Source of the DNA: Enterovibrio baiacu
Lineage (GTDB): Bacteria > Pseudomonadota > Gammaproteobacteria > Enterobacterales > Vibrionaceae
Reading direction: 5' to 3'
Assembly: GCF_004120195.1 (NCBI RefSeq)
Contig: NZ_SCHN01000007.1
Location: 124,001-188,000 of the forward strand
DNA: 64,000 bases
Part shown: positions 1-64,000 of the stretch, in pieces
How the letters are laid out: the number at the start of each line of letters is the position of its first letter
Numbering within the stretch: the first letter of the stretch is position 1
Notes under the pieces: generated by a model
The model's input: only the letters and a program-made list of their open reading frames with translations
The model's database searches: none
Told to the model about the DNA's origin: nothing
Program-made: the position numbers and the translations under genes

Positions 1-887
1 AATTCAACATGGGCTGCACCCATGACGTAGACATTCGCGCCCGTCGGTTGGCCAAAACGTCCCCATCCGTCATGTTTTCCGTGAAGGGAAAAACGAATGG
101 CAGCGCGAGGAGGCATTAACGGATCTTCTCGCCCAATTTGGTGCTCAATGGTGAAATCAGCGTTGGGGAAGCCGGCACGTAACCCCAACCAAAACGCTTC
201 TACTGCAGACCAGGAATAACCTGATTCACCGCTTGGGTGTATGACGTGACAGGCGCGATCGTAATCTTCAGGAATACACGAGTATTCTGCGCTCATCATG
301 CGTTTGAGGGTTTCAACATAGGCTTCGCCCCAAATGTTGTCGTTACCTTTGCCAAGATAGGGGCCTAGGGTGTCTTGGTCTGGCGTAAAAGGTCGGTTGC
401 AGTTGCCTGCGCCGCCTTCGGCATGAATTTGATCGATGGCAAACTGTTTGGGGTCATGCCCAAGTTGCTTAACGATCGATCCTTGGTCTCGAATCAACCA
501 TTCATCATTAATTTGGTTATTAATGGCATGGCAATCGGCGATCACTTGGTAACACAGCGTTTTGCCGGTGGCTTTGCCAAATTGCCCATCACGGCTGTGT
601 GTGGCTTGTGACAAAATGCGGTGGGATGACAGCATGCCTTCTTCTGGTGTCCCTGACCAAATGACGTCTTCTCCCAGTAGTACCCGATCGGGTAATTCGT
701 TGAGCACGGAGCTGGTCTGGGCGATAACATCTTTGTTGCCGATAGAAATGCCTGCGGGTGTTCTCACCACAATGTCTGACGAGTAATAGTCGTGCAGTGA
801 GTGGATGTTTCTTCCTTCCCAGATCTCTTCCGTGATAGACAAAATGTAATCGGGGAAGTCAGTAAACTTACTATCAAAGCCTTTCAT
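1..887 (-). CDS. Double SnoaL/NTF2-like protein, 3' part outside window
   Basis: At least 295 residues are read on the minus strand from an ATG at 887-885; the frame stays open to the window edge, so the C-terminus is missing. I see two SnoaL-like (NTF2-fold) modules, roughly residues 10-145 and 165 to the end. The first closes with the pattern EWLIRDQGSIVKQLGHD, matching the NWV-D-L-QLGVD ending of the other SnoaL-like proteins in this island. The start overlaps the stop of the LacI gene as ATGA, so translation is probably coupled. SnoaL-type folds include cyclases, isomerases, hydrolases and binding proteins, so the reaction cannot be named. Its place in the operon suggests a role in catabolism of the imported substrate. 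Confidence 0.8.
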   Translation of the reverse strand, partial: MKGFDSKFTDFPDYILSITEEIWEGRNIHSLHDYYSSDIVVRTPAGISIGNKDVIAQTSSVLNELPDRVLLGEDVIWSGTPEEGMLSSHRILSQATHSRDGQFGKATGKTLCYQVIADCHAINNQINDEWLIRDQGSIVKQLGHDPKQFAIDQIHAEGGAGNCNRPFTPDQDTLGPYLGKGNDNIWGEAYVETLKRMMSAEYSCIPEDYDRACHVIHPSGESGYSWSAVEAFWLGLRAGFPNADFTIEHQIGREDPLMPPRAAIRFSLHGKHDGWGRFGQPTGANVYVMGAAHVE

Positions 888-1903
888 GATTTCCAACCTT
901 CCGGGATTTTTGCTGAGGTGCGTACAACCAGTGGAGAACCGATAGCAACTTTCTGTGGGGTATCGTTCTCATGACTGATTTGTTGCAAAAGGATGCGCAC
1001 CGTTTCGTTGACCATGATGTCGGCATGCTGGGCGAGGGTGGTGAGGCCGTAGCTTGGCCAACTTGCTGCGGGTACATCGTCATAGCCAACCACGGAAACG
1101 TCTTCCGGCACACGAAGGCCTAACTCAAACCGAAGGGTGTCCATGACAGCAAGCGCCATGTGGTCGTTGGCGACAAAAAGGGCATCGGGCGGATCTTCTT
1201 TAAACATGGCTTTGGTTGCCGCACTGGCTTGTGCCATATCGAACATGCCTTCGCCGCGTGAGTGCAGTTCTAATCCCGCTTGCTGCAAACCAGCTCTGAA
1301 CCCAATTTCTCGATCCCGCTGGGTTGATGTGCACTCAAGGCCGGCGATGTAGCTGATCTTCTTATGCCCACCCGCCACAAGAAACTCTGCCGCGGCCATG
1401 CCGCCACTAAAATTGTCAGAGGTCACGGAAGAGAATTCTCCCCCTTGTTGCGCGCGGTTAAAAAGCACAATAGGAACCCCAACAGAACGGCATCTCACTG
1501 CCAATTCTGAAGAAAGCTCTACGGATGCGGCAATGATCCCATCGACTTGGTAATCCAGAATCTCTTCAATGACTTCATCAACCACGCTGTCGACATTGTT
1601 CGCCATAAAGATCAGGACGTGATAACCCTCTTCTTGAAGCAAATTGGAGAGCTTTTCTAATGCGTCGGGGTAAAACTGATTGTTAAGGTAGGCAACAACA
1701 AGCCCAATCACGCGGCTTTTTCCTGACACCATCGCGCGAGCAAGTACATTTGGGCGATACCCTAATTCTTCTGCGGCCTTTTTGACTTTTTCGATGGTTT
1801 TCTTTGACGCTGAACCGCCGGGCGTAAATACACGGCTAACCGCGGATTGGCTTACGCCAGCGTGTTTTGCTACATCGGTTGACGTGATCTTATCGTTTGC
1901 CAT
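884..1903 (-). CDS. LacI-family transcriptional regulator
   Basis: 339 residues. Residues 1-50 form a LacI helix-turn-helix (TSTDVAKHAGVSQSAVSRVF) followed by the hinge region (RPNVLARAM). The rest is a periplasmic-binding-protein-like effector domain containing SVVGYDDVPAASWPSYGLTT, typical of sugar-responsive members. I chose the ATG at 1903 because it overlaps the SDR stop as TAATG; an earlier in-frame start at 1918 would add only five residues. The regulator lies inside the operon it probably controls, giving autoregulation. Two related operator candidates sit in the divergent promoter region (6764-6781 and 6918-6935). The effector is inferred to be the transported substrate or a breakdown product. 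Confidence 0.93.
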   Translation of the reverse strand: MANDKITSTDVAKHAGVSQSAVSRVFTPGGSASKKTIEKVKKAAEELGYRPNVLARAMVSGKSRVIGLVVAYLNNQFYPDALEKLSNLLQEEGYHVLIFMANNVDSVVDEVIEEILDYQVDGIIAASVELSSELAVRCRSVGVPIVLFNRAQQGGEFSSVTSDNFSGGMAAAEFLVAGGHKKISYIAGLECTSTQRDREIGFRAGLQQAGLELHSRGEGMFDMAQASAATKAMFKEDPPDALFVANDHMALAVMDTLRFELGLRVPEDVSVVGYDDVPAASWPSYGLTTLAQHADIMVNETVRILLQQISHENDTPQKVAIGSPLVVRTSAKIPEGWKS

Positions 1904-2673
1904 TATTCTGCTGTCCAACCTCCGTCTACTTTCAATGACGATCCCGTCACCATCCCCGATGCGCTGGAAGCGAGGTAAAGCACTGCGCCCATTAAATCTT
2001 CAACTTCACCCACGCGATTTAACTTAATGTTGCTTTCAAGCCAGGCTAATTTCTCAGGATCTGCGAAGGTGTTTGCGGTGAGTTCGGTTTTGATGAACGT
2101 AGGGCAAATCGTATTGACGCGAATGTTTTGTTTACCCCATTCAATCGCCATGGCCTTCGTAAAACCTTCAACCGCGTGTTTGCTGGCGCAATACACGGCA
2201 CGGTCAATACCGCCAACATGCGCCATTTGACTGGAGATGCAAATAAAACTGCCGGGTTTCTTCGCCTCCATCAGACGACGCGCAGCGAATTGGAAGAGGA
2301 AATACGCAGCTTTAACATTCAAATTGAAGACGCTATCGAAGTCAGCTTGTTGCGTGTCGAGCGCGGGTGAATGAATGGCGAGTCCAGCAGAATTTAAAAC
2401 AATGTCGTAAGGTTCTCGCGCATTCAGCGCCTGCTCAAGCGCATCAAGCTGGGTCACATCCAACACCAAAATATCGGATTGATAACCTTCTTGGTCAAAG
2501 GCGTCTTTTAGCGCCACTAATTTCTCTTCACGTCGCGCGACGAGGGTGACATGCGCCCCTGCTCTGGCGAGTGCGGTCGCGCATGCAAGTCCAATACCTG
2601 ATGACGCGCCGGATACAAGTGCGCGTTTGTTAAAGAGATCAAATGAGGGTGTGATTGGCAGCGATATGGTCAT
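1903..2673 (-). CDS. Short-chain dehydrogenase/reductase (SDR)
   Basis: 256 residues, the standard length of a classical SDR. The cofactor motif is SGASSGIGLACA near residue 20, the structural NSAG lies near residue 112, and the catalytic Ser-Tyr-Lys set is seen as ISSQ followed by YCASK. The C-terminus GSSLKVDGGWTAE is typical of sugar, polyol or hydroxy-acid dehydrogenases. It starts at an ATG overlapping the preceding stop (ATGA) with AAAGGAAAGG just upstream. It probably oxidises an alcohol group of the imported compound with NAD(P)+, before or after the HisD-type enzyme. Substrate unknown. Confidence 0.92.
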   Translation of the reverse strand: MTISLPITPSFDLFNKRALVSGASSGIGLACATALARAGAHVTLVARREEKLVALKDAFDQEGYQSDILVLDVTQLDALEQALNAREPYDIVLNSAGLAIHSPALDTQQADFDSVFNLNVKAAYFLFQFAARRLMEAKKPGSFICISSQMAHVGGIDRAVYCASKHAVEGFTKAMAIEWGKQNIRVNTICPTFIKTELTANTFADPEKLAWLESNIKLNRVGEVEDLMGAVLYLASSASGMVTGSSLKVDGGWTAE

Positions 2674-3725
2674 AGCCTTTCCTTTGGCAAAACGACGGGG
2701 CCCGTCGGTCTCGATGTATTGAATGCTTTTAGTCTCGCAAAAACATCGACCCCAAGTTGAGCATAAATGTCTAATAGATCGATAAGCACCCAGTTTTCTT
2801 TGATTTTCTCATCTTCGATGCGCCAGAAATCGAGACTGCGCAGGGTGATTTTCTTGTTTGTCGGCGCGATGCCGAGCCAGCCATCGGCGGACAAGGTTTG
2901 ACTCATGTTTGGCCAACCTGTCACCGCGACGTAGTTCTCTTGGGCAAAAAAATGCAGCGTGATGTTTTCATTGTCCAAGCCACGGTCGGGCATCGCGTTT
3001 AAAAAAGGAATTTGATGCCATTGGCGAAACCCTGAAAAACCGCGACATGTCCCGATTCCTGATGGGCCGTACCAGGTTAAATCTTCGTGCCACGCCTCGG
3101 GCAGCTTCATCACGTCAGGGCCACCTTGAGAGGGATGTCGTCCGAGGTTGTCGAGCATGCGGATGACAATATCAAGGCTGTCACTTCCGCTTAGCTCCCC
3201 ATTCATCGGTTTAAGGCCGTCGAGAGTGGCAGGGGCAGGCACCAAACCTTCGCGGCCCAGTGAGGGGGCCATGGGCCAAGCGTTGGCTTGTTTCATGACT
3301 TCAACGATGTCCCAAATTGCCTGTACCTCTTCGATGCCATTCTCTGAAACGCGATAAAACTCGTGATATCGCATGTGCACGAATTGGCCCGTTGGCGGAA
3401 TGTCTAAAAATGGTGCGATGAAGGTGCCACAGTAATACCCACAGCAACCAACCCAACGACTGTCTTGTTGGTCTTGCCCGCTGATGACAATGGTGTCTCT
3501 TCTTTCTGCATCAGGGATGGCGTCGACCAAAGCTCGATAGCTGGTGTTGATCCATGCACGCGCGCTAGGCTGCTCCCCAAAAGGATGACACATGTGAATA
3601 CGGGCGTTATCACTGAACATCTTTGATGCGATGTCATCGAGTTCAATGACATTCACACGCTGCTGGCTTTCTCGCCAGCGCGTCAGCATGTGCATCCATG
3701 TTGTAAGGTCAGCTGCCTGAGTCAT
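2670..3725 (-). CDS. Double SnoaL/NTF2-like protein
   Basis: 351 residues made of two SnoaL-like halves (about 15-170 and 190-345). Each half keeps an R/S-x-DFWR or RYHEFYRV strand followed by a closing segment; the second ends NWVLIDLLDIYAQLGVDVF, very close to the single-domain protein at 5102-5638 and to the double protein at 10386-11420. This indicates duplication of one ancestral module within the island. There is no signal peptide, so it is cytoplasmic. It starts a few bases after the HisD stop; a GTG at 3728 is an alternative start. Enzyme activity (ester cyclase, isomerase, dehydratase) is possible but unproven. Confidence 0.85.
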   Translation of the reverse strand: MTQAADLTTWMHMLTRWRESQQRVNVIELDDIASKMFSDNARIHMCHPFGEQPSARAWINTSYRALVDAIPDAERRDTIVISGQDQQDSRWVGCCGYYCGTFIAPFLDIPPTGQFVHMRYHEFYRVSENGIEEVQAIWDIVEVMKQANAWPMAPSLGREGLVPAPATLDGLKPMNGELSGSDSLDIVIRMLDNLGRHPSQGGPDVMKLPEAWHEDLTWYGPSGIGTCRGFSGFRQWHQIPFLNAMPDRGLDNENITLHFFAQENYVAVTGWPNMSQTLSADGWLGIAPTNKKITLRSLDFWRIEDEKIKENWVLIDLLDIYAQLGVDVFARLKAFNTSRPTGPVVLPKERL

Positions 3726-3731
3726 CACACG

Positions 3732-5048
3732 TTAACCCCGAGGCGCTGGTTGACCGTAAGGAACGTGTTTTTTCCCATAGCGTCTGACGCGCACGTTGCA
3801 TTGTTCTGCGTGGCCAACAAAGCCTTCTAGCATGCAAAGGCGAGAGCCATATTCACCGATGGTGGTTGCTGCTTCGTCGGTCGTGATTTTTTGATAGCTG
3901 TGGGTCTTTAAGTATTTACCTACCCAAAGCCCACCGGTATAACGCCCCGCTTTTTGTGTCGGTAGGGTATGGTTTGTACCGATCACTTTGTCGCCATTGG
4001 AGACGTTTGTGCGTGGGCCAAGGAATAGGCCGCCATAACAGGTCATGTTTTCAAGGAACCAGTCATCGCGATCTGTCATCACTTGAACATGCTCGTAGGC
4101 TTTCTCTTCTGATACCTCCAGCATCTCCTCATAGGTGTCGCAGAGGATGATTTCACCGTAATCCTCCCAACTGACCCTTGCGGTATCTGCAGTGGGCAGA
4201 ATTTTCAGTAAGCGGTCAATTTCAAGCAGTGTGTCGTTGGCAAGTTTCTCGCTATTGGTCACTAAAGCAGCTGGGGAGTTATAGCCGTGTTCTGCTTGTC
4301 CGAGTAAATCCGTCGCGCACATTTCCGCGTCAACGGTGTCATCTGCGATCACCATGGTTTCTGTCGGGCCTGCAAACAAATCAATGCCTACACGACCAAA
4401 CAGCTGACGTTTCGCTTCGGCAACGAATGCATTGCCAGGACCTACCAACAAATGCACGGGATCGATCGTTTCTGTTCCCAATGCCATCGCTCCTACCGCC
4501 TGAATACCCCCCAGTACGTAGATTTCGTCGGCGCCACCAAGGTGCATGGCGGCGACCACTGCCGGGTTCGGTTCGCCTTTAAAAGGTGGGGTGCAAGCAA
4601 TAACGCGAGGCACACCCGCAACTTTGGCTGTGGCGACGGACATGTGTGCAGAGGCAACCATGGGGAATTTGCCCCCCGGTACGTAACATCCCACGCTTTG
4701 AACGGGGATGTTCTTATGACCAAGGATCACGCCTGGTAGGGTTTCTACTTCAACGTCTGTCATTGAGTCGCGTTGAATCTTGGCAAAGTTGGTGACCTGT
4801 TCATTGGCAAAGCGAATGTCTGCCATGTCTTCTGGTGATACTTTTGCAATCAAGTCCGCAATATCTTGCTCGGAAAGAAGGAAGGACGCTGGTGCGTAAT
4901 TATCGAACTTTATCGCCAGTTCTCTGACTGCAGCATCCCCTTCATTTTCAATTTTCTTCAAGGTGTCCGAAACGATCTGAACGACTTTTTCGTTATCGCT
5001 GACTTTGTCTGATTCAGATTTGCCCGTTTTAAGGTACGTGATAGCCAT
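3732..5048 (-). CDS. Histidinol dehydrogenase-family enzyme, catabolic type
   Basis: 438 residues, full length for the HisD superfamily. Known HisD active-site positions are present: Q and H in GQAEHG, the E-H pair in KAYEHVQVM, the metal-ligand Asp in [13 protein letters not shown] and a C-terminal His in [10 protein letters not shown]. HisD-type enzymes oxidise a primary alcohol through an aldehyde to a carboxylate with two NAD+ and Zn2+. There are no other his genes here. It sits with a sugar-type ABC importer, an SDR and SnoaL-like proteins, so a catabolic role is inferred. The characterised catabolic relative is HpsN, (R)-2,3-dihydroxypropane-1-sulfonate 3-dehydrogenase. Whether this enzyme uses a sulfonate or another polyol cannot be told from sequence. 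Confidence 0.9.
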
Positions 5049-5101
5049 CTATGTGTTTCCTATTGAACGTGTTTCCCCATGAATGGAGCAAACGGAGCGA
5101 C

Positions 5102-5638
5102 TCAATGTGATTGAGAAGGGGTGGGTGGTGTTTTTTGGTCGTTGTCGAACGCTTCCCAGCCTTCGCCATCAAAAACATCAACCCCCAGTTGATGAAGAAC
5201 ATGAGGGAAATCAACCATCACCCAGTTATCGACGATTTTTCCCCCCTGAACTTTCCAAAAGTCCATATAGCGGATTTCAACCGTTTGGTTGGTGGGTTCG
5301 ATGCCCATGAATGTGCCCGTGTGTTTTGCAGTTTGGTGTCCAAATGCGGCGGCCCATTCACCCATGTAAAGCCGAGCTTCATCGACGCAAATTTTGTCTG
5401 AAAACGCCGCTTGAAATGGCTTCTGCCAATTGCGTTGAAAGGCCTCCAAACCCACTTTTGTTCCGCATCCTCGGTTGCCAAACCAGCGAAAACTCTCCGC
5501 GAAAAACTCTCCGATATCGCTTATTCGATGGTCGTTTAGCCCATCCACCATGGATTCGATAACGCGCCGTGTTTCGTCTGTTTGACGCATATCGGTTTCT
5601 TTGGTCAAACTCGCTTGCTCTGGCCGTGAGCCTTTCAT
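5102..5638 (-). CDS. Single-domain SnoaL/NTF2-like protein
   Basis: 178 residues, one SnoaL-like module preceded by about 20 polar residues. Diagnostic stretches are IRYMDFWKVQGGKI and NWVMVDFPHVLHQLGVDVF, shared with the second halves of the double proteins at 2670-3725 and 10386-11420. The start ATG overlaps the ATPase stop as ATGA; a second in-frame ATG (MRQTDE) would give a more typical N-terminus, but the overlap favours the longer form. A 53-base gap separates it from the HisD gene downstream. It is likely a cytoplasmic enzyme or binding protein of the same pathway. Confidence 0.85.
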   Translation of the reverse strand: MKGSRPEQASLTKETDMRQTDETRRVIESMVDGLNDHRISDIGEFFAESFRWFGNRGCGTKVGLEAFQRNWQKPFQAAFSDKICVDEARLYMGEWAAAFGHQTAKHTGTFMGIEPTNQTVEIRYMDFWKVQGGKIVDNWVMVDFPHVLHQLGVDVFDGEGWEAFDNDQKTPPTPSQSH

Positions 5639-6726
5639 TCTGGTTGGCTCCTGTTGTTGATACGCTCACCCGTTTTTGCATCAAAAAGGTGGCAAATTGA
5701 GGCAGGGATATTGGTTGAAAACACATCACCTATCTCAGTTGAATAGTCTTTGTCAGCTTTTACCGCGACCAAGGCATCATCCACTTTAACGGTGATCATG
5801 GTGGCTTCACCGAGCAGTTCTATGGAGAAAACATTGGCGTTGATGCCGCTGATTTCAGTGATGTCTGGTGAGCTACCTGCGGGATTGACCGTGGCATCTT
5901 CTGCGCGAAAACCAAGGGTGATATCCCCAGATAAAGAGGTATCTAATCCTCGAATCGTCATGTTTTCCGCGGTAAAGACGCCATCATGAATCTTGCCTTT
6001 CACAAGATTCATGGCAGGGGAGCCGATGAAGCTCGCCACAAACGTGTTCGCTGGGTAGTTGTATATTTCCGTCGGGGTGCCGACTTGCTGCACGTTTCCA
6101 GCACTCATCACGACAACACGATCTGCCAGTGTCATTGCTTCAATCTGATCATGCGTGACATAGATGGTGGTGATTTGCAGTTCGTGAGACAGGTTTTTAA
6201 TCTGGGCGCGCGTGGACACCCTGAGTTTTGCATCAAGGTTAGAGAGAGGCTCGTCCATCAAAAATACGTTGGGCTCGCGCACGATTGCACGCGCTAGTGC
6301 AACACGTTGGCGTTGTCCGCCAGAAAGATCAGCAGGGCGGCGGTGCAGAAAATCGGTCAGTTCGACCATTTTGGCTGCCCGCATGACTTTCTCATCATGC
6401 GTAGCGGGGTCGACATGTCTCACCTTGAGTGGAAAACGAATGTTTTCATATACCGTCATGTTGGGATAGAGCGCATAGCTTTGGAACACCATGGCGACAT
6501 CGCGATCCTTTGGTTCCAAATCATTCACCACTTTTCCACCAATAAGAATGTCGCCGCTGGTGGCATCTTCAAGGCCTGCAATCATTCGCATCGTGGTGCT
6601 CTTTCCACAGCCGGAAGGGCCAAGCAATACGAGAAACTCTTTGTCTGGAATGGTTAAGTCGAAATCTTTTACCCCGACGAAATCCCCCCATCGTTTGTCG
6701 ATATGACGTAATTGCACTTCTGCCAT
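5635..6726 (-). CDS. Sugar ABC transporter ATPase (MalK/UgpC type)
   Basis: 363 residues from an ATG at 6726 preceded by GGAGAG; the open frame reaches further upstream, but those extra residues are unlike the family. The motifs are Walker A GPSGCGKST (near residue 37), Q-loop VFQSYALYPNMTV, signature LSGGQRQR, Walker B FLMDEPLSNLD and H-loop YVTHD. The C-terminal third is a MalK-type TOBE/OB regulatory region. This subfamily powers CUT1 importers for oligosaccharides, polyols and glycerol-phosphates. It is divergently transcribed from the binding protein and permeases at 7168-10382, which it almost certainly energises. Confidence 0.95.
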   Translation of the reverse strand: MAEVQLRHIDKRWGDFVGVKDFDLTIPDKEFLVLLGPSGCGKSTTMRMIAGLEDATSGDILIGGKVVNDLEPKDRDVAMVFQSYALYPNMTVYENIRFPLKVRHVDPATHDEKVMRAAKMVELTDFLHRRPADLSGGQRQRVALARAIVREPNVFLMDEPLSNLDAKLRVSTRAQIKNLSHELQITTIYVTHDQIEAMTLADRVVVMSAGNVQQVGTPTEIYNYPANTFVASFIGSPAMNLVKGKIHDGVFTAENMTIRGLDTSLSGDITLGFRAEDATVNPAGSSPDITEISGINANVFSIELLGEATMITVKVDDALVAVKADKDYSTEIGDVFSTNIPASICHLFDAKTGERINNRSQPE

Positions 6727-6763
6727 GACTGCTCTCCATGTTCCGACACGGTGTGTGTTTGTG

Positions 6764-6781
6764 TGAATGGGTACGTATTCA
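6764..6781. promoter_or_regulatory. Candidate LacI-family operator 1
   Basis: TGAATGGGTACGTATTCA is an 18-bp palindrome with 7 of 9 positions paired around a GTAC centre. It begins 38 bases upstream of the ATPase start codon. The left half recurs at 6918-6935. It is inferred, not proven, to bind the LacI protein encoded at 884-1903. Confidence 0.45.
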
Positions 6782-6827
6782 AAATAAACAGCCAAATGCG
6801 CCTCAGCAAACATGCTTATGCTGTATG

Positions 6828-6843
6828 TTTGAGTGCGATCACA
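6828..6843. promoter_or_regulatory. CRP-like binding site
   Basis: TTTGAGTGCGATCACA matches TGTGA-N6-TCACA with one mismatch. It lies between two divergent sugar-transport operons, a usual position for cAMP-CRP control of carbon-source uptake. Confidence 0.5.
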
Positions 6844-6917
6844 TAAATATATTTGTATGTGTTTGAATCTCAAACTCAAGAAATTGTTGTTAATCAACTG
6901 CTTATCGAGAGCGTTAT

Positions 6918-6935
6918 TGAATGGGTATGTCAAAT
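6918..6935. promoter_or_regulatory. Candidate LacI-family operator 2
   Basis: TGAATGGGTATGTCAAAT shares the 13-base half TGAATGGGTAYGT with the palindrome at 6764-6781, 154 bp away. The spacing would allow two dimers to be joined by looping. It is weaker than site 1 because its right half is not symmetric. Confidence 0.35.
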
Positions 6936-7167
6936 AATTCCATATTAATCAATGACAAAGTGCGCGTGACAAATGTGTTAACGGCGGGTTAATGTGCTGG
7001 TTATTGCCACTTGCGAAGTTATCGATAAGGCATAATTATTTTTGCATACGTAATCAAAATGGAATCTTGTTGCTGTGGTCTTAGAAGGGATCTGGCTTCA
7101 AGTGTGTCGTACTTAGAGTGCTTGTTACTGTAAGACGAAAACCCTTCTTGTGAAGTTGGAGTGGAAA

Positions 7168-8412
7168 ATGAAAGTCAAACTGATAAGGACGTTTGCTGCG
7201 GGTTTGGTCACTTTGTTCAGCCAAACATTGAGCGCAGAACAAATAGATTGCGGTGTTGAAGCGGGGAATGTGAGCATTCTTTCCAATGATTTTCCTGCAT
7301 TGCACGCTGTCGCTGCCATGGCTGAAAGGTGTGCGACAGACAAGGTTGTTGTGACCAAAAACCAGTCTAAAGATCATCGAGACATTCAATCCGCCGCATT
7401 GAAGGCGAAACCCTCCAAGTACTCCACGGCCATTGTGTCGACAAGTTCAATCGTTCCGTTACTCAATGAGGGGTTGATTCAGCCCCTCGATGACTTAGTG
7501 GCGAAATATGGTCAGAGTTTGCAGCCCACGCAATTGATTAAAATTGATGGCAGCGTCATGGCGGTAGCCTTCATGGCCAATGCTCAGCACCTTTTTTATC
7601 GTAAAGACATCCTCGAAAAAGTCGGGGCGCAGCCGCCTAAAACCTATGACGAGCTGATTGCGACGGCGAAGAAGATACAAAAAGAAGGGCTGATGAAATA
7701 CCCCATCGCCTTAAACACCAAAACAGGCTGGAACCTTGGGGAAGAGTTCATCAATGTATTCAGTGCCACAGGGGCGGGTTTCTTTAAGCCTGGCAGTGCG
7801 ATACCTAACGTCAATAATGCGGAAGGGATAAAGGCGCTGAACACGCTGAAAGCACTGACGGCATTGTCTAATCCAGACTTTTTGACGTTTGATTCCAATA
7901 GCACACAAGCCCTTTGGGAAGACGGTAAAGTGGCCTTCGCCCTTATGTGGGGGTCGCGAGGCACTGCGATTCTGGATAATGAAGGGTCGACGCCTGAGGT
8001 TGTTGGCTCAACGGTATTAACCAACTCGCCAGCATTCAATGTGGATGGCACGCCGGGTGCGACCTTGTGGTGGGACGGTTGGACCATCGCCAGCAACCTG
8101 TCAGATCAAGATGCCGAAGCGACGTTCAAGGTGATGGTACAAGCGATTTCACCTGAAATGATGAAGGGAAACTCGGAAAAAGCCGTGTGGTTGATTGAAG
8201 GTTATCAACCGGATGCCTCAGCAATGGGTGTCATTCATACCGTGCAACAACAAGCTAACCCTTATCCGATGCTTCCTTATATGGGGCTTTTACATTCAGC
8301 GCTGGGCGCGGAGCTTCCTGACTTCCTTCTTGGCAATGAATCGGCAGAACAGGCGCTTAAAGATATCGAAGCTGCGTATATGACGTCTGCGCGTGAGCAG
8401 GGCTTCCTTTAA
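7168..8412 (+). CDS. Extracellular solute-binding protein, sugar-type ABC importer
   Basis: 414 residues from an ATG preceded by TGGAGTGG; a GTG at 7150 is in frame but poorly spaced. Residues 1-23 form a Sec signal peptide with a likely cut after LSA. There is no lipobox Cys, so the protein should be periplasmic. The mature part has the features of family 1 (MalE/UgpB-like) binding proteins: PLDDLVAKYGQ, FYRKDILEKVGAQPPKTYDEL, and an aromatic-rich TLWWDGWTIASN segment that probably lines the ligand pocket. It is the first gene of the plus-strand operon with the two permeases. Ligand unknown. Confidence 0.93.
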   Translation: MKVKLIRTFAAGLVTLFSQTLSAEQIDCGVEAGNVSILSNDFPALHAVAAMAERCATDKVVVTKNQSKDHRDIQSAALKAKPSKYSTAIVSTSSIVPLLNEGLIQPLDDLVAKYGQSLQPTQLIKIDGSVMAVAFMANAQHLFYRKDILEKVGAQPPKTYDELIATAKKIQKEGLMKYPIALNTKTGWNLGEEFINVFSATGAGFFKPGSAIPNVNNAEGIKALNTLKALTALSNPDFLTFDSNSTQALWEDGKVAFALMWGSRGTAILDNEGSTPEVVGSTVLTNSPAFNVDGTPGATLWWDGWTIASNLSDQDAEATFKVMVQAISPEMMKGNSEKAVWLIEGYQPDASAMGVIHTVQQQANPYPMLPYMGLLHSALGAELPDFLLGNESAEQALKDIEAAYMTSAREQGFL

Positions 8413-8462
8413 TTTTGTTGCCTCGTAGGAATCGGGGCTTCTAACGGCAAAGGAGTGGATCC

Positions 8463-9494
8463 ATGCCACATCGTACGTTTATGAAGTTTATGTGGCCGTC
8501 TTTATTGGTCATGTTTCTGCTTATTGCATTGCCTATCGTGTCTGTATTTGTTCAGTCATTGCACGTAGAGCATGAGCAGATAGTGCTTGAGACGGAAAAC
8601 TGCGGGCCGTTTGGTTGTAAGAAAACGGTATCCGTTGATAGGGAAGCGACTGACAAACTGCGCGAAGAAGAGCCCCTTGGACGCTTTAACGGGCTAGATA
8701 CCTATACAAACCGCAGCCATTTGGCCTTTGAAAATGTGTCGGAAGCGTGGCGTTCAACGGATTCGCTCGGCAGTTTTGTCAACGGCTTGATGAACCTGCC
8801 TTTCTATAAGGCGTTGGTTTTCACTTTGGCATACACCTTTATCGTTACACCCTGCGTGATCTTTTTCGGCATGGTGGTCGCTCTGTGTGTGAATGCGTTG
8901 CCCAAGTTGGTAAAAGGCCCCACGATTTTCTTGTCGCTCCTGCCCATGATCGTGACGCCATTGATTGGTTCATTGATCTTGTTTTGGATGATAGATGCGG
9001 ATGGCGTTATCGGTGCAACCATTCAAAACTGGTTTCAAGACGATAGCTTATCGTTAAAAGCATCGCCTGCTTTGACCTGGATAACGCTATTTGTGTATGG
9101 CATTTGGTCTTCCATTCCTTTCTCTTTCATTGTGTTTTACGCCGGGCTACAAACGGTGCCTACAGACACGTTAGAGGCCTCAATGATAGACGGTGCATCA
9201 CGTTGGGAAACCATCCGATATGTTGTGATGCCGCACATGGCGCCGTTGGTGACGTTTGTGGCCTTGATGCAGCTGATGGACAACTTCCGTGTGTTCGAGC
9301 CCATTGTGGGTTTTGCGGCGGAGGCACATGCGACGTCGTTAAGTTGGTTGATCTTCAACGATCTTCGCGGCACGGATTCGCAATTGTTTGGCTCCGCAGG
9401 GGCGACCTCCATGCTCACTATTCTTGGTGTGGCTATCTTGCTTATGCCTGTGTTCATCAGAACATGGCGTGATTTCAACCGTAAATCGGCGTAG
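8463..9494 (+). CDS. ABC transporter permease (MalF/UgpA type)
   Basis: 343 residues with about six membrane spans; the first is near residues 11-33. A periplasmic insert of about 80 residues follows span 1, as in MalF-like subunits, and carries the Cys pair CGPFGC (residues 47-52), which could form a disulfide. The cytoplasmic EAA loop is EASMIDGASRWETIRYVVMP, the contact site for the ATPase. AAAGGAGT precedes the start. It forms the channel together with the permease at 9504-10382. Confidence 0.94.
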   Translation: MPHRTFMKFMWPSLLVMFLLIALPIVSVFVQSLHVEHEQIVLETENCGPFGCKKTVSVDREATDKLREEEPLGRFNGLDTYTNRSHLAFENVSEAWRSTDSLGSFVNGLMNLPFYKALVFTLAYTFIVTPCVIFFGMVVALCVNALPKLVKGPTIFLSLLPMIVTPLIGSLILFWMIDADGVIGATIQNWFQDDSLSLKASPALTWITLFVYGIWSSIPFSFIVFYAGLQTVPTDTLEASMIDGASRWETIRYVVMPHMAPLVTFVALMQLMDNFRVFEPIVGFAAEAHATSLSWLIFNDLRGTDSQLFGSAGATSMLTILGVAILLMPVFIRTWRDFNRKSA

Positions 9495-9503
9495 GAGTTC
9501 ATC

Positions 9504-10382
9504 ATGGAAGAAGTGCGTAGAAAGCCGATTTGGCTGAAAACACTGTCGATTGGGTTCGTGATTGTTTGGCTATTGATTGCCGCAGGCCCGTTCCTTTGGA
9601 CTGCGTGGGGTTCGTTTAAGGTTCAAGCGGATTTTTTCTCAAAATCTGATTGGATGAATGCGATTTATGGCGTGAAAACCTTACTCGAAACGGGTGGAGA
9701 ATTTACGGGGCAGGGCTACTACGGCGCTTGGATTGAGCAGGATTTTTGGCTTGCGGCGATTAACACGTTCGTTGTGGTGTTTTCTGTTGTGATCATTTCA
9801 CTCACCATTGGCACCTTGGGTGGGTACGCGTTGGCGCGTTCTGGCTTTCGATATTCACTGTGGATTTTGATGATTGCCTTGGTGCTGCGTGCAATGCCAC
9901 ACATCACCTTGGTGTCTGGTTACATGTTGCCTTTCTTTGAATGGAATTTATGGGGGCATTTAGGCACCACCATTATTGTGTTGGTCGCGATTAATCAACC
10001 CTTCACGCTTTGGATGTTGCACTCCTTCTTCTTGAACATTCCGAAAGACATGGATGAGAGCGCCATGGTGGATGGCTGCACGCGATTCCAAGCATTCCGA
10101 CATGTGATCATTCCAGTGATGTGGCCGGGGGTGATTACGACTGGCTTGTTCAGTTTCTTGCTCGCTTACAACGATTTCGCTGTAACAGGCATGTTGCTGA
10201 GTCAAGACAACCAAACCATGGTGCCGAAAATCGCGAGTTTCTTGGGGACGACACAGGTTGAAGGGAACGTGATGTTTGCCGTTGCCGCTGTGGTTTCTGC
10301 GATGATCCCTTTGTTCTTCCTTGTTCTGTTCTTCCAAAAACAAATTGTGTCAGGCTTAACTGCCGGTGCAGTGAAGGGGTAG
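9504..10382 (+). CDS. ABC transporter permease (MalG/UgpE type)
   Basis: 292 residues and six predicted spans, the usual size for MalG-like subunits. The EAA loop is seen as ESAMVDGCTRFQAFRHVIIP. A longer periplasmic stretch after span 1 (about residues 35-85) is somewhat extended. It begins nine bases after the previous stop with TAGGAG as ribosome-binding site, and is followed after three bases by a SnoaL-like gene, so the four plus-strand genes form one operon. Confidence 0.94.
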   Translation: MEEVRRKPIWLKTLSIGFVIVWLLIAAGPFLWTAWGSFKVQADFFSKSDWMNAIYGVKTLLETGGEFTGQGYYGAWIEQDFWLAAINTFVVVFSVVIISLTIGTLGGYALARSGFRYSLWILMIALVLRAMPHITLVSGYMLPFFEWNLWGHLGTTIIVLVAINQPFTLWMLHSFFLNIPKDMDESAMVDGCTRFQAFRHVIIPVMWPGVITTGLFSFLLAYNDFAVTGMLLSQDNQTMVPKIASFLGTTQVEGNVMFAVAAVVSAMIPLFFLVLFFQKQIVSGLTAGAVKG

Positions 10383-10385
10383 GGA

Positions 10386-11420
10386 ATGCCACAAGAGTTA
10401 CAAGATGCCAAGCAACGTGTTTTGGCGTTCTATCGAGCGCTTGATCGTGCTGCGACGCTAGATGTACCAAAGGTGCTGGAAACACATTGCAGTGCTGATT
10501 ACCAGTGGCGCGGTTGCCACCCCTTCAATGAATTGGAGGGGCAAAACGCCGTCAGTGAGCAATTCTGGCAACCGTTGAAAACCAGTCTAAAAAAACTGCA
10601 ACGCCGTCAGGATATTTTCATGGCGGGTGAAAACAGCTTGGCGTCTGACGGCTCTGTGTGGGTGGTCTCTATGGGCCATCTGATGGGGTTGTTTGATTGT
10701 GATTGGCTCGGCATTACCAAAACCGGACGCATGGGTTTTCTGCGCTATTGCGAGTTCACACAGGTGGTAGAAGGCAAGATCGCGCAGTCAGCCATGTTTA
10801 TGGATATTCCAGGCTTGATGGTTCAAGCCGGTGTGAACCCCTTCATGCCGCAAACCGGCGCACAGCTTATTCAACCAGGACCAATGAACCATTATGGTTT
10901 GATGTTTGATGAACAACGCGCTGAGGAGTCGGCAAAAACACTGTCAGTGATTAATCAAATGATCACCGACTTAGGTAACTGGGATCATGACTTGAGCCTT
11001 GAAGAAGAGCTTGCCTTGAGTTGGCATGACGACATGATCTGGTGGGGGCCGACAGGCATTGGTGCGAGTTATTCCATCGAGCGTTATGCCAAACAACATT
11101 CTGGGGTGTTCAGGTCAAGTTTCTCTGAGCGTGTCTTTAACGGCCATGTGTGTAAGTTTGCAGAAGGCGAGTTTGGCGGTTTTTTTGGTTGGCCAAACCT
11201 TTCGCTTAAACCCGCTGGTGGGTTTATGGGGCTGCCCGCCAGCGACACGTTCTTCGACATGCGCGTGATCGATATCTATCGACGTGACGGCAATAAGTTA
11301 GCTGAAAACTGGGTATTTATCGATTTACTGCATTTCTTCCATCAACAGGGCGTCGATCTTCTGGCGAGAAACCAATACCTCAACGCGGAAACCCAATGTG
11401 ACGTCACAACACGTTTGTAG
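10386..11420 (+). CDS. Double SnoaL/NTF2-like protein
   Basis: 344 residues in two SnoaL-like halves (about 10-160 and 185-335). The first half has FLRYCEFTQVVEGKI; the second has FFDMRVIDIYRRDGNKLAENW and ends FIDLLHFFHQQGVDLLA, matching the proteins at 2670-3725 and 5102-5638. No export signal is seen. It is the last gene of the ABC importer operon. Having such genes in both arms of the divergent island suggests that this fold is central to the pathway. The chemistry is unknown. Confidence 0.85.
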   Translation: MPQELQDAKQRVLAFYRALDRAATLDVPKVLETHCSADYQWRGCHPFNELEGQNAVSEQFWQPLKTSLKKLQRRQDIFMAGENSLASDGSVWVVSMGHLMGLFDCDWLGITKTGRMGFLRYCEFTQVVEGKIAQSAMFMDIPGLMVQAGVNPFMPQTGAQLIQPGPMNHYGLMFDEQRAEESAKTLSVINQMITDLGNWDHDLSLEEELALSWHDDMIWWGPTGIGASYSIERYAKQHSGVFRSSFSERVFNGHVCKFAEGEFGGFFGWPNLSLKPAGGFMGLPASDTFFDMRVIDIYRRDGNKLAENWVFIDLLHFFHQQGVDLLARNQYLNAETQCDVTTRL

Positions 11421-11572
11421 CCGCTGAGGTGACTGCGTTGCCAATACACAAAGACGGGTGTCGTGACTTTTTTCTTTTGGCCCTGCGGGTATCGCTTATT
11501 TTCTCTTAAGCATCGGTGGTATTATCTACGGATGAAATGAAACGGGAAATGCATACCCGCGACGGAGTCAAA

Positions 11573-12094
11573 ATGGCAAAACTATCGTTACAAGAACAAA
11601 TGTTACAAGCTGGCTTAATCGACAAAAAGAAAATGAAAAAAGCCGGTAAGACATCGAAAAAATCACGCACTTTGGCGAAAGAGGCGAAAGCCGCGGTCGA
11701 AGAGAAGCGCACAGCCCAAGTCGCTCAAGATCAGGCGCTCAATCGTCAGAAAGAAGAAGAAGCGAAGAAGAAAGCGATCGCAGCCCAAGTGAAGCAACTT
11801 GTGGAAATGAACAAGATTGATCGTAAAGACGGTGACATTGGCTACAACTTCACCGACGGCACGTTGGTGAAGAAGCTCTACGTTGATAAAGACACTCAAG
11901 CGCAGCTAGTGAATGGACGTTTGGCCATTGCTCGCTATCTGGATGGTTATGCCATCGTTCCTGGCGTGGTCGCGGATAAAATCAGCCAGCGTGATGAAGA
12001 GACGATCATCGTGAACAACACGGTTGATGAACAAGCCATTGATGAAGATGACCCATACGCAGACTTCAAGATCCCTGATGATTTGATGTGGTAA
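11573..12094 (+). CDS. yaiL: DUF2058 family protein (YaiL-like)
   Basis: 173 residues from an ATG with GGAG five bases upstream; an in-frame start at 11516 adds residues unlike the family. The N-terminal half is very basic and helical (KKKMKKAGKTSKKSRTLAKE), consistent with nucleic-acid or ribosome association. The C-terminal half contains the conserved IGYNFTDGTLVKKLYVD segment and an acidic tail. E. coli YaiL belongs to DUF2058 and has no established function. It stands alone and ends before a strong bidirectional hairpin. Confidence 0.85.
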   Translation: MAKLSLQEQMLQAGLIDKKKMKKAGKTSKKSRTLAKEAKAAVEEKRTAQVAQDQALNRQKEEEAKKKAIAAQVKQLVEMNKIDRKDGDIGYNFTDGTLVKKLYVDKDTQAQLVNGRLAIARYLDGYAIVPGVVADKISQRDEETIIVNNTVDEQAIDEDDPYADFKIPDDLMW

Positions 12095-12160
12095 TCTTCA
12101 AAGAATAACCAAAACGTCGTGGGTTGTGCTTTTAAGCGAATTAGCGATGTTATTCAAACG

Positions 12161-12197
12161 AACACCCCCAATGGCTAAATAGGTCATTGGGGGTGTT
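12161..12197. terminator. Bidirectional hairpin between convergent genes
   Basis: AACACCCCCAATG and CATTGGGGGTGTT form a perfect 13-bp stem with an 11-base loop. A T-rich stretch follows on the plus strand. It serves the DUF2058 gene and probably also the VtrC-like gene. Confidence 0.8.
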
Positions 12198-12207
12198 TGA
12201 TTTATGG

Positions 12208-12639
12208 CTAGTAGAAACAGCGGAAAGCTGAATTTAGAAGCGTCATTTCTGAACGGCCACTAAAGACGAGTGAGCATTGTTCGTCAATATAGTAAGCGCG
12301 ACTGTGTCGAATCGTCGATGGTTCATCATTGCCGAGAACAATGTAGTCACCGCCTTTGGATTTATCATATTTGTAGTGATAATCAGTTGCTTTAAGGTTC
12401 ACCTCAGCGTCATCTAACTTTGAATAAATGGCTTTACCTACCAATTCCGTCTTGTGCAAGTTAATGTACGTTGCCCAACGGTGTCCAAGCGCTTCCATTT
12501 TGCCAAACATCTGTACTGTTGAACTCTCAGCAACATAGAGAAGCAGGCCATTCAATGCCAACAGGCATAACAGAATGGTGACCTTATGAGCATTGAAGTA
12601 AAAGCTGATTTTTTTCATAGATGCATTCATGGTTATCAA
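12208..12639 (-). CDS. VtrC/ToxS-like membrane partner of the adjacent ToxR-like regulator
   Basis: 143 residues: a short cytoplasmic N-terminus, one membrane span (about 18-37) and a periplasmic domain of about 105 residues rich in beta-strand, with two Cys (DEQCSL and FRCFY). Its start overlaps the 3' end of the ToxR-like gene by 56 bases, a layout known from vtrA/vtrC in Vibrio parahaemolyticus. Sequence similarity to VtrC or ToxS is not obvious by eye, so the call rests on topology, size and linkage. It probably stabilises the partner or forms a joint periplasmic sensor, perhaps for a small lipid such as bile salt. Start codons at 12630 or 12618 are alternatives. Confidence 0.6.
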   Translation of the reverse strand: MITMNASMKKISFYFNAHKVTILLCLLALNGLLLYVAESSTVQMFGKMEALGHRWATYINLHKTELVGKAIYSKLDDAEVNLKATDYHYKYDKSKGGDYIVLGNDEPSTIRHSRAYYIDEQCSLVFSGRSEMTLLNSAFRCFY

Positions 12640-13243
12640 TTATCACGATGGTTTTGCCATTTTCTAACGTTTTCATGTCTGGGTAGGGCCTAGCATGAAA
12701 AACATTTTCAAAATCTGCTTTGTAGTAAAGTGCTCTGCCTGCTTCCCATACATTGAAAACAGTGAGAAGCCCTAGGACAATAAATACGCCAACCCAGCAT
12801 TTATGGAGGCGCGTGCTAGGGTTAGCGTTCAAAGGCAGCTCAGGGGAGAGCGTTCTTTCTTCGTCTTCTTTAGGCTCAGTGGCGGCATCAGAGAAAACCG
12901 GCACTGACGGAGATTCGAAATTCAGTGAATAACCTACACTTGGGGCGTTAACCAAAATACGCTTGGTATCGTCTTCAATTGCATGACGTGTCCGATTAAT
13001 GAGCTGAGGCAAACTTTCAGCAGATGTGTGCTTAGAACCCCACACATTTTCAATGATTTGGTCATTCGTTAACGTTTTTGGATGCGCATCATAAAGGCAC
13101 TTCAGTAGCTGGTACTGCTTAAGCGTGAGTATAATTTGCTTCTTGCTGTCCGTTGATTCCGAACCTTCTATTCGGGTCAAGGTTCGAGACTCCACTTCCC
13201 ATGTAAAGTTACCTAATATCAATTTATTACAATTTTTATTCAT
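12584..13243 (-). CDS. ToxR/VtrA-like transmembrane transcriptional regulator
   Basis: 219 residues. Residues 10-108 form an OmpR/ToxR-type winged helix, with LTLKQYQLLKCLYDAHPKTL, then IIENVWGS and the wing LVNAPSVGYSL. A linker of about 40 polar residues follows, one membrane span lies at about 149-167, and a short periplasmic domain of about 50 residues has two Cys near the end. Such proteins bind DNA while anchored in the inner membrane and sense periplasmic signals. The overlapping downstream gene supplies the likely periplasmic partner. No target genes are evident; the nearest neighbours are the HTH-like orphan and the SAHH-like operon. Confidence 0.85.
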   Translation of the reverse strand: MNKNCNKLILGNFTWEVESRTLTRIEGSESTDSKKQIILTLKQYQLLKCLYDAHPKTLTNDQIIENVWGSKHTSAESLPQLINRTRHAIEDDTKRILVNAPSVGYSLNFESPSVPVFSDAATEPKEDEERTLSPELPLNANPSTRLHKCWVGVFIVLGLLTVFNVWEAGRALYYKADFENVFHARPYPDMKTLENGKTIVIIDNHECIYEKNQLLLQCS

Positions 13244-13453
13244 GGGTAAATAGCGATTCAGGCTGGTTTTGATGGTCAGAGAACTATACGCGATTACAGA
13301 ATAAATGTGAAGTTCGTCACCTTATCGTGTTGTTGATTCTAGTCATCTTATTGTGAATAACTATGTTCATTTGAACGAAAAATTGACGAATATGCTGACA
13401 TGTTCAGAGGTGGGTAGCTTTGGCTTTGATCGGCACACGCAATCGTAATAAAA

Positions 13454-13481
13454 AAGCCCCTGATCGTTTACGATTGAGGGC
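13454..13481 (-). terminator. Rho-independent terminator of the 13508-14074 gene
   Basis: On the minus strand GCCCTCAATCG and CGATCAGGGGC form a stem with internal mismatches and a TAAA-like loop, followed by TTTTTT. It lies 27 bases past the stop. Confidence 0.75.
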
Positions 13482-13507
13482 TTCAATGTCACGGTTTGCG
13501 TTGAAGA

Positions 13508-14074
13508 TTAATCCAGCGCAACAGGCCCCTGAAGCTCTTTCAGGATCATTTTTTGAATGTCGATACCTATTGTCATAACGATTAGGCTCCAGTTCAAAAA
13601 GGGCAGAGACCCATTCTCAATGCCGTGCGCGAAGTTCGATGCATTCCAATGGAAAACCGTCGAAAGCCTCTCTGTCGTTAGCGACTCATAGTTTGCATTA
13701 TCTATCAAATTGCTGAACTGTTCTGGCGTCGGGCAAAGGAACTTGTCATTTGGTCTAAAAGCCGTTGGCTTGAAGTAGGACAGCACCTTCCTCACATTCA
13801 CCTCAATAACGTCACCGTTACTTTGAATGTTCGGCTTACCCGCTAGCGCACATAAGAAACACCAACATGGATAAGGGATTGAAGAGAGGTTGTCGGGTTC
13901 GTTTTTGTAACGTGCTGTCCAAGCATTCACGTTCTTCGGTTGCAATCCTGTCACTTTTGCCAATTGAACGGCGTCATAACCATTGTCTTTCAATAAGTTA
14001 ATGATTGCTGCAACTTCCGACACAAAGGGTTTTGTCCATCGGCTAAAAGGCGCAAGTGTTGTATCTCTAATCAT
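13508..14074 (-). CDS. HTH-like protein of unknown role
   Basis: 188 residues, no membrane segment. Residues 18-55 (EVAAIINLLKDNGYDAVQLA, then VTGLQPKNVNAWTARY) look like a helix-turn-helix in which the second helix plus a W/R pair contacts DNA. It is followed by SIPYPCWCFLCALAGKP, similar to the I-P-x-x-x-W-x-x-L-C-x-x-A-G tail I associate with small XRE-like regulators on mobile elements. The C-terminal 100 residues are unrecognised. It is divergent from the SAHH-like operon across a 384-base AT-rich region, so it could regulate that operon; this is inference from position only. Confidence 0.55.
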   Translation of the reverse strand: MIRDTTLAPFSRWTKPFVSEVAAIINLLKDNGYDAVQLAKVTGLQPKNVNAWTARYKNEPDNLSSIPYPCWCFLCALAGKPNIQSNGDVIEVNVRKVLSYFKPTAFRPNDKFLCPTPEQFSNLIDNANYESLTTERLSTVFHWNASNFAHGIENGSLPFLNWSLIVMTIGIDIQKMILKELQGPVALD

Positions 14075-14342
14075 GGCTGAATTAAATCTTATCTTTAAAC
14101 AAACAGTAGGTTTGCTTCATTGTAACCTTGACCGGAATCATACGTGCCTCGCCTTATAAGTCCACATTTATCGGGTGTGCGGTGGAAGGTAAAACGAACG
14201 TGTGTGTTTGTCATTGGAACCCCGTGCCTGTGGCTATTTTGGTCTGTTCACTGTCTTCGCGCATGTTAAGCCTATACCTCCATATGAAATTGTAGGCACT
14301 GTCGGCTATTCCATTTCTTCGTATCCAGTATGCGACAAAATA

Positions 14343-14358
14343 CATATAGGTCTATATG
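14343..14358. promoter_or_regulatory. Perfect palindrome, operator candidate
   Basis: CATATAG-GT-CTATATG has 7-bp perfect arms. It lies about 100 bases upstream of the SAHH-like gene. A related half (CCATATGAAATTG) occurs about 70 bases further upstream. The binding protein is unknown; the divergent HTH-like protein is a candidate. Confidence 0.4.
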
Positions 14359-14433
14359 GAATTGATTGCGTGAAATTTTTTGTCATCTCACGCCCTCTTA
14401 AATTTCTGGAAGGGTCACCCTTTTCAAAGAAAG

Positions 14434-14447
14434 TTAGACATATCTAA
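14434..14447. promoter_or_regulatory. Small inverted repeat next to the ribosome-binding site
   Basis: TTAGA-CATA-TCTAA has 5-bp perfect arms and ends just before the AGAGGA ribosome-binding site of the gene starting at 14459. A bound repressor here would block initiation. Confidence 0.3.
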
Positions 14448-14458
14448 TAGAGGACGTG

Positions 14459-15514
14459 ATGACAAAGCTCATTCAATTAATTCAAGAAATCAAACGAGAA
14501 TATAGCCCTATATCCTTAACCTTTCTTAATCAGCAGCTTAGGAGAGTGCAGAGGGATAAGCCTTATGCGGGAAAAACGATATTACATAATTTGCCTCTTA
14601 CCCATGAAACCTTAATAAAGCTCGAAGTGTTGTATGCAGGCGGTGCTGACGTCTTAGTGACTTCCCCAAGTTTCATGGAGGTAGAACCAGACCTGCTTGA
14701 TCGATTTATTCAGGCGGGTGGACGTTGGTTTGATGACGTCCCTGAGGATGCACACATTGATATTTGCCTTGACTGTGCAGGCGAGTTGATTGGAAAGGTC
14801 AGGCCCAGTATCGGTTGTGTAGAAATCACGGGCACGGGGACGAACAAATACACTGCCGCAAACCTCGATTATCCGGTGATATCCGTGGACATGAGCAAGG
14901 TAAAGGCACTCGAGGCGATGCTAGGTACGGGGGAAGCGTTTGTTCGTGCATTCAGTGAACTGACAGAGACCACTGTCGATAATCAGCACTTCTTGGTCAT
15001 GGGGTATGGAAAGGTGGGGCAAGGGATTGCGCACCATTTGCAGCCACATACATCCAGTATCTCTGTCGTAGACAAAAAAGCCGAACACTTAGCGTTAGCT
15101 AAGCAAAGAGGCTTCAATGCTATCGATGCTGCTGACAAATCACTCGTTGAGGCCGCTGCAAGAGAATCTTTTTGTATTGTTACTGCAACGGGCATTGAGA
15201 GTGTGGTTTCTGACAATTACGATGCACGGGAGTTTCTTCACGCACAGTACCTCGCCAATATGGGCGGGGAGGATGAATTTGGTACAGGCTTCCCTGCTGG
15301 TCGAGTGATGTGTGATGCTAAGCCCATCAATTTTTTTGTTGATAGCCCTACCTTAATGCACTATTTGGATCCCGTCTTTTACTCACACAATTTAGGCGTA
15401 GAGTTGTTGAGTTTCTCTCGGTTAGCGCCTGGTGTGCATGCATTCCCTGACTTTATTGCTAATGAATTGGTTGAGCAGTGGCAACGCCTTCACCAAGAGG
15501 GAGTGCATATATGA
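14459..15514 (+). CDS. S-adenosylhomocysteine hydrolase-like Rossmann protein
   Basis: 351 residues from an ATG four bases after AGAGGA; a GTG at 14456 is too close to it. The order of segments follows SAHH: NLPLTHETLIKLEVL (SAHH CLHMTVQTAVLIETL), VEITGTGTNKY (SAHH EETTTGVHNLY), VISVDMSKVKALEAMLGTGE (SAHH NDSVTKSKFDNLYGCRE), the NAD loop GYGKVG at 182-187, and ANMGGEDEFG (SAHH CNIGHFDVE). It is about 80-120 residues shorter than SAHH. The SAHH His of CLHMT and the His of NIGH are replaced by Pro and Gly, so a different reaction or a binding role is likely. It overlaps the next gene (ATGA). Confidence 0.8.
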   Translation: MTKLIQLIQEIKREYSPISLTFLNQQLRRVQRDKPYAGKTILHNLPLTHETLIKLEVLYAGGADVLVTSPSFMEVEPDLLDRFIQAGGRWFDDVPEDAHIDICLDCAGELIGKVRPSIGCVEITGTGTNKYTAANLDYPVISVDMSKVKALEAMLGTGEAFVRAFSELTETTVDNQHFLVMGYGKVGQGIAHHLQPHTSSISVVDKKAEHLALAKQRGFNAIDAADKSLVEAAARESFCIVTATGIESVVSDNYDAREFLHAQYLANMGGEDEFGTGFPAGRVMCDAKPINFFVDSPTLMHYLDPVFYSHNLGVELLSFSRLAPGVHAFPDFIANELVEQWQRLHQEGVHI

Positions 15515-16395
15515 AGCAGCTTAAGACGTTATTGACGGAATGCAAAAAGAAAGCGCGTCGTGGTGAAAGATGTGCAATTTTTACCGAAGTAGAATCTGCG
15601 TATAAAAATCACTACAAGATCCCTCATTACAGTTTCAATACCAGTGACACTTTGAGCGCCAACATCGGCATTCAAATTGCGGACATTTATGATTCGGCTG
15701 AATCTCTTCCCCAAAATGTGTTGGTGGCAGCGGCTTATCAAAAAATGATTGATGAAGTGATGGCTCAATTTGAATATTTGCAACAAAGTAAGATGGCATT
15801 GACGGTAGAACCCTACTTTTGTAACGGTGAACCGTATGCATCGAGCGCTGAAATGCTTTTAGATTTACTCGATTTTCATATGTATTTTTTGCCGACACAA
15901 AGCGCTTTTGGTGAATCAATACCACACGAAAATCATCCGATGTTAGAGAAAACGGGGATGATGGTGGGGGACTATGAACTGGTCGTGAATGATGTATTTC
16001 GTATCGTCCATGATATTTTCGGACATGCTTCCTACGGCTATAGCTTTGGCCCAATCGGCGAGGACATGGCATGGCTGGTTCACTCTCGCATGTTTTCTCC
16101 TTTGGCGCGCGCTGCGATTACCACGGAAACGCGAGGGCAGAATAGTTGGGTTAATTGGGGGCCTCACATGCGCAACCGTGATAATCAACTCATACCTGAA
16201 AACGATAGCGCTTGGCTCGCGCCCGATCAGAGGCCATTTGCGGAACAAAAAATATTCTTGATGCCAGAATACGTAAGCGGGGTGAAAGTCTACCTAGATG
16301 ATGAACAGCGCGTTTGTGCTGAGGAAATCATTGGGTGGGATCCTTACATTAGTTTTTGTAAACCCAAGGAGGCGTCACGTCATGTTGCAGTTTGA
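15511..16395 (+). CDS. HDxFGH-signature protein, possible metal-dependent enzyme
   Basis: 294 residues, cytoplasmic, no classical family assigned. The core is IVHDIFGHASYGYSFGPIGE, then HSRMFSPLARAAITTETRGQ and NSWVNWGPH, and later RPFAEQKIFLMPEY. From memory, very similar signatures occur as one domain inside large phage and mobile-element polyproteins; here the domain forms a free-standing gene. The HDIFGH spacing (H167, H172) equals the iron-binding His pair of bacterial phenylalanine hydroxylase, and E206 lies 34 residues later, near the place of its Glu ligand. An iron site is therefore a reasonable inference but unproven. The start overlaps the SAHH-like stop; AAGAGGGAG precedes it. Confidence 0.7.
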   Translation: MKQLKTLLTECKKKARRGERCAIFTEVESAYKNHYKIPHYSFNTSDTLSANIGIQIADIYDSAESLPQNVLVAAAYQKMIDEVMAQFEYLQQSKMALTVEPYFCNGEPYASSAEMLLDLLDFHMYFLPTQSAFGESIPHENHPMLEKTGMMVGDYELVVNDVFRIVHDIFGHASYGYSFGPIGEDMAWLVHSRMFSPLARAAITTETRGQNSWVNWGPHMRNRDNQLIPENDSAWLAPDQRPFAEQKIFLMPEYVSGVKVYLDDEQRVCAEEIIGWDPYISFCKPKEASRHVAV

Positions 16396-16792
16396 GCAAG
16401 CGTATTTAAGCACCATATATCGCGTGTATTCCCCTTCTTGTGAGGTCGATATCCGTATTAAGCAACACAACCAAGCGTTGGTTAATTTGTGTAAAGACAA
16501 CGGGATTAATACATGGGCTGTGATTACTGGTTTTAACCCTCATTCGCAAGAGGCTGATGCGTCGTTTAACCTTGAGGCCAACCAAACACTTGGTCGAGAG
16601 TTAACACAGTTGGGTTTCAAGCATCTCTCCGCAGATGGCGTACCTGCTGATGACAGTTGGCAACCCGAAGCCAGCTTCTTTGTCTTTAATATTTCTTTAC
16701 CACAGGCCGCATCACTGGGACGGAAGTTTAGGCAAAATGCCATTGTTGTTGGCGATGAGTTAGGGTTTTCTGAATTGGTATGGCTTAGGTAG
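16382..16792 (+). CDS. DUF3293 domain protein
   Basis: 136 residues from an ATG nine bases after AAGGAGG, overlapping the previous gene by 14 bases. Matching features of DUF3293 are an N-terminal YLSTIYRVYSP, the central WAVITGFNP (residues about 41-49), an L-x-x-LGFKHL segment with acidic or polar spacer, EASFFVFNI, and the C-terminal RQNAIVVGDELGFSELVWL. The family is small, soluble and uncharacterised. Tight overlap with the two upstream genes implies a shared function. It ends just before a strong hairpin. Confidence 0.8.
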   Translation: MLQFEQAYLSTIYRVYSPSCEVDIRIKQHNQALVNLCKDNGINTWAVITGFNPHSQEADASFNLEANQTLGRELTQLGFKHLSADGVPADDSWQPEASFFVFNISLPQAASLGRKFRQNAIVVGDELGFSELVWLR

Positions 16793-16793
16793 A

Positions 16794-16827
16794 AAAACGG
16801 TGGCCATGTAAGATTGGCCACCGTTTT
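16794..16827. terminator. Bidirectional terminator hairpin
   Basis: AAAACGGTGGCCA and TGGCCACCGTTTT form a perfect 13-bp stem with an 8-base loop between the DUF3293 gene (plus) and the HTTM-DCC gene (minus). Confidence 0.85.
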
Positions 16828-16904
16828 ATGGTATTGATGGTGCGCATGGTTGTCATGACTGCGCTAAGCACAATTAGCTGTGATGCCTTGCTGGAACCAT
16901 TATC

Positions 16905-18707
16905 CTATTTCTTTGCATACTCTTTGAAACACCAATGTGTCCATACTTTTACTCTTGAGGGTTTACGCGGCATATAGTTTGGCATGGTTCTCAGTCGTTC
17001 AAACTCTATCGTGAAAGATGCCAACTGCTTTTCTTTGGGCAACGCTTGGCTATTCCATTGCTTGCAAAGATAGCCGCCATAACCTGAGAGTGCTTGTTTG
17101 TTGCGCTTAGATTGCAGCCTTCCAAAATATTTTCTCCAACGATAATTTTTAAATTCAGTGGATAGAAGTTCTGGTATTACCCGGCTAGGTGCCTCAGCCT
17201 TCATCTTCCAAACATCTACCACGTCTTTCCCTCTAGTTCTGCCTTCGATGACGGGCATCAAGGTGTACTTAAAGGGGGAAGGCGCAAACATACCCCAGTG
17301 TTGGTCAATGCGAAGTACTTTCGCGGGTATCGAGACATGTTGAGGGCGCTTAATGTGAAACTGCTGAACGCCACTCACGTTGTAGTAAGTCACAATGTAA
17401 AGAGCACCCAAGGCAACGCAATTTTCTATGTAGCCAGCGTGATCTTTTTGGTCGTTATAAGGCAGAAAACGCTCGGTGATTCTTCCCATTTTATCTCGAT
17501 TATCCGCGATCCAACGATAGAGTCTATTTCCAATCCTCAATAGGGGTTTCCATCCCATAACAATACCGATGAGTCTAAAAAGGATCGACACTTTAAACAG
17601 GTATTGCACGCCATTCCAGTGAGTGTGTAAGCCACCTTGATGATCGCGAAGTACCCAACTGTTTTCTCGTTCCATGATGGGATAAATGTCGGGGTTCTGC
17701 TGTGCAGGATGTATTTTTACGCTGTCTGGCAGAAGAAAGTTCCGCAGAATTAGGCAGGTTTTCTTGCAGAAACCACAGCCTTCATCATAGAAAATAACGA
17801 TGTCCCTTCGTTTCGGTTTGGCATTGAATTTCGCTAGCCAGTCCCAACACACTCCCGGTATGAGCAAGCTCAGTGACATAAAGTCGATAAATGGGAAAAG
17901 GACAATGTGGAGAGAAAGAAAGAAGGCACAGTGCATGACGATCAACAGTGCAAGTGTCAATAATCGCAATTGAACGTGGAAAATAGGTGAGAAAACCAGA
18001 AATATCGCAATGATTTCTAGATACCAGACGAAGTAAGTGCCAAAGGTCAAAAGTAGCGGAAAGTCTCTCATCCAAACGGCAAACACAGTGGCGAGTTGAT
18101 CGATATGAACCGCGTAGTATGCGGCGTCCATGGTGACCCGCCAATCATCTGATGTTTTCAATAATGCGGTGAAAAAATACAAATACATCACTTGAAGAAG
18201 AACGGCGACCGAGACAACTGAGAAGTATTTGTGGTCGGCAGGTATTGCATTTTCATCCGCTTTATATCGACGATTTAGCGAACTATCTATTGAAAACCTT
18301 GCACCAATAGGCAATAGGATGGCCCAAAAACACATAACGACGAGCAGTACATCACCGCCACTTACAATCACACTGTTTCGATTTACGATAGAGAAAAGAA
18401 AAATCCAGCTAATAAACGCCATGATTCTGGATTTGTAGCCAACGAGGAGCAGGAGAGCGACGAGTGCAGCGATGACAAAGAGCAGTGTGGCGAACCATTC
18501 ACTGCCATTCATCCAATAAAGTGAAAGCCGATATTCGGAGGAAAGCGCCATGGATGCTGTGCGACTCAGTAGCCCGTCATCCGTATAGAACGTAGTGATG
18601 TCACGCGCTCTACTGATCAGATCAATCAGAATCATTAAAGCGAGACCGATACGGAATAATGCTAATGTACGTAAGTCGATACCGAATACTGTTTTGAAAG
18701 AAGTCAT
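16905..18707 (-). CDS. HTTM-DCC fusion membrane protein
   Basis: 600 residues counted from the ATG at 18707; a GTG at 18719 would add four. The first 295 residues have about eight membrane spans and resemble the HTTM domain related to vitamin K-dependent gamma-carboxylase (early LFRIGLALMILIDL, then YFFTALLKTSDDWR). Around residues 303-420 follows a DCC-type thioredoxin-like domain with IVIFYDEGCGFCKKTC, whose CxxC pair lies near residues 311-314. The remaining 180 residues include WGMFAPSPFKYT, usual in HTTM proteins. Function is unknown; redox or vitamin K-like chemistry at the inner membrane is possible. It converges on the SAHH-like operon. Confidence 0.8.
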   Translation of the reverse strand: MTSFKTVFGIDLRTLALFRIGLALMILIDLISRARDITTFYTDDGLLSRTASMALSSEYRLSLYWMNGSEWFATLLFVIAALVALLLLVGYKSRIMAFISWIFLFSIVNRNSVIVSGGDVLLVVMCFWAILLPIGARFSIDSSLNRRYKADENAIPADHKYFSVVSVAVLLQVMYLYFFTALLKTSDDWRVTMDAAYYAVHIDQLATVFAVWMRDFPLLLTFGTYFVWYLEIIAIFLVFSPIFHVQLRLLTLALLIVMHCAFFLSLHIVLFPFIDFMSLSLLIPGVCWDWLAKFNAKPKRRDIVIFYDEGCGFCKKTCLILRNFLLPDSVKIHPAQQNPDIYPIMERENSWVLRDHQGGLHTHWNGVQYLFKVSILFRLIGIVMGWKPLLRIGNRLYRWIADNRDKMGRITERFLPYNDQKDHAGYIENCVALGALYIVTYYNVSGVQQFHIKRPQHVSIPAKVLRIDQHWGMFAPSPFKYTLMPVIEGRTRGKDVVDVWKMKAEAPSRVIPELLSTEFKNYRWRKYFGRLQSKRNKQALSGYGGYLCKQWNSQALPKEKQLASFTIEFERLRTMPNYMPRKPSRVKVWTHWCFKEYAKK

Positions 18708-19494
18708 CAACAATTCCACTGCTTGCTAGTTATTTGTGCGTTGAGTAAATAGAAATGGACATTAACCAAAGTGTTACTCATTAATAAAGGTTTTTATTAT
18801 AGTTGTTACAGTTCTTTTTAATGTGCTAGGCCTTATATTTGCTCATGACGATTTGGCGTATTCTAATTATTCCAACTTTCAATACTTCTATCGGTGCTGT
18901 GGATTAAGTAGCGCCCTTAAGGGGAAAAAAAGAGGGGAATCAAGATGTGCTCGTTGCAAAAGAGTTGGTGCTGTGAGCTTCATAGCGATATGGATGTAGT
19001 CTCAAAGTGAAGGTTGAAGGAGCACAACACTCTCAAGAGTGCCGAAAAGGGGCGGGCTTAAAAGGCGATGAGTAGCGCCTTGTCCATTGACTTCAACGAG
19101 CAATCATTCATCCGTAAACAAAGTGATTTTTTCTAGTTAGGGCGCAAAGTAAAAAAGCAGCCTTAGATAGCGTGAATTGAATAGAGAAACTCTAAAGCAA
19201 TATTCATTTATTTAAATGTTTTCATCCTATATTTAACCCTCAAATTTTCTTTATCTGGTAAATTTCGGCGAGTCGTGTTCCTATTGTCTTTACTACGCGG
19301 GATAATCATTTTTTCTGGTGCGTGGCTTTGTTTTTTTCTATTTGTTCAGCAGTTAAAGTCAATGTTATCGACGTTATTTTTCGTAGAGGTTAATACATAT
19401 TTTGCGTGAACTTCAGCATGACAGCGGCTTTCTTAATAATGCCGTGTTTCCCGCGAAAATCACAAGCGCAGCACTTGGCTGCGCTTGTGGTCAA
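18708..19494. other. 787-base region without a recognisable gene
   Basis: AT-rich DNA between two minus-strand genes. Short open frames show no coding character. It holds small hairpins (CACTCT-CA-AGAGTG at 19028-19041 and AAGGCG-N8-CGCCTT at 19062-19081) and a terminator-like stem at 19461-19489. A purine-rich stretch near 18920-19080 could be a transcribed leader or small RNA, but there is no positive evidence. Confidence 0.4.
19461..19489 (-). terminator. Hairpin downstream of the M32 peptidase gene
   Basis: CACAAGCGCAGC and GCTGCGCTTGTG form a perfect 12-bp stem with a 5-base loop, six bases past the minus-strand stop. The T-run after it on the minus strand (ATTTTC) is short. Confidence 0.6.
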
Positions 19495-20988
19495 TTAATC
19501 ATTCAAGTAACGTTGAATCAAATGTTGCTTAAAGTATTCCGGGTTCAGCGGCTCCCCCGTCGCCTGAATGACGAGCTCTTCGGTGGAAAGCGTTGAACCT
19601 TTCGACCACACATTTTCTTCCAACCACGCACTGATTGGTGCCAAATCGAGGTTCTTTAAACACGCATCCACATCGACGGTTTTGCGCATTGCAGCCATGA
19701 ATTGCGCCGCATACATGGCACCTAATGTGTAAGACGGAAAATAGCCGAAACTTCCGTCGGTCCAGTGGATATCCTGCATACAGCCATTGGTGTAGTCGCC
19801 GTCTGTTGATAGACCTAAGTATTCCTGCATTTTCTCATTCCATAGGGCTGGAATATCTTCGACGTCAATCTTCCCTTCCATCAGATCTCTTTCGATTTCA
19901 TAGCGGAGAATAACGTGTGCGGGGTAAGTCACTTCATCGGCATCTACACGAATAAAACCGGGTTGAACGCGATGATAGAGTGCGTTCATGTTATCGACTG
20001 CAAATGCAGGGTCGGACTGTCGGTCAAACGCTTCTGAAGCCATCTTGGCGAGGTGTTCGACGAAGAGAGGGCTTCGTCCTAACTGCATTTCAAAAAACAG
20101 ACTTTGGCTTTCATGGATGCCCATAGATCGTGCTTCGCCAGCCGGGGAGTTGTGAAAGGCTTTCGGCAAGCCTTGCTCATATCGCGCATGGCCAGTTTCG
20201 TGGATCACGCCCATGATCGCTGAGGTAAAATCTTCTTCATCGTAGCGAGTGGTGAGACGAACATCTGACGGCACGCCGCCGCAAAATGGGTGGGCGCTGA
20301 CATCGAGGCGGCCGTGATTGAAATCGAATCCAATCACTTCCATGAAGCGCTTGCCCAGTTCGGCTTGCAATGACGTGTCGAACGGCCCCTTAGGCTGATT
20401 TACATCAACAGATTTCTGTTTTTCGATCACGGATTGCGTGAGTGCTGGAAGCCATGTTTTGAGATCGCCAAAGAGGGCATCCAGTTTCTCTGTGGTCATG
20501 CCCGGCTCATAGAGGTCAAGCATAGCGTTGTATGGCGTTAAACCCGTTTGTCTAGCGCGAATCTGTGCTTCTTGGCGAGAGACGTCTACAACGCGCTTGA
20601 GGTTGGTAGAAAACCCTTCCCAGTCGTTGTTTGGGCGTTGTGCGCGCCATGCGTGTTCACAGGTTGAGCCCAATAACGATTTTGATTCGACAAGATCCGC
20701 GGGCAATACGGTGGCTTGTTCCCAAACTCGTTTCATCTCGCGAAGGTTGATTTTGTCAGAGTCACTCAATGATGCCATGTTGGTTTCTGCATCTTTTATC
20801 CATTTGCCCATGTCATCGGCGGTGAGGGTTTCGTGACACAGCAAGGCTAAATCGCTCATGGCTTGCGCGCGAACATCGTTGCCGCCTGACGGCATCATTG
20901 CAGCTTGGTCCCAACCGCAAATCGCAGCAAGATGCTGATAGCTAGAGAGCTTCTTGAATTGTTGTTCAAGTTTTTTCATTGAATCCAT
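19495..20988 (-). CDS. Carboxypeptidase Taq (M32) metallopeptidase
   Basis: 497 residues, the normal length of M32 enzymes. The zinc motif HETGH (GVIHETGHARYEQGLP) is in the middle, with the M32 landmarks DVRLTTRYDEEDF before it, MGIHESQSLFFE after it, and HVILRYEIERDL and IHWTDGSFGYFPSYTLG near the C-terminus. The enzyme removes C-terminal residues from peptides in the cytoplasm. The start at 20988 is supported by GGAAG at suitable distance; ATG 20979 is also possible. It is monocistronic and divergent from the gamma-glutamylcyclotransferase-like gene. Confidence 0.95.
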   Translation of the reverse strand: MDSMKKLEQQFKKLSSYQHLAAICGWDQAAMMPSGGNDVRAQAMSDLALLCHETLTADDMGKWIKDAETNMASLSDSDKINLREMKRVWEQATVLPADLVESKSLLGSTCEHAWRAQRPNNDWEGFSTNLKRVVDVSRQEAQIRARQTGLTPYNAMLDLYEPGMTTEKLDALFGDLKTWLPALTQSVIEKQKSVDVNQPKGPFDTSLQAELGKRFMEVIGFDFNHGRLDVSAHPFCGGVPSDVRLTTRYDEEDFTSAIMGVIHETGHARYEQGLPKAFHNSPAGEARSMGIHESQSLFFEMQLGRSPLFVEHLAKMASEAFDRQSDPAFAVDNMNALYHRVQPGFIRVDADEVTYPAHVILRYEIERDLMEGKIDVEDIPALWNEKMQEYLGLSTDGDYTNGCMQDIHWTDGSFGYFPSYTLGAMYAAQFMAAMRKTVDVDACLKNLDLAPISAWLEENVWSKGSTLSTEELVIQATGEPLNPEYFKQHLIQRYLND

Positions 20989-21170
20989 GGGGTTCTTCCG
21001 TTTTAACGCGTTTTCTTGATAAGGGAAATAGTATCAGGAGAAACGTGATCCTCCACGGCTTTGACACATCGGAGTGGCGTGTATTGCAAAAAGTTGTTTT
21101 TTCAGGCGCTAAGCTTGACATTAGCACGTGGTAAACGCGTATTCTTTAAGAAAAACAACGGGTCTTTATT

Positions 21171-21731
21171 ATGTATATCTTTGGCTATGGCAGCCTGATC
21201 AATGATGAGTCTAGGAAGGTGACGGGTGATACAGGCCAAGCCGTGCCAGCGGTGGTTTCTGGGTTACAACGTCACTGGGGAAAAACGGGTTCGCCGAATA
21301 TGTCGCATCTCGTTGTGAAGGAAGCGGATGGCGAATGTAACGGCGTGCTGATTCACATCGACAGTGAAGCCCTAGAAGTGTTTGATATTCGCGAAGCAGG
21401 CTATCAGCGTGTTGAGCTAGACAGCCAAAGAATACAGTTGCTCGATAAGGCGTTCTCTATCGACGAGCCTGTCTATGTTTACGTGACCGATGACGTGGTT
21501 TCGCCTTGTTACATTCAGCCTATTGCGCAAAGTTATGTCGATACCGTGCTTGCGGGTTGCTTGAGGTATTCTGCCGAGTTTGCCCAAACGTTTATTTCTT
21601 CAACACAAGGCTGGGAAAACCCACGCATTGATGATCGCAGAGAGCCGGTTTATCAGCGTGTAGCAGGTGTTGATGATAATGCGAGAGTGGAAATCGATCG
21701 CTTGCTGGCGGGTTATCCAATGGTGAAGTAA
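21171..21731 (+). CDS. Gamma-glutamylcyclotransferase-like (AIG2/GGCT-fold) protein
   Basis: 186 residues. The N-terminal IFGYGSLIN is the substrate-binding loop of the GGCT fold, and the acidic residue expected for catalysis appears in FDIREAGYQRVEL. Members act on gamma-glutamyl or related amines, or have unknown substrates. The protein has a C-terminal extension of about 60 residues after the fold. It is a single gene followed by a strong terminator. Confidence 0.8.
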   Translation: MYIFGYGSLINDESRKVTGDTGQAVPAVVSGLQRHWGKTGSPNMSHLVVKEADGECNGVLIHIDSEALEVFDIREAGYQRVELDSQRIQLLDKAFSIDEPVYVYVTDDVVSPCYIQPIAQSYVDTVLAGCLRYSAEFAQTFISSTQGWENPRIDDRREPVYQRVAGVDDNARVEIDRLLAGYPMVK

Positions 21732-21764
21732 ATGCGAGTAGGCAAGGGCACTCAGCCTGAAACG

Positions 21765-21793
21765 AAAAAGCCACGTCCGAAGACGTGGCTTTT
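21765..21793. terminator. Bidirectional terminator
   Basis: AAAAAGCCACGTC-CGAA-GACGTGGCTTTTT lies between the GGCT-like gene (plus) and ompA (minus), with poly-T on both strands. Confidence 0.9.
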
Positions 21794-21814
21794 ATATTTT
21801 TTCGCGAGTAAAGA

Positions 21815-22792
21815 TTACTCTTCGTAAACGAATTCAGGCGATTCGATTTCTACGCGACGGTTCTTCGCACGACCATCTTCAGTGTCGTTTGAAGCAACTG
21901 GGTTGCTTTCGCCTTCACCAACAACGCTTAAGCGGTCAGCGCTAACGCCGTTTGATGTGAAGTAGTCTGCAACAGACTGAGCACGTTGCTCAGACAGCTT
22001 TTGGTTGAACGCTTCAGAGCCAACGCTATCAGTGTGACCGATGATCACTGCCGTTGATTCTTCAAAGTCTTGAAGGCGCTTAAGCATAGGGTTCAATGCT
22101 TGTGCTGCTTCAGAAGAAAGCTCGCCTTTACCGAATGCGAACAATTCTACTTCGTCTGCTTCAGAGAAAACGTACTTCTTCGTTTCAACAACTTCAGCAA
22201 CAATGACTTCTTCAACAACAACCGGCTCTGGCGCAGGCTCAGAAGAACGACCGAAGTGGAAGGTAACACCTGCAGAAATAAGGTGGTTGTCAACGTCTAG
22301 GTAACCGTCGTTCATATCAGGTAGGTATTGGTACTCCAGACGAAGGTTAACAAGGTCAGTTGCGCGGTGATCAACACCGACTGCTGTTAGCAAAGATACA
22401 TCGTCTAGGTCGCCTGCACCGCTGTTCCAGTTCCACCAAGCAGCACCCAATTTTGCGTAGATGTCTGTTTGATCAGTAACACCGATGTTGAATTTTGGAG
22501 CAAGTGTTAGCGTGGTTAGGTCACCCGCTGACGTTGCGCCTGCTGCGTTCGTGTTTGCATCGAAGCGGCCTAGGTAATCGTAGGTAGACTCAATCGCAAA
22601 GCCATTTGCGAAATCGTAACCCAGGATCACACCACCTGCAGCTTCTTTGTCATCACATGAACCGACTTCACACGCATCTTCTAGCGTAGAAATACCAGTA
22701 CGCGCACCAAGGTAGAAGCTTGAATCATCTTGAGCATAAGCCAAAGGCGAAAGAGCCACCAATAGGCCCAGGCTAGTCACTGCTTTTTTCAT
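21815..22792 (-). CDS. ompA: OmpA-family outer membrane protein
   Basis: 325 residues. Residues 1-21 form a signal peptide with a cut after AYA. An eight-stranded beta-barrel with alternating hydrophobic strands spans about 25-180 (SFYLGARTGI to HLISAGVTFHFG). A proline- and valine-rich linker leads to the OmpA C-terminal peptidoglycan-binding domain, with VIIGHTDSVGSEAFNQKLSE and DGRAKNRRVEI. I chose ATG 22792 because GGAG stands six bases upstream; ATG 22804 has no usable spacing. The barrel contains a Cys pair (CEVGSC). It is probably highly expressed. Confidence 0.93.
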   Translation of the reverse strand: MKKAVTSLGLLVALSPLAYAQDDSSFYLGARTGISTLEDACEVGSCDDKEAAGGVILGYDFANGFAIESTYDYLGRFDANTNAAGATSAGDLTTLTLAPKFNIGVTDQTDIYAKLGAAWWNWNSGAGDLDDVSLLTAVGVDHRATDLVNLRLEYQYLPDMNDGYLDVDNHLISAGVTFHFGRSSEPAPEPVVVEEVIVAEVVETKKYVFSEADEVELFAFGKGELSSEAAQALNPMLKRLQDFEESTAVIIGHTDSVGSEAFNQKLSEQRAQSVADYFTSNGVSADRLSVVGEGESNPVASNDTEDGRAKNRRVEIESPEFVYEE

Positions 22793-23084
22793 TTTGTTCT
22801 CCATTCCTTCTAGAGAGGGTTTGGGATGAAAGACTCTATAGGGGGTTTTAGAGTCACATTCCGGAGTTTGCTTATCGCAAATCTATTCTCGATCATCATT
22901 CGATTGATGATTTAATAACCTAGGCTAGGGTTGGCTAGCTTGCAATACAAGGGTTGAGAATGAAATTCAGGCTTTTTTAATACAACAGTGTTCAAAAAAG
23001 AGTGATTTTGCGGGTTGGAGTTGAATTTGCTGAAATTTTTTGGCGACGAACTTGGCAGGAAATTGTGGGAATTATTTAAAGAAA

Positions 23085-23105
23085 AAGCGCCTATCTAAGG
23101 CGCTT
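23085..23105 (-). terminator. Terminator overlapping the DUF2786 stop codon
   Basis: On the minus strand AAGCGCCT-TAGAT-AGGCGCTT is followed by TTTCTTT. The left arm includes the last codons and the TAG stop of the 23091-23780 gene. Confidence 0.8.
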
Positions 23106-23780
23106 CAATTCGCGGGCTCCCGACACGGGACGATTGACGGAAACTTGTTTTCCTTTCTTCATTCCCTTCTCGTAATCGTCGGTAATGCCTTTCATCGCAT
23201 CGCGAAGCTGCTGCTTGAACGTTTCGCGGTCGATGTTTTTAAATTGGCTGTCAATGTAGTCCTTCATTTTCTTTTCATTGTCTACATCGGGGGCAATGTT
23301 TGGCAACTTTGCCATTGCGCCTTCAAGCCAACCAAACGTAAAAGACTGTAAGCGTCTACTCAGCTCGGTTTGAGAGGTGCCAGTACCTGCAAAACTGTTA
23401 CGGAACTGCCCTGTGTGTTCATTCATCTCGCGGTAAACGATATCAAAGGCGAAGGCAGCGAAAATGGCACGGTTTGCGTCACCAATGAATTCGGCTTTTT
23501 TCAAACCTTTGTGGTTGGTGAGAACACATTCAACGCCGAAGCGCGTGTTAATGCCCCTGATGATTTTCAAAACGGCATCGCTGATCGAAGAAGGGAGCAA
23601 GGTTTCAGACGTGGTTTTACCCATGCTGATAAAATCGATGTCCTCCTGATCTAAGCCATACTTGCGCATCAGGGTTTGCGCCATCTTTATGGCCGCCGCA
23701 GCCTCGTTGATGTTGGCTGAGTTACCCAGTTCAAGGCATTTGGCAATCTTCTTTAATGCTTTGCGTTTTGCGTCGGACAT
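23091..23780 (-). CDS. DUF2786 domain protein
   Basis: 229 residues. The first 45 residues (ALKKIAKCLELGNSANINEA, then AQTLMRKYGLDQEDID) are the DUF2786 helical motif. A longer domain with NHKGLKKAEFIGDANRAIFA and SFTFGWLEGAMAKL follows. The C-terminus is basic (GMKKGKQVSVNRPVSG), suggesting nucleic-acid contact. The family is widespread in proteobacteria and phages with no known role. Single gene; its terminator includes its stop codon. Confidence 0.85.
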   Translation of the reverse strand: MSDAKRKALKKIAKCLELGNSANINEAAAAIKMAQTLMRKYGLDQEDIDFISMGKTTSETLLPSSISDAVLKIIRGINTRFGVECVLTNHKGLKKAEFIGDANRAIFAAFAFDIVYREMNEHTGQFRNSFAGTGTSQTELSRRLQSFTFGWLEGAMAKLPNIAPDVDNEKKMKDYIDSQFKNIDRETFKQQLRDAMKGITDDYEKGMKKGKQVSVNRPVSGARELKRLR

Positions 23781-24053
23781 TCATTTCACCACAGAAAAAA
23801 CCGGAGCGGTATTTTACCGATTGCAGCGCGTTTTACCAATCATAAGATGATAGCTTTTGATGATGGCTTATGCCTATTTGATGTTTTAATCGCCGAGGTC
23901 GACCATCTTTCGGTAGGCGTGATACGTTGACTATCAACCGATTTCCAAAAAGTTCCGTAAAACTCAATATAGTTCTCAGTTTTTCTCATTCTTGTGAAAG
24001 TTCTTTGAACTCAATGCGGTCAAGTTAGCAAGAGATAAAAGGATCGCAATCAA

Positions 24054-24974
24054 ATGAAGATATCAACGCGGATGGAAGTGAAAAATATAGTGATGGCAGG
24101 GCTCGCCTTATTGTTCTTCGCCGCCAATTCTGTTCTGTGCAGAATGGCGCTCGCGAACACCAATATTGACCCTGCGTCATTTACGTCTATTCGTTTAGCG
24201 TCTGGGGCTGCCATGCTGTTTTTCCACAGTTTTCTGTTTCCGGTGAAACAAAAAAGTGACGAGGACAAGCAAGTCACGGGGTTTAATTTTATTCATCAGC
24301 CAGTAGAGCATTGGCTCGCGGCAGCAATGTTATTCCTTTATGCCGCCTCGTTTTCTTTCGCCTACATGTACCTCGATGCTGGCATGGGGGCGCTGATCCT
24401 TTTCGCGTTCGTTCAATTAACCATGTTTGCGTATAGTCAACACAAAGAAGGCGGTGCGACGGGGCTTGAATATATCGGCGCACTAACGGCGATATGTGGT
24501 TTAGGGTATTTGGTATCGCCCGGCATGGACTCACCAGACATGTGGGGGACGATCCTCATGGCCATTTCGGGCATTGCATGGGGTGCGTATAGCGTGCTCG
24601 GTAAAGAGATAAAACAACCTCAACTCAAAGCGAACTGCATCAATTTCCGATTGAGTTTGTTCTTTGTGGTCCCGTTTTTCCTCATGAACATTCCGATGAA
24701 CACCTTGTCATCAGAAGGTATTTGCTTAGCAATTGCGTCTGGGGCTGTGGCGTCTGCTATTGGTTATGCGATTTGGTATTGGGTTGTTCTGCAATTTAAA
24801 GCGACCCAAGCTGGCGTGCTTCAACTCACTGTGCCTTTGATTGCTGCGGTGGGCGGGTATCTTATTTTGGACGAAGCCTTAACGCTGCGCATGCTGATAG
24901 CGGCATCGGTTATTTTGCTTGGGATCATGGTGACCTTCTTAGGTAAGCAGCGTAAGCAAACCTCAGTGGCCTAA
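24054..24974 (+). CDS. EamA-family (DMT) transporter
   Basis: 306 residues and about ten membrane spans in two EamA repeats (about 12-150 and 165-300). The first repeat has the LCRMALANTNIDPASFTSIR start usual for this family; the second ends in VPLIAAVGGYLILDEALTLR and a short basic tail. These inner-membrane carriers export or import amino acids, nucleosides or other metabolites; the substrate is unknown. The ATG at 24054 has AAGGA nine bases upstream; the later ATG has none. Confidence 0.9.
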   Translation: MKISTRMEVKNIVMAGLALLFFAANSVLCRMALANTNIDPASFTSIRLASGAAMLFFHSFLFPVKQKSDEDKQVTGFNFIHQPVEHWLAAAMLFLYAASFSFAYMYLDAGMGALILFAFVQLTMFAYSQHKEGGATGLEYIGALTAICGLGYLVSPGMDSPDMWGTILMAISGIAWGAYSVLGKEIKQPQLKANCINFRLSLFFVVPFFLMNIPMNTLSSEGICLAIASGAVASAIGYAIWYWVVLQFKATQAGVLQLTVPLIAAVGGYLILDEALTLRMLIAASVILLGIMVTFLGKQRKQTSVA

Positions 24975-24993
24975 TACTGCCAGTGAAACATAA

Positions 24994-25009
24994 CTGATCA
25001 TAACGACAG
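24994..25009. promoter_or_regulatory. LexA (SOS) box candidate upstream of polB
   Basis: CTGATCATAACGACAG fits CTGT-N8-ACAG with one change, and the wider ACTG-N10-CAGT symmetry is complete. It lies 56 bases upstream of the polB start. In E. coli polB (dinA) is LexA-regulated, which supports the reading. Confidence 0.55.
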
Positions 25010-25064
25010 TAATTCTTGTCGAATCCTATATACTGCAAGGGACATATCGAATTTCGAGGCCACT

Positions 25065-27428
25065 TTGCAGTATCACGATGGATTCCTGATCTCTCGTCAC
25101 AGTCGTGACATGGGTGATCAGACAGAACTTATCTTTTGGGTTCAAACCGACAATGGCCCCGCCAAACTGGTTATTCAACAAGAATCGCCGGTTTTCTTTA
25201 TTGCCAATGAACACGTTGAAGAAGCTCAGCGTCACCTCATTGCTGCCAATATCCCTTTTCAAGTGCGTTCTCTCCCCCTGAAAGACTTTTCTTACAGCGA
25301 AGTGACGGGCTTTTACTTCACCACATTAAACGCAGTGAATCGCGCCAGTCGACTACTGCAAGTGGAAGGTCTGAACGCACTAGAAGCCGACGTGCGCTTA
25401 CCCGACCGTTTTCTGATGGAACGTTTCATTTGTGGCGGGATCACCTTTGCAGGCAACGCAACGCAACGTAACGGGTATGTGGAATACCGCAATGTAAAAG
25501 CCAAGTCTTCTGATTACTCGACAACATTATCCCGTGTTTCTCTCGACATCGAATGCTCAGAAAAGGGCGTCTTGTATTCCATTGGTCTTGATAGTGAAGC
25601 TGATAGTCGCGTGATCATGATTGGTGACAAGCCAGAAAATGCAGAAGACATGCAGTGGATCGAATGGGTAGAGTCCGAGCTCGCGTTGCTAAAGGCATTG
25701 AACGCATGGTTTGTGCGTTTCGACCCTGATGTAATCGTCGGCTGGAGCGTGATTGATTTTGATTTTCGACTGCTTATCAAACGTGCCGCGTTTAACAAGA
25801 TAGATCTTCGCTTGGGGCGAGGCGGAGAAAAAGCGCACTGGCGAGATTCCAATAACAGTCGGCAAGGTTTCATTACCTTACCTGGACGTGTTGTGATTGA
25901 TGGTATTGATGCACTGAAAACTGCCACCTACAGTTTCCGTTCCTGGTCGTTAGAATCAGTGTCTCGCACCATGTTTGGTGAAGGGAAGGCGATTGATAAT
26001 CCCTACGATCGCATGGATTCAATCAACCGCATGTTCCGTGACGACAAACCCGCGTTAGCGAAATATAACCTTCAAGACTGTGTGTTGGTTAACCGCATCT
26101 TTGAAGAAACCCATTTGTTAGAGTTTCTCATCCAGCGCAGCCGTTTAACGGGCATTGAGCTTGATCGTATTGGTGGTTCGGTCGCCGCATTTACCAACCT
26201 CTATTTACCACGACTGCACCGTGCGGGATACGTTGCACCAACCTTGACCAGTGAAAACTGGATTGCCAGCCCTGGCGGGTATGTGATGGACAGTAAACCG
26301 GGTCTCTATGATTCGGTGTTGGTATTGGATTTTAAGTCTCTGTACCCGTCGATTATTCGCACTTTCTTGATTGATCCTCTTGGGCTGGTGCAAGGGCTCA
26401 TTGCAGAAGACGAAGCCACAACAGTGCCCGGTTTTCGTGGAGGCGTTTTTCATCGAGAGAAACACTTCTTACCGTCTTTGATCGAGGATTTGTGGAAGGC
26501 AAGAGATGAAGCCAAACGACAAGGTGAAAAAGCGTTCTCACAGGCGATTAAAATCATCATGAACTCCTTTTATGGCGTGTTGGGTTCATCAGGCTGTCGA
26601 TTCTTTGATCATCGGCTTGCTTCTTCAATCACGATGCGCGGCCATGAGATCATGAAAATGACGCGTGAATTGATCGAAGCCAAAGGGTTTGAAGTGATTT
26701 ATGGCGATACAGATTCGACCTTTGTGTCGCTAGGCAAGCGTTATGAAAACGAGGATGCCGATACCATTGGTCAGTCTTTGGTGGAGCACATCAATGACTG
26801 GTGGATTGCGCACCTAAAAGACACCTACAACATCGATTGTGCCCTTGAGATTGAATATGAAATTCACTATCAAAAATTCTTGATGCCCACCATCCGAGGC
26901 CAAGATACCGGGAGTAAAAAACGTTACGCCGGACTCGTGAATAAAGACGGGGAACGCCGCATTGTTTACAAAGGATTGGAAACGGTTCGCACGGATTGGA
27001 CACCCCTCGCACAAGTCTTTCAGCAAACCCTTTACCAGAAAGTGTTCGATGGCGAAGAGGTTGAAGATTACGTGCGTAAAACGGTTGAGGATACGTTACA
27101 AGGTCACAATGATGATGCGCTTATTTACCGTAAGCGGTTGAGACGTAAGCTTTCTGATTACGAAAAGAATGTGCCCCCGCATGTGAAAGCCGCGCGGAAA
27201 GCCGATGCGTATAACGAAAAACGAGGGCGGAATCTGCAATATCAGAACGGCGGTTGGATTGAATATGTCATCACATTAAACGGACCAGAACCGTTAGAAG
27301 CGATCGACAGTCCGTACGACTATCAACATTATGTCGATAAACAACTCAAGCCGATCGCAGACGGTATTTTGCCCTTCATTGGCAAGCATTTTGATTCGTT
27401 GGCTGCGCCGCAGTTAGGTCTCTTTTAG
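25065..27428 (+). CDS. polB: DNA polymerase II (family B)
   Basis: 787 residues, the usual size of PolB. It starts at TTG with GAGG upstream; the N-terminus GFLISRHSRDMGDQTELIFW aligns with E. coli PolB. The 3'-5' exonuclease Exo I is SLDIECSEKGVLYSIGLD. The polymerase motifs are DFKSLYPSIIRTF (A), KIIMNSFYGVLGSSGCRFFD (B) and YGDTDSTFVSLG (C). The C-terminal VDKQLKPIADGILPFIG and final QLGLF resemble a clamp-binding tail. The enzyme takes part in replication restart and translesion synthesis. An SOS-box candidate lies upstream and a strong terminator downstream. Confidence 0.97.
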   Translation: MQYHDGFLISRHSRDMGDQTELIFWVQTDNGPAKLVIQQESPVFFIANEHVEEAQRHLIAANIPFQVRSLPLKDFSYSEVTGFYFTTLNAVNRASRLLQVEGLNALEADVRLPDRFLMERFICGGITFAGNATQRNGYVEYRNVKAKSSDYSTTLSRVSLDIECSEKGVLYSIGLDSEADSRVIMIGDKPENAEDMQWIEWVESELALLKALNAWFVRFDPDVIVGWSVIDFDFRLLIKRAAFNKIDLRLGRGGEKAHWRDSNNSRQGFITLPGRVVIDGIDALKTATYSFRSWSLESVSRTMFGEGKAIDNPYDRMDSINRMFRDDKPALAKYNLQDCVLVNRIFEETHLLEFLIQRSRLTGIELDRIGGSVAAFTNLYLPRLHRAGYVAPTLTSENWIASPGGYVMDSKPGLYDSVLVLDFKSLYPSIIRTFLIDPLGLVQGLIAEDEATTVPGFRGGVFHREKHFLPSLIEDLWKARDEAKRQGEKAFSQAIKIIMNSFYGVLGSSGCRFFDHRLASSITMRGHEIMKMTRELIEAKGFEVIYGDTDSTFVSLGKRYENEDADTIGQSLVEHINDWWIAHLKDTYNIDCALEIEYEIHYQKFLMPTIRGQDTGSKKRYAGLVNKDGERRIVYKGLETVRTDWTPLAQVFQQTLYQKVFDGEEVEDYVRKTVEDTLQGHNDDALIYRKRLRRKLSDYEKNVPPHVKAARKADAYNEKRGRNLQYQNGGWIEYVITLNGPEPLEAIDSPYDYQHYVDKQLKPIADGILPFIGKHFDSLAAPQLGLF

Positions 27429-27461
27429 AAAGAGAAGACGCTAACAACAGACATGGAAATC

Positions 27462-27491
27462 AAAAAGGCCGGGGACAATCCCGGCCTTTTT
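27462..27491. terminator. Bidirectional terminator after polB
   Basis: AAAAAGGCCGGG-GACAAT-CCCGGCCTTTTT lies between polB (plus) and the small hypothetical gene (minus). Confidence 0.9.
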
Positions 27492-27513
27492 ATTGCGAGT
27501 ACGAAGTTTAGTA

Positions 27514-27825
27514 TTAGAAGAAATTCACACTTGATACTTGGGCTTTACTCGCGACAACAGGGTCAAAGCAAATGGCACCGCGGTTTGGGGTACAGACTTT
27601 GAATACATCCCCACAATCATAAATCGCGATAACCACTTCATCTTCAGCACCAAAACAACTTGGCAGTGATTCGCCAACGTTTGCACTGACTTCTTGGCCT
27701 TCGTGTGTCCAAGCAAGGTGGGCGATACGCTGCTCGCTGACCGGCGCGTTAACATTTTTCGCAATGCTCGAATAGATGGATTCAGCATGCGCTTGGGATT
27801 CGGCGGACGGTACAAAAAAAGACAT
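27514..27825 (-). CDS. Small conserved-type hypothetical protein
   Basis: 103 residues, soluble and mildly acidic, with no recognised domain. A strong ribosome-binding site (AGGAGG, five bases from the ATG) and convergent placement against polB with a shared terminator show that it is a real gene. The sequence has an early helix (SQAHAESIYSSIAKNV) followed by likely beta-strands (IAHLAWTHEGQEV, DEVVIAIYDCGDVFKVC) and three Cys. I do not recognise it and cannot suggest a function. Confidence 0.75.
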   Translation of the reverse strand: MSFFVPSAESQAHAESIYSSIAKNVNAPVSEQRIAHLAWTHEGQEVSANVGESLPSCFGAEDEVVIAIYDCGDVFKVCTPNRGAICFDPVVASKAQVSSVNFF

Positions 27826-28154
27826 AATTCCTCCTAAATAATGTTCTTCCCTGAGTCTTCAATACAAATAAGTATGCTATTTAAAGACAATAACCCAAAA
27901 GGTTATGTGGTTAAACTAGCAAACTTAGACCTCTAAACGCAATCTTAATTTTCGCCGCGATGAAAGGATTTTCTGATAAAAATATAGGCAAATGTCAGGC
28001 ACGGTCTGGCGCGAGCATTGATGGAAAATGAGAGACTGTTTGCTGGATTTTTATACATTCACAGCAGGAAATTTGCTTTTCAGTGCAAAACTCGCTTGAA
28101 TGAAAGCAGATTCATGTTAATCGCTGATTGAGCTTATTTAAGTAAGGAGTGCTT
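27826..28154. other. Intergenic region without a recognisable gene
   Basis: About 330 AT-rich bases between the divergent small hypothetical gene and the DUF1289 gene. I see promoter-like AT content but no convincing hairpin, repeat or ORF. Confidence 0.5.
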
Positions 28155-28421
28155 TTGGAGCAACTGGACTTTTTTAATGTACCCAGCCCGTGCATTGGCG
28201 TTTGCCAAGCCAACAACAAAGGGTATTGCAAAGGTTGCTTTCGAAGTCGGGAAGAGCGATTCCATTGGAATGATTTCAATGGCGAGCAGCGTCGAAACGT
28301 GGTGAGGCTTTGCAAGCAACGCTACCAACGTATTCTGAGAGCGAAGCAAGCACATGAAGAAGCGCAGCGAGACGTGGCGGAGGAAAGCCCACAACAATCT
28401 TTGTTTGGTGATGATGATTAG
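28155..28421 (+). CDS. DUF1289 zinc-binding protein (YdhL-like)
   Basis: 88 residues. I place the start at TTG 28155, five bases after AAGGAG, because the resulting EQLDFFNVPSPC matches the N-terminus of E. coli YdhL; a GTG at 28149 lies inside the ribosome-binding site. The conserved Cys set is PSPCIGVC and GYCKGCFRSREER, a probable zinc or iron site, followed by RRNVVRLCKQRYQ. The C-terminus ends QQSLFGDDD, a QxxLF-type motif that could bind the sliding clamp. Function unknown. Confidence 0.85.
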   Translation: MEQLDFFNVPSPCIGVCQANNKGYCKGCFRSREERFHWNDFNGEQRRNVVRLCKQRYQRILRAKQAHEEAQRDVAEESPQQSLFGDDD

Positions 28422-28469
28422 TCGCAACAGACGCTAATGTTTTTGCTTCAACCAAAAATCAGAGATAAA

Positions 28470-28492
28470 AAAAAGCGCCCATTGGGCGCTTT
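28470..28492. terminator. Bidirectional terminator
   Basis: AAAGCGCCC and GGGCGCTTT form a short-loop hairpin between the DUF1289 gene (plus) and rplY (minus). Confidence 0.85.
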
Positions 28493-28512
28493 CTCTTTCA
28501 AGCTCAAAAGCA

Positions 28513-28791
28513 TTAGATGCGGATGAAATCCATGTGCATAACTTTTGGCTTGAACGGGTGACGTTGGATGTCCTGAGGCTTAACGTTCACTTCTTGACCG
28601 TCGATTACTAGAGTAATCGCTTCGTAGAACTCAGGCTTGTCCATTTGGTTGATCACGATGTGGTGCTCAAGCGCGATTGCAACTGGAGCTGCTTCGCCAC
28701 CGTAGATAACTGCTGGGAATTGATCAGCGTGACGCAGGCGGCGGCTCGCACCTTTACCCTGCTCAGTACGTACTACTGCATTGAATTTCAT
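28513..28791 (-). CDS. rplY: Ribosomal protein bL25
   Basis: 92 residues, matching the short single-domain bL25 that binds 5S rRNA in gammaproteobacteria. Characteristic segments are [20 protein letters not shown], the [20 protein letters not shown] strand-helix and the C-terminal [19 protein letters not shown]. It stands alone on the minus strand, next to radD as in E. coli. Confidence 0.98.
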
Positions 28792-29067
28792 AATAAATAC
28801 TCTTAAAAATAGAGAGTTATAAATAAGTATCTAACTTGCGACCAATCTAGATACCAAGTAAATCGAGCGCGGATACTACCACCCAGACTCAGGAATAACA
28901 AGGGTATTAGGGGGTTCAGCGGGCTTTTTTAGCATGAAAAGTCCTGTTTGGATGAAACGTGTACGTTCTTGTCTCTGTTCAATAATTCATGCCAAAAGAA
29001 CGGGCTTACTTTCTTAAAACTCGCCTTGCGTGTTTTCTTATTGAGCTTAGGGTGAAACGCTGCGCAA

Positions 29068-30855
29068 TTAGCGAATGTTTTGCGCCTCTTTTCGTATCAT
29101 CTCGTCGACCTCTTGCTGCGAGGCAAATTGCGTGAGATCGAAGATCTTGTCGCGGATCGCCCAGAAACGCCCGCTCTTACGTGCCACCACAAAATCAGGG
29201 AACCGTAATCTGTGTTCTGCATTCGCCACTTTAGAGGGCGCAGTGTCAGTGAAAGGGCGGTGACGGTCAACCAAATGGGCGTTGATGAACTTGGCCAGAA
29301 ACTCTTGTTTTTGGCGTTTGGTTGAGAGCGGCCACACCTCGTGAATTTCCGCGCCATCATGTCCGACGTAGGTCACTTTTAGTTGCGGCTTATCGAATTT
29401 ATTTTTGCCTGCCGTTAGTCGCATGTCGGCACAGGCCATGATCATGGCATCTTTGAGCTTGAGTGCGTCTCTTAGCTTCTTGTCAGGATCAACAAGGGCA
29501 TGATCGCATTGATGACAACGTCGCGCCGCAATGTCGTTATCAGCGCCACACTCGCTACAAAATTTTGCACGAAAACGATAGCCACAGATTTCTCGCTCGC
29601 CTTCGTCATCTTCAAAAAAACCTTGGCAACGACGCCCGTAATGTTCGATCAGGAAGCCATTGTTATCGAGCTTTCCCCAGAAGTTGTTGTTGAATCCGCA
29701 TGCAGGGCAGGGAACAGTCACGATTTCGCTGTCACTGTCAGGTTTAGGGTCGCCGATCTCTGGCTGATACAGGTCGTAGACGTTGCCGGCATAATCCAAA
29801 ATCAAACAGTCTTCTTTTCCAGGAGAAAGACGTAAACCACGCCCTGCTATTTGCTGATAAAGACTGACAGATTCTGTCGGACGCAAAATCGCGATGAGGT
29901 CAACGTGAGGCGCATCAAACCCTGTGGTAAGCACAGAGACATTCACCAAGTATTTCAACTCGCGACGTTTGAAGCGCTGGATGATGCTATCTCGCTCATC
30001 TTGCGGCGTGTCACCAATGACCAAGGCCGAATCTGCTTCAGGCAACAGCGTAAGAATTTCCTGTGCGTGTTTCACTGTTGCAGCAAACACCATCACGCCG
30101 TGGCGATCTTTCGCATAGTCGAGCACCTGTGTGACGATTTGAGGGGTAGCACGAGGGGCGTTTTCGATCACACGGTCGAGATCTGCTTCTTTATAGAAGC
30201 CAGTCGGTGAAGCCTTGAGTGATGAAAAATCATAACTAAGCACCGGCGCATCCAGTACTTTCGCTTCTGTCAAAAAGCCTTCATCAAGCAAGAAGCGAAT
30301 CGGCAATTCGAAAATGCAGTCTTTAAAGAAACGTGGTTTTTCGCTGCGCACACGCCCTGCGGTATGGAATTGATAAATCCAGCCTAAACCGAGGCGGTAG
30401 GGGGTTGCTGTCAGCCCAAGCACTTTGATGCCAGCATTAACGGATTGAAGGTGTGAAATCACCTTTCGATAGCTGCTTTCTTCGTTATCGGGCACGCGGT
30501 GGCATTCATCAATAACAAGCAGTGAGAACTGTTCTTTGAACGCATCAAGGTTGCGCACAACAGATTGCACCGAGGCGAACACGACCTTGTCGTCGCTTTC
30601 TTTACGGCCTAATCCGGCAGAAAAAATGCCACCTTTGAGTCCGTACCCTTCGTATTTCTCGTGGTTTTGCTCGACCAATTCTTTTACGTGCGCCAACACC
30701 AGCACTCTGCCTCGCGCCAGTTTCGCTAACTCGGCGATCACCAAGCTTTTACCCGCGCCTGTTGGTAAGACAGCAACAGCAGGCGTCGAGTTTTTTCTAA
30801 AATAGTGAACAACCGCTTTTACGGCGTCAGATTGGTAGGGACGAAGGGTATACAT
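29068..30855 (-). CDS. radD: RadD-like superfamily 2 helicase
   Basis: 595 residues, close to E. coli RadD (YejH, 586). Motif I is LPTGAGKS (near residue 33), motif II DECH, motif III LGLTATPYRLG, and the C-terminal helicase motifs include TTGFDAPHVD and QIAGRGLRLSPGK. Beyond residue 380 there are zinc-finger-like Cys sets (CPACG, then CSECGADNDIAARRCHQC). RadD helps RecA-dependent recombination and repair of template-switching intermediates. Its position beside rplY with rsuA and bcr nearby repeats the E. coli order, apart from an inserted GNAT gene. Confidence 0.95.
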   Translation of the reverse strand: MYTLRPYQSDAVKAVVHYFRKNSTPAVAVLPTGAGKSLVIAELAKLARGRVLVLAHVKELVEQNHEKYEGYGLKGGIFSAGLGRKESDDKVVFASVQSVVRNLDAFKEQFSLLVIDECHRVPDNEESSYRKVISHLQSVNAGIKVLGLTATPYRLGLGWIYQFHTAGRVRSEKPRFFKDCIFELPIRFLLDEGFLTEAKVLDAPVLSYDFSSLKASPTGFYKEADLDRVIENAPRATPQIVTQVLDYAKDRHGVMVFAATVKHAQEILTLLPEADSALVIGDTPQDERDSIIQRFKRRELKYLVNVSVLTTGFDAPHVDLIAILRPTESVSLYQQIAGRGLRLSPGKEDCLILDYAGNVYDLYQPEIGDPKPDSDSEIVTVPCPACGFNNNFWGKLDNNGFLIEHYGRRCQGFFEDDEGEREICGYRFRAKFCSECGADNDIAARRCHQCDHALVDPDKKLRDALKLKDAMIMACADMRLTAGKNKFDKPQLKVTYVGHDGAEIHEVWPLSTKRQKQEFLAKFINAHLVDRHRPFTDTAPSKVANAEHRLRFPDFVVARKSGRFWAIRDKIFDLTQFASQQEVDEMIRKEAQNIR

Positions 30856-30929
30856 GGGATCAAAAAGGCAGCCAATAATGGCTGCCAGTGTAACGATGCG
30901 ACTAATGAAAGGCTAGGAATTAGCGAGGC

Positions 30930-31403
30930 TTATGCTTTTACATTAAGACGTTTAGACATGATGCAGTGTTGTCTTCTCGGCATGTAGTCAAACTGCTCAT
31001 AAAATTCACGAGCACCACTGTTACCGATGTTCACTTCTAAAATGATCGATTGGCAGTTGTGCTTTGCTGCATGCTCTTCAAGGGTAGGAAGAACGTGAGA
31101 GCCCACACCTTGGCGACGCCACTCTTGCGTGAGGAATATCTGGTCAATGACTGCGATCTGTCCACCGAGCTCAACACTGAAGCTGTAGCAAACAACAACG
31201 AATCCGATGATTTCGTTTGTACCGTCGCTATCTAAGTTAATTAGAAATACATCGCCGTGCGTCGGGTTCGAAAGCAAATAGTTGAAGGCAGACGTCACGT
31301 GTTCAACATCGAAAGAAAGTGCTTCATGATCATGAAGTTCTTTTGATAGCGCGAGAAGGCGCGGCATTGAATCGATGGAAGGCGATTGCAGCGATACGTT
31401 CAT
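30930..31403 (-). CDS. GNAT-family N-acetyltransferase
   Basis: 157 residues from ATG 31403, which has GGAAGA upstream; an in-frame start at 31436 lacks one. The acetyl-CoA loop is QEWRRQGVGSHVLPTLEEHA and the C-terminal strand-helix is LEVNIGNSGAREFYEQFDY, both standard in GNATs. The substrate (amine, antibiotic or protein) is unknown. It sits between radD and rsuA on the minus strand, a place that has no gene in the E. coli arrangement. Confidence 0.9.
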   Translation of the reverse strand: MNVSLQSPSIDSMPRLLALSKELHDHEALSFDVEHVTSAFNYLLSNPTHGDVFLINLDSDGTNEIIGFVVVCYSFSVELGGQIAVIDQIFLTQEWRRQGVGSHVLPTLEEHAAKHNCQSIILEVNIGNSGAREFYEQFDYMPRRQHCIMSKRLNVKA

Positions 31404-31635
31404 AAATTCTTCCCTGATCAATAAGTTAAAAGGCAACTGATTATAATCAAAAATTGGGAGGCACAGGATTAGACTGTAGTGGAACTGTTAAGTTCGACAT
31501 CTCTTAGTTATAGGAAGGGGAAAAGCAGAGCGCAATTTCATCGTCGTTTAAAAAAACTGAGTGCGGTTTTCACTGTACCTTTGCTGACGACTTCCTATAA
31601 TGCGCCTTTCGAGTACATAGCGGACTATAAAAATC

Positions 31636-32340
31636 ATGATTAGGCTAGACAAATTTCTTTGTGAAACCGTGGGTGTAACCCGCACCCAAGCAGCAAAACT
31701 CCTCAAAGAAAAACGTATCACGCTTGACGGAGATATCGTTAAAAGCGGTGCCATCAAAATTGCTGAAGATGCAAACGTTGAATTTGATGGTGCACCGTTA
31801 ACATTGTCGGGGCCACGCTATTTCATGATGAACAAGCCAGAAGGGTACGTGTGTTCACATGAAGACTCGAGCAACCCAACGGTATTCGTGTTGCTTGAAG
31901 AAGTGAACGCAGAAAAATTGCACATCGCTGGACGTTTGGACTGTGATACCACGGGACTGCTGCTGTTGACGGATGACGGTCAATGGTCACATCGCGTGAC
32001 ATCACCAAAACACAAATGCGATAAGACATACCGTGTTTGGTTGGATGATCCCATTGCGGACGATGTTGCTGAACAATTCGCGGAAGGCGTGATGTTGCGC
32101 GGTGAGAAAGCCGAAACCTTGCCAGCACAAATGGATGTCGTTGATGAGAAAGAAGTGTTGCTAACCATCCATGAAGGCAAATACCACCAAGTAAAACGCA
32201 TGTTCGCGGCTGTCGGTAACAAAGTGGTAGGTTTGCACCGTGAAACCGTTGGCGAGCTGGTATTGGATGAAACCCTTGAGCCTGGCGAATATCGCGAACT
32301 GACCGCAGAAGAAATCGCACTGTTCATGCCTTCAAAGTGA
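31636..32340 (+). CDS. rsuA: 16S rRNA pseudouridine(516) synthase
   Basis: 234 residues. Residues 1-55 are an S4 RNA-binding domain (MIRLDKFLCETVGVTRTQAA). The catalytic motif HIAGRLDCDTTGLLLLTDDG contains the essential Asp, followed by YHQVKRMFAAVGNKVVGLHR. It modifies U516 of 16S rRNA. Gene order with bcr downstream and radD upstream is as in E. coli. Immediately after the stop is an unusual set of inverted repeats (32352-32413). Confidence 0.97.
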   Translation: MIRLDKFLCETVGVTRTQAAKLLKEKRITLDGDIVKSGAIKIAEDANVEFDGAPLTLSGPRYFMMNKPEGYVCSHEDSSNPTVFVLLEEVNAEKLHIAGRLDCDTTGLLLLTDDGQWSHRVTSPKHKCDKTYRVWLDDPIADDVAEQFAEGVMLRGEKAETLPAQMDVVDEKEVLLTIHEGKYHQVKRMFAAVGNKVVGLHRETVGELVLDETLEPGEYRELTAEEIALFMPSK

Positions 32341-32351
32341 GCATGTTTACG

Positions 32352-32370
32352 TCACCGCGAATATCGGTGA
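32352..32370. repeat. Small hairpin after rsuA
   Basis: TCACCG and CGGTGA are perfect 6-bp arms around a 7-base loop, 11 bases after the rsuA stop. There is no T-run, so it is not a normal terminator. Confidence 0.5.
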
Positions 32371-32372
32371 TG

Positions 32373-32413
32373 TTAGCCAAAACAACACCGTTAAACATTG
32401 GCTAAGTGTTGTT
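32373..32413. repeat. Two interlocked 8-bp inverted repeats
   Basis: Arm A TTAGCCAA (32373-32380) pairs with TTGGCTAA (32398-32405). Arm B AACAACAC (32381-32388) pairs with GTGTTGTT (32406-32413). The order is A-B-9 bases-A'-B', so in RNA the two stems exclude each other, a possible two-state structure. Alternatively it may be a protein-binding site. Confidence 0.6.
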
Positions 32414-32728
32414 GCAAAGAGCGCTACAAATGAGTCTATTTGTGGCGTTTTTTGATCGTGCTTTCTCATCTCGTTGAGTTTATTCGGAATCATGCTCGAT
32501 GAGAACGATTGAACAATGTGGCTATCTTTTAAACAGATTGCGCAAAATACAGAGGGTGTATTGATTTCATTCATGATTCTGTCGCTTTATCTCGTCAAAT
32601 AAGAAAGTCATCATTTCCTCAAGAGAAACAATCATAGTGCTATTATGTGACGAATGTAGTGGTCTGGCTTTTCTCGCCAACAACGCTTACCTGTCTTCTC
32701 TTTTACTTATTTCTTCTCTAAGGCATAC

Positions 32729-33928
32729 ATGACAACAAATGCTATAAATCCGCCAGCGCAACAGCTGACGCTTCTTTTGATACTTGTGTTGGGTGCGATT
32801 GCAGCCCTAACGCCGCTCGCCATTGATATGTACTTGCCCGCCATGCCAGAAATCGCCCGTGATTTAATGGCGACCCCAGGGCAAGTACAGCGCACACTGG
32901 CGGCTTACACCGCGGGCTTTGCGATTGGTCAGCTCATTCATGGGCCTATTTCTGACAGCTACGGTCGCAGACCTGTGCTGATGGGCGGCGTCGCGCTGTT
33001 CTTCGTTGGTGCGATTGTTAGCGCATTGGCAAATGACATTGAAACCCTCACTTATGTGCGTGCTGCGCAAGGTTTCTGTGGTGCGGCTGCAGCCGTGGTG
33101 ATCCAAGCCTTGGTTCGCGATATGTTCGATCGCGAAGAGTTTGCACGTACCATGTCGTTCATTACTCTCGTCATGACGGTCGCGCCGCTTGCCGCACCGA
33201 TGATGGGCGGGTATTTGGCGGTCTGGTTCGGCTGGCGTTCAATCTTCTGGCTGTTGGCGGGTTTCGCCGTGCTGGTTTTTGTATTGATTGTGGCATTGAT
33301 TCCAGAAACCTTGTCGATGGAAAAACGTCCGCCACTCCGTATTGGCTCGACGTTGCGTAATTACCTCAAGATCCTGCGTTCTCGCTCTGCGGTAGGGTAT
33401 ATCTTTGCCTCTGGTTTTTCTTTTGCAGGGATGTTTTCCTTCCTGACTGCGGGTTCGTTTGTTTACATCGATTACTACGGTGTCAGCACGGAAAACTTCG
33501 GTTACTTGTTCGGTTTGAACGTTGTCTGCCTGATCATCATGACGTCTATCAATGGCAAGTTCGTTCGCCGGGTGGGCAGCGAAAACATGCTGAAAATCGG
33601 CCTACTCATTCAACTGTGTGCGGGTATCGCATTGATGGCGGCACAGTTCCTTGAGTTGGGGCTTTGGGGCACGGTCATCCCCGTGATCTTCTTCATCGGC
33701 ACGATTTCAATCGTCGGCAGTAACTCAATGGCGTGTGTGTTAAGCGCATATCCAGAGCTAGCGGGCACTGCATCCTCATTGGCAGGTACAATGAGGTTTG
33801 GTACAGGCACCTTAGTTGGTGGTATAGTCGCGGCCATTCCGGTGCACTCAGCATGGCCGATGACAGGCGCAATGACTGGATGTGCCATTCTCTCCGCCCT
33901 CTTTTATTGGGGCTTAGCGAAAAAGTAA
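32729..33928 (+). CDS. bcr: Bcr/CflA-family multidrug efflux transporter
   Basis: 399 residues with twelve predicted spans. Family marks are LAIDMYLPAMPEIARDL in the first periplasmic loop, the MFS motif A variant GPISDSYGRRPVLMGG after span 2, the span 4-5 region VIQALVRDMFDREEFARTMS, and ETLSMEKRPPL in the central loop. Bcr-type pumps export bicyclomycin, chloramphenicol-like drugs, sulfonamides or small peptides using proton-motive force. The downstream DUF2913 gene starts five bases later, indicating one transcript. Confidence 0.93.
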   Translation: MTTNAINPPAQQLTLLLILVLGAIAALTPLAIDMYLPAMPEIARDLMATPGQVQRTLAAYTAGFAIGQLIHGPISDSYGRRPVLMGGVALFFVGAIVSALANDIETLTYVRAAQGFCGAAAAVVIQALVRDMFDREEFARTMSFITLVMTVAPLAAPMMGGYLAVWFGWRSIFWLLAGFAVLVFVLIVALIPETLSMEKRPPLRIGSTLRNYLKILRSRSAVGYIFASGFSFAGMFSFLTAGSFVYIDYYGVSTENFGYLFGLNVVCLIIMTSINGKFVRRVGSENMLKIGLLIQLCAGIALMAAQFLELGLWGTVIPVIFFIGTISIVGSNSMACVLSAYPELAGTASSLAGTMRFGTGTLVGGIVAAIPVHSAWPMTGAMTGCAILSALFYWGLAKK

Positions 33929-33933
33929 GAACA

Positions 33934-34593
33934 ATGAGCTACGTAGAAGATATTAAATTGCTCGTCGATACGGCGATGACGGAACTGCAAGACGCAAAAA
34001 ACAACGGGAAAGTGCAGGCTAACCCAAACAGCGAAGAATCGTTCCTCTGTCGTTGGGTCGCGCAGGCGGGCAAAAAGCAACGCTTCAATCCTTCTGTCAC
34101 GCCAAACATGACGGAATGGGTTCAACAAGGCCGTAGTATGGGTAAAAATGCCAATATTAAAGGCCGAATGGCACACATCGCTGCTGTTTATCACCATCAG
34201 TTCCCGGTGGGCGACGAGCATGCTGCCATCACGCGCGGGCAATTTGATGCGCTTGTGACGTCTTTGGAAGACGCTGATTGGATGGTACATACCGAGCATG
34301 AAATCACTCGTAAAGTGCGTGTACTGTCTGACGGTCAACATTCTTTCGCTGTGTGTGCCAAAGCGTTGGCTGCAAGCTTTAACGAAGCGGGTGAGTTGAC
34401 CAAACCGTTGAGCTTGTATGTGCGTGGGCAAGAAGCGGGTTTTGTTGAACTGCTGCTTTCACATGGTTTGTTAGCGACGAAAGTGACAGATTACAAATCC
34501 ATTGTGAAATATCACGGCGAATATAAAATCTGGCCAAACAATCGTGCAACGAGCTTGGTGGTATTGCCAGAAAGCTTAAAGCCAGCCAGCTAA
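33934..34593 (+). CDS. DUF2913 family protein
   Basis: 219 residues from ATG 33934; the longer reading frame upstream overlaps bcr and is not real protein. It is soluble and mixed alpha/beta. Features consistent with DUF2913 are the N-terminal helix (IKLLVDTAMTELQDAKNN), FLCRWVAQAGKKQRF, MTEWVQQGRSMGKNAN and a C-terminal NNRATSLVVLPESL. I assign the family from memory with moderate certainty; its role is unknown. It probably shares the bcr transcript. Confidence 0.7.
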   Translation: MSYVEDIKLLVDTAMTELQDAKNNGKVQANPNSEESFLCRWVAQAGKKQRFNPSVTPNMTEWVQQGRSMGKNANIKGRMAHIAAVYHHQFPVGDEHAAITRGQFDALVTSLEDADWMVHTEHEITRKVRVLSDGQHSFAVCAKALAASFNEAGELTKPLSLYVRGQEAGFVELLLSHGLLATKVTDYKSIVKYHGEYKIWPNNRATSLVVLPESLKPAS

Positions 34594-34609
34594 CGAAAAA
34601 AATCTGCAT

Positions 34610-36088
34610 CTATGGGTGGCGTGAAGGACGAATGTCTTTCGCGCCACTTTTTTTTGCGAGCGCAAAGGCCATTCCACGAAAGATAAAGAGGTGCGCAGGC
34701 ATCATGGCGAACCAATAAAGCAGCCCTCTAAACCCGGCCGGGTGCCACCACGCACAAATTTCGAGCGTCCGGTAATCACCGTGTTCTTCGATAGAAAACT
34801 CCAACCTACCGAGCCCCGGTGCCTTCATGCCGAACAGAAGTGAGAGGAAACGGTTCTCTTCACATTGAATGACTTTCCAACTGTCAATGTAATCACCGGC
34901 TGACAGTGTCTCGCCGTCTGGTCGTCGCTTTTTCAGCGCGTCACCACCTATGGCAGCGTCCATGTAGGCGCGGGTTGTCCAAAGGGCGTTGCCAAAGAAA
35001 TAGCCTTCATCGCCGCCCACTTTTTGAATCATCGCCCAGAGTGACGCCGTCGTTGCATCCGTGTCGACGCGGTATCCGGCTTTTTTCGGGTAGTACCCAT
35101 AGCTTTTATGCCAGCGTGCCAAGGCGTCTGGGTCATACCCCCAGATGTCGTTTTTAACCACATCACTTTCTTGTGCCAGCGCGGATTCAACGGCGTGTTC
35201 GAACGCAATGTCAGGTAAGGGCATTATCTCCGAGAGTGGGGACGCTCCGGATGTGCTTCGGTTAGCAGGAATCAAATCATGGTTGAGGCCTTGAATTAAC
35301 GCTCGCGCAATGGGTTTTGGCACTGAAGTAACGAGCGATAGCCAGGCCGCAGAAATGCGAGGTGTCAACCAAGGCATTTTGATGATCCAAATGCGTTTGT
35401 TGATGACGCGAGCAAAGCGCCGCATTTGTCCTTCATAGCTAATGGCTTCAGGCCCGTTGGCATCAAAGACGGGAGAACCTTCAAGGGGGAATGAAATCAG
35501 GCGGGAGAGATACTCCAGCATGGTTTCCAGTGCAATCGGACAAGATTTCGAGGTGACCGACGCGGGCGTGGTGATCACTGGAATGTTCATAACAATGTCA
35601 CGCATCACTTCAAATGCCGCAGAACCTGACCCGACAATAATGCCTGCACGCACTTCGACAATTTGCTTGCCGGATTCGCGCAAGATGTTACCCGTCGCTT
35701 TTCTTGCCGATAAATGTAACGACTCTTCGCCTTCAGGTTGTGTTGCGCCGAGGTAAATCACACGCGAGACATGACTTTTATTGAGTTCGCGAGAAACATG
35801 GCGGGCGATATCGAGCTCGTATTGGTAAAAGTCATTGCCCGATGCCATGCCATGCACAAGGTAGAACACTGTAGAAATGTCGTGGAGGAGGGCTTGTAAG
35901 TTGCCTTCATCTTTAAGGTTTAACGTGGTGAGATCCACATGTGGGTGGGCGTGCCATGGCTGTTTCTGGAGTTTAGACAGCGAGCGGCCTGTGGCGGTGA
36001 CATGAAACCCCATGCCGAGCAACTTAGGAACAAGATGGCTGCCTACATACCCGGTGGCACCAATGACTAATACCTTATGATCTTCCAT
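34610..36088 (-). CDS. NAD(P)-binding protein with C-terminal DUF2867
   Basis: 492 residues. Residues 1-220 are an atypical SDR/NmrA-like Rossmann domain (VLVIGATGYVGSHLVPKLLG, then VFYLVHGM and YLGATQPEGEE). From about residue 330 comes the DUF2867 part, with GDYIDSWKVIQCEENRFLSL, the aromatic EICAWWHPAGFRGLLYWFAM and a hydrophobic, possibly membrane-associated C-terminus. This architecture is common in proteobacteria but has no proven reaction; reductase or epimerase activity on a lipid or quinone has been imagined. It is a single gene, convergent with DUF2913. Confidence 0.88.
   Translation of the reverse strand: MEDHKVLVIGATGYVGSHLVPKLLGMGFHVTATGRSLSKLQKQPWHAHPHVDLTTLNLKDEGNLQALLHDISTVFYLVHGMASGNDFYQYELDIARHVSRELNKSHVSRVIYLGATQPEGEESLHLSARKATGNILRESGKQIVEVRAGIIVGSGSAAFEVMRDIVMNIPVITTPASVTSKSCPIALETMLEYLSRLISFPLEGSPVFDANGPEAISYEGQMRRFARVINKRIWIIKMPWLTPRISAAWLSLVTSVPKPIARALIQGLNHDLIPANRSTSGASPLSEIMPLPDIAFEHAVESALAQESDVVKNDIWGYDPDALARWHKSYGYYPKKAGYRVDTDATTASLWAMIQKVGGDEGYFFGNALWTTRAYMDAAIGGDALKKRRPDGETLSAGDYIDSWKVIQCEENRFLSLLFGMKAPGLGRLEFSIEEHGDYRTLEICAWWHPAGFRGLLYWFAMMPAHLFIFRGMAFALAKKSGAKDIRPSRHP
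34616..34655 (+). terminator. Terminator lying inside the convergent gene
   Basis: GTGGCGTGAAGGAC and GTCTTTCGCGCCAC form an imperfect 14-bp stem with a GAAT loop, followed by T8. It ends the bcr-DUF2913 transcript and lies within the last codons of the minus-strand gene at 34610-36088. Confidence 0.85.
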
Positions 36089-36583
36089 GTTATGCCGCCT
36101 GTAACTGATCCAAATGTATCTACTCTAACGACCTGAACCCTGAAGATGCAGGCTGTTTGGGTATCGCCCAAACCGTGTTGGTGAAAACAGCATTTGGCGT
36201 TTGGTTGAGTCGAAATGATTGACGAATCGCGTTCTGTTTGTTGATGAATATTAAAGTGATTGTATATAAAGCCAAGGGAAGTGATGCATTGATGAGAGAT
36301 AGTGGCATATCTCGTCAGAACTTCCTGTCATTTATCGGGTTTGGGCTAGAAAAGCATACAATAAGTGTTGATATTAAGACATGTTCGTCGAGACAAATTA
36401 CGCTTATATGTAGTCTTATAGTCAGCGACTTACGTAAAGATTACGTCAATTTTTATTTCGAGCCCTGTAAAAATGTGCGCTTGATTCAAATATCTTTCTT
36501 GGCGTTCAATATTGCTGTAAATTGCTTCTCCAGCCGAGGAAGACGAACTGAATTGGCGAGTGTGTTGAATCTTGAGAGGGGAA
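36089..36583. other. Divergent intergenic region
   Basis: 495 bases between the DUF2867-type gene (minus) and the ABC ATPase gene (plus). A perfect 7-bp hairpin GTTTGGG-TATCG-CCCAAAC is at 36155-36173, about 70 bases upstream of the minus-strand gene. The rest is AT-rich, with no credible gene. Confidence 0.5.
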
Positions 36584-37258
36584 ATGATGTTAGAACTGAT
36601 GGGGCTTTGCAAAGGTTACGTCGACGGGGGAGAGTTTCACCCTGTCTTGCAAGGTGCAGAACTAACATTAACGAAAAGCGACCAAGTCGCCCTGATGGGT
36701 GAGAGTGGTTCTGGCAAAAGTACATTGCTGAACCTGATTGGTGGCCTTGACAACCCGGACTCTGGAGAAATCTGGATCGATGGTACGGCTCTTCACACCT
36801 TGCCAGAGCGCGAACGCACGCGTTTTCGTCGTCACTCCATTGGCATGGTATTCCAACAGTTTAATCTCCTTCCAACACTGACCGTTGCCGACAATATTCG
36901 TTTCTGCCGCCAGCTCAAAGGGCTTTATGAAGATGAAAGCCTATGGCGACAAATCATGTCGGCGCTTGATCTTATGCCGTTATTAGGCCGATACCCTGAA
37001 GAAATCTCTGGCGGGCAACAGCAGCGCGCTGCCATTGCACGAGCGCTCTACATGGAGCCAAAAATCTTATTGGCCGATGAGCCGACGGGTAGCCTCGATG
37101 AGCGCAACGCTGATGCGGTAATGCGTCTATTGACGACGCTGACAACTGCGTTGGACTGCTCTTTGCTGGTGGTGACACACAGTGAAAAAGTGGCTGATTA
37201 CTTAGGCCATTGTGTGTCGTTGCAAGGGGGCGTACTTAATGTCCGTACCCGTCGCTAA
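36584..37258 (+). CDS. ABC transporter ATPase, LolD/MacB type (AttE-like)
   Basis: 224 residues from ATG 36584 after GAGAGGGG. Walker A is GESGSGKST, the Q-loop FQQFNLLP, the signature ISGGQQQR, Walker B LLADEPTGSLD and the H-loop VVTHSE. This is the compact ATPase type that drives FtsX-fold (type VII) transporters, which work mechanically on periplasmic or lipid substrates. It overlaps the permease gene by 20 bases. Together with the permease and lipocalin-like protein it forms an AttEFGH-like set. Confidence 0.93.
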   Translation: MMLELMGLCKGYVDGGEFHPVLQGAELTLTKSDQVALMGESGSGKSTLLNLIGGLDNPDSGEIWIDGTALHTLPERERTRFRRHSIGMVFQQFNLLPTLTVADNIRFCRQLKGLYEDESLWRQIMSALDLMPLLGRYPEEISGGQQQRAAIARALYMEPKILLADEPTGSLDERNADAVMRLLTTLTTALDCSLLVVTHSEKVADYLGHCVSLQGGVLNVRTRR

Positions 37259-39701
37259 AGCCCTTTTCGGTCATTATCGCCGACATCCGTTTCAAGTATT
37301 GCTGGTTTGGCTCGGCCTGACATTGGGCGTTGCGCTCTTGGTTGGCGTTATGTCTATCAACCAACATGCGCAAGACAGCTACCAAAAGGGTGCAAACCTT
37401 TTTACCAACCCTTTCCCATATGTACTCCATCACCGTGAGCGCGGCGCACGCATCGACGAATCAACGTACATTTCGATGCGTCGTAATGGCTACAACCAAT
37501 GTGTGCCTATCGATTTGTTCCGCACACGCACTGACGATGGTCGCGACATTCAATTGATGGGTGTCGATACGGTGGCCATGTTTGCCTTTAATGCCGCAAA
37601 CCCTAGTTCTCAGTATCAAGAAGAAAGGCCTTTCGCTAATGGCTATGGCACACAATGGGTGAGTGCAGAACTCGCAAACCACTTTGGTTGGCGAGAAGGC
37701 CAAATGCTTGCGTTGGAAGACGGTCAACAAATTGGTCCTCTCAAACTGCTTGATGGCTCTCGCATTGGCGCAGGTACGCGTTTGTTTGGTGATATGTCTG
37801 TGATTCGTGGTCTGTCTGATCATTATGGCTTTGCGCTTGTCTATTGTGGCGAAATGAGCAACGAAGACCGCGAAGCATTGCGCAAGGATTTGCCTTCTAC
37901 AGTGACGTTGTCACGCACGGAGACCGCGCAGCTTGGGCCACTCACGCGGGCTTTCCACTTAAACTTATTTGCAATGGGCATGCTGGCATTTGTCGTTGGC
38001 CTGTTCATTTTCTACCAAGCAATTTCCTTGTCGATGGCCCAGCGTCAGCCGCTTGTTGGCATCATGCGTGAACTCGGTGTTGGCCGTAAGTCATTAGCTG
38101 TGGTTGTTTCTATCGAAATGCTGATATGGCTTTTGCTTGGCCTGGTCGGCGGCAATGTCACGGGTCTACTGTTGGCACAAAAGCTGATGCCAACAGTGGC
38201 GACTACCTTGAGTGACCTCTATGGCGCAAACGTTGATTTAACCCTGCAGTGGCAATGGGAGTGGGGGCTTTACAGCTTCCTGCTGGGTGTGTGTGGTTTT
38301 GTCCTTGCTTCTGGTTGGCCGCTTTACCGATTGCTGACCACGCCGCCTGCGCGTTTGTCGAAACGCATGTCTTTGGTGCGCTTCTCAGGCCGTGAGTTCA
38401 GTTGGCAAGCTTTGGTGGCATCAATCTTCTTGCTTGTCGCCATGCTGGTTTATATCGCGCCCCAAAGTCAGGCGCAAGGCTTCACCTTGATCGCGCTTAT
38501 TTTGATCGGTGGCGGCTTGCTGTTGCCATTCATGATGTGGAAAGTGTTTTTGCTGGTGTCAGATCGTGTGAAATCTGCCCGTATGCGTTGGTTCTTGTCT
38601 GATGCGTCAGCCAGTTTGACTTACCGCGGTATCGCCGCAATGGCATTCATGATGGCTATTGCAACGAACATTGGCATGGAAACCATGGTTGGTAGCTTCA
38701 GAACAACAACGGAAGGATGGCTGCAACAGCGCCTTGCAGCAGATATTTATATCCGTCCAGATAAGGAAATTGCAGCCGATCTATCCTCTTGGCTAGAAGA
38801 GCAAGACGGCGTTCAACAAAGCTTGGTGCAATGGCGCAATGATGTCGAAACCGCGCAAGGCACGGTTGAGGTTTACACCATTGGCACAAGCCGTGAAGAG
38901 CGTGAAGCACTCGCCTTGAAAGTGACCATGCCAGATTACTGGAGTTATCTGCACCGCGATAACAACATGCTGATCAGCGAATCGCTAGCGCTTAAATTCG
39001 ATTTACAGCCGGGTGATACCATCAATCTACCTGCGCCGTTCGGCGCTGCCTGGAAGGTCGCAGGTATCTATTTCGATTACGGAAACCCTTACAGTCAGGT
39101 GATGATTTCAAATCGCTCAGAGTTAATTCCTTGGATGCAAGCGCAAGGTCGCGTCGGTGTTGCTGCATTGCTTGAAGAGGGCATGAATGATGAGCAATTG
39201 GTGTCGCGCCTTCGCGATGAGTTCGGTCTTCAAGAAACCCAAGTGAGCAACCAGCGCGATATTCTCGACCGTGCAATGCGTATTTTCGACCGCACCTTCT
39301 TGGTCACTGACACCTTATGTACGCTTACACTGATTATCGCCATCTGTGGTTTGTTCTTCTCAACGTTAGCAACCGAGCTCTCTCGCCAACGCCAATATGC
39401 ATTGCTGCGCTATATGGGGATCTCAGGTCGAGAACTGGCATTCCTTGGCGGCGGGCAGCTGATGATGATTGGTTTGTTCTCCGCGTTGTTTGCATTGCCG
39501 TTGGGGTTGATGATTGCTGAAGTGTTGATCAACATCGTGTTGAAATACTCTTTCGGCTGGACGATGTCGGTGTCCTATTTCCCAATGAGCTATCTCATTA
39601 CGCTTGGTGGCTCATTGCTTACTCTCTTATTGGCAGGGTGCTGGCCTGTGTGGCGATTGATTAAACGTTCTGCCGTTTTGTCGCTGAGGGAGGCGCAATA
39701 A
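37239..39701 (+). CDS. FtsX-like permease with two FtsX domains (AttF/AttG-like)
   Basis: 820 residues from ATG 37239, which overlaps the ATPase gene; a longer in-frame start at 37212 is unlikely. One N-terminal span, a periplasmic MacB-like domain, three spans with the first FtsX domain (MGMLAFVVGLFIFYQAISLS), a middle membrane block, a second periplasmic domain and a second FtsX domain near the C-terminus (TLIIAICGLFFSTLATELSR) can be seen. In other species this is split into two proteins, so it looks like an AttF-AttG fusion. The substrate is unknown. The stop overlaps the next start (TAATG). Confidence 0.9.
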   Translation: MSVPVAKALFGHYRRHPFQVLLVWLGLTLGVALLVGVMSINQHAQDSYQKGANLFTNPFPYVLHHRERGARIDESTYISMRRNGYNQCVPIDLFRTRTDDGRDIQLMGVDTVAMFAFNAANPSSQYQEERPFANGYGTQWVSAELANHFGWREGQMLALEDGQQIGPLKLLDGSRIGAGTRLFGDMSVIRGLSDHYGFALVYCGEMSNEDREALRKDLPSTVTLSRTETAQLGPLTRAFHLNLFAMGMLAFVVGLFIFYQAISLSMAQRQPLVGIMRELGVGRKSLAVVVSIEMLIWLLLGLVGGNVTGLLLAQKLMPTVATTLSDLYGANVDLTLQWQWEWGLYSFLLGVCGFVLASGWPLYRLLTTPPARLSKRMSLVRFSGREFSWQALVASIFLLVAMLVYIAPQSQAQGFTLIALILIGGGLLLPFMMWKVFLLVSDRVKSARMRWFLSDASASLTYRGIAAMAFMMAIATNIGMETMVGSFRTTTEGWLQQRLAADIYIRPDKEIAADLSSWLEEQDGVQQSLVQWRNDVETAQGTVEVYTIGTSREEREALALKVTMPDYWSYLHRDNNMLISESLALKFDLQPGDTINLPAPFGAAWKVAGIYFDYGNPYSQVMISNRSELIPWMQAQGRVGVAALLEEGMNDEQLVSRLRDEFGLQETQVSNQRDILDRAMRIFDRTFLVTDTLCTLTLIIAICGLFFSTLATELSRQRQYALLRYMGISGRELAFLGGGQLMMIGLFSALFALPLGLMIAEVLINIVLKYSFGWTMSVSYFPMSYLITLGGSLLTLLLAGCWPVWRLIKRSAVLSLREAQ

Positions 39702-40819
39702 TGTCTCGTTCTGATAAGCCAACGTCAACCATGGTGAAGATCATCGGTTGGAGCGCGATGACGCTACTGTGTTTTCTCGCGTTGTTTGGCTCTGTACTCT
39801 TTCACCACTCAGAGCCGGAACGCGGTGCCGTTGAGATGTTATTAGCCAGCAGTGATGAAGGTTTTGACCAGGTCACACCGGGTAAAGCACTGGTTTTTCC
39901 TGATGATTACGGCGTGCACAATAGTTTTCGTCAAGAGTGGTGGTACATCACGGCGAACCTTTCAGACAAGAATGGTCAGCAATACGGTGTGCAGTGGACG
40001 CTGTTCAGAAGTGCCATGTCGCCTGAGCAAAAAGAGGGTTGGAACGACAACCATATCTACATGGCTCACTTTGTTGTGACATCCGCCAACGAAACCTATT
40101 CGGCTGAGCGCTTTGCGCGTGCGGGAATTGGCCAAGCAGGCGTGACGCTATCACCTTTTGAAGCGTGGATTGATAACTGGAGTTGGTCGTCTAAAGGTGA
40201 TTTACCGTTTCCCGCCATGCTGACTGCTCAGCATCAAGATGTGGGTATTGACCTGAATATGACGGCCAAGAAGGCTGAGATTTTGCAAGGTCAACAAGGC
40301 TACAGCCAAAAACACGCCACTGAAAACGTCGCTTCCTATTACTTTAGTGTTCCTCGTATCGAAATGTCGGGCACGCTCACCATTGGTGGTCAAACTGTCG
40401 ATGTATCAGGCCTTGGCTGGATGGACAGAGAGTGGAGCACAAAAGCCCTAAGCGATGATCAGCGAGGCTGGGATTGGTTTTCACTGCAGCTCAATGACGG
40501 ACGCTCGTTGATGTTAGCGCAAGTACGCAGTGAAGCTGGGCCATATCGATTTGGTGCGCTGGTGGAAGAAGATGGGAAATCACGCACGCTGGCTTCAGAA
40601 GAAATCACGATGATGCCGATGTCCTTTTCGAAAATGGAAGAGGGGCGCTACATTCCGACAGAATGGCAAGTGTCAGTGGCCAGCGAAGACATCGCCTTGA
40701 CCACAGAGCCACTGAATAATGATAACTGGTTGCCTTTCATGTTCCCGTATTGGGAAGGGCCCATTCAGTTTGAAGGTTCGCATTCAGGAGTGGGTTTTAT
40801 GGAAGCAACGGGCTACTGA
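39701..40819 (+). CDS. CrtC/AttH lipocalin-like periplasmic protein
   Basis: 372 residues. A hydrophobic segment at about 12-32 anchors or exports the protein. Then follows the double lipocalin fold shared by AttH and carotenoid 1,2-hydratases: FRQEWWYITANL (the EWWY landmark), GVQWTLFRSAM, SGLGWMDREWSTKALSDDQR with the typical W-DREW, and GWDWFSLQLNDGRSLML. In AttEFGH-type operons this protein lies outside the inner membrane and probably handles a lipidic ligand moved by the FtsX-type transporter. There are no carotenoid genes here, so hydratase activity is unlikely. Confidence 0.88.
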   Translation: MSRSDKPTSTMVKIIGWSAMTLLCFLALFGSVLFHHSEPERGAVEMLLASSDEGFDQVTPGKALVFPDDYGVHNSFRQEWWYITANLSDKNGQQYGVQWTLFRSAMSPEQKEGWNDNHIYMAHFVVTSANETYSAERFARAGIGQAGVTLSPFEAWIDNWSWSSKGDLPFPAMLTAQHQDVGIDLNMTAKKAEILQGQQGYSQKHATENVASYYFSVPRIEMSGTLTIGGQTVDVSGLGWMDREWSTKALSDDQRGWDWFSLQLNDGRSLMLAQVRSEAGPYRFGALVEEDGKSRTLASEEITMMPMSFSKMEEGRYIPTEWQVSVASEDIALTTEPLNNDNWLPFMFPYWEGPIQFEGSHSGVGFMEATGY

Positions 40820-40841
40820 ACAGACACTTTGAGTAGACACA

Positions 40842-40869
40842 AAAACGGAGGCAAAAGCCTCCGTTTTTT
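40842..40869. terminator. Bidirectional terminator
   Basis: AAAACGGAGGC-AAAA-GCCTCCGTTTT lies between the lipocalin-like gene (plus) and the RTX gene (minus). Confidence 0.9.
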
Positions 40870-40941
40870 ATGCCCCTTTTTCGCCTCAATATATCAAGGA
40901 ATCAATATGTCGTGGCGAGAGCACTTGACGTTGCAGGTTGA

Positions 40942-42444
40942 TTAAACGAAATCAAACATGCTTGAATCAAGATCAGACGCAGTGAACTTATCCAGCACAA
41001 TCTTGGTGTTCGCGTTATCGAATGTCATGATCGTATCTTCACCAGATTGGCGAATGTTGATGTCACCAAGCTTGGTCGCCAACGTTTTCTGAATTTGGAT
41101 GGTATCCAGGTTCTGTTGGAAATCGAGGATGATGTCGTTTTCGCTGCTGTTGTTGAAGAAGAAGGTATCTGAACCCGCACCACCGGTTAAAATGTCGCGT
41201 CCCATACCGCCGTCGATAAAGTCGTTACCGCCGCCGCCATCGATGCGATCTAACCCGTCATGGCCAAAGATCTTATCGTTACCCGCTTCGCCCCACACTT
41301 TATCGTTACCCAAACCTGCGCGGATAAAGTCGTTACCCGACCAGCCATACAACAAATCATCACCAATGTGTCCATCGATGTAATCATTGCCCAGGCCGCC
41401 GTAGATCTTGTCATTCCCTTCAAGGCCAATCAGACGATCGTCATCTTCCTCACCAAGAATAATGTCATCACCAGAGCCGCCGTTGACAAAGTCTTTGCCT
41501 AAGCCGCCACTCAGGTAGTCGTTACCTGCGCCGCCATAGACTTCGTCATCGTTGTCACGACCGTAGATCTCATCGTTGCCAAGACCGCCGTGCACTTCAT
41601 CGTTGCCCAAACCAGCGTTGATGTAATCATTGCCTTCGTTACCGTGGATAAAGTCGTTACCTTGTCCTGCGAAGACGATGTCGTCGCCAGTCTCGCCATA
41701 AATGGTGTCGTGACCATTATAGCCGTAAAGGGTGTCATCACCGTCGTTACCGTTGATGACATCATTGCCTTCGCCACCATCGATGTAATCGTCACCAGCT
41801 TGACCAAATAACTCATCATCACCGTCGTTGCCGAAGATTCTGTCGTTGTCTTCTTGGCCAAAAGCTGTGTCGTTACCCGCGCCGCCATTTAGAATATCGG
41901 CACCTGTCCCACCACGCAGTGCATCATCACCATCACCGCCATTCAGGGTGTCGTTACCGGCTTCACCCCAAAGTACGTCGTTGCCTTTGTCGCCATTCAG
42001 TGTGTCGTTGCCATCATTACCAAACAACACATCTCTGTCAGCGCCGCCATGAAGGGTATCGTTACCCTCACCGCCAATCAGACGATCTTGACCAGCGCCA
42101 CCGAAAAGGGTGTCATCGCCTTCATTACCAAACAAACGGTCAGCACCGTTTCCGCCATAAAGGAAGTCAACACCTAGGCCGCCTTCTACAAGGTCATCAC
42201 CATCATCACCGTAGAGGAAATCGTTACCAAAGCCACCACGCACCCAGTCATCACCCGTGCCACCACGAACTTCATCATCATTGTCACCGCCGATCACGGT
42301 GTCATTACCTGCACCACCATCGACATAATCTGTGTCTCCGTCAGCGCGAATAAAGTCGTCGCCGTCATACCCATAAATTTCGTCCGCACCCGGCGTGCCG
42401 ATCAGAGTGTCATTCCCATTTGTGCCTTGAATAATATTGGCCAT
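40942..42444 (-). CDS. RTX calcium-binding beta-roll protein
   Basis: 500 residues from an ATG preceded by GGAAGA. From about residue 8 to 430 the protein is almost nothing but RTX nonapeptides (GGxGNDxLx; for example [18 protein letters not shown]), roughly 45 copies, which fold as Ca2+-filled beta-rolls outside the cell. The last 65 residues ([16 protein letters not shown] to [10 protein letters not shown]) resemble a C-terminal type I secretion signal. It has no adhesin, lipase or protease domain and no HlyB/HlyD/TolC genes beside it. The repeats are scrambled enough that the DNA is not a simple tandem repeat. A role as a secreted Ca2+-binding surface-layer, matrix or adhesive protein is inferred. 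Confidence 0.92.
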
Positions 42445-43150
42445 TTTATCTTCCGTATTCTTATAGGTTTAGGATCGTATAAATACACAGACATTACTGT
42501 GATTGCGTGTTCGGCAAGATTTGCTAAAGCGAAGAAAGCGCTTGCCGCACTGCAGAGTAATGATGCCATTTGAACGGAAAAAATTTCTCTCACAGACGAA
42601 ACACCCAGAAAGAGCAGGGATAATCGATGGTTTTTACATCAATAGGGTTAATCGTTTTTTCATCGGTTTATCATTCTTTTATGTGTAGGTGTTTATGGTA
42701 ATACGAGTTTATTGGGCGATATTTCTCCCAAAATAACGCTAGTTGGCGATTTAAAAGCAAGAATTGAAATCTTGTTACATCTAAGGGACTGAGTGCATAT
42801 TGCGCTTTGAAATATTCTGAAACATTCCGTGCAAAATTTGATGAAAGTAAAATTTGATACTTTTCTGAGAGTTATATAAGCAATGCCTAAAGTAAAGCGG
42901 AAGGTTTCCACATCTATGCGCCCATAAAGGCATGACAAGGCAAAGTGCCTCTAAACCGGAAATAAGGCCTAAAGAGAAAAATCTGTGATCTTACACGTCT
43001 AAAAGACTGAGGTTTTTATGAATGCGAATCCGAATCGTTGTTGTAAATACCTAGCCTGACTATGGTTAATGAGAGAGTTAACAACAATGCAACATTGTCG
43101 GCACAAGCGGGCATGTTCGCTTCGTTAGGCAGATAAACATAGGTGAATTC
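42445..43150. other. 706-base AT-rich intergenic region
   Basis: It lies between the RTX gene (minus) and the aldo/keto reductase gene (plus), both reading away from it. It is much more AT-rich than the RTX gene. An 81-codon minus-strand frame (42693-42938) shows no ribosome-binding site or family resemblance. A 15-bp palindrome at 43084-43098 is the only clear element. Confidence 0.5.
43084..43098. promoter_or_regulatory. Palindrome upstream of aldo/keto reductase
   Basis: ACAATG-CAA-CATTGT has 6-bp perfect arms and ends 52 bases before the start codon at 43151, a position suited to an operator or activator site. The cognate regulator is unknown. Confidence 0.35.
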
Positions 43151-44020
43151 ATGCTCCCAGTGATTTTAGGCACAGCGAAATTTGGCACCTACACAGATAA
43201 AGCGCATAGCTTTGACGTGTTAAACCAGTTCACCGCATTGGGAGGGAAACGCATTGATACCGCAAACAATTACGCCTGCTGGCATCCTGAAGGTAAAGGG
43301 GGAGAAAGCGAAGCCATTCTTGGAGAATGGATTGCAGAGCAGAATAGAGACTGTATTGAAGTCATGACCAAAATTGGCGCACAATCGGTCGATGGGTTTA
43401 CTTACGATCAACTTGATGGCTTAGCGCCTGACAACATACTTCGCTCCATAGATGAAAGCCTAACGCGTTTGCAAACCGACCATGTGGATGTACTTTATGC
43501 GCATGTTGATGACGTAAATACGCCGCTACTTGACACATGGAAAACACTTTCAAGCTTGGTTGAGCAGGGGACAGTAAAGCGTTTAGGTATTTCTAACTAC
43601 CAAGAACCGCGCGTGCTTGAGTTGGCCAATGTGATCGTTGAAAACGACCTTGCACCTATCTCCCACGCACAATTCCGTTACACCTTACTTTCTCCCAATA
43701 TCACAGCGAATTTCTCGCCGCAGATCGTGATGACAGAGCATCTATTCGGCACATTGAAACATCTTGATGTAAGGCCTGAGATCATTGGGTATAGCCCTTT
43801 GCTAGATGGGTGTTATGAAGGTTCTGCTGATGAATTACCTGAAACGTATGACAATCTCTTAAACTGTATGCTCGTGGAGCAACTGCAAGAACAAGCCAGC
43901 GCAATGGGAATGACCACATCCGCTTGGGTGCTTAAAGTTATCCACGACTACGGGATAACACCCGTTACTGCCGCCTCACATCCTGATAGACTCAAGACCA
44001 ATCTCTTCGCCTTTCTTTAA
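43151..44020 (+). CDS. Aldo/keto reductase
   Basis: 289 residues, TIM-barrel AKR. The catalytic set is seen as the Asp and Tyr of RIDTANNYACW, the Lys of VMTKIG and the His of VLYAHVDD. The family signatures LGTAKFG (N-terminus), SLTRLQTDHVDVLY and KRLGISNY are present. It reduces aldehydes or ketones with NADPH; the physiological substrate is unknown. Single gene, preceded by a palindrome. Confidence 0.92.
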   Translation: MLPVILGTAKFGTYTDKAHSFDVLNQFTALGGKRIDTANNYACWHPEGKGGESEAILGEWIAEQNRDCIEVMTKIGAQSVDGFTYDQLDGLAPDNILRSIDESLTRLQTDHVDVLYAHVDDVNTPLLDTWKTLSSLVEQGTVKRLGISNYQEPRVLELANVIVENDLAPISHAQFRYTLLSPNITANFSPQIVMTEHLFGTLKHLDVRPEIIGYSPLLDGCYEGSADELPETYDNLLNCMLVEQLQEQASAMGMTTSAWVLKVIHDYGITPVTAASHPDRLKTNLFAFL

Positions 44021-44166
44021 AATGGCACTTCGAGCAAAGCCAAGTGTCTAAAAAGTGACCTTGTATTGGCTGATTGGGTATACATCATAGGTTTAGCTTG
44101 TGCTAACGTAGTAAGTGTAAAGTTTGAAACTGTTGTAACCCTTAACCAAAACATGGATACATTTGA

Positions 44167-44490
44167 ATGATTAAGCCAATGGTTGCCATCGGGCTGGTTT
44201 CTTTGCTTGCCGCGTGTTCATCCTCTCCAGACCCTATGGATGAGCGTATAGAAGCCGCCATTAAACTTTGTCAAAGTGACAGCGCAAAGGCCTTTTCCAA
44301 TACTGTTGATGGGCTGCGCGTCATGTGTCACAGCGGCAGTTCGTACATTATTCGTGGTGACATCTCGTTGGATCAGATTGTAGAACTTGACCGTGTTTAC
44401 TGCTCAAGCATGGGGATCCGAGACTTCGTGTCCACGAAAGATGAAGAGATTAAGCTGTCTTGCAATGATGGCTCAAACTACGTTCTATGA
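44167..44490 (+). CDS. Small lipoprotein, paralogue 1
   Basis: 107 residues. Residues 1-17 are a lipoprotein signal with lipobox LLAAC, and the next residues are SSSPD, compatible with outer-membrane sorting. The mature part contains two related stretches: LCQSDSAKAFSNTVDGLRVM-C and YCSSMGIRDFVSTKDEEIKL-C-NDGSNY. The second resembles the C-terminal half of the lipoprotein at 44559-44795, so the two genes look like relatives. Function unknown. Confidence 0.8.
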   Translation: MIKPMVAIGLVSLLAACSSSPDPMDERIEAAIKLCQSDSAKAFSNTVDGLRVMCHSGSSYIIRGDISLDQIVELDRVYCSSMGIRDFVSTKDEEIKLSCNDGSNYVL

Positions 44491-44558
44491 TGCCCTGTTC
44501 TATCGAATGACCAAGCAAACAGCATTTTAAAAACCAATTACTAAAAGCGAGCACAACA

Positions 44559-44795
44559 ATGAAAAAACTACTTATATCGCTGTTCTCCGTTGTCGTCATG
44601 GCGGGCTGTTCATCCCTAGAAACGGCAGAATCCATGCCTAACCCCGATCAACGCGTTGTCGATAATCGTCTCAATATTTCAACGGATCTGAACGCAACCT
44701 ACTGTGAAGGCAAAGGCTTTGAGAAATACTTAGAACGTGAGAAATATTATACATTTACGTGTAAAGACGGTGCGTTTTTCAACATCGCAAAGTGA
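44559..44795 (+). CDS. Small lipoprotein, paralogue 2
   Basis: 78 residues with a lipoprotein signal (lipobox VVMAGC, then SSLET). The C-terminal part YCEGKGFEKYLEREKYYTFT-C-KDGAFFNI repeats the YC-x-x-x-G...C-x-DG pattern of the upstream lipoprotein. The paired Cys may form a disulfide in the periplasm. It is 68 bases from the first gene and followed by a terminator, so the two are probably cotranscribed. Confidence 0.8.
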   Translation: MKKLLISLFSVVVMAGCSSLETAESMPNPDQRVVDNRLNISTDLNATYCEGKGFEKYLEREKYYTFTCKDGAFFNIAK

Positions 44796-44827
44796 TGCAG
44801 AGAAGCTAAAAAGTTTTAATGTGATTT

Positions 44828-44858
44828 AAAAAAACGCTGACTTCGGTCGGCGTTTTTT
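44828..44858. terminator. Bidirectional terminator
   Basis: AACGCTGAC-TTCG-GTCGGCGTT with poly-A before and poly-T after, between the lipoprotein pair (plus) and the Trp-rich protein gene (minus). Confidence 0.9.
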
Positions 44859-44901
44859 TGTTTTGATGCTCTATGTTTGTAGCTAAACCCATGCAGAACA
44901 G

Positions 44902-45117
44902 TCACTTCCAACCCTGCATCCATTTCTCTTTGTTTTTAAGTTCAGTCCAATCGATAGGGTATTGGTTCTTCGAAAGGATAGCTTCCAAGTAGCAGGACAC
45001 CACAACGCCTTCTTCATCAAACTCGATGTCAGAGACGAGGAAATGTTTCTCTCGGTTCTTAGGTGTTACTGCCGTCCATTTGCTGTTGCGAAGCTTGGTT
45101 GGGTTAATCCGGTTCAC
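44902..45117 (-). CDS. Trp-rich small protein (TIGR02450 type)
   Basis: 71 residues. It begins NRINPTKLRNSKWTAVTPKN and ends DWTELKNKEKWMQGW, the spacing of Trp residues that defines the TIGR02450 family. The middle has REKHFLVSDIEFDEEGVV. The protein is soluble and its role unknown. It is a single minus-strand gene downstream of cra but separated by 91 bases. Confidence 0.85.
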   Translation of the reverse strand: MNRINPTKLRNSKWTAVTPKNREKHFLVSDIEFDEEGVVVSCYLEAILSKNQYPIDWTELKNKEKWMQGWK

Positions 45118-45207
45118 GCGTTCTCCTACATGACAGTCATTTCTAGTTAATAGAAGAAGTTACGGCGATTTCTGATTTTCAGTTCATCTAGGTGTCAACG
45201 CAATGGG

Positions 45208-46188
45208 TTATTCACGCCATTTGGGTTTACGCGGCACGACTTCAACACCACATTGATAGCGTTTTGCAATGGCATTCAACGTCAGTTCCAGCGCGTGCTC
45301 GCTGATGAGTTCAAATTGCTGCGGTAAGGAATGCACTTTCAGCGGAAGAAAGTCCAACATGCGGTTGTCACCGAAGGTTGCGAACTGCATCTTTTGTCCG
45401 ATTTCAGGGTGCACCAACAATGCATCAAGCACGCCTTCAAACAGTGTGTATGACGTCGTGAGAATGGCATCTGGCAGCAATCCCATTTTGTACCAGTCAA
45501 TGACGATGCGTTTTCCTTCTTCTTGCGAGAAGTGATCACCGTAAGCCACTTGAGTCAGCACATTGCCTTTTCGTGCGGCGGAGAGAAAGCCTTGCTCGCG
45601 TTCTTTTGACACGCCTAACTCAGGCACAGCCCCTACGAGCCCGACGGATGCAACGTCGTTGTCGATAAGCTTTTCAGTCAAAGAGAAAGCGCCGTCAAGA
45701 TCTTCGCTGATCACACTGGCAAAGGTTTCGTCGTCTAATGCACGGTCAATGGCGATGACAGGTGTGCCTGATGCTTGGATGGATGGATAGAACTGTGTAT
45801 CGGCGGGCAGGGCTGTGGCTACAATCAGGGCGTCTATTTTTCGGCTTACTAAGGTATTCACTACCTGCATTTCGGTTTCAGGATCGTCATCTGAGCAACT
45901 GATGATGACCTGGTAGCCTGCTTGACGCGCATTACGTTCGAGCAACTTGGCGATTTTGGCGTAGCTGGTGTTTTCGAGGTCTGGGATCACCAAACCGAAA
46001 GATCGGCTGGTGCCTGCGCGAAGGGCGCTCGCGGCGTGGTCTGGGCGGTAATTGTGTTGATTAACCACTTCCATGACTTTCTGTTGCGTGCGTTCACTGA
46101 TGCGATATTTCGCTGACTTTCCATTAATCACATAGCTTGCAGTGGTTCTCGACACACCGGCTAAGCGCGCAATTTCATCTAACTTCAT
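45208..46188 (-). CDS. cra: Catabolite repressor/activator Cra (FruR)
   Basis: 326 residues. The N-terminus MKLDEIARLAGVSRTTASYV and GKSAKYRISERTQQKVMEVV is the Cra DNA-binding domain. The rest is the LacI-type effector domain (RSFGLVIPDLENTSYAKIAK, VIAIDRALDDETF), which in Cra responds to fructose 1-phosphate. It is divergent from fruBKA across 292 bases containing four Cra-type operators, so it represses fruBKA and may repress itself. Confidence 0.96.
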   Translation of the reverse strand: MKLDEIARLAGVSRTTASYVINGKSAKYRISERTQQKVMEVVNQHNYRPDHAASALRAGTSRSFGLVIPDLENTSYAKIAKLLERNARQAGYQVIISCSDDDPETEMQVVNTLVSRKIDALIVATALPADTQFYPSIQASGTPVIAIDRALDDETFASVISEDLDGAFSLTEKLIDNDVASVGLVGAVPELGVSKEREQGFLSAARKGNVLTQVAYGDHFSQEEGKRIVIDWYKMGLLPDAILTTSYTLFEGVLDALLVHPEIGQKMQFATFGDNRMLDFLPLKVHSLPQQFELISEHALELTLNAIAKRYQCGVEVVPRKPKWRE

Positions 46189-46261
46189 TCGATGACGATC
46201 CTTGTTCTGTGCGCGTGATCATAAAATGCGCTAAGGAAGATTAAGACTCTTTGCATTATAG

Positions 46262-46277
46262 GCTGAATGGATTCAGC
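46262..46277. promoter_or_regulatory. Cra operator 1
   Basis: GCTGAATGGATTCAGC is a 16-bp palindrome matching the Cra consensus GCTGAAnCGnTTCAGC. It is nearest to cra (74 bases from its start), so it could serve autoregulation. Confidence 0.75.
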
Positions 46278-46283
46278 ATTAAA

Positions 46284-46299
46284 GCTGAAAGGTTTCAGC
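46284..46299. promoter_or_regulatory. Cra operator 2
   Basis: GCTGAAAGGTTTCAGC starts 22 bp from the start of operator 1, two helical turns, so two Cra molecules could bind on one face of the DNA. Confidence 0.75.
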
Positions 46300-46341
46300 A
46301 AGCTTTGAAAATGTGCGAGAAACCTATTTTTTCGATTGAAA

Positions 46342-46357
46342 GCTGAAACGATTCAGC
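46342..46357. promoter_or_regulatory. Cra operator 3
   Basis: GCTGAAACGATTCAGC is the closest match to the Cra consensus, with AGCT extending the symmetry at both ends. A half site (GTTCAGC) follows at about 46364. Confidence 0.8.
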
Positions 46358-46407
46358 TAGCGCGTTCAGCTTAGCGTTAAAGCGAAATCTCAATCGAAAA
46401 GACGGTC

Positions 46408-46422
46408 GCTGAAACCAATCAG
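46408..46422. promoter_or_regulatory. Degenerate Cra operator 4
   Basis: GCTGAAACCAATCAG keeps the left half and part of the right half. It lies 58 bases before the fruB start. Confidence 0.4.
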
Positions 46423-46480
46423 TAACCACGACAACGAATTCGAAAGGGCAGATAGTGCTGCCCAAGGTTGAGGAAAGAAC

Positions 46481-47596
46481 ATGTTGGAACTGACCACGCA
46501 AGACATCCTTTTAGGAAAGCATGCCAGCAGCAAAGAAGAGGCGATAAAGCATATCGCGACCGATCTCGTGTCCAAAGGCCTTGTTGCTGAAGGTTACGAA
46601 CGTGGCATGTTGGCGCGTGAGCAACAAAACTCGACGTTTCTTGGTAACGGTATAGCCATTCCTCATGGCACGACAGATACCCGTGACTTAGTAAAGCAAA
46701 CCGGTGTGCAGATTCACCATTTCGCCAATGGCGTTGATTGGGGAGATGGTAACACCGCATTTCTGGCCATTGGTATTGCGGCTACGTCTGATGAACACCT
46801 TGGCATCTTGAAACAACTGACGCATGTGCTGTCGAGCGAGGGTGTTGAAGACGCGCTGAAAAAAGCAGAGAGCGCTGAGCAAGTGTTGGCGGTGTTAAAA
46901 GGTGAAAACCAACAACCCCTGCTGTTTGATGAATCGTGCGTGACGCTGCATTTTCCTGTCTCGGAATTAACCTCAATGAGTGCAGTGTGTGCAGGAAAAC
47001 TTAAGAACGCGAACGCGGTGAACAATGCATTTGTCGCAGACCTCGTTGCGAAAGCACCAACGCATATTGGTCAGGGCTTGTGGGTGACATCTTCAGCAAT
47101 GGGCGTGAATCAAACCGCGCTGGCTTTGGTCACGGTCGAACGTGAGTTTTATCAAGATGGACACCCAGTGAAAGGCTTACTGACGGTGGCAGGTAAGGGC
47201 GCTGAATACGTTGAAGCACTCAATAATGTGACCCACTTGCTTGCGAACAACACGCTAGGAGAGGTGTTCAATGCCTCTGCAGCGGATGCCGTGAAACTGC
47301 TGCTCGAAGTGCGTCAGTCGGGTTTGAGTGCCACCTTCAAAATCAAAAATGCTCACGGATTACATGCGCGTCCAGGGGCGTTATTGGTGAGTGTGGCGAA
47401 GAAGTTTGATTCGCAAATTTGGGTGACGAACGTGACCGCGGAAGGTAAACAAGTGAATGCGAAAAGCTTGATGAAAGTGATCGCACTAGGCGTGAAACAA
47501 GGCCATGAATTGGAATTCGTTGCAGAAGGTGCGGATGCCGAACAGGCGTTAGATGCTATCGGCGCGGCGATTTCTAATGGTTTGGGTGAGGGGTAA
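46481..47596 (+). CDS. fruB: Fructose PTS EIIA-HPr protein (FPr)
   Basis: 371 residues. Residues 1-145 are the EIIA-Fru domain with the phosphorylatable His in GNGIAIPHGT. A middle linker domain follows (about 150-275). The C-terminal 90 residues are an HPr-like domain with its active His in NAHGLHARPGALLV and the helix motif VNAKSLMKVIALGV. It passes phosphate from Enzyme I to FruA. First gene of fruBKA, downstream of the Cra operator array. Confidence 0.96.
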   Translation: MLELTTQDILLGKHASSKEEAIKHIATDLVSKGLVAEGYERGMLAREQQNSTFLGNGIAIPHGTTDTRDLVKQTGVQIHHFANGVDWGDGNTAFLAIGIAATSDEHLGILKQLTHVLSSEGVEDALKKAESAEQVLAVLKGENQQPLLFDESCVTLHFPVSELTSMSAVCAGKLKNANAVNNAFVADLVAKAPTHIGQGLWVTSSAMGVNQTALALVTVEREFYQDGHPVKGLLTVAGKGAEYVEALNNVTHLLANNTLGEVFNASAADAVKLLLEVRQSGLSATFKIKNAHGLHARPGALLVSVAKKFDSQIWVTNVTAEGKQVNAKSLMKVIALGVKQGHELEFVAEGADAEQALDAIGAAISNGLGEG

Positions 47597-47599
47597 GTC

Positions 47600-48559
47600 A
47601 TGAGCACTTTAAATGTCGTCACAGTGACGCTAAATCCGGCGCTTGATATGACAGGCGCGATGGGTGAACTCAACGCCGGTAGCGTTAACTTGATTTCATC
47701 TTCAAACCTGAACCCTGGTGGCAAGGGCATTAACGTTGCAAAGGTGCTGGCTGACCTCGGTGCAAATGTCACCGTGACAGGGTTCTTGGGGGATGAAAAC
47801 CAAGATCCGTTTGTACATCTGTTTGAACAGCAGGCGATCACCGACAAATTTGTCCGCGTCGCTGGTGCGTCTCGCATTAACGTGAAGTTGGTTGAAGAGA
47901 GTGGCCGTGTCACCGATTTGAATTTCCCCGGTGTAGAAGTCAGCGAGAAAGACGTCTCAGTGTTTGAAGCTACCTTGTTTTCGTTAGCGGATACACACGA
48001 TGTGTTTGTGATTGCAGGCAGTTTACCGCGCGGCATAACGCCAGACACCTTGAAGGGCTGGATCCTTGCTCTGCGCGAGCAAGGTAAGAAGGTCTTCTTC
48101 GATAGCAGCAATGCTGCGTTAACCGAAGGGCTTAAAGCCGGCCCGTGGCTAATCAAACCTAACGATGAAGAGCTGTCGCAGTGGGCAGGCCAAGTGCTGA
48201 CATCACAACTCGCGTTGATGCAAACCGGTGAAGCACTTGCAGAAACTGGCATTCAAAACGTGGTGATCTCGCGCGGGGCTGACGGCGTGCTTTGGTTTGC
48301 CAACGGTGAGTGGCTTCAAAGCCAGCCGCCAAAAATGCAGGTGGTGAGTACTGTCGGTGCGGGCGATACCCTCGTAGCAGGCATGTGCTGGGGCGAATTG
48401 AACCAATGGCCGCGTGAACAAACCCTTGGCTTTGCAACCGCGCTCTCTGCACTGGCAGTGACACAAGTGAATGTGGGCATCGAGAACATGAATGACGTTG
48501 ACGCTCTGAAAGCTCAGGTCAGCGTGAAGCATATTACCAACGAAAAAGAACAGGGATAA
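47600..48559 (+). CDS. fruK: 1-phosphofructokinase
   Basis: 319 residues, PfkB family. The N-terminal VTLNPALDMTG and NLNPGGKGINVAKVLADLG and the C-terminal STVGAGDTLVAGM (catalytic Asp) are diagnostic. It converts fructose 1-phosphate and ATP to fructose 1,6-bisphosphate. It starts three bases after fruB, and its stop overlaps the fruA start (TAATG). Confidence 0.97.
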   Translation: MSTLNVVTVTLNPALDMTGAMGELNAGSVNLISSSNLNPGGKGINVAKVLADLGANVTVTGFLGDENQDPFVHLFEQQAITDKFVRVAGASRINVKLVEESGRVTDLNFPGVEVSEKDVSVFEATLFSLADTHDVFVIAGSLPRGITPDTLKGWILALREQGKKVFFDSSNAALTEGLKAGPWLIKPNDEELSQWAGQVLTSQLALMQTGEALAETGIQNVVISRGADGVLWFANGEWLQSQPPKMQVVSTVGAGDTLVAGMCWGELNQWPREQTLGFATALSALAVTQVNVGIENMNDVDALKAQVSVKHITNEKEQG

Positions 48560-50298
48560 TGCAGATGAAAGCAGTCATCATTACAGCTTGCCCGAGCGGT
48601 ATAGCGAATACCATCATTGCAGCAGGTTTGCTTGAGAAAGCCGCCTCAGCGTTAAAGTGGCCCGTTTCTATCGAGTGCCAAACGCGCGTTAAAGCCGTTG
48701 AAAAGGCGTCGTTGGAAACTATCGACAACGCAGAGTTCATCCTTGCAGTGGGTCCCGTTGCTGATATGGCGCGCTTTGCAGGTAAGAAGGTGTATCAAGC
48801 ATCGGTAGACGCTGTTTATCAAGATGCTGCCGCACTGTTGGAAACTGCCGCATCAAATGCGACACCTTATGTGCACACGGAAGTCAGCACGGAATCTGTC
48901 ACTTCTGCACAAAAGCGTATTGTTGGTATCACGGCATGTCCTACGGGTGTTGCTCACACCTTCATGGCAGCAGAAGCGCTGGATGAAGAAGCACGTGCGC
49001 AAGGCATGTGGGTGAAAATTGAAACCCGTGGCTCTGTGGGGGCGAAAAACCAGTTAACCGCAGAAGAGATTGCGGAAGCAGACTTAGTGTTCATCGGCGC
49101 TGATATTGAAATCGACATGGCACGTTTTGACGGCAAACGCGTTTACCGTACGAGCACGGGTGCTGCTTTGAAGAAAACCAAGCAAGAATTGGCCGCCGCT
49201 TTTGAACAGGCGGAAATATATAAGCACGGCGGCGCGAAATCTGAGCAAGGCAACAAGCAAGAGCGCACAGGTGCTTACAAACACCTCATGACGGGCGTTT
49301 CCCACATGCTGCCATTGGTTGTGGCGGGTGGGTTGTGTATTGCACTGTCGTTCGTCTTCGGCATCGAGGCATTTAAAGAAGAAGGCACATTAGCTGCCGC
49401 ACTGATGGAAATCGGCGGTGCGAGTGCATTTGCGTTGATGGTCCCTGTGCTGGCGGGCTTTATTGCTTTCTCGATTGCTGATCGTCCGGGCCTTGCGCCA
49501 GGTCTTATTGGCGGTATGTTAGCAAGCTCAACAGGTGCAGGTTTCCTTGGCGGTATTGTGGCGGGCTTCCTGGCGGGCTACACCGCGAAGTTCATTACCG
49601 ACAAGTTAGTGCTGCCAGACTCCATGTCTGCATTGAAACCGATTCTGATCATTCCTTTGCTGGCGAGTTTGGTGACGGGGTTAGTGATGATTTTCGTGGT
49701 GGGTGGCCCAGTGGCTGGCATCATGAACAGCCTTACCGCGTTCTTGAATAGCATGGGCTCAACCAATGCTGTATTGCTGGGTGTGATCCTCGGTGCAATG
49801 ATGTGTTTTGACTTGGGTGGCCCTGTTAACAAAGCCGCATATACCTTTGGTGTTGGTCTATTGGCCTCTTCTACGTACACGCCGATGGCGGCAGTCATGG
49901 CGGCGGGTATGGTGCCTGCGATGGGCATGGGCTTAGCAACATTATTGGCACAACGTAAATTTAACCCTCAAGAGCGCGAAGCGGGTAAGGCGTCGTTTGT
50001 TCTTGGTCTGTGTTTTATCTCTGAAGGTGCGATTCCGTTTGCAGCGCGCGATCCAATGCGTGTTATCCCTGCATGTATGACGGGTGGTGCGTTAACGGGT
50101 GCACTGTCTATGCTGATTGGTGCGAAACTGATGGCGCCTCACGGCGGTATGTTTGTGCTCTTTATTCCGAATGCCATCACGCCCGTGTTCTTGTATGTAG
50201 GCGCGATTCTGGCCGGTACATTGGTGACGGGCTTCTTGTACGCGGCACTGAAACAATCGGAAACCACGACTGAAAACAAGGTTGCGCAGACGGCATAA
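48559..50298 (+). CDS. fruA: Fructose PTS EIIB'BC component
   Basis: 579 residues. A first IIB' domain (residues 1-105, with VIITACPSGIANT) is followed by the phosphorylated IIB domain (ITACPTGVAHTFMAAEAL). From about residue 230 comes the IIC membrane domain with eight or more spans, including GISHM-type VSHMLPLVVAGGLCI, DRPGLAPGLIGGML and FDLGGPVNKAAYTF. It takes up fructose and releases fructose 1-phosphate. Last gene of the operon, with a terminator 43 bases on. Confidence 0.97.
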   Translation: MQMKAVIITACPSGIANTIIAAGLLEKAASALKWPVSIECQTRVKAVEKASLETIDNAEFILAVGPVADMARFAGKKVYQASVDAVYQDAAALLETAASNATPYVHTEVSTESVTSAQKRIVGITACPTGVAHTFMAAEALDEEARAQGMWVKIETRGSVGAKNQLTAEEIAEADLVFIGADIEIDMARFDGKRVYRTSTGAALKKTKQELAAAFEQAEIYKHGGAKSEQGNKQERTGAYKHLMTGVSHMLPLVVAGGLCIALSFVFGIEAFKEEGTLAAALMEIGGASAFALMVPVLAGFIAFSIADRPGLAPGLIGGMLASSTGAGFLGGIVAGFLAGYTAKFITDKLVLPDSMSALKPILIIPLLASLVTGLVMIFVVGGPVAGIMNSLTAFLNSMGSTNAVLLGVILGAMMCFDLGGPVNKAAYTFGVGLLASSTYTPMAAVMAAGMVPAMGMGLATLLAQRKFNPQEREAGKASFVLGLCFISEGAIPFAARDPMRVIPACMTGGALTGALSMLIGAKLMAPHGGMFVLFIPNAITPVFLYVGAILAGTLVTGFLYAALKQSETTTENKVAQTA

Positions 50299-50340
50299 AC
50301 ACTGAGCAGTGAGCGCGTAATCTCTTGCCGAATAGATAAT

Positions 50341-50368
50341 AAAAAACCGACCTCGTGGTCGGTTTTTT
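50341..50368. terminator. Bidirectional terminator after fruA
   Basis: AAAAAACCGACC-TCGT-GGTCGGTTTTTT lies between fruA (plus) and a small minus-strand gene. Confidence 0.95.
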
Positions 50369-50383
50369 GCTGTCGGTTAAAGG

Positions 50384-50845
50384 CTAAATACCTTGAGCCA
50401 AATGCAGGTTCCGTTCATTTTGGCCAAGCATGAAAGAGATATGAAGCTCAACCAATTGTTCGCTCTCTCGCAGCCAACTGTCCTCGCCTTGGTGTTGGCA
50501 AAACTCCATCATGGTAACGATGCATTGATCGAGCTTTTTGAGGCTCCACCGTTTCACGTCACTTTCCGCTTGCGTGTCGGATGCGAGTGCTTGTAGCTTT
50601 GCATAACAAAACTGCATGTAGCTGTAAGCATCATCGGCGCGGTCGGTATGTTGGTAGTGTCGCTGCAGGAGGTTGCAGGCATCGACAAAATACGCGATGG
50701 CATCGCTCTTTTCCTGCGTGATTGGTGAAGAGAAAAGGGTGGTTGGAGTAGCAGACAAAAGGTTCGCGAGGGAATCAAACTGTCGCGTTTCTTTGTTTTC
50801 ATACCATTGCTGTATGCTCTCAAACCACATATCAAGACGTTCCAT
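50384..50845 (-). CDS. Small all-helical hypothetical protein
   Basis: 153 residues from ATG 50845, seven bases after GGGAGA; a TTG at 50860 overlaps that ribosome-binding site. It appears wholly helical, rich in Gln, Asp and aromatic residues (WFESIQQWYENKE, YSYMQFCYAKLQAL), with no membrane segment. I do not recognise a family. It is the last of three minus-strand genes running from the hybrid kinase through the DUF3334 gene, so it may belong to the same functional unit. Confidence 0.7.
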   Translation of the reverse strand: MERLDMWFESIQQWYENKETRQFDSLANLLSATPTTLFSSPITQEKSDAIAYFVDACNLLQRHYQHTDRADDAYSYMQFCYAKLQALASDTQAESDVKRWSLKKLDQCIVTMMEFCQHQGEDSWLRESEQLVELHISFMLGQNERNLHLAQGI

Positions 50846-50946
50846 GTTTGTGTCTCCCAATCATGTGTTTGAAATGGCGTATTGCGCAGTCACTGTGCGG
50901 TTTGAAACAGTAGAATGGCGGTCGAAACCGCCTTCCTCATGCTGCC

Positions 50947-51636
50947 TTATATGCCGAGATCATCCATCAATGAGTTGGAATCAGAGGCTGCGGCTTTTTT
51001 CTTTTTCGAGGCGTCTTTGCCTTCGAGCTGCTTGAGAATTTCGGTTTCAAGGATCGCGTCAGGGTTAACTTCTTCGCCTTCTTCGAACTCTTCAAGTTGG
51101 ATAAACTCCGTGCGTTCCATTGAAAGCTCAAGATAGAAGATGTTGTGATCTTCGGTATCAAAGCTCACACGGCGCGCTTGAGGGCGTTCAATGTTGCTGT
51201 CGACGGTGACATTGATGTTCTTATTGATTGCCATCATCTTAGGCTGGTTTTGCGTGATATTTGTGTGCAGAGAGCGTTTGATCTTGCCAGTAAAGTCACC
51301 GACGATTTGGTTCATGAGCTCGCCGAGCACATCCGCAACTTCATCAGAGGTATGCAGGGTGGCAAGTTCTTCTTTTGGGATGCCCATATGGGACATGTAC
51401 TTGGTGTACAGCTCGAGTGCGGCTTTTGCATCAAAGTTGATGACGACGAGCCCTGAGAATCCTCCATCAAAGAGGACAAAACAGCCAAAGTCTGGCTTCA
51501 GGCTCGTCTTAGTGATCTTTTGCACCATTGCAGAATGGTGAACTTGAGAGTCGGTTGCTTTTGTTAATACTGCAGTAACGGACTGACAAAGCTTCAGCAG
51601 AATATCTTCCGTCGTGACGATTTTTGTTTTTCTCAT
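50947..51636 (-). CDS. DUF3334 protein with CheX-like domain
   Basis: 229 residues from ATG 51636. Residues 25-165 resemble a CheX/CheC-type phosphatase or sensor fold: DFGCFVLFDGGFSGLVVINF, then SDEVADVLGELMNQIVGDF, where E and N of ELMNQIVGDF are at the positions of CheX/CheC catalytic residues. The C-terminus is charged (GKDASKKKKAAASDSNSLMD) and ends in MDDLGI. The family name DUF3334 is from memory. Since CheX-like proteins dephosphorylate response regulators and the gene follows a hybrid kinase, a phosphorelay role is plausible but unproven. Confidence 0.75.
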   Translation of the reverse strand: MRKTKIVTTEDILLKLCQSVTAVLTKATDSQVHHSAMVQKITKTSLKPDFGCFVLFDGGFSGLVVINFDAKAALELYTKYMSHMGIPKEELATLHTSDEVADVLGELMNQIVGDFTGKIKRSLHTNITQNQPKMMAINKNINVTVDSNIERPQARRVSFDTEDHNIFYLELSMERTEFIQLEEFEEGEEVNPDAILETEILKQLEGKDASKKKKAAASDSNSLMDDLGI

Positions 51637-51714
51637 AGTTAACCCACTTGATTTGTATGCGGAACATCCATACAAGTGTGGCACTAAATTGGTAAATCTG
51701 CTGAATTCTGGCCG

Positions 51715-54700
51715 TTATGAGGCCTTAATTTTGTCCTGTTGCAACGCTTCTGCCAAAAACTGACGCTTAATGTTAACTGCGTCTGCGCAAGCCAGCAGTT
51801 GTATCCCGACTTTCTTCACCAGCTCATCCACGTCGCCACTCTGTTCAGACGCTGCAATTTCCAATGCTTTGCAGGTGTCAGACAAGTCTCGCGCCCCGAT
51901 GCTTCTGGACGAGGTTTTCAGCTTGTGTGCGGTGTCTTTGAGGGTGTTGTAATCATAAGGTGGCAACGCATTGGCCATTTCCTGAAGCTCTGGAATGCAG
52001 TGTTTCTGGAACTCACCGAGCACTTCGTCATACGTGGCTTTGTCTCCCCAGAAGAGTTTATTCAGCACACTGGGTTCAAGCTCCATTGGCGCCATGTCGC
52101 TGGTCTGTCTGTCACAGGTCGAGGCTGTGTTCGTTGGTGCCGTGTTTGCGTTAGGCGCAATCGGAGGCATGTTTTGTGAAGAATGCGTGTTCGGTTCATC
52201 GTGTTGAGCGAGAGATGTGTTCGATGGTGTTTGAGACTGGCCACCATCGACAATAGAGTCTGAATTGGCCATAGAGAGATGCTCATCAGTAGGGCGACTT
52301 TGCAGACGCCATTTGTTCAAGACTTTCTGAATCACGTCCATTTCTACCGGTTTTGCGATGAAATCATTCATGCCGGTTTCGATGCAACGCTCCGCTTCAC
52401 CCACAAGGGCATTGGCGGTAAGCGCGATAATAGGGACGAATTCATTGCGTTCTTTTTGAATGACTCGAATCGATCGAGTCAGTTCGTAACCGTCCATGTT
52501 AGGCATGTGACAGTCAGTAATAACGAGGGTGAAAGGTTGTTGTCGATAGGCGCGAAGCGCGTCTTGACCGTCAGCAGTCATGACCACTTTGTAGCCGAGG
52601 TAGGTTAACTGCTTCTCTATCACGGTTTGGTTGGTGATGTTGTCTTCGGCGACCAACACGGTGCCACGGTGCTCAGAAACACGCTCTATAAAGGCTTCAC
52701 GGCCTGAGGTGTCAACAACAGGGTAGTCGGGGCTTTCAAGGCCAATACAGATGCGTAATCCGCTGAGAAGTGTTGAAAGCTTCATAGGCGATGCATAAAT
52801 TGCGAACACGTCTTTGCCTTCGTACCGATGAACGGGTAACGACATATCGAGTTCGAGGTATCGGATGTTGTTCGCTGCCGCAATGAAAGGCGCGGTCAGC
52901 TGCTTCGCCTGCGAGTAATCACGACAGATGATCACAAACTTGGTATCACCGCTGGTGGTGGTCAGTTTGTGCTGGTGGAGCATATCGAGTGAGACCGTTT
53001 GGTTGCGAATGTTCATGTTATCTAAATAGCTATCGATACTGGTCTTTAAAGGACCATTTTCAAGCGTATTGAGACACACAACATCGGTCAGTGTTTTAGC
53101 TGCTTCTGTAAGCAGTAACATGTTGCTGTCATCAGGGAGGTTGACTGTATTGCTGCGCGGCAGGGCAATATCCACGTAGAACGTAGAACCAATGCCTTCT
53201 TCACTGCGTGCATCAATACTGCCGCCGAGCAGCGAAATGATGTTTTTACTGATCGCGAGACCAAGGCCTGAGCCGCCATAGCGACGCGTGGTGGAATACT
53301 CGGCCTGTGTGAATGGTCTGAAAATGCTTTCCAGTTTATCGGCGCTGATACCGATGCCATTGTCTTTGATTTCGATGGAAATCGGCACGGCGCTTTTCCC
53401 TTTTTCATTGATGGTGTCTGCGCTGCTTTTTATCCAAACCTGCACTTCACCCACGTGAGGCTGACCACCTGAGAACTTTATGCCGTTACCGATCAAGTTA
53501 AACAGTATCTGTTTGATTCGTGTTGGGTCACCCAGTAGAGAGCTGGGAACCTGGGGGTCAACAAACAACATCAGTGATACGTTCTTTTCGTTGGCTTCTG
53601 TCGTGAGGTTGTCCATTACCTGTTCAGTAATATGACGAATAGAAAGGGGTACTTCATCAATCCGCATCTTTCCTGCTTCAATCCGTGAAAAATCGAGAAT
53701 GTCATTAATTATAGACAGCAATGACAAGGCCGATTCACGAACTGTGTTAGCGACGCCTTTTTGCGTTGAATCGAGGTTCGAACGGCGGAGGATATCTATC
53801 ATCCCGATCACGCCATTCATTGGGGTACGAATCTCATGGCTCATAGCCGCCAAGAACTGTGCTTTGGCTTTTGACGCTGATTCAGCTCGCTCTTTTTGGT
53901 AGAGCAATTGTTCTCTTGCTTGGTTGCGAGAAATGATGTGATCGCGGAATGAGCTGAGTGCGTGAGAAATCTGCCCAACTTCATCGGGGCGCTCTTTATA
54001 GAGGATAGGAATCTCGGTATTTCCATCGGACAGTTTCAGCATGGTGTCAGCCAACCGCGCGATAGGCTGTGTGACGCGTTTATAGATGTAGACCGTCAGC
54101 ACGATGCTCACCAGTGTCATGATGCCAAACAAGGCAAAGAAAGACAGCTGATTGGTTTTAAGCACTTTATGTAGGCTTGCCATCGAGTTGGCGGCGCGGA
54201 AACTTGTTTCACGAGAGAATTCGGTGAGGGCAGTTTCGAGCACTTTGTATTCTTCGGTGCTGATGACTTTCAAAGACGCGATAGCTTGTTGTTTGCTGTA
54301 AGGATTGTAGCTGTCAAAGACACTTTCGATGCGGCTGTAAAAAGCTTGATAGATGATTGAGATATCTTGGAGTTTCTCTTTTTCACCTATGCTGCCCGCA
54401 TTGGCTTGCAATAACGCGAGGTATTCTTGGAAGCTTTGCTTGTTGCGTTCGAAACGCTCTCGTTTGAAGGCTTCGCCGCTGAGGTAAAAGAAGAGCGAAG
54501 AGCGCATGTCATCGGTTTGCTCTCGAAGAAGCCACAGATAATGCTGGCGGTCTTCTTCACTCAACCCGCCATTCACATCGTCCTGAGAGGCGAGGGCGCT
54601 GATCTTTCGGTCAAGTTCGGTAACGATAGATGTTGAGATATACCTTTTTTCATCGAGTGCCCATGTTTCTCTCTTGGGGTTATATTGTTCGATCACTTCT

Positions 54701-55101
54701 GAACGAATATGCAGATACAGGGACTGATACACCTCTTCGATGCGCTGCAAATTCCCGTTATCGGGACCGTGAATCTTTTGCAACTCTTCAAGAGAGACTT
54801 CAAATTGATTCTTGTTTCGGTAGTACGTGTCCAAAGACGCGCTCGAGCCCAGTGCGTAACTGAGCATGCTTCTGTTCATTTCACCGGCGTAGCGCAACAT
54901 GGAGACAGAAAGGAGGGCGCTCGGGATTTCTAATCGGCTGGTGTTTGTGGTGTCCGTACTGGCGTTGTCATGCATGACGTAGGTGGATACGGAGAGGAGC
55001 ATTGCGGTGAGTGTCATTGCGGCCATGATCAGGCCTACTTTACCGACAATACTTTTTGAAAACGGGAATTGATTGGCCCGTTGGATGTTCTGCTCAGTCA
55101 T
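51715..55101 (-). CDS. TorS-like hybrid histidine kinase
   Basis: 1128 residues from ATG 55101 (AAGGAAAAGAG upstream); an in-frame start at 55158 is possible. Span 1 is at about 20-40, a periplasmic helical sensor of about 280 residues follows, then span 2 (FFALFGIMTLVSIVLTVYIY), HAMP, HisKA (His near 421 in AAMSHEIRTPMNGV), HATPase with KDNGIGI and GSGLGLAIS, a receiver-like block without phospho-Asp (about 670-820), a true receiver (Asp near 863 in TDCHMPNMDGYE) and a C-terminal Hpt (His near 1058 in DTAHKLK). The topology matches TorS, but no TorT/TorR/TorA genes are near, so the signal is unknown. Confidence 0.92.
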   Translation of the reverse strand: MTEQNIQRANQFPFSKSIVGKVGLIMAAMTLTAMLLSVSTYVMHDNASTDTTNTSRLEIPSALLSVSMLRYAGEMNRSMLSYALGSSASLDTYYRNKNQFEVSLEELQKIHGPDNGNLQRIEEVYQSLYLHIRSEVIEQYNPKRETWALDEKRYISTSIVTELDRKISALASQDDVNGGLSEEDRQHYLWLLREQTDDMRSSLFFYLSGEAFKRERFERNKQSFQEYLALLQANAGSIGEKEKLQDISIIYQAFYSRIESVFDSYNPYSKQQAIASLKVISTEEYKVLETALTEFSRETSFRAANSMASLHKVLKTNQLSFFALFGIMTLVSIVLTVYIYKRVTQPIARLADTMLKLSDGNTEIPILYKERPDEVGQISHALSSFRDHIISRNQAREQLLYQKERAESASKAKAQFLAAMSHEIRTPMNGVIGMIDILRRSNLDSTQKGVANTVRESALSLLSIINDILDFSRIEAGKMRIDEVPLSIRHITEQVMDNLTTEANEKNVSLMLFVDPQVPSSLLGDPTRIKQILFNLIGNGIKFSGGQPHVGEVQVWIKSSADTINEKGKSAVPISIEIKDNGIGISADKLESIFRPFTQAEYSTTRRYGGSGLGLAISKNIISLLGGSIDARSEEGIGSTFYVDIALPRSNTVNLPDDSNMLLLTEAAKTLTDVVCLNTLENGPLKTSIDSYLDNMNIRNQTVSLDMLHQHKLTTTSGDTKFVIICRDYSQAKQLTAPFIAAANNIRYLELDMSLPVHRYEGKDVFAIYASPMKLSTLLSGLRICIGLESPDYPVVDTSGREAFIERVSEHRGTVLVAEDNITNQTVIEKQLTYLGYKVVMTADGQDALRAYRQQPFTLVITDCHMPNMDGYELTRSIRVIQKERNEFVPIIALTANALVGEAERCIETGMNDFIAKPVEMDVIQKVLNKWRLQSRPTDEHLSMANSDSIVDGGQSQTPSNTSLAQHDEPNTHSSQNMPPIAPNANTAPTNTASTCDRQTSDMAPMELEPSVLNKLFWGDKATYDEVLGEFQKHCIPELQEMANALPPYDYNTLKDTAHKLKTSSRSIGARDLSDTCKALEIAASEQSGDVDELVKKVGIQLLACADAVNIKRQFLAEALQQDKIKAS

Positions 55102-55395
55102 CTCTTTTCCTTGCTGGCGAACCTTGCCCTTAGAAGTCTTTTCAGTGTGATTTTTCACTGAAATGGGTGAGAGGGTGGTTGCTCTTCGTTGTGTCTACTG
55201 ACGCGTCGAGTTGCTGCTGGATGGCGATTAGGTCATTCAAAAAGATCAACTCGGTTTGGCATCATATACTTTAGTTGTTGCTATGCTGCTTAGTGCACAT
55301 ATGTTCCATAAAAGTGACATGCGACGAAGAAAAGATACCAATGCTTGTGCAAAGACAATAAAATTGCACGCACATTTGTTGTTCTGGAGGAAATA

Positions 55396-55740
55396 ATGGT
55401 CGTTGAATCAGATGGATACGCTGCGTTGGTTGAGTATTTTGTTGAAAGTTTGAGCGTATTTTCTTCCAATGATGACAAGGTTGGATCTGAGACGATTGAT
55501 GAACTTGTTCATGAGCTCGTTGCGTCGCAAATCATGATGATTTGTGAGCAAAACAAAGATATGCCACAGAAGCTTCGCTTCGAGGTGATGTCGGAGGCAG
55601 ACAGAGTAGTCGATGACTTGGAAGAAATTCTGAGTTCTGTTTGGCACCAAAAGCCGACGTTTGCCCAGATCAACTTCCTTGATGAGTACGTTGGATTAGT
55701 GAAAAACCTGTTCGATTCCGTTGTTTCTGAATGTGCCTAG
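55396..55740 (+). CDS. DUF3802 family protein
   Basis: 114 residues from ATG 55396, six bases after GGAGG; a longer open frame upstream lacks a ribosome-binding site. The protein is acidic and helical, beginning MVVESDGYAALVEYFVESLS and ending FLDEYVGLVKNLFDSVV, which I associate with the DUF3802 family of Vibrionaceae and relatives. No function is known. It is a single gene divergent from the hybrid kinase. Confidence 0.8.
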   Translation: MVVESDGYAALVEYFVESLSVFSSNDDKVGSETIDELVHELVASQIMMICEQNKDMPQKLRFEVMSEADRVVDDLEEILSSVWHQKPTFAQINFLDEYVGLVKNLFDSVVSECA

Positions 55741-55897
55741 CGCCTTGTTCGATTTCTGTTAAACCTTTGCGCGACGAGCACACAATGCGCCAATAGGGCG
55801 CGAAGGGTAGCTCGGAAACCTTGTCTCTGGGTAGTTAGAGGTTGCACCTCTCAAATCCCCCATTAAAATGCGCCTTTACTCTTTTTAGGCGTATTCA

Positions 55898-56626
55898 ATG
55901 AAACTCCACGCAATACACCGACTTTACGATGAACGTTTGGCACAATCGACCAAGCCTTTTCGCGCCCGTGGTGCAAGCGTTGAGCGTTGTCGTCACTGTA
56001 TGGTGAATGCCCATCTTTGTATCTGCGCGCACAATGTCAGACGCGCATCCCATGCGGGATTTCTGCTGGTGATGTATGACGATGAAGTACTCAAGCCAAG
56101 CAATACTGGCCGTTTAATTGCTGATGCTGTTGAAGATACCTACGCCTACATTTGGTCGCGTACGTCACCCAATGAAGACATGCTGACCCTCATCAAAGAC
56201 CCAAAGTGGCAGCCTTTTGTGATTTTTCCAGAACAATACGCGACACCAGAACGTGTGGTTAGCACGCCTGTGGTTTCGGAAGGCAAACGCCCGCTATTTA
56301 TTTTAATAGATGGAACTTGGTCGGAAGCTAAGAAGATATTTAGAAAGAGTCCTTGGATGGATGCCTTGCCTGTGTTGAGTATTAAGGCAGACGATGCTTC
56401 TCGCTACAAAATGCGCGAAGCATGTGGCGAAGGGCAATTAGCGACGGCGGAAGTGGCTGCAAAAGTGCTTGCGCTGGCAGGTGATGCGAAAACTGCGGAT
56501 TGTTTGGATGCATGGTTTGATGTGTTTAAAGAGCACTACTTAACGGGCAAAAAACAGCGTCAGCTACCCGTTCCAGGCGCACTGGATCGTTATAAAGACG
56601 TTGTTGCGCGCTGTGAAGTGGCATAA
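55898..56626 (+). CDS. tapT: tRNA-uridine aminocarboxypropyltransferase (DTW domain)
   Basis: 242 residues. An N-terminal Cys cluster CRHCMVNAHLCIC (likely zinc site) is followed by the SPOUT-like DTW fold, with SNTGRLIADAVEDTYAYIWS, the signature LIDGTWSEAKK, and RYKMREACGEGQLATAEVAA. TapT (YfiP) adds the 3-amino-3-carboxypropyl group of S-adenosylmethionine to U47 of tRNA. Single gene. Confidence 0.9.
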   Translation: MKLHAIHRLYDERLAQSTKPFRARGASVERCRHCMVNAHLCICAHNVRRASHAGFLLVMYDDEVLKPSNTGRLIADAVEDTYAYIWSRTSPNEDMLTLIKDPKWQPFVIFPEQYATPERVVSTPVVSEGKRPLFILIDGTWSEAKKIFRKSPWMDALPVLSIKADDASRYKMREACGEGQLATAEVAAKVLALAGDAKTADCLDAWFDVFKEHYLTGKKQRQLPVPGALDRYKDVVARCEVA

Positions 56627-56802
56627 TACGGTTATTCAGTTTTTCTGTGCGCAAGGGAATTGCGAGCAGCTTCTCAGTAGTGAGTTTTGGAAAGCCCGTA
56701 TCTCGGGGTTATTTTGTTTTTAATCACATTCATAACCCTGTGAAATAGGGATAATTTCCTACATTACTGCAAAATATAAAATTTGGAACAATGGAGTAAA
56801 GG

Positions 56803-57714
56803 ATGTATTACGGCTTTGACGTGGGTGGGACCAAAATTGAGTTTGGCGCTTTTGATAGTGATCTTAAGCGACAGGCAACAGAACGTGTGCCGACGCCGGG
56901 TGATGACTATGGACGTTTAATTGAGACGCTCGCTGAGCTGGTGGCTAAGTACGACGCGCAGTTTAATTGTGAAGGGTCGGTTGGCATCGGTATCCCTGGT
57001 ATCGAAAAAGCAGAGGATGGCACTGTTCTTACTGTTAATGTCCCTGCAGCAAAAGGACGCACGTTACGTGCTGACCTTGAAGCAAAAATTGGCCGTAAGG
57101 TAGCGCTGAACAATGATGCAAACTGTTTTGCACTTTCTGAAGCGTGGGACGAATCTCTTCAAGGCGAAAAAGTGGTGCTGGGTCTTATCTTAGGCACTGG
57201 CTTTGGCGGTGGCATCGTCATCGACGGACAAGTCGTCTCAGGCAAAAACAATGTTGCTGGCGAGCTTGGCCACATGCGTATGCCAATTGATGCATGGCTT
57301 CACCTTGGTGAAAACGCACCCATTTTTGATTGTGGCTGTGAAAGCAAAGGCTGTATTGATAATTACTTGTCGGGCCGTGGTTTTGAAATGCTGTACGCGC
57401 ATTATTACCAGACTGAAAAGAAAGCCATCGACATCATCACTGAGTATTATGATGGCGAAGAAAAAGCCGTTGCATTCGTAGACCGCTACATGGAAATGCT
57501 CGCCATGGTGTTTGCTGGTTTGTTTACAGGAATTGACCCAGATGTTGTCGCGTTGGGTGGTGGTTTATCTAATTTCGAATTGATCTATGAAGAAATGCCA
57601 AAACGCTTGCCAAAATACCTACTTTCGATCTCTAATCCTCCAAAGATCATCAAAGCGAAACATGGTGACTCTGGTGGCGTTCGTGGGGCTGCGTTCTTAA
57701 ACATTAAGCGCTAA
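56803..57714 (+). CDS. nagK: N-acetylglucosamine kinase
   Basis: 303 residues, ROK family. The ATP loop is [12 protein letters not shown], substrate residues are in [13 protein letters not shown], the ROK zinc motif is [15 protein letters not shown] preceded by GELGHMRMP, and [16 protein letters not shown] completes the fold. Residue-by-residue resemblance to E. coli NagK (MYYGFDxGGTKI, GSVGIGIPG, HGDxGGxRGAAFL) is strong. It phosphorylates GlcNAc released by cell-wall or chitin turnover. ATG 56803 has GGAG upstream. Confidence 0.94.
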
Positions 57715-57741
57715 TCCACACCAAAACGTCACCATTGTACG

Positions 57742-57771
57742 AAAAGCACTGAACGGATGTTCGGTGCTTTT
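57742..57771 (+). terminator. Terminator after nagK
   Basis: AAAAGCACTGAAC-GGAT-GTTCGGTGCTTTT followed by T and CG, 28 bases past the nagK stop. Confidence 0.85.
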
Positions 57772-57921
57772 TCGTTCGTAAGAAAGCCCATGACCAACCT
57801 CTCGCACAGATAGGCCTCTGCCTGGTGTGTGGAGACGGTTCGGTACACATAATAAATAGAGCTTCTTACCGTTCACTTTTCGTTTATTTTTTGTTGCCAC
57901 TTTAAGAGTAAAAAGCCTGTT

Positions 57922-59238
57922 TTGAATCGGAAATTCTCGCGAACCATGTTCGCTATGCTCATCCTGTTTATATTTTCTTTATCTGCTGTTGTTTGGTTCT
58001 ATGCTGGTGGTGCTGCATCTCATTACGTCATTTCAGGTGACGACGTGCAGTATCGGTATATTGATGACAAAGGCGTAGGCGGAAACACCATTGGTGCTGT
58101 TACGCACAATGCCGATAAATCCGTCACCTTGGGGTGTAATCTCGGTGAACAACACCGTTGGCCATATTGCGAAGTTGCGATCAGCCTAAGCGATGACATT
58201 CGTGATGGTATCGATCTCACACATTATCACTCTATGGTCATTGAAGGGTCTTACCTCGCGCCTAAGCCGGATCAGCGTCTTCGTGTTTACCTGAGAAATT
58301 ACAACGACGCGTACTCGTCGGTTGACGATCCTGTGTCTCTAAAATTCAATGGTTTGGAATACAACCCAACAGTGGAAAACACAGAAGCTGTTCTGCCGCT
58401 AAAAGCATTCCAAGTTTTGTCATGGTGGATCTCGGATCTGGCCGTGCCTTTGGAACATGCGGGCTCAGAATTGACCAATGTGTCTGTGATTGAAATTGCC
58501 ACAGGAAGCGCACCAGTGATCGGCGAGCATAGATTAACCATTCAGAGCATTCGCTTTGAGGGTGTGATGATTTCCGAAGCGCAGCTATTTAAGAACCTCA
58601 CGACCATGTGGCTCGTTGCTGCACTCATCGTTCTTTGCGTGAAATACTGGCAAAGCCTCAAGGTGTACAAAGAAGAGCGTGTTCGCAGTGACCGTCTTCT
58701 TACCATCAACGAGCAGTTGAAACAGCAAAGTGAAACTTTGTCCATCATGGCGACAACTGATCCGCTGACAGGATTGAGAAACCGCATGAACGTACACCGC
58801 GACTTGGAGAAAACCATGTCTCGGAAAGACCGTCGAGAATGCACGGCCCTCGTCATCGATATCGATCACTTTAAACGCATCAATGATACCTTCGGTCACG
58901 AAATGGGGGATCGTATTCTGATTGAAGTGGCCACCTTATTGAAAAACCGCTCTATGTCGACGGACATTGCCGTTCGCTGGGGGGGCGAAGAGTTCGTGTT
59001 CTTCTGTCCTGATCGCAACGTGGCGCAAGCGTCATTCTTGGCAGAAAAAATCCGTGCCCGTTTTGAAGAAAATACGTGGCCTCATGGTGAGCGGATGACT
59101 TGCAGCATTGGTGTCGCATCGCTCAGGAACGACAGTGTGGCGGGTATGTTGGCAGATGCTGATGACGCCCTGTATCAGGCCAAGCAGTCCGGTAGAAATC
59201 GTGTGGAAGTCTTTTCCGATGTGCTGGTTACCGCGTAG
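57922..59238 (+). CDS. Membrane-bound diguanylate cyclase
   Basis: 438 residues reading from TTG 57922; ATG 57946 is an alternative. Span 1 is at about 9-29. The periplasmic part (30-215) is beta-rich and looks like a galactose-binding/CBM-like sensor (HYHSMVIEGSYLAPKPDQRL). Span 2 (LTTMWLVAALIVLCVKYW) leads through a coiled coil to a GGDEF domain starting at TDPLTGLRNRMNVHRDL, with active site RWGGEEFVFF. The RxxD inhibitory site is absent: the residue at the Arg position is Met (MSTD). It should make cyclic di-GMP without that product-inhibition site. Not linked to a phosphodiesterase. Confidence 0.9.
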   Translation: MNRKFSRTMFAMLILFIFSLSAVVWFYAGGAASHYVISGDDVQYRYIDDKGVGGNTIGAVTHNADKSVTLGCNLGEQHRWPYCEVAISLSDDIRDGIDLTHYHSMVIEGSYLAPKPDQRLRVYLRNYNDAYSSVDDPVSLKFNGLEYNPTVENTEAVLPLKAFQVLSWWISDLAVPLEHAGSELTNVSVIEIATGSAPVIGEHRLTIQSIRFEGVMISEAQLFKNLTTMWLVAALIVLCVKYWQSLKVYKEERVRSDRLLTINEQLKQQSETLSIMATTDPLTGLRNRMNVHRDLEKTMSRKDRRECTALVIDIDHFKRINDTFGHEMGDRILIEVATLLKNRSMSTDIAVRWGGEEFVFFCPDRNVAQASFLAEKIRARFEENTWPHGERMTCSIGVASLRNDSVAGMLADADDALYQAKQSGRNRVEVFSDVLVTA

Positions 59239-59274
59239 GGTTCAAGTCGTCATCAGATGACTGAAGAACATAAT

Positions 59275-59301
59275 AAAAAAAGCAGCCTAGGCTGCTTTTT
59301 T
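59275..59301. terminator. Bidirectional terminator
   Basis: AAAAAAAGCAGCC-TA-GGCTGCTTTTTT lies between the cyclase gene (plus) and fabH (minus). Confidence 0.95.
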
Positions 59302-59320
59302 GTCTCTCAACGTTGCGCAA

Positions 59321-60412
59321 TTACTCTGCGCGACGCTTTGCGTTTTCTTGGCAACAAGTAATCGCTTCGTTCAACAATTCGAGTGCGGTTGCATCGGATG
59401 CAGGCAAAGCGGCATCACTGGTGTTGATTGGCGTTACGCGGTCACCCCAGCGTAAAACACCGGCACCCCACGTCAAGCCAGCACCAAAGGCAGCCATAAG
59501 CAGAGTGCTGTTCGGTGTTACTCGGCCTTCTTCAACCGCTTCACACAGGGCGATAGGAATCGTCGCGGCTGAGGTGTTGCCGTATTTGTGAATGTTGATG
59601 AATGCTTTTTCTAGTGGGATCTTGGCGTGGTCACACAGCGCTTCAATGATGCGTTTGTTCGCTTGGTGAGGAATCACAAGGTCGATGCCTTCCGGTGTTT
59701 TTCCTGCACGAGAAAGCACAGCACCGGCTGCAGAACCCATGCCTTTTACGGCACGTTTGAAGATCTCTCGACCCACAAAATTGAATTCAAAGTAGCCATT
59801 GTCTTGCGCAAAACGTGGCATACCCGTGCCGAACTCTGGAATGGCCAGCACATCGCGACCCTCAGCGTCACAACCGAGTTGCGCTTCAAGTAGACCCACT
59901 TCTTTGTCTGTTTTGCTTAGGATAACGGCACCTGCACCATCACCAAACAAGACGGCAGTATCACGTTTGCTCCAATCGAGATACCACGTCAGGCGTTCTG
60001 CACCAATGACCAAGGCGTGCTTATATGCGCCAGCTTGGATCATGCGTGTCGCTGTTTCTAAAGCATACAAAAAGCCTGTACAGGCGGCGTTTAAATCAAA
60101 TGCAGCCGCTTTCTTCGCGCCAAGCTCAAGTTGAACTTTAGAGGCGATGTTGGGAATTAATGTATCAGGCGAGCACGTGGCGACGATAATAAGATCAAGA
60201 TCCGAACCTTCAATGCCTGCTGTTGCGAGGGCTTGTTTGCCTGCGACGGTTGCTAATTCAGACGTGTTGACGTGGCTGATACGACGAGCACTGATACCGG
60301 TGCGCGACGAAATCCATTCGTCAGAAGTTTCAATGAAAGTGCTTAGATCAGAATTCGTTAGTTCAGCCTGCGGGAGACATTTCCCCCAGCCTGTAATTTC
60401 AGCAAATGGCAT
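59321..60412 (-). CDS. fabH: 3-oxoacyl-ACP synthase III (stand-alone FabH)
   Basis: 363 residues, about 40 longer than typical FabH owing to a C-terminal extension ([20 protein letters not shown] to the end). The catalytic triad is Cys in [13 protein letters not shown], His in [11 protein letters not shown] and Asn in [12 protein letters not shown]. It condenses acetyl-CoA (or another acyl-CoA) with malonyl-ACP to start fatty acid synthesis. There are no other fab or plsX genes here. Vibrionaceae often carry a second FabH away from the fab cluster, and this is probably that copy. Confidence 0.93.
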
Positions 60413-60545
60413 GATTGTCTCTTGTTTTTATCATTCGAGCACTCAGTGTAACGCTGAAAAATCAATGAAACAATTCAACATGTTGATCTATGTGTGATTC
60501 ACAACACCTTCCTGGTCAGGATGTGAAATAAGTAGATGAAAAAGA

Positions 60546-60570
60546 AAAAGTGGCCGATGGGGCCACTTTT
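60546..60570 (-). terminator. Terminator of the DASS transporter gene
   Basis: On the minus strand AAAAGTGGCC-CCATC-GGCCACTTTT is followed by TCTTTTT, 55 bases past the stop. Confidence 0.85.
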
Positions 60571-60625
60571 GTTTAAATCTTTCGCGTCAGTTGAAACACA
60601 TGCTTTTGCGACTAAGGTTTGGCGT

Positions 60626-61996
60626 TTACCAGAAAATCCATGCGAATATCGCAAGCACGATAATCGAAGCAACGTTCAGGTAGACACCTGCACGCATCAT
60701 TTCAGATTGTTTGATGTGACCAGATGCGAACACAATGGCGTTTGGTGGTGTCGCGACGGGCAACATGAAGGCACAGGAAGCGGCGACCGCAATCAAGGCT
60801 GACAGTACGACAGGAGACACGCCAAGCGCTTCTGCGACGGTTGCGAATACAGGGACAAGCAAGGCGGCACTGGCAGTGTTACTGGCAAACTCAGTCAAGA
60901 ACACCACAAAGGCAACCACAGTGAGCAAGGTGAAGAATACGCCTGCTGATGACAAGAAGCCGCTGAGTGATTCTGCCAAGAAAACACTGGTGCCTGTGGC
61001 TTTCAATACGTTGCTTAAACACAAGCCACCACCGAACAGAAGCAATACACCCCAATCTGTCGATTTTTCAACGTCTTTCCATTTCACCACACGGGTTGCA
61101 CCCAACAATATGATGGCGGAGATTGCCACGAGCGTGTCGAACTTACTCAAGCCCCCTAACATTTGGTTAATCGGCTTACTGAAAATCCAGCAAAACACGG
61201 TAAGGCCGAAAATCAACAACGTTAGACGACGGCTGTTGTTCCATTCGATAGGTGTGTGGTCGAGTTCGAAGGTGTGCTTTAGGTTTGGCTTGGTGAGGAC
61301 ATACAGCAAGCCGACGGTAACGGGGAGTAGTACCATGGTGATCGGTAAACCAAGTTTCATCCAATCAACAAAGTTCAAACCAACTTCTGCTGCTGCAATG
61401 GCGTTTGGCGGGCTGCCCACAATGGTAGAAATGCCGCCGATACTGGCGCAGTAAGCGATTCCCAGTAATACGAAAACATAGGTGCCGCGTTCTTGTTTGG
61501 CGTTGACTTTGCTAAGCACGCCCAACACCAATGGCAGCATCATGGCCGTTGTTGCTGTGTTTGATATCCACATAGAAAGGCCGGCTGTCACACCAAACAA
61601 CATAATCACCGCCACGCTCATTTTGCCTTTCGCAACGATCAACACTTTGTCTGCAATGGCTTGGTCGAGTTTTTGAACGTGCAGCGCCGCGGCAAGTGCA
61701 AAGCCACCAAGGAAAAGGAAAATAATCGGGTTGGCGAAATTAGCCATCGCCGCGGGTGTTTGGAAAACACCTAAGCCTACTGCAAGCACTGGCACCATGA
61801 GTGCGGTAATGCTGACATGCAAAGCTTCTGTTAGCCATAACACTGCGATGAAGATAAGCAGGCTCAAGCCAATAACAACGTCTTTTTCGTAGGGCAATAC
61901 ATTTAATAGGACTGCGAAAAGTGCAATGTCCGCTAATAAAATCAGGCTATTTCTGTTAAACAGCCAATCTTTGAAAGCAATAGTTAATGCTGTCAT
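60626..61996 (-). CDS. DASS-family (SLC13) sodium/dicarboxylate symporter
   Basis: 456 residues, about eleven spans. The two substrate-binding SNT motifs of the family are seen as [13 protein letters not shown] and [14 protein letters not shown], together with [15 protein letters not shown] and [16 protein letters not shown], matching the VcINDY fold. It imports succinate, malate, fumarate or related anions with Na+. NAD-malic enzyme lies about 1 kb away on the same strand, with a SanA-like gene between, which suggests use of C4-dicarboxylates. Confidence 0.92.
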
Positions 61997-62205
61997 ATCG
62001 ACTTCCTTTATGGGTATGTAGGGTTATTTTTGTAATTGTTAGAGCTAATCACTCTGAGAACGGAAGTATTATGCGCAGAACAGGGTGAGCAAATCGGGCG
62101 TGAACACACAATATTAATAAGGTGTTGCTTTGGTGTTTAAATTTGAGATGGGGAAAGTTAGAAATGGGTGTAAATCCACCCGTCATTCAGAAAGGTGGCG
62201 GGTGT

Positions 62206-62952
62206 TTATTGTGTATCCGGCGTACTGGCTGTGTTTGATTTTTCGGTTTCGGTTTCAGGTACAGATGTTGGCTCTGTTTCAGAAGGCGCAAGGTTGTGTG
62301 TATTGAGCCCATCAACAGATATCGTTTCTTTCGGGCCAAGAAACTTAGGCTGAACATCCAGCACGTAGATATCAAGCAAGGCTTTCACGCGTGCTAAGGT
62401 TTCTCGGCTTCGAATTTTCAGACCGGCTAAGCCTTTCGGGCTCGGAACAGCAAGGCAAATAGCATCAATATTGTAATGGTCAGCGATGAATAGAGCGCGT
62501 TCGCAGTGGAAGGCTTGCGTGACGATGGTGAATTCATCTGCATCAAAGACCTCTCTCGCGCGTATCACCGAATCGAGCGTTCTAAACCCTGCATAATCCA
62601 ACACAATGTGTTCGTCTGGAATACCGGCTTTAAGCATGTCGCGTTTCATCGTCCATGGCTCGTTATAAGAACGGTGGGCGTTATCGCCACTGAGCAAAAG
62701 CACATCCACTTTATTCTCTTGATAAAGCGCTTGGGCGGCGTCAATGCGGTAGGTGTAGTACGGGTTTCTGGTCTTGCCTATGTATTTGCTTGTGCCAAGT
62801 ACGAGGGCAACATGACGCGCTGGCGTCTGATCGATGGAGGTGTAAATCCTTCCTTTCGCTTGGTATGACACCCAGAGATCCATCGACGCAATACTGAGTA
62901 CAGACGCGACAATCAGGATAATCGTGGTGATGGCGAATTTACGAAAAGACAT
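62206..62952 (-). CDS. SanA/YdcF-like DUF218 membrane protein
   Basis: 248 residues from ATG 62952; a TTG at 62958 is in frame. One N-terminal span (about 5-25) anchors a DUF218 domain in the periplasm: ALVLGTSKYIG, NPYYTYRIDAAQALYQENKV, LLLSGDNAHRSYNEPWTMKR, IVTQAFHCERALFIA. This is the SanA arrangement; SanA supports envelope barrier function and vancomycin exclusion in E. coli. A C-terminal tail of about 40 residues rich in Pro, Thr, Ser and Glu is extra. Confidence 0.88.
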   Translation of the reverse strand: MSFRKFAITTIILIVASVLSIASMDLWVSYQAKGRIYTSIDQTPARHVALVLGTSKYIGKTRNPYYTYRIDAAQALYQENKVDVLLLSGDNAHRSYNEPWTMKRDMLKAGIPDEHIVLDYAGFRTLDSVIRAREVFDADEFTIVTQAFHCERALFIADHYNIDAICLAVPSPKGLAGLKIRSRETLARVKALLDIYVLDVQPKFLGPKETISVDGLNTHNLAPSETEPTSVPETETEKSNTASTPDTQ

Positions 62953-63027
62953 GAGCAAATAGACGAGGCTTTATTTCTGTGATGAACCAGCAGGTTATAA
63001 CAAAGGAACGTAAATGACAAAGAGAAC

Positions 63028-63053
63028 AGCCGCAAGCTAGGGCGCTTGCGGCT
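63028..63053. terminator. Hairpin between maeA and the SanA-like gene
   Basis: AGCCGCAAGC and GCTTGCGGCT form a perfect 10-bp stem with a 6-base loop. The T-run (TAATTTTTTTA) follows on the plus strand, although both flanking genes are on the minus strand, so its direction is odd. Confidence 0.6.
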
Positions 63054-63063
63054 AATTTTTTTA

Positions 63064-64000
63064 TTAGAACGATGTACGCTTATATTGGCGGTATTTAGGT
63101 TGCCAGAAAATCGCGTCGATTTTCTCTTTCAGTGCGTCTTCTGCGAGCTCTAACGCGACACCTTGTTCAATCGCTTTCTTCGCAACTGCTAGCGCAATGT
63201 GCTTAGACACATCGTGAATTTCTTCCAGTGGCGGAAGCAGGGCGCCTGTGCCGTTTTTCGCCAGTGGCGAACACTCAGACAGCGCACGGCTTGATTCCAT
63301 CAACATTTCGTCAGTCACACGTTTCGCATCAACAGCCAGCACACCCAAACCGATACCCGGGAAGATGTAGCTATTATTACATTGTGCGATTGGGTAGGTT
63401 TGACCGTTATCAAGCACAACAGGATCAAACGGGCTGCCCGTTGCAACCAATGCTTCACCATTCGTCCAACGTAGGATATCAAACGGCGTTGCCTCAACGC
63501 GGCTGGTTGGGTTAGACAGTGGGAATACGATAGGGCGCGCACAGTGCTCATGCATCGCTTTAATCACGTCTTCACTAAACAGACCTGGCGCACCAGAAAC
63601 GCCGATAAGCACGGTAGGCTTCGCGTTCTTCACAACGTCTAGCAGAGAAAGGTTTTGATCTTCCGCTTCCCAATCTTTTAACGCATCACGCTTTTGCGTC
63701 AGCTTCTGTTGGAAATCGAGCAGGTTTGGCATGCTATCAACCAACAAGCCCCAACGGTCAACCATGAACACACGCTCACGCGCTTCTTCATCGCTGATGC
63801 CTTCTGACACCATTTGCGCGATGATCGCTTCTGCAATACCACAACCAGCTGAGCCAGCGCCCAAGAAGGTAATGCGCTGCTCAGATAGCGTTGTGCCTGC
63901 TGCTTTACAGGCTGAAATCAATGAACCCACCGTCACGGCTGCAGTGCCTTGGATGTCGTCATTGAAACAACAAACGCGATCTTTATAACGCTCCAGCAAT
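63064..64000 (-). CDS. maeA: NAD-dependent malic enzyme, C-terminal part
   Basis: About 312 C-terminal residues; the N-terminal part lies beyond the window. The NAD loop is [16 protein letters not shown], the upstream catalytic Asp pair is in [15 protein letters not shown], and malic-enzyme marks [36 protein letters not shown] and [14 protein letters not shown] follow. The C-terminus [14 protein letters not shown] matches E. coli MaeA (SfcA). It decarboxylates malate to pyruvate, producing NADH. Confidence 0.96.

Follow-up and report, generated by a model that had tools for sequence, protein, structure and literature searches.

An operon-like block of three genes

The window, a 64,000-nucleotide stretch of Enterovibrio baiacu DNA, carries three overlapping forward-strand genes that a first-pass annotation had regarded as a likely undescribed system, raising the question of whether these genes truly belong together and, if so, which reaction they might serve. 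The first, AHCYL (14459-15514, + strand, 351 aa), encodes a predicted divergent NAD-binding protein of the SAHH superfamily, as judged by weak Pfam and NCBIfam SAHH matches, a PDB profile search and residue comparison. The second, HDFGH (15511-16395, + strand, 294 aa), encodes a solo form of a phage polyvalent-protein domain and a putative metal enzyme (phrog_3170, tblastn and AF2), and the third, DUF3293 (PF11697; 16382-16792, + strand, 136 aa), a remote homologue of T3-type SAM lyases with a predicted PII-like fold (Pfam, AF2, Foldseek and profile alignment).

All three reading frames were found to be open, overlapping by 4 and then by 14 bases, and each is preceded by a Shine-Dalgarno-like stretch (GAGGA 5' of 14459, GAGGGA 5' of 15511 and AAGGAGG 5' of 16382). 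Downstream of the last stop codon, between convergent genes, lies a perfect 13-bp hairpin (16794-16827, -23.2 kcal/mol, z -6.08), whose stability was equaled by none of 200 shuffles. The hairpin was not listed by a scanner for consensus terminators, and its stem includes the T run; it is probably a bidirectional terminator. The three genes form a real operon-like block, in line with the earlier claim that overlaps, ribosome-binding sites and a terminator make them one unit. A scan for promoters was uninformative, and a search for a SAM or SAH riboswitch found none.

The trio, together with a DCC1-domain gene, occupies a variable stretch (14172-19507) that finds no match in the stretch compared from the congener that is most similar at this locus. 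In the same comparison, the flanks at 9280-12094 and 13533-14171 aligned at 88%, and positions 12095-13532 were likewise unmatched.

The trio is inherited as a module

We then asked how often the three genes are found together. Among 39 loci found through AHCYL, 12 contained an adjoining intact HDFGH gene, and DUF3293 was present in all 12; in the remaining 27, no DUF3293 was found within the stretch retrieved around AHCYL. Whole-genome searches gave the same picture, with HDFGH detected in 10 of 10 trio genomes, while 25 of 26 genomes having AHCYL only contained no HDFGH and one contained a scrap of it. The trio loci cover three phyla, and the pairwise distances of the three proteins were correlated (0.91, 0.81 and 0.83, each reached in 0 of 2000 permutations). 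The AHCYL proteins of the trio formed one group (support 96/91); the trio members of DUF3293 did not, being intermixed with solo copies from three relatives. Moreover, the genes are sometimes fused: one actinomycete (Actinophytocola) encodes all three in the order A-H-D as a single protein of 812 aa, and one gammaproteobacterium encodes an H-D fusion of 430 aa.

These data demonstrate that the trio is a conserved, co-inherited module, passed on as a block across distant bacteria. Its distribution is patchy, that of a rare accessory unit, and it looks horizontally acquired. Rare co-occurrence had been named beforehand as grounds for giving up the idea of a system; this objection fails for HDFGH and retains some force for its partners, as AHCYL (27 of 39 loci) and DUF3293 (19 of 60 relatives, lacking HDFGH) also occur outside the trio. 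DUF3293 was present in 20 of the 61 genomes searched, and a search of the open literature retrieved no paper naming DUF3293 or PF11697, which, along with the co-occurrence and the fusions, agrees with the system being undescribed.

DUF3293 resembles phage SAM lyases

The assignment of the third protein to DUF3293 was confirmed by Pfam (74.1 bits, cut-off 25). Its AF2 model (pLDDT 94.4) was compared to the PDB using Foldseek, which matched it to a SAM hydrolase chain, 7ock_K (prob 0.99, rmsd 2.7 A, E 0.13, TM 0.52/0.48), and annotated phage SAM hydrolases were matched at E 1.7e-3 and 3.4e-3 (prob 1.00). Profile alignment with SAMase by hhalign scored 26.8, compared to 18.6 for the best of 60 shuffles (probability 22%), and paired E96 and Q118 of DUF3293 with the Glu and Gln of SAMase; with 27 aligned DUF3293 members the score was lower (21.2, probability 5%), and still above all 60 shuffles. 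The DUF3293 sequence alone gave chance-level matches only to the PDB, and the window protein did not match phrog_2226, for which the sole match among the trio proteins was that of locus L119 (E 0.083, compared to 6.4e-54 for T3 SAMase itself).

The paired residues match those of two lyases described elsewhere: E69/S71/Q104 of the SAM lyase Svi3-3 correspond to E96/S98/Q118 of DUF3293 (PMC7877911), and E71/Q108 of a SAM-AMP lyase correspond to E96/Q118 (PMC12255297). E96, S98 and Q118 were present in all 12 trio DUF3293 proteins. In a wider alignment, covering 15 of the 20 other loci since no suitable frame was picked in five, 4 of the 15 solo proteins had a Glu in the E96 column, and moving the alignment by one residue, as judged by eye, yields E-x-S/G in most of them.

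Taken together, DUF3293 is by predicted fold, profile and key residues a remote homologue of the phage T3-type SAM lyase, and judging by the alignment it retains the two best-conserved active-site residues of that enzyme. It resembles the phage lyases (T3 SAMase, Svi3-3) and SAM-AMP lyase in predicted fold, in having an E-x-S where the T-loop ends and in its B-loop Gln, and it aligns with them over 82 profile columns; unlike them, it is a bacterial protein paired with HDFGH in the trio, and it shares ~11% identity with them in the profile alignment. SAM-cleaving lyases of this kind are described, in the portions of the literature covered, from phages and a CRISPR accessory gene. The phage lyase is reported to rescue an E. 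coli ilvA auxotroph (PMC7877911).

AHCYL has lost most catalytic residues of SAHH

The resemblance that had led to AHCYL being called a shortened SAHH-like protein proved genuine, though it lies below the SAHH cut-offs: AHCYL scored 64.4 bits against the NCBIfam equivalog (cut-off 275), whereas a family profile built of nine members retrieved SAHH structures from the PDB at E 2.3e-29. On this sequence evidence, AHCYL is a member of the SAHH superfamily. It aligns with SAHH and S-inosylhomocysteine hydrolase over their N-terminal and NAD domains and possesses the GxGxxG site as well as the active-site Lys, with Glu replacing the acid that follows, yet it is ~80 residues shorter than the 432-aa SAHH. 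Of the catalytic positions of SAHH, which we take to be His55, Asp131, Glu156, Lys186, Asp190 and His301, only Lys186 and the acid at Asp190 are kept (as K149 and E152), while the window protein has Pro46, Cys106, Ile123 and Gly270 in place of His55, Asp131, Glu156 and His301. These differences, along with the cut-offs, rule out AHCYL as an adenosylhomocysteinase, and since the counterparts of the latter four residues are missing, a nucleoside may not be its substrate. Two distant relatives of AHCYL lie 5' of amidohydrolases that match, among other models and below the cut-offs, methylthioadenosine/SAH and 5'-deoxyadenosine deaminases.

Such losses, and the existence of PII-like proteins that sense rather than catalyze, raise the alternative that the trio is a regulatory module, in which DUF3293 would be a PII-like sensor of SAM or SAH and AHCYL a pseudo-enzyme that binds a ligand as well as NAD, leaving HDFGH as the sole enzyme. 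PstA chains among the weaker Foldseek matches of DUF3293 fit this alternative, as do the AHCYL genes outside the trio, one of which forms a fusion with a PAS histidine kinase (L022) and three of which adjoin such kinases (L020, L025 and L140). However, the invariance of the lyase-type residues in the trio DUF3293 proteins and the retention of E122, D144, K149, E152 and D304 throughout the 39 aligned AHCYL members argue against it, and no regulator common to the trio neighborhoods was seen in their ORF lists (25 of 99 Pfam families listed). We consider such a regulatory module quite unlikely.

HDFGH is shared with phage polyvalent proteins

The claim that the HDxFGH signature occurs in phage polyproteins was borne out. 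Scans of viral and genome contigs with the single HDFGH protein returned no relatives, and a wider alignment was therefore needed. HDFGH matched phrog_3170 (E 1.2e-17), tblastn located the domain in 200 phage records, and of 600 viral candidate stretches at least 593 were confirmed to contain it. In 71 of 80 viral loci the domain is part of a long open frame, of 800 codons or more. Phage polyvalent proteins (Iyer et al. 2017, PMC5512222) carry HDFGH domains that share 31-49% identity with the window protein, whereas the bacterial HDFGH is a solo protein of 294 aa and not part of a giant multidomain one; a name of its own for this domain was not found in the passages of PMC5512222 consulted. 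Without its partners, HDFGH was found in four actinobacterial plasmid records, in a contig of another gammaproteobacterium with tail-like genes (L110) and in phages, and neither DUF3293 nor AHCYL was matched near it in the stretches retrieved from three of the plasmid records and L110.

H167, D168, H172, H191 and E206 were invariant in 37 aligned rows, and the AF2 model had a pLDDT of 91.2. A Pfam search of the 37 members assigned HDFGH to no family, ruling it out as a known Pfam domain; 22 families were matched by any member at E up to 1, and PF00351 was not among them. Before the fold search, the motif had suggested an aromatic amino acid hydroxylase (PheH, TPH or TyrH), whose H-E-x-x-G-H and later Glu resemble HDxFGH, and 11 of the 19 Foldseek matches in the PDB were indeed such hydroxylases, none of them significant (best E 2.1, prob 0.02, TM about 0.15). 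When HDFGH was aligned with 25 PheH-type sequences using hhalign, the motifs were paired (score 23.3, probability 2%) in an 11-residue local match that 1 of 100 column shuffles equaled, while global alignment with the same profile and a search against a profile of six PheH sequences gave no match. No significant fold or profile match was obtained for HDFGH in these searches; the hydroxylase assignment is a weak lead, and the motif and the model only hint at a hydroxylase-like metal site.

The occurrence of both HDFGH and DUF3293-like domains in phage polyvalent proteins is the reason that a role in conflict keeps some weight: the trio would sense phage, and its SAM-lyase-like subunit would drain SAM or produce a toxic or signaling nucleoside, leading to abortive infection, or else the trio would be a captured phage counter-defense, the function described for T3 SAMase (PMC7877911). 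Four distinct phage ORFs encode both HDFGH and a DUF3293-like domain, and in a fifth locus the latter lies in a separate ORF; DUF3293 directly follows HDFGH in 2 of the 68 phage sequences whose tail after that domain was long enough to test, out of 80 distinct HDFGH sequences. Three of the five distinct DUF3293-like phage copies have, by eye, Gly for the catalytic Glu. The patchy distribution of the trio would also suit a conflict system, as would PADLOC matches (E up to 1e-5) of some trio neighbors to mad8, mad3, mad2, CARF, WYL, Csa3, Cas3 and other models. Against it, PADLOC models at E up to 1 matched none of the three trio proteins, Pfam and NCBIfam recognized neither a nuclease nor a toxin domain in them, and the 80 viral loci yielded no AHCYL. 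The neighbor matches, to 20 models in all, involved 1-3 of 56 proteins per model, these proteins being drawn from 10 trio loci and the window (L120, L135 and the wider surroundings lay outside the scan), and we tentatively read them as generic similarities of regulators and ATPases. The neighborhoods examined thus give the defense reading little support, and we regard a conflict system as unlikely.

A possible route for SAM chemistry

A SAM-lyase homologue, albeit remote, together with an SAHH-superfamily partner points to SAM chemistry. We tentatively propose, at somewhat less than an even chance, that the trio is a horizontally moving cassette of three enzymes acting on S-adenosylmethionine or on a compound closely derived from it. 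Where the first-pass annotation had left modification or biosynthesis and conflict side by side, the present data favor the former insofar as SAM chemistry is indicated. As the fusions suggest joint action, the three proteins may work as a complex or relay. DUF3293, a putative trimer, would cleave SAM or a sulfonium relative intramolecularly, releasing a lactone along with methylthioadenosine or an analogue of it. AHCYL would bind NAD and, through its retained Lys149 and Glu152, transiently oxidize a hydroxyl group on a compound resembling a thionucleoside, much like SAHH but with a different substrate, and the His-Asp-His...Glu site of HDFGH may bind a metal, perhaps iron, and oxidize or hydrolyze an intermediate. 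Together they would either make a small metabolite or signal from SAM or clear an unusual one. A more specific version, which we hold to be on the unlikely side, is a bacterial pathway in which DUF3293, as a cellular SAM lyase, splits SAM, an SAHH put to a new use and a novel family of metalloenzymes, found in phage polyvalent proteins too, remodel the products into a new SAM-derived metabolite or signal, and phages use HDFGH on the same host chemistry.

Because one part of the trio resembles a phage SAM-cleaving enzyme, unexplored SAM chemistry becomes testable here: DUF3293, a domain of unknown function, can be assayed as a candidate cellular counterpart of SAM lyases, and the fusion protein offers the whole unit in a form that is easy to express and assay. 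The trio also places the HDxFGH domain, common in viral contigs, in a functional setting.

Whether the substrate would be the cell's own SAM bears on a last alternative, that the trio serves to degrade or detoxify a sulfonium or thionucleoside compound of environmental origin. Among the trio hosts with names, most fall into genera known from the sea (Aureispira, Aquimarina, Ulvibacter, Ruegeria and Pelagibius), and the rare, accessory distribution would suit such a unit. Actinophytocola, however, is a soil genus, and no common transporter was seen beside the trio in the ORF lists, making this alternative quite improbable. The Pfam families of the trio neighbors (25 of 99 listed) were metabolic, regulatory and housekeeping ones.

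Linkage of the three genes

The gene layout proposed in the first-pass annotation was borne out in full: there are three overlapping open frames, each preceded by a ribosome-binding-site-like sequence, with a strong hairpin resembling a terminator at the end. The frames encode the SAHH-like NAD-binding protein AHCYL (14459-15514, + strand, 351 aa), the HDxFGH-motif protein HDFGH (15511-16395, +, 294 aa) and DUF3293 (PF11697; 16382-16792, +, 136 aa), and both overlaps are as described. Close relatives of AHCYL (E <= 1e-30) are rare, occurring in its own genome plus 6 of 368 genomes of the class, and in its own plus 1 of 397 genomes of the phylum. Scanning genome contigs with the AHCYL alignment confirmed 39 AHCYL loci from 236 pattern matches, and HDFGH adjoined AHCYL in 12 of them. 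Bacteroidota account for six of these, Alphaproteobacteria for three and the actinomycete Actinophytocola algeriensis for one; the remaining two are copies within a single BD1-7-clade gammaproteobacterium. In a thirteenth, L148, HDFGH was reduced to a 32-residue scrap. DUF3293 was detected by HMM in the fetched stretches of all 12 loci and of none of the other 27. A whole-genome search covering 36 handles (L126, L114 and L135 left out) recovered HDFGH in all 10 trio genomes and found none in 25 of 26 AHCYL-only genomes, KLH11 having the scrap.

Within the family to which L112 belongs, HDFGH itself was found (E <= 1e-10) in 2 of 397 genomes, both among loci found before; its profile matched only the window and one other gammaproteobacterial contig (L110) across 369 class genomes. 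It is also present on actinobacterial plasmids, and neither AHCYL nor DUF3293 was matched in the fetched stretches of three such plasmid loci and L110. Given these genome counts and partnerless HDFGH copies, the trio is a rare and scattered unit, and tight linkage holds for the trio-type HDFGH but not for all HDFGH domains. Rare co-occurrence, which the first-pass annotation had named as evidence against a system, was not borne out for trio-type HDFGH, but AHCYL (27 of 39 loci) and DUF3293 (19 of 60 relatives) are each also found outside the trio. On the Microbacterium and Arthrobacter plasmids (L004:3275-4669, L005:3233-4585, L006:3191-4594), HDFGH makes up the C-terminal portion of hypothetical proteins 450-470 aa long. 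L148:4674-5369, from Rhodobacteraceae bacterium KLH11, holds only short HDFGH and AHCYL fragments and is probably a decayed trio. On L134 and L135, two contigs of one BD1-7-clade genome, the trio and its flanking sequence are nearly identical, reflecting either duplication or assembly redundancy.

All three Alphaproteobacteria have the order HDFGH-DUF3293-AHCYL, and the window, Bacteroidota, BD1-7 and Actinophytocola share AHCYL-HDFGH-DUF3293; HDFGH adjoined DUF3293 in 13 of 13 loci. All three parts lie in a single 812-aa protein in Actinophytocola, and BD1-7 has a 430-aa HDFGH-DUF3293 fusion. Among 12 trio members (the window and 11 loci, near-identical L135 left out), pairwise sequence distances correlated from gene to gene at 0.91 (AHCYL/HDFGH), 0.81 (AHCYL/DUF3293) and 0.83 (HDFGH/DUF3293), each reached in 0 of 2000 permutations. 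Such correlations could equally arise if entire lineages descended together, but the AHCYL and HDFGH trees place the window among Bacteroidota. Trio AHCYLs formed one group (support 96/91; tree of 39 rows, excluding L148 for its short length), as did trio HDFGHs (99/96) among viral and plasmid sequences in an unrooted tree; trio DUF3293s did not, because long-branched solo copies from three relatives are interspersed among them.

A variable site in the Enterovibrio genome

HDFGH was absent from all 60 relatives of this 5.37 Mb genome, 17 same-genus members included, and DUF3293 was found in 19 of the 60 and in none of the 17. These solo DUF3293 matches (L198, L199, L201-L218), none of them with HDFGH, may be independent cellular SAM-lyase-like proteins. 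When compared with the genus member whose carboxypeptidase is closest to the window's (92%), window 9280-12094 and 13533-14171 aligned at 88%, and 19508-20112 at 79% further along, while 14172-19507 and 12095-13532 had no match within the fetched stretch. The trio thus occupies a variable stretch that also holds a convergent gene (16905-18719, - strand) for a 604-aa DCC1-like thiol-disulfide domain protein. At the position adjoining window 14171 the genus member has, by eye, an apparent phosphonate C-P lyase cluster (L240:3844-15228), and the site may therefore be a spot of gene exchange.

DUF3293 as a probable SAM-lyase homologue

DUF3293 (PF11697) was named in no paper of the openly available literature searched. 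Its AlphaFold2 model (12 sequences, pLDDT 94.4) gave as top PDB match in Foldseek 7ock_K ('MAT in complex with SAMH'), which we take to be the T3 enzyme chain, with probability 0.99 and rmsd 2.7 Å at an E value of only 0.13; other matches reached at most 0.38 among the best 50 of 354. Against a viral structure library, the first match was an annotated DUF3293, and annotated phage SAM hydrolases followed at E 1.7e-3 and 3.4e-3 (probability 1.00). Profile alignment with eight phage SAMases scored 26.8 (probability 22%, 82 columns), compared with a maximum of 18.6 over 60 column-shuffled controls, and paired E96 with the glutamate of the SAMase TE(E)xT motif and Q118 with the QDCVLV glutamine. 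For Svi3-3, Glu69 is described as a critical residue and Ser71 and Gln104 as ligand contacts (PMC7877911), and, in a published comparison of the SAM-AMP lyase with SAM lyase, E71 and Q108 are the sole ligand-site residues, of those compared, with structural conservation (PMC12255297). In the model, E96 comes after the loop that joins strand 81-87 to strand 96-102, whereas Q118 falls in the connection from helix 106-115 to strand 120-125, positions that we read as the same places as in SAM lyases; E96, S98 and Q118 are kept in all 12 trio DUF3293s. DUF3293 is thus very probably a homologue of SAM lyase, and its substrate is rather likely to be SAM or a close relative.

HDFGH and its phage relatives

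No credible Pfam match was obtained for any of 37 HDFGH members, and the confident AlphaFold2 model (pLDDT 91.2) had no significant Foldseek match in the PDB. Across the 37 aligned rows (12 cellular, 25 viral), H167, D168, H172, H191, E206, T207, Q210 and K247 never vary, and from these invariant residues HDFGH looks like an enzyme. Aromatic amino acid hydroxylases made up 11 of 19 Foldseek matches, none significant, and against PheH profiles the motif alone aligned (11 residues, probability 2%), with 1 of 100 shuffles as good; an iron hydroxylase-like site is conceivable, if on the unlikely side.

Viral contigs carry the domain very often: 593 of the 600 viral stretches listed were confirmed, so that at least 593 exist. 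In 71 of 80 viral loci (L026-L105) it lay in a frame 800 codons or longer, with many frames ending at the stretch edge, and BLAST of the 80 found neither AHCYL nor DUF3293. An HMM search of these loci and six phage records placed HDFGH and a DUF3293-like domain in one ORF in L002, L069, L040 and L030-L032 (one distinct HDFGH sequence), and in separate ORFs in L068. By eye, three of five distinct phage copies have Gly at the trio Glu96 position, and these phage domains may therefore not be lyases.

A proposed SAM-processing module and the defence alternative

The AHCYL family profile matched SAHH structures (E 2.3e-29), and the alignment conserved the nucleotide-binding glycines and active-site Lys, with the following Asp replaced by Glu. 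The name SAHH itself was ruled out: the counterparts of His55, Asp131, Glu156 and His301 (SAHH numbering) are Pro46, Cys106, Ile123 and Gly270. Co-inheritance and fusion link a homologue of SAM lyase, a member of the SAHH superfamily and a putative metalloenzyme, and a single SAM-processing module is the best explanation for them; for the trio as a whole this metabolic reading is tentative.

The trio could instead be a defence system. We surveyed 56 neighbours, drawn from the window and from 10 of the trio loci (all but L120 and L135). Of their 99 Pfam families, the 25 listed were metabolic, regulatory or housekeeping, and PADLOC matched 20 models, with one to three proteins each (mad8, mad3, CARF, WYL, Csa3 and Cas3 among them), which we provisionally read as generic similarities. 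A defence role therefore leans mainly on the phage links of the trio domains. A riboswitch search found none.

Two of the most distant AHCYL relatives, from a Neomarinimicrobiota and an Actinomycetota bin (L145:4980-7338, L147:4989-6853), have an amidohydrolase gene directly downstream, matching NCBIfam methylthioadenosine/SAH and 5'-deoxyadenosine deaminases and others, all below cut-off. These neighbours mildly favour thionucleoside chemistry in the wider family, and the pairs are possibly bacterial S-inosylhomocysteine-type routes. Outside the trio, on Legionellales-type and other gammaproteobacterial contigs, a PAS histidine kinase is fused to an AHCYL relative (L022:4377-7013) or adjoins one (L020:108-2189, L025:3935-5824, L140:3776-4756), with response-regulator domains in three of the four loci; such relatives are possibly SAHH-like signal producers or sensors.
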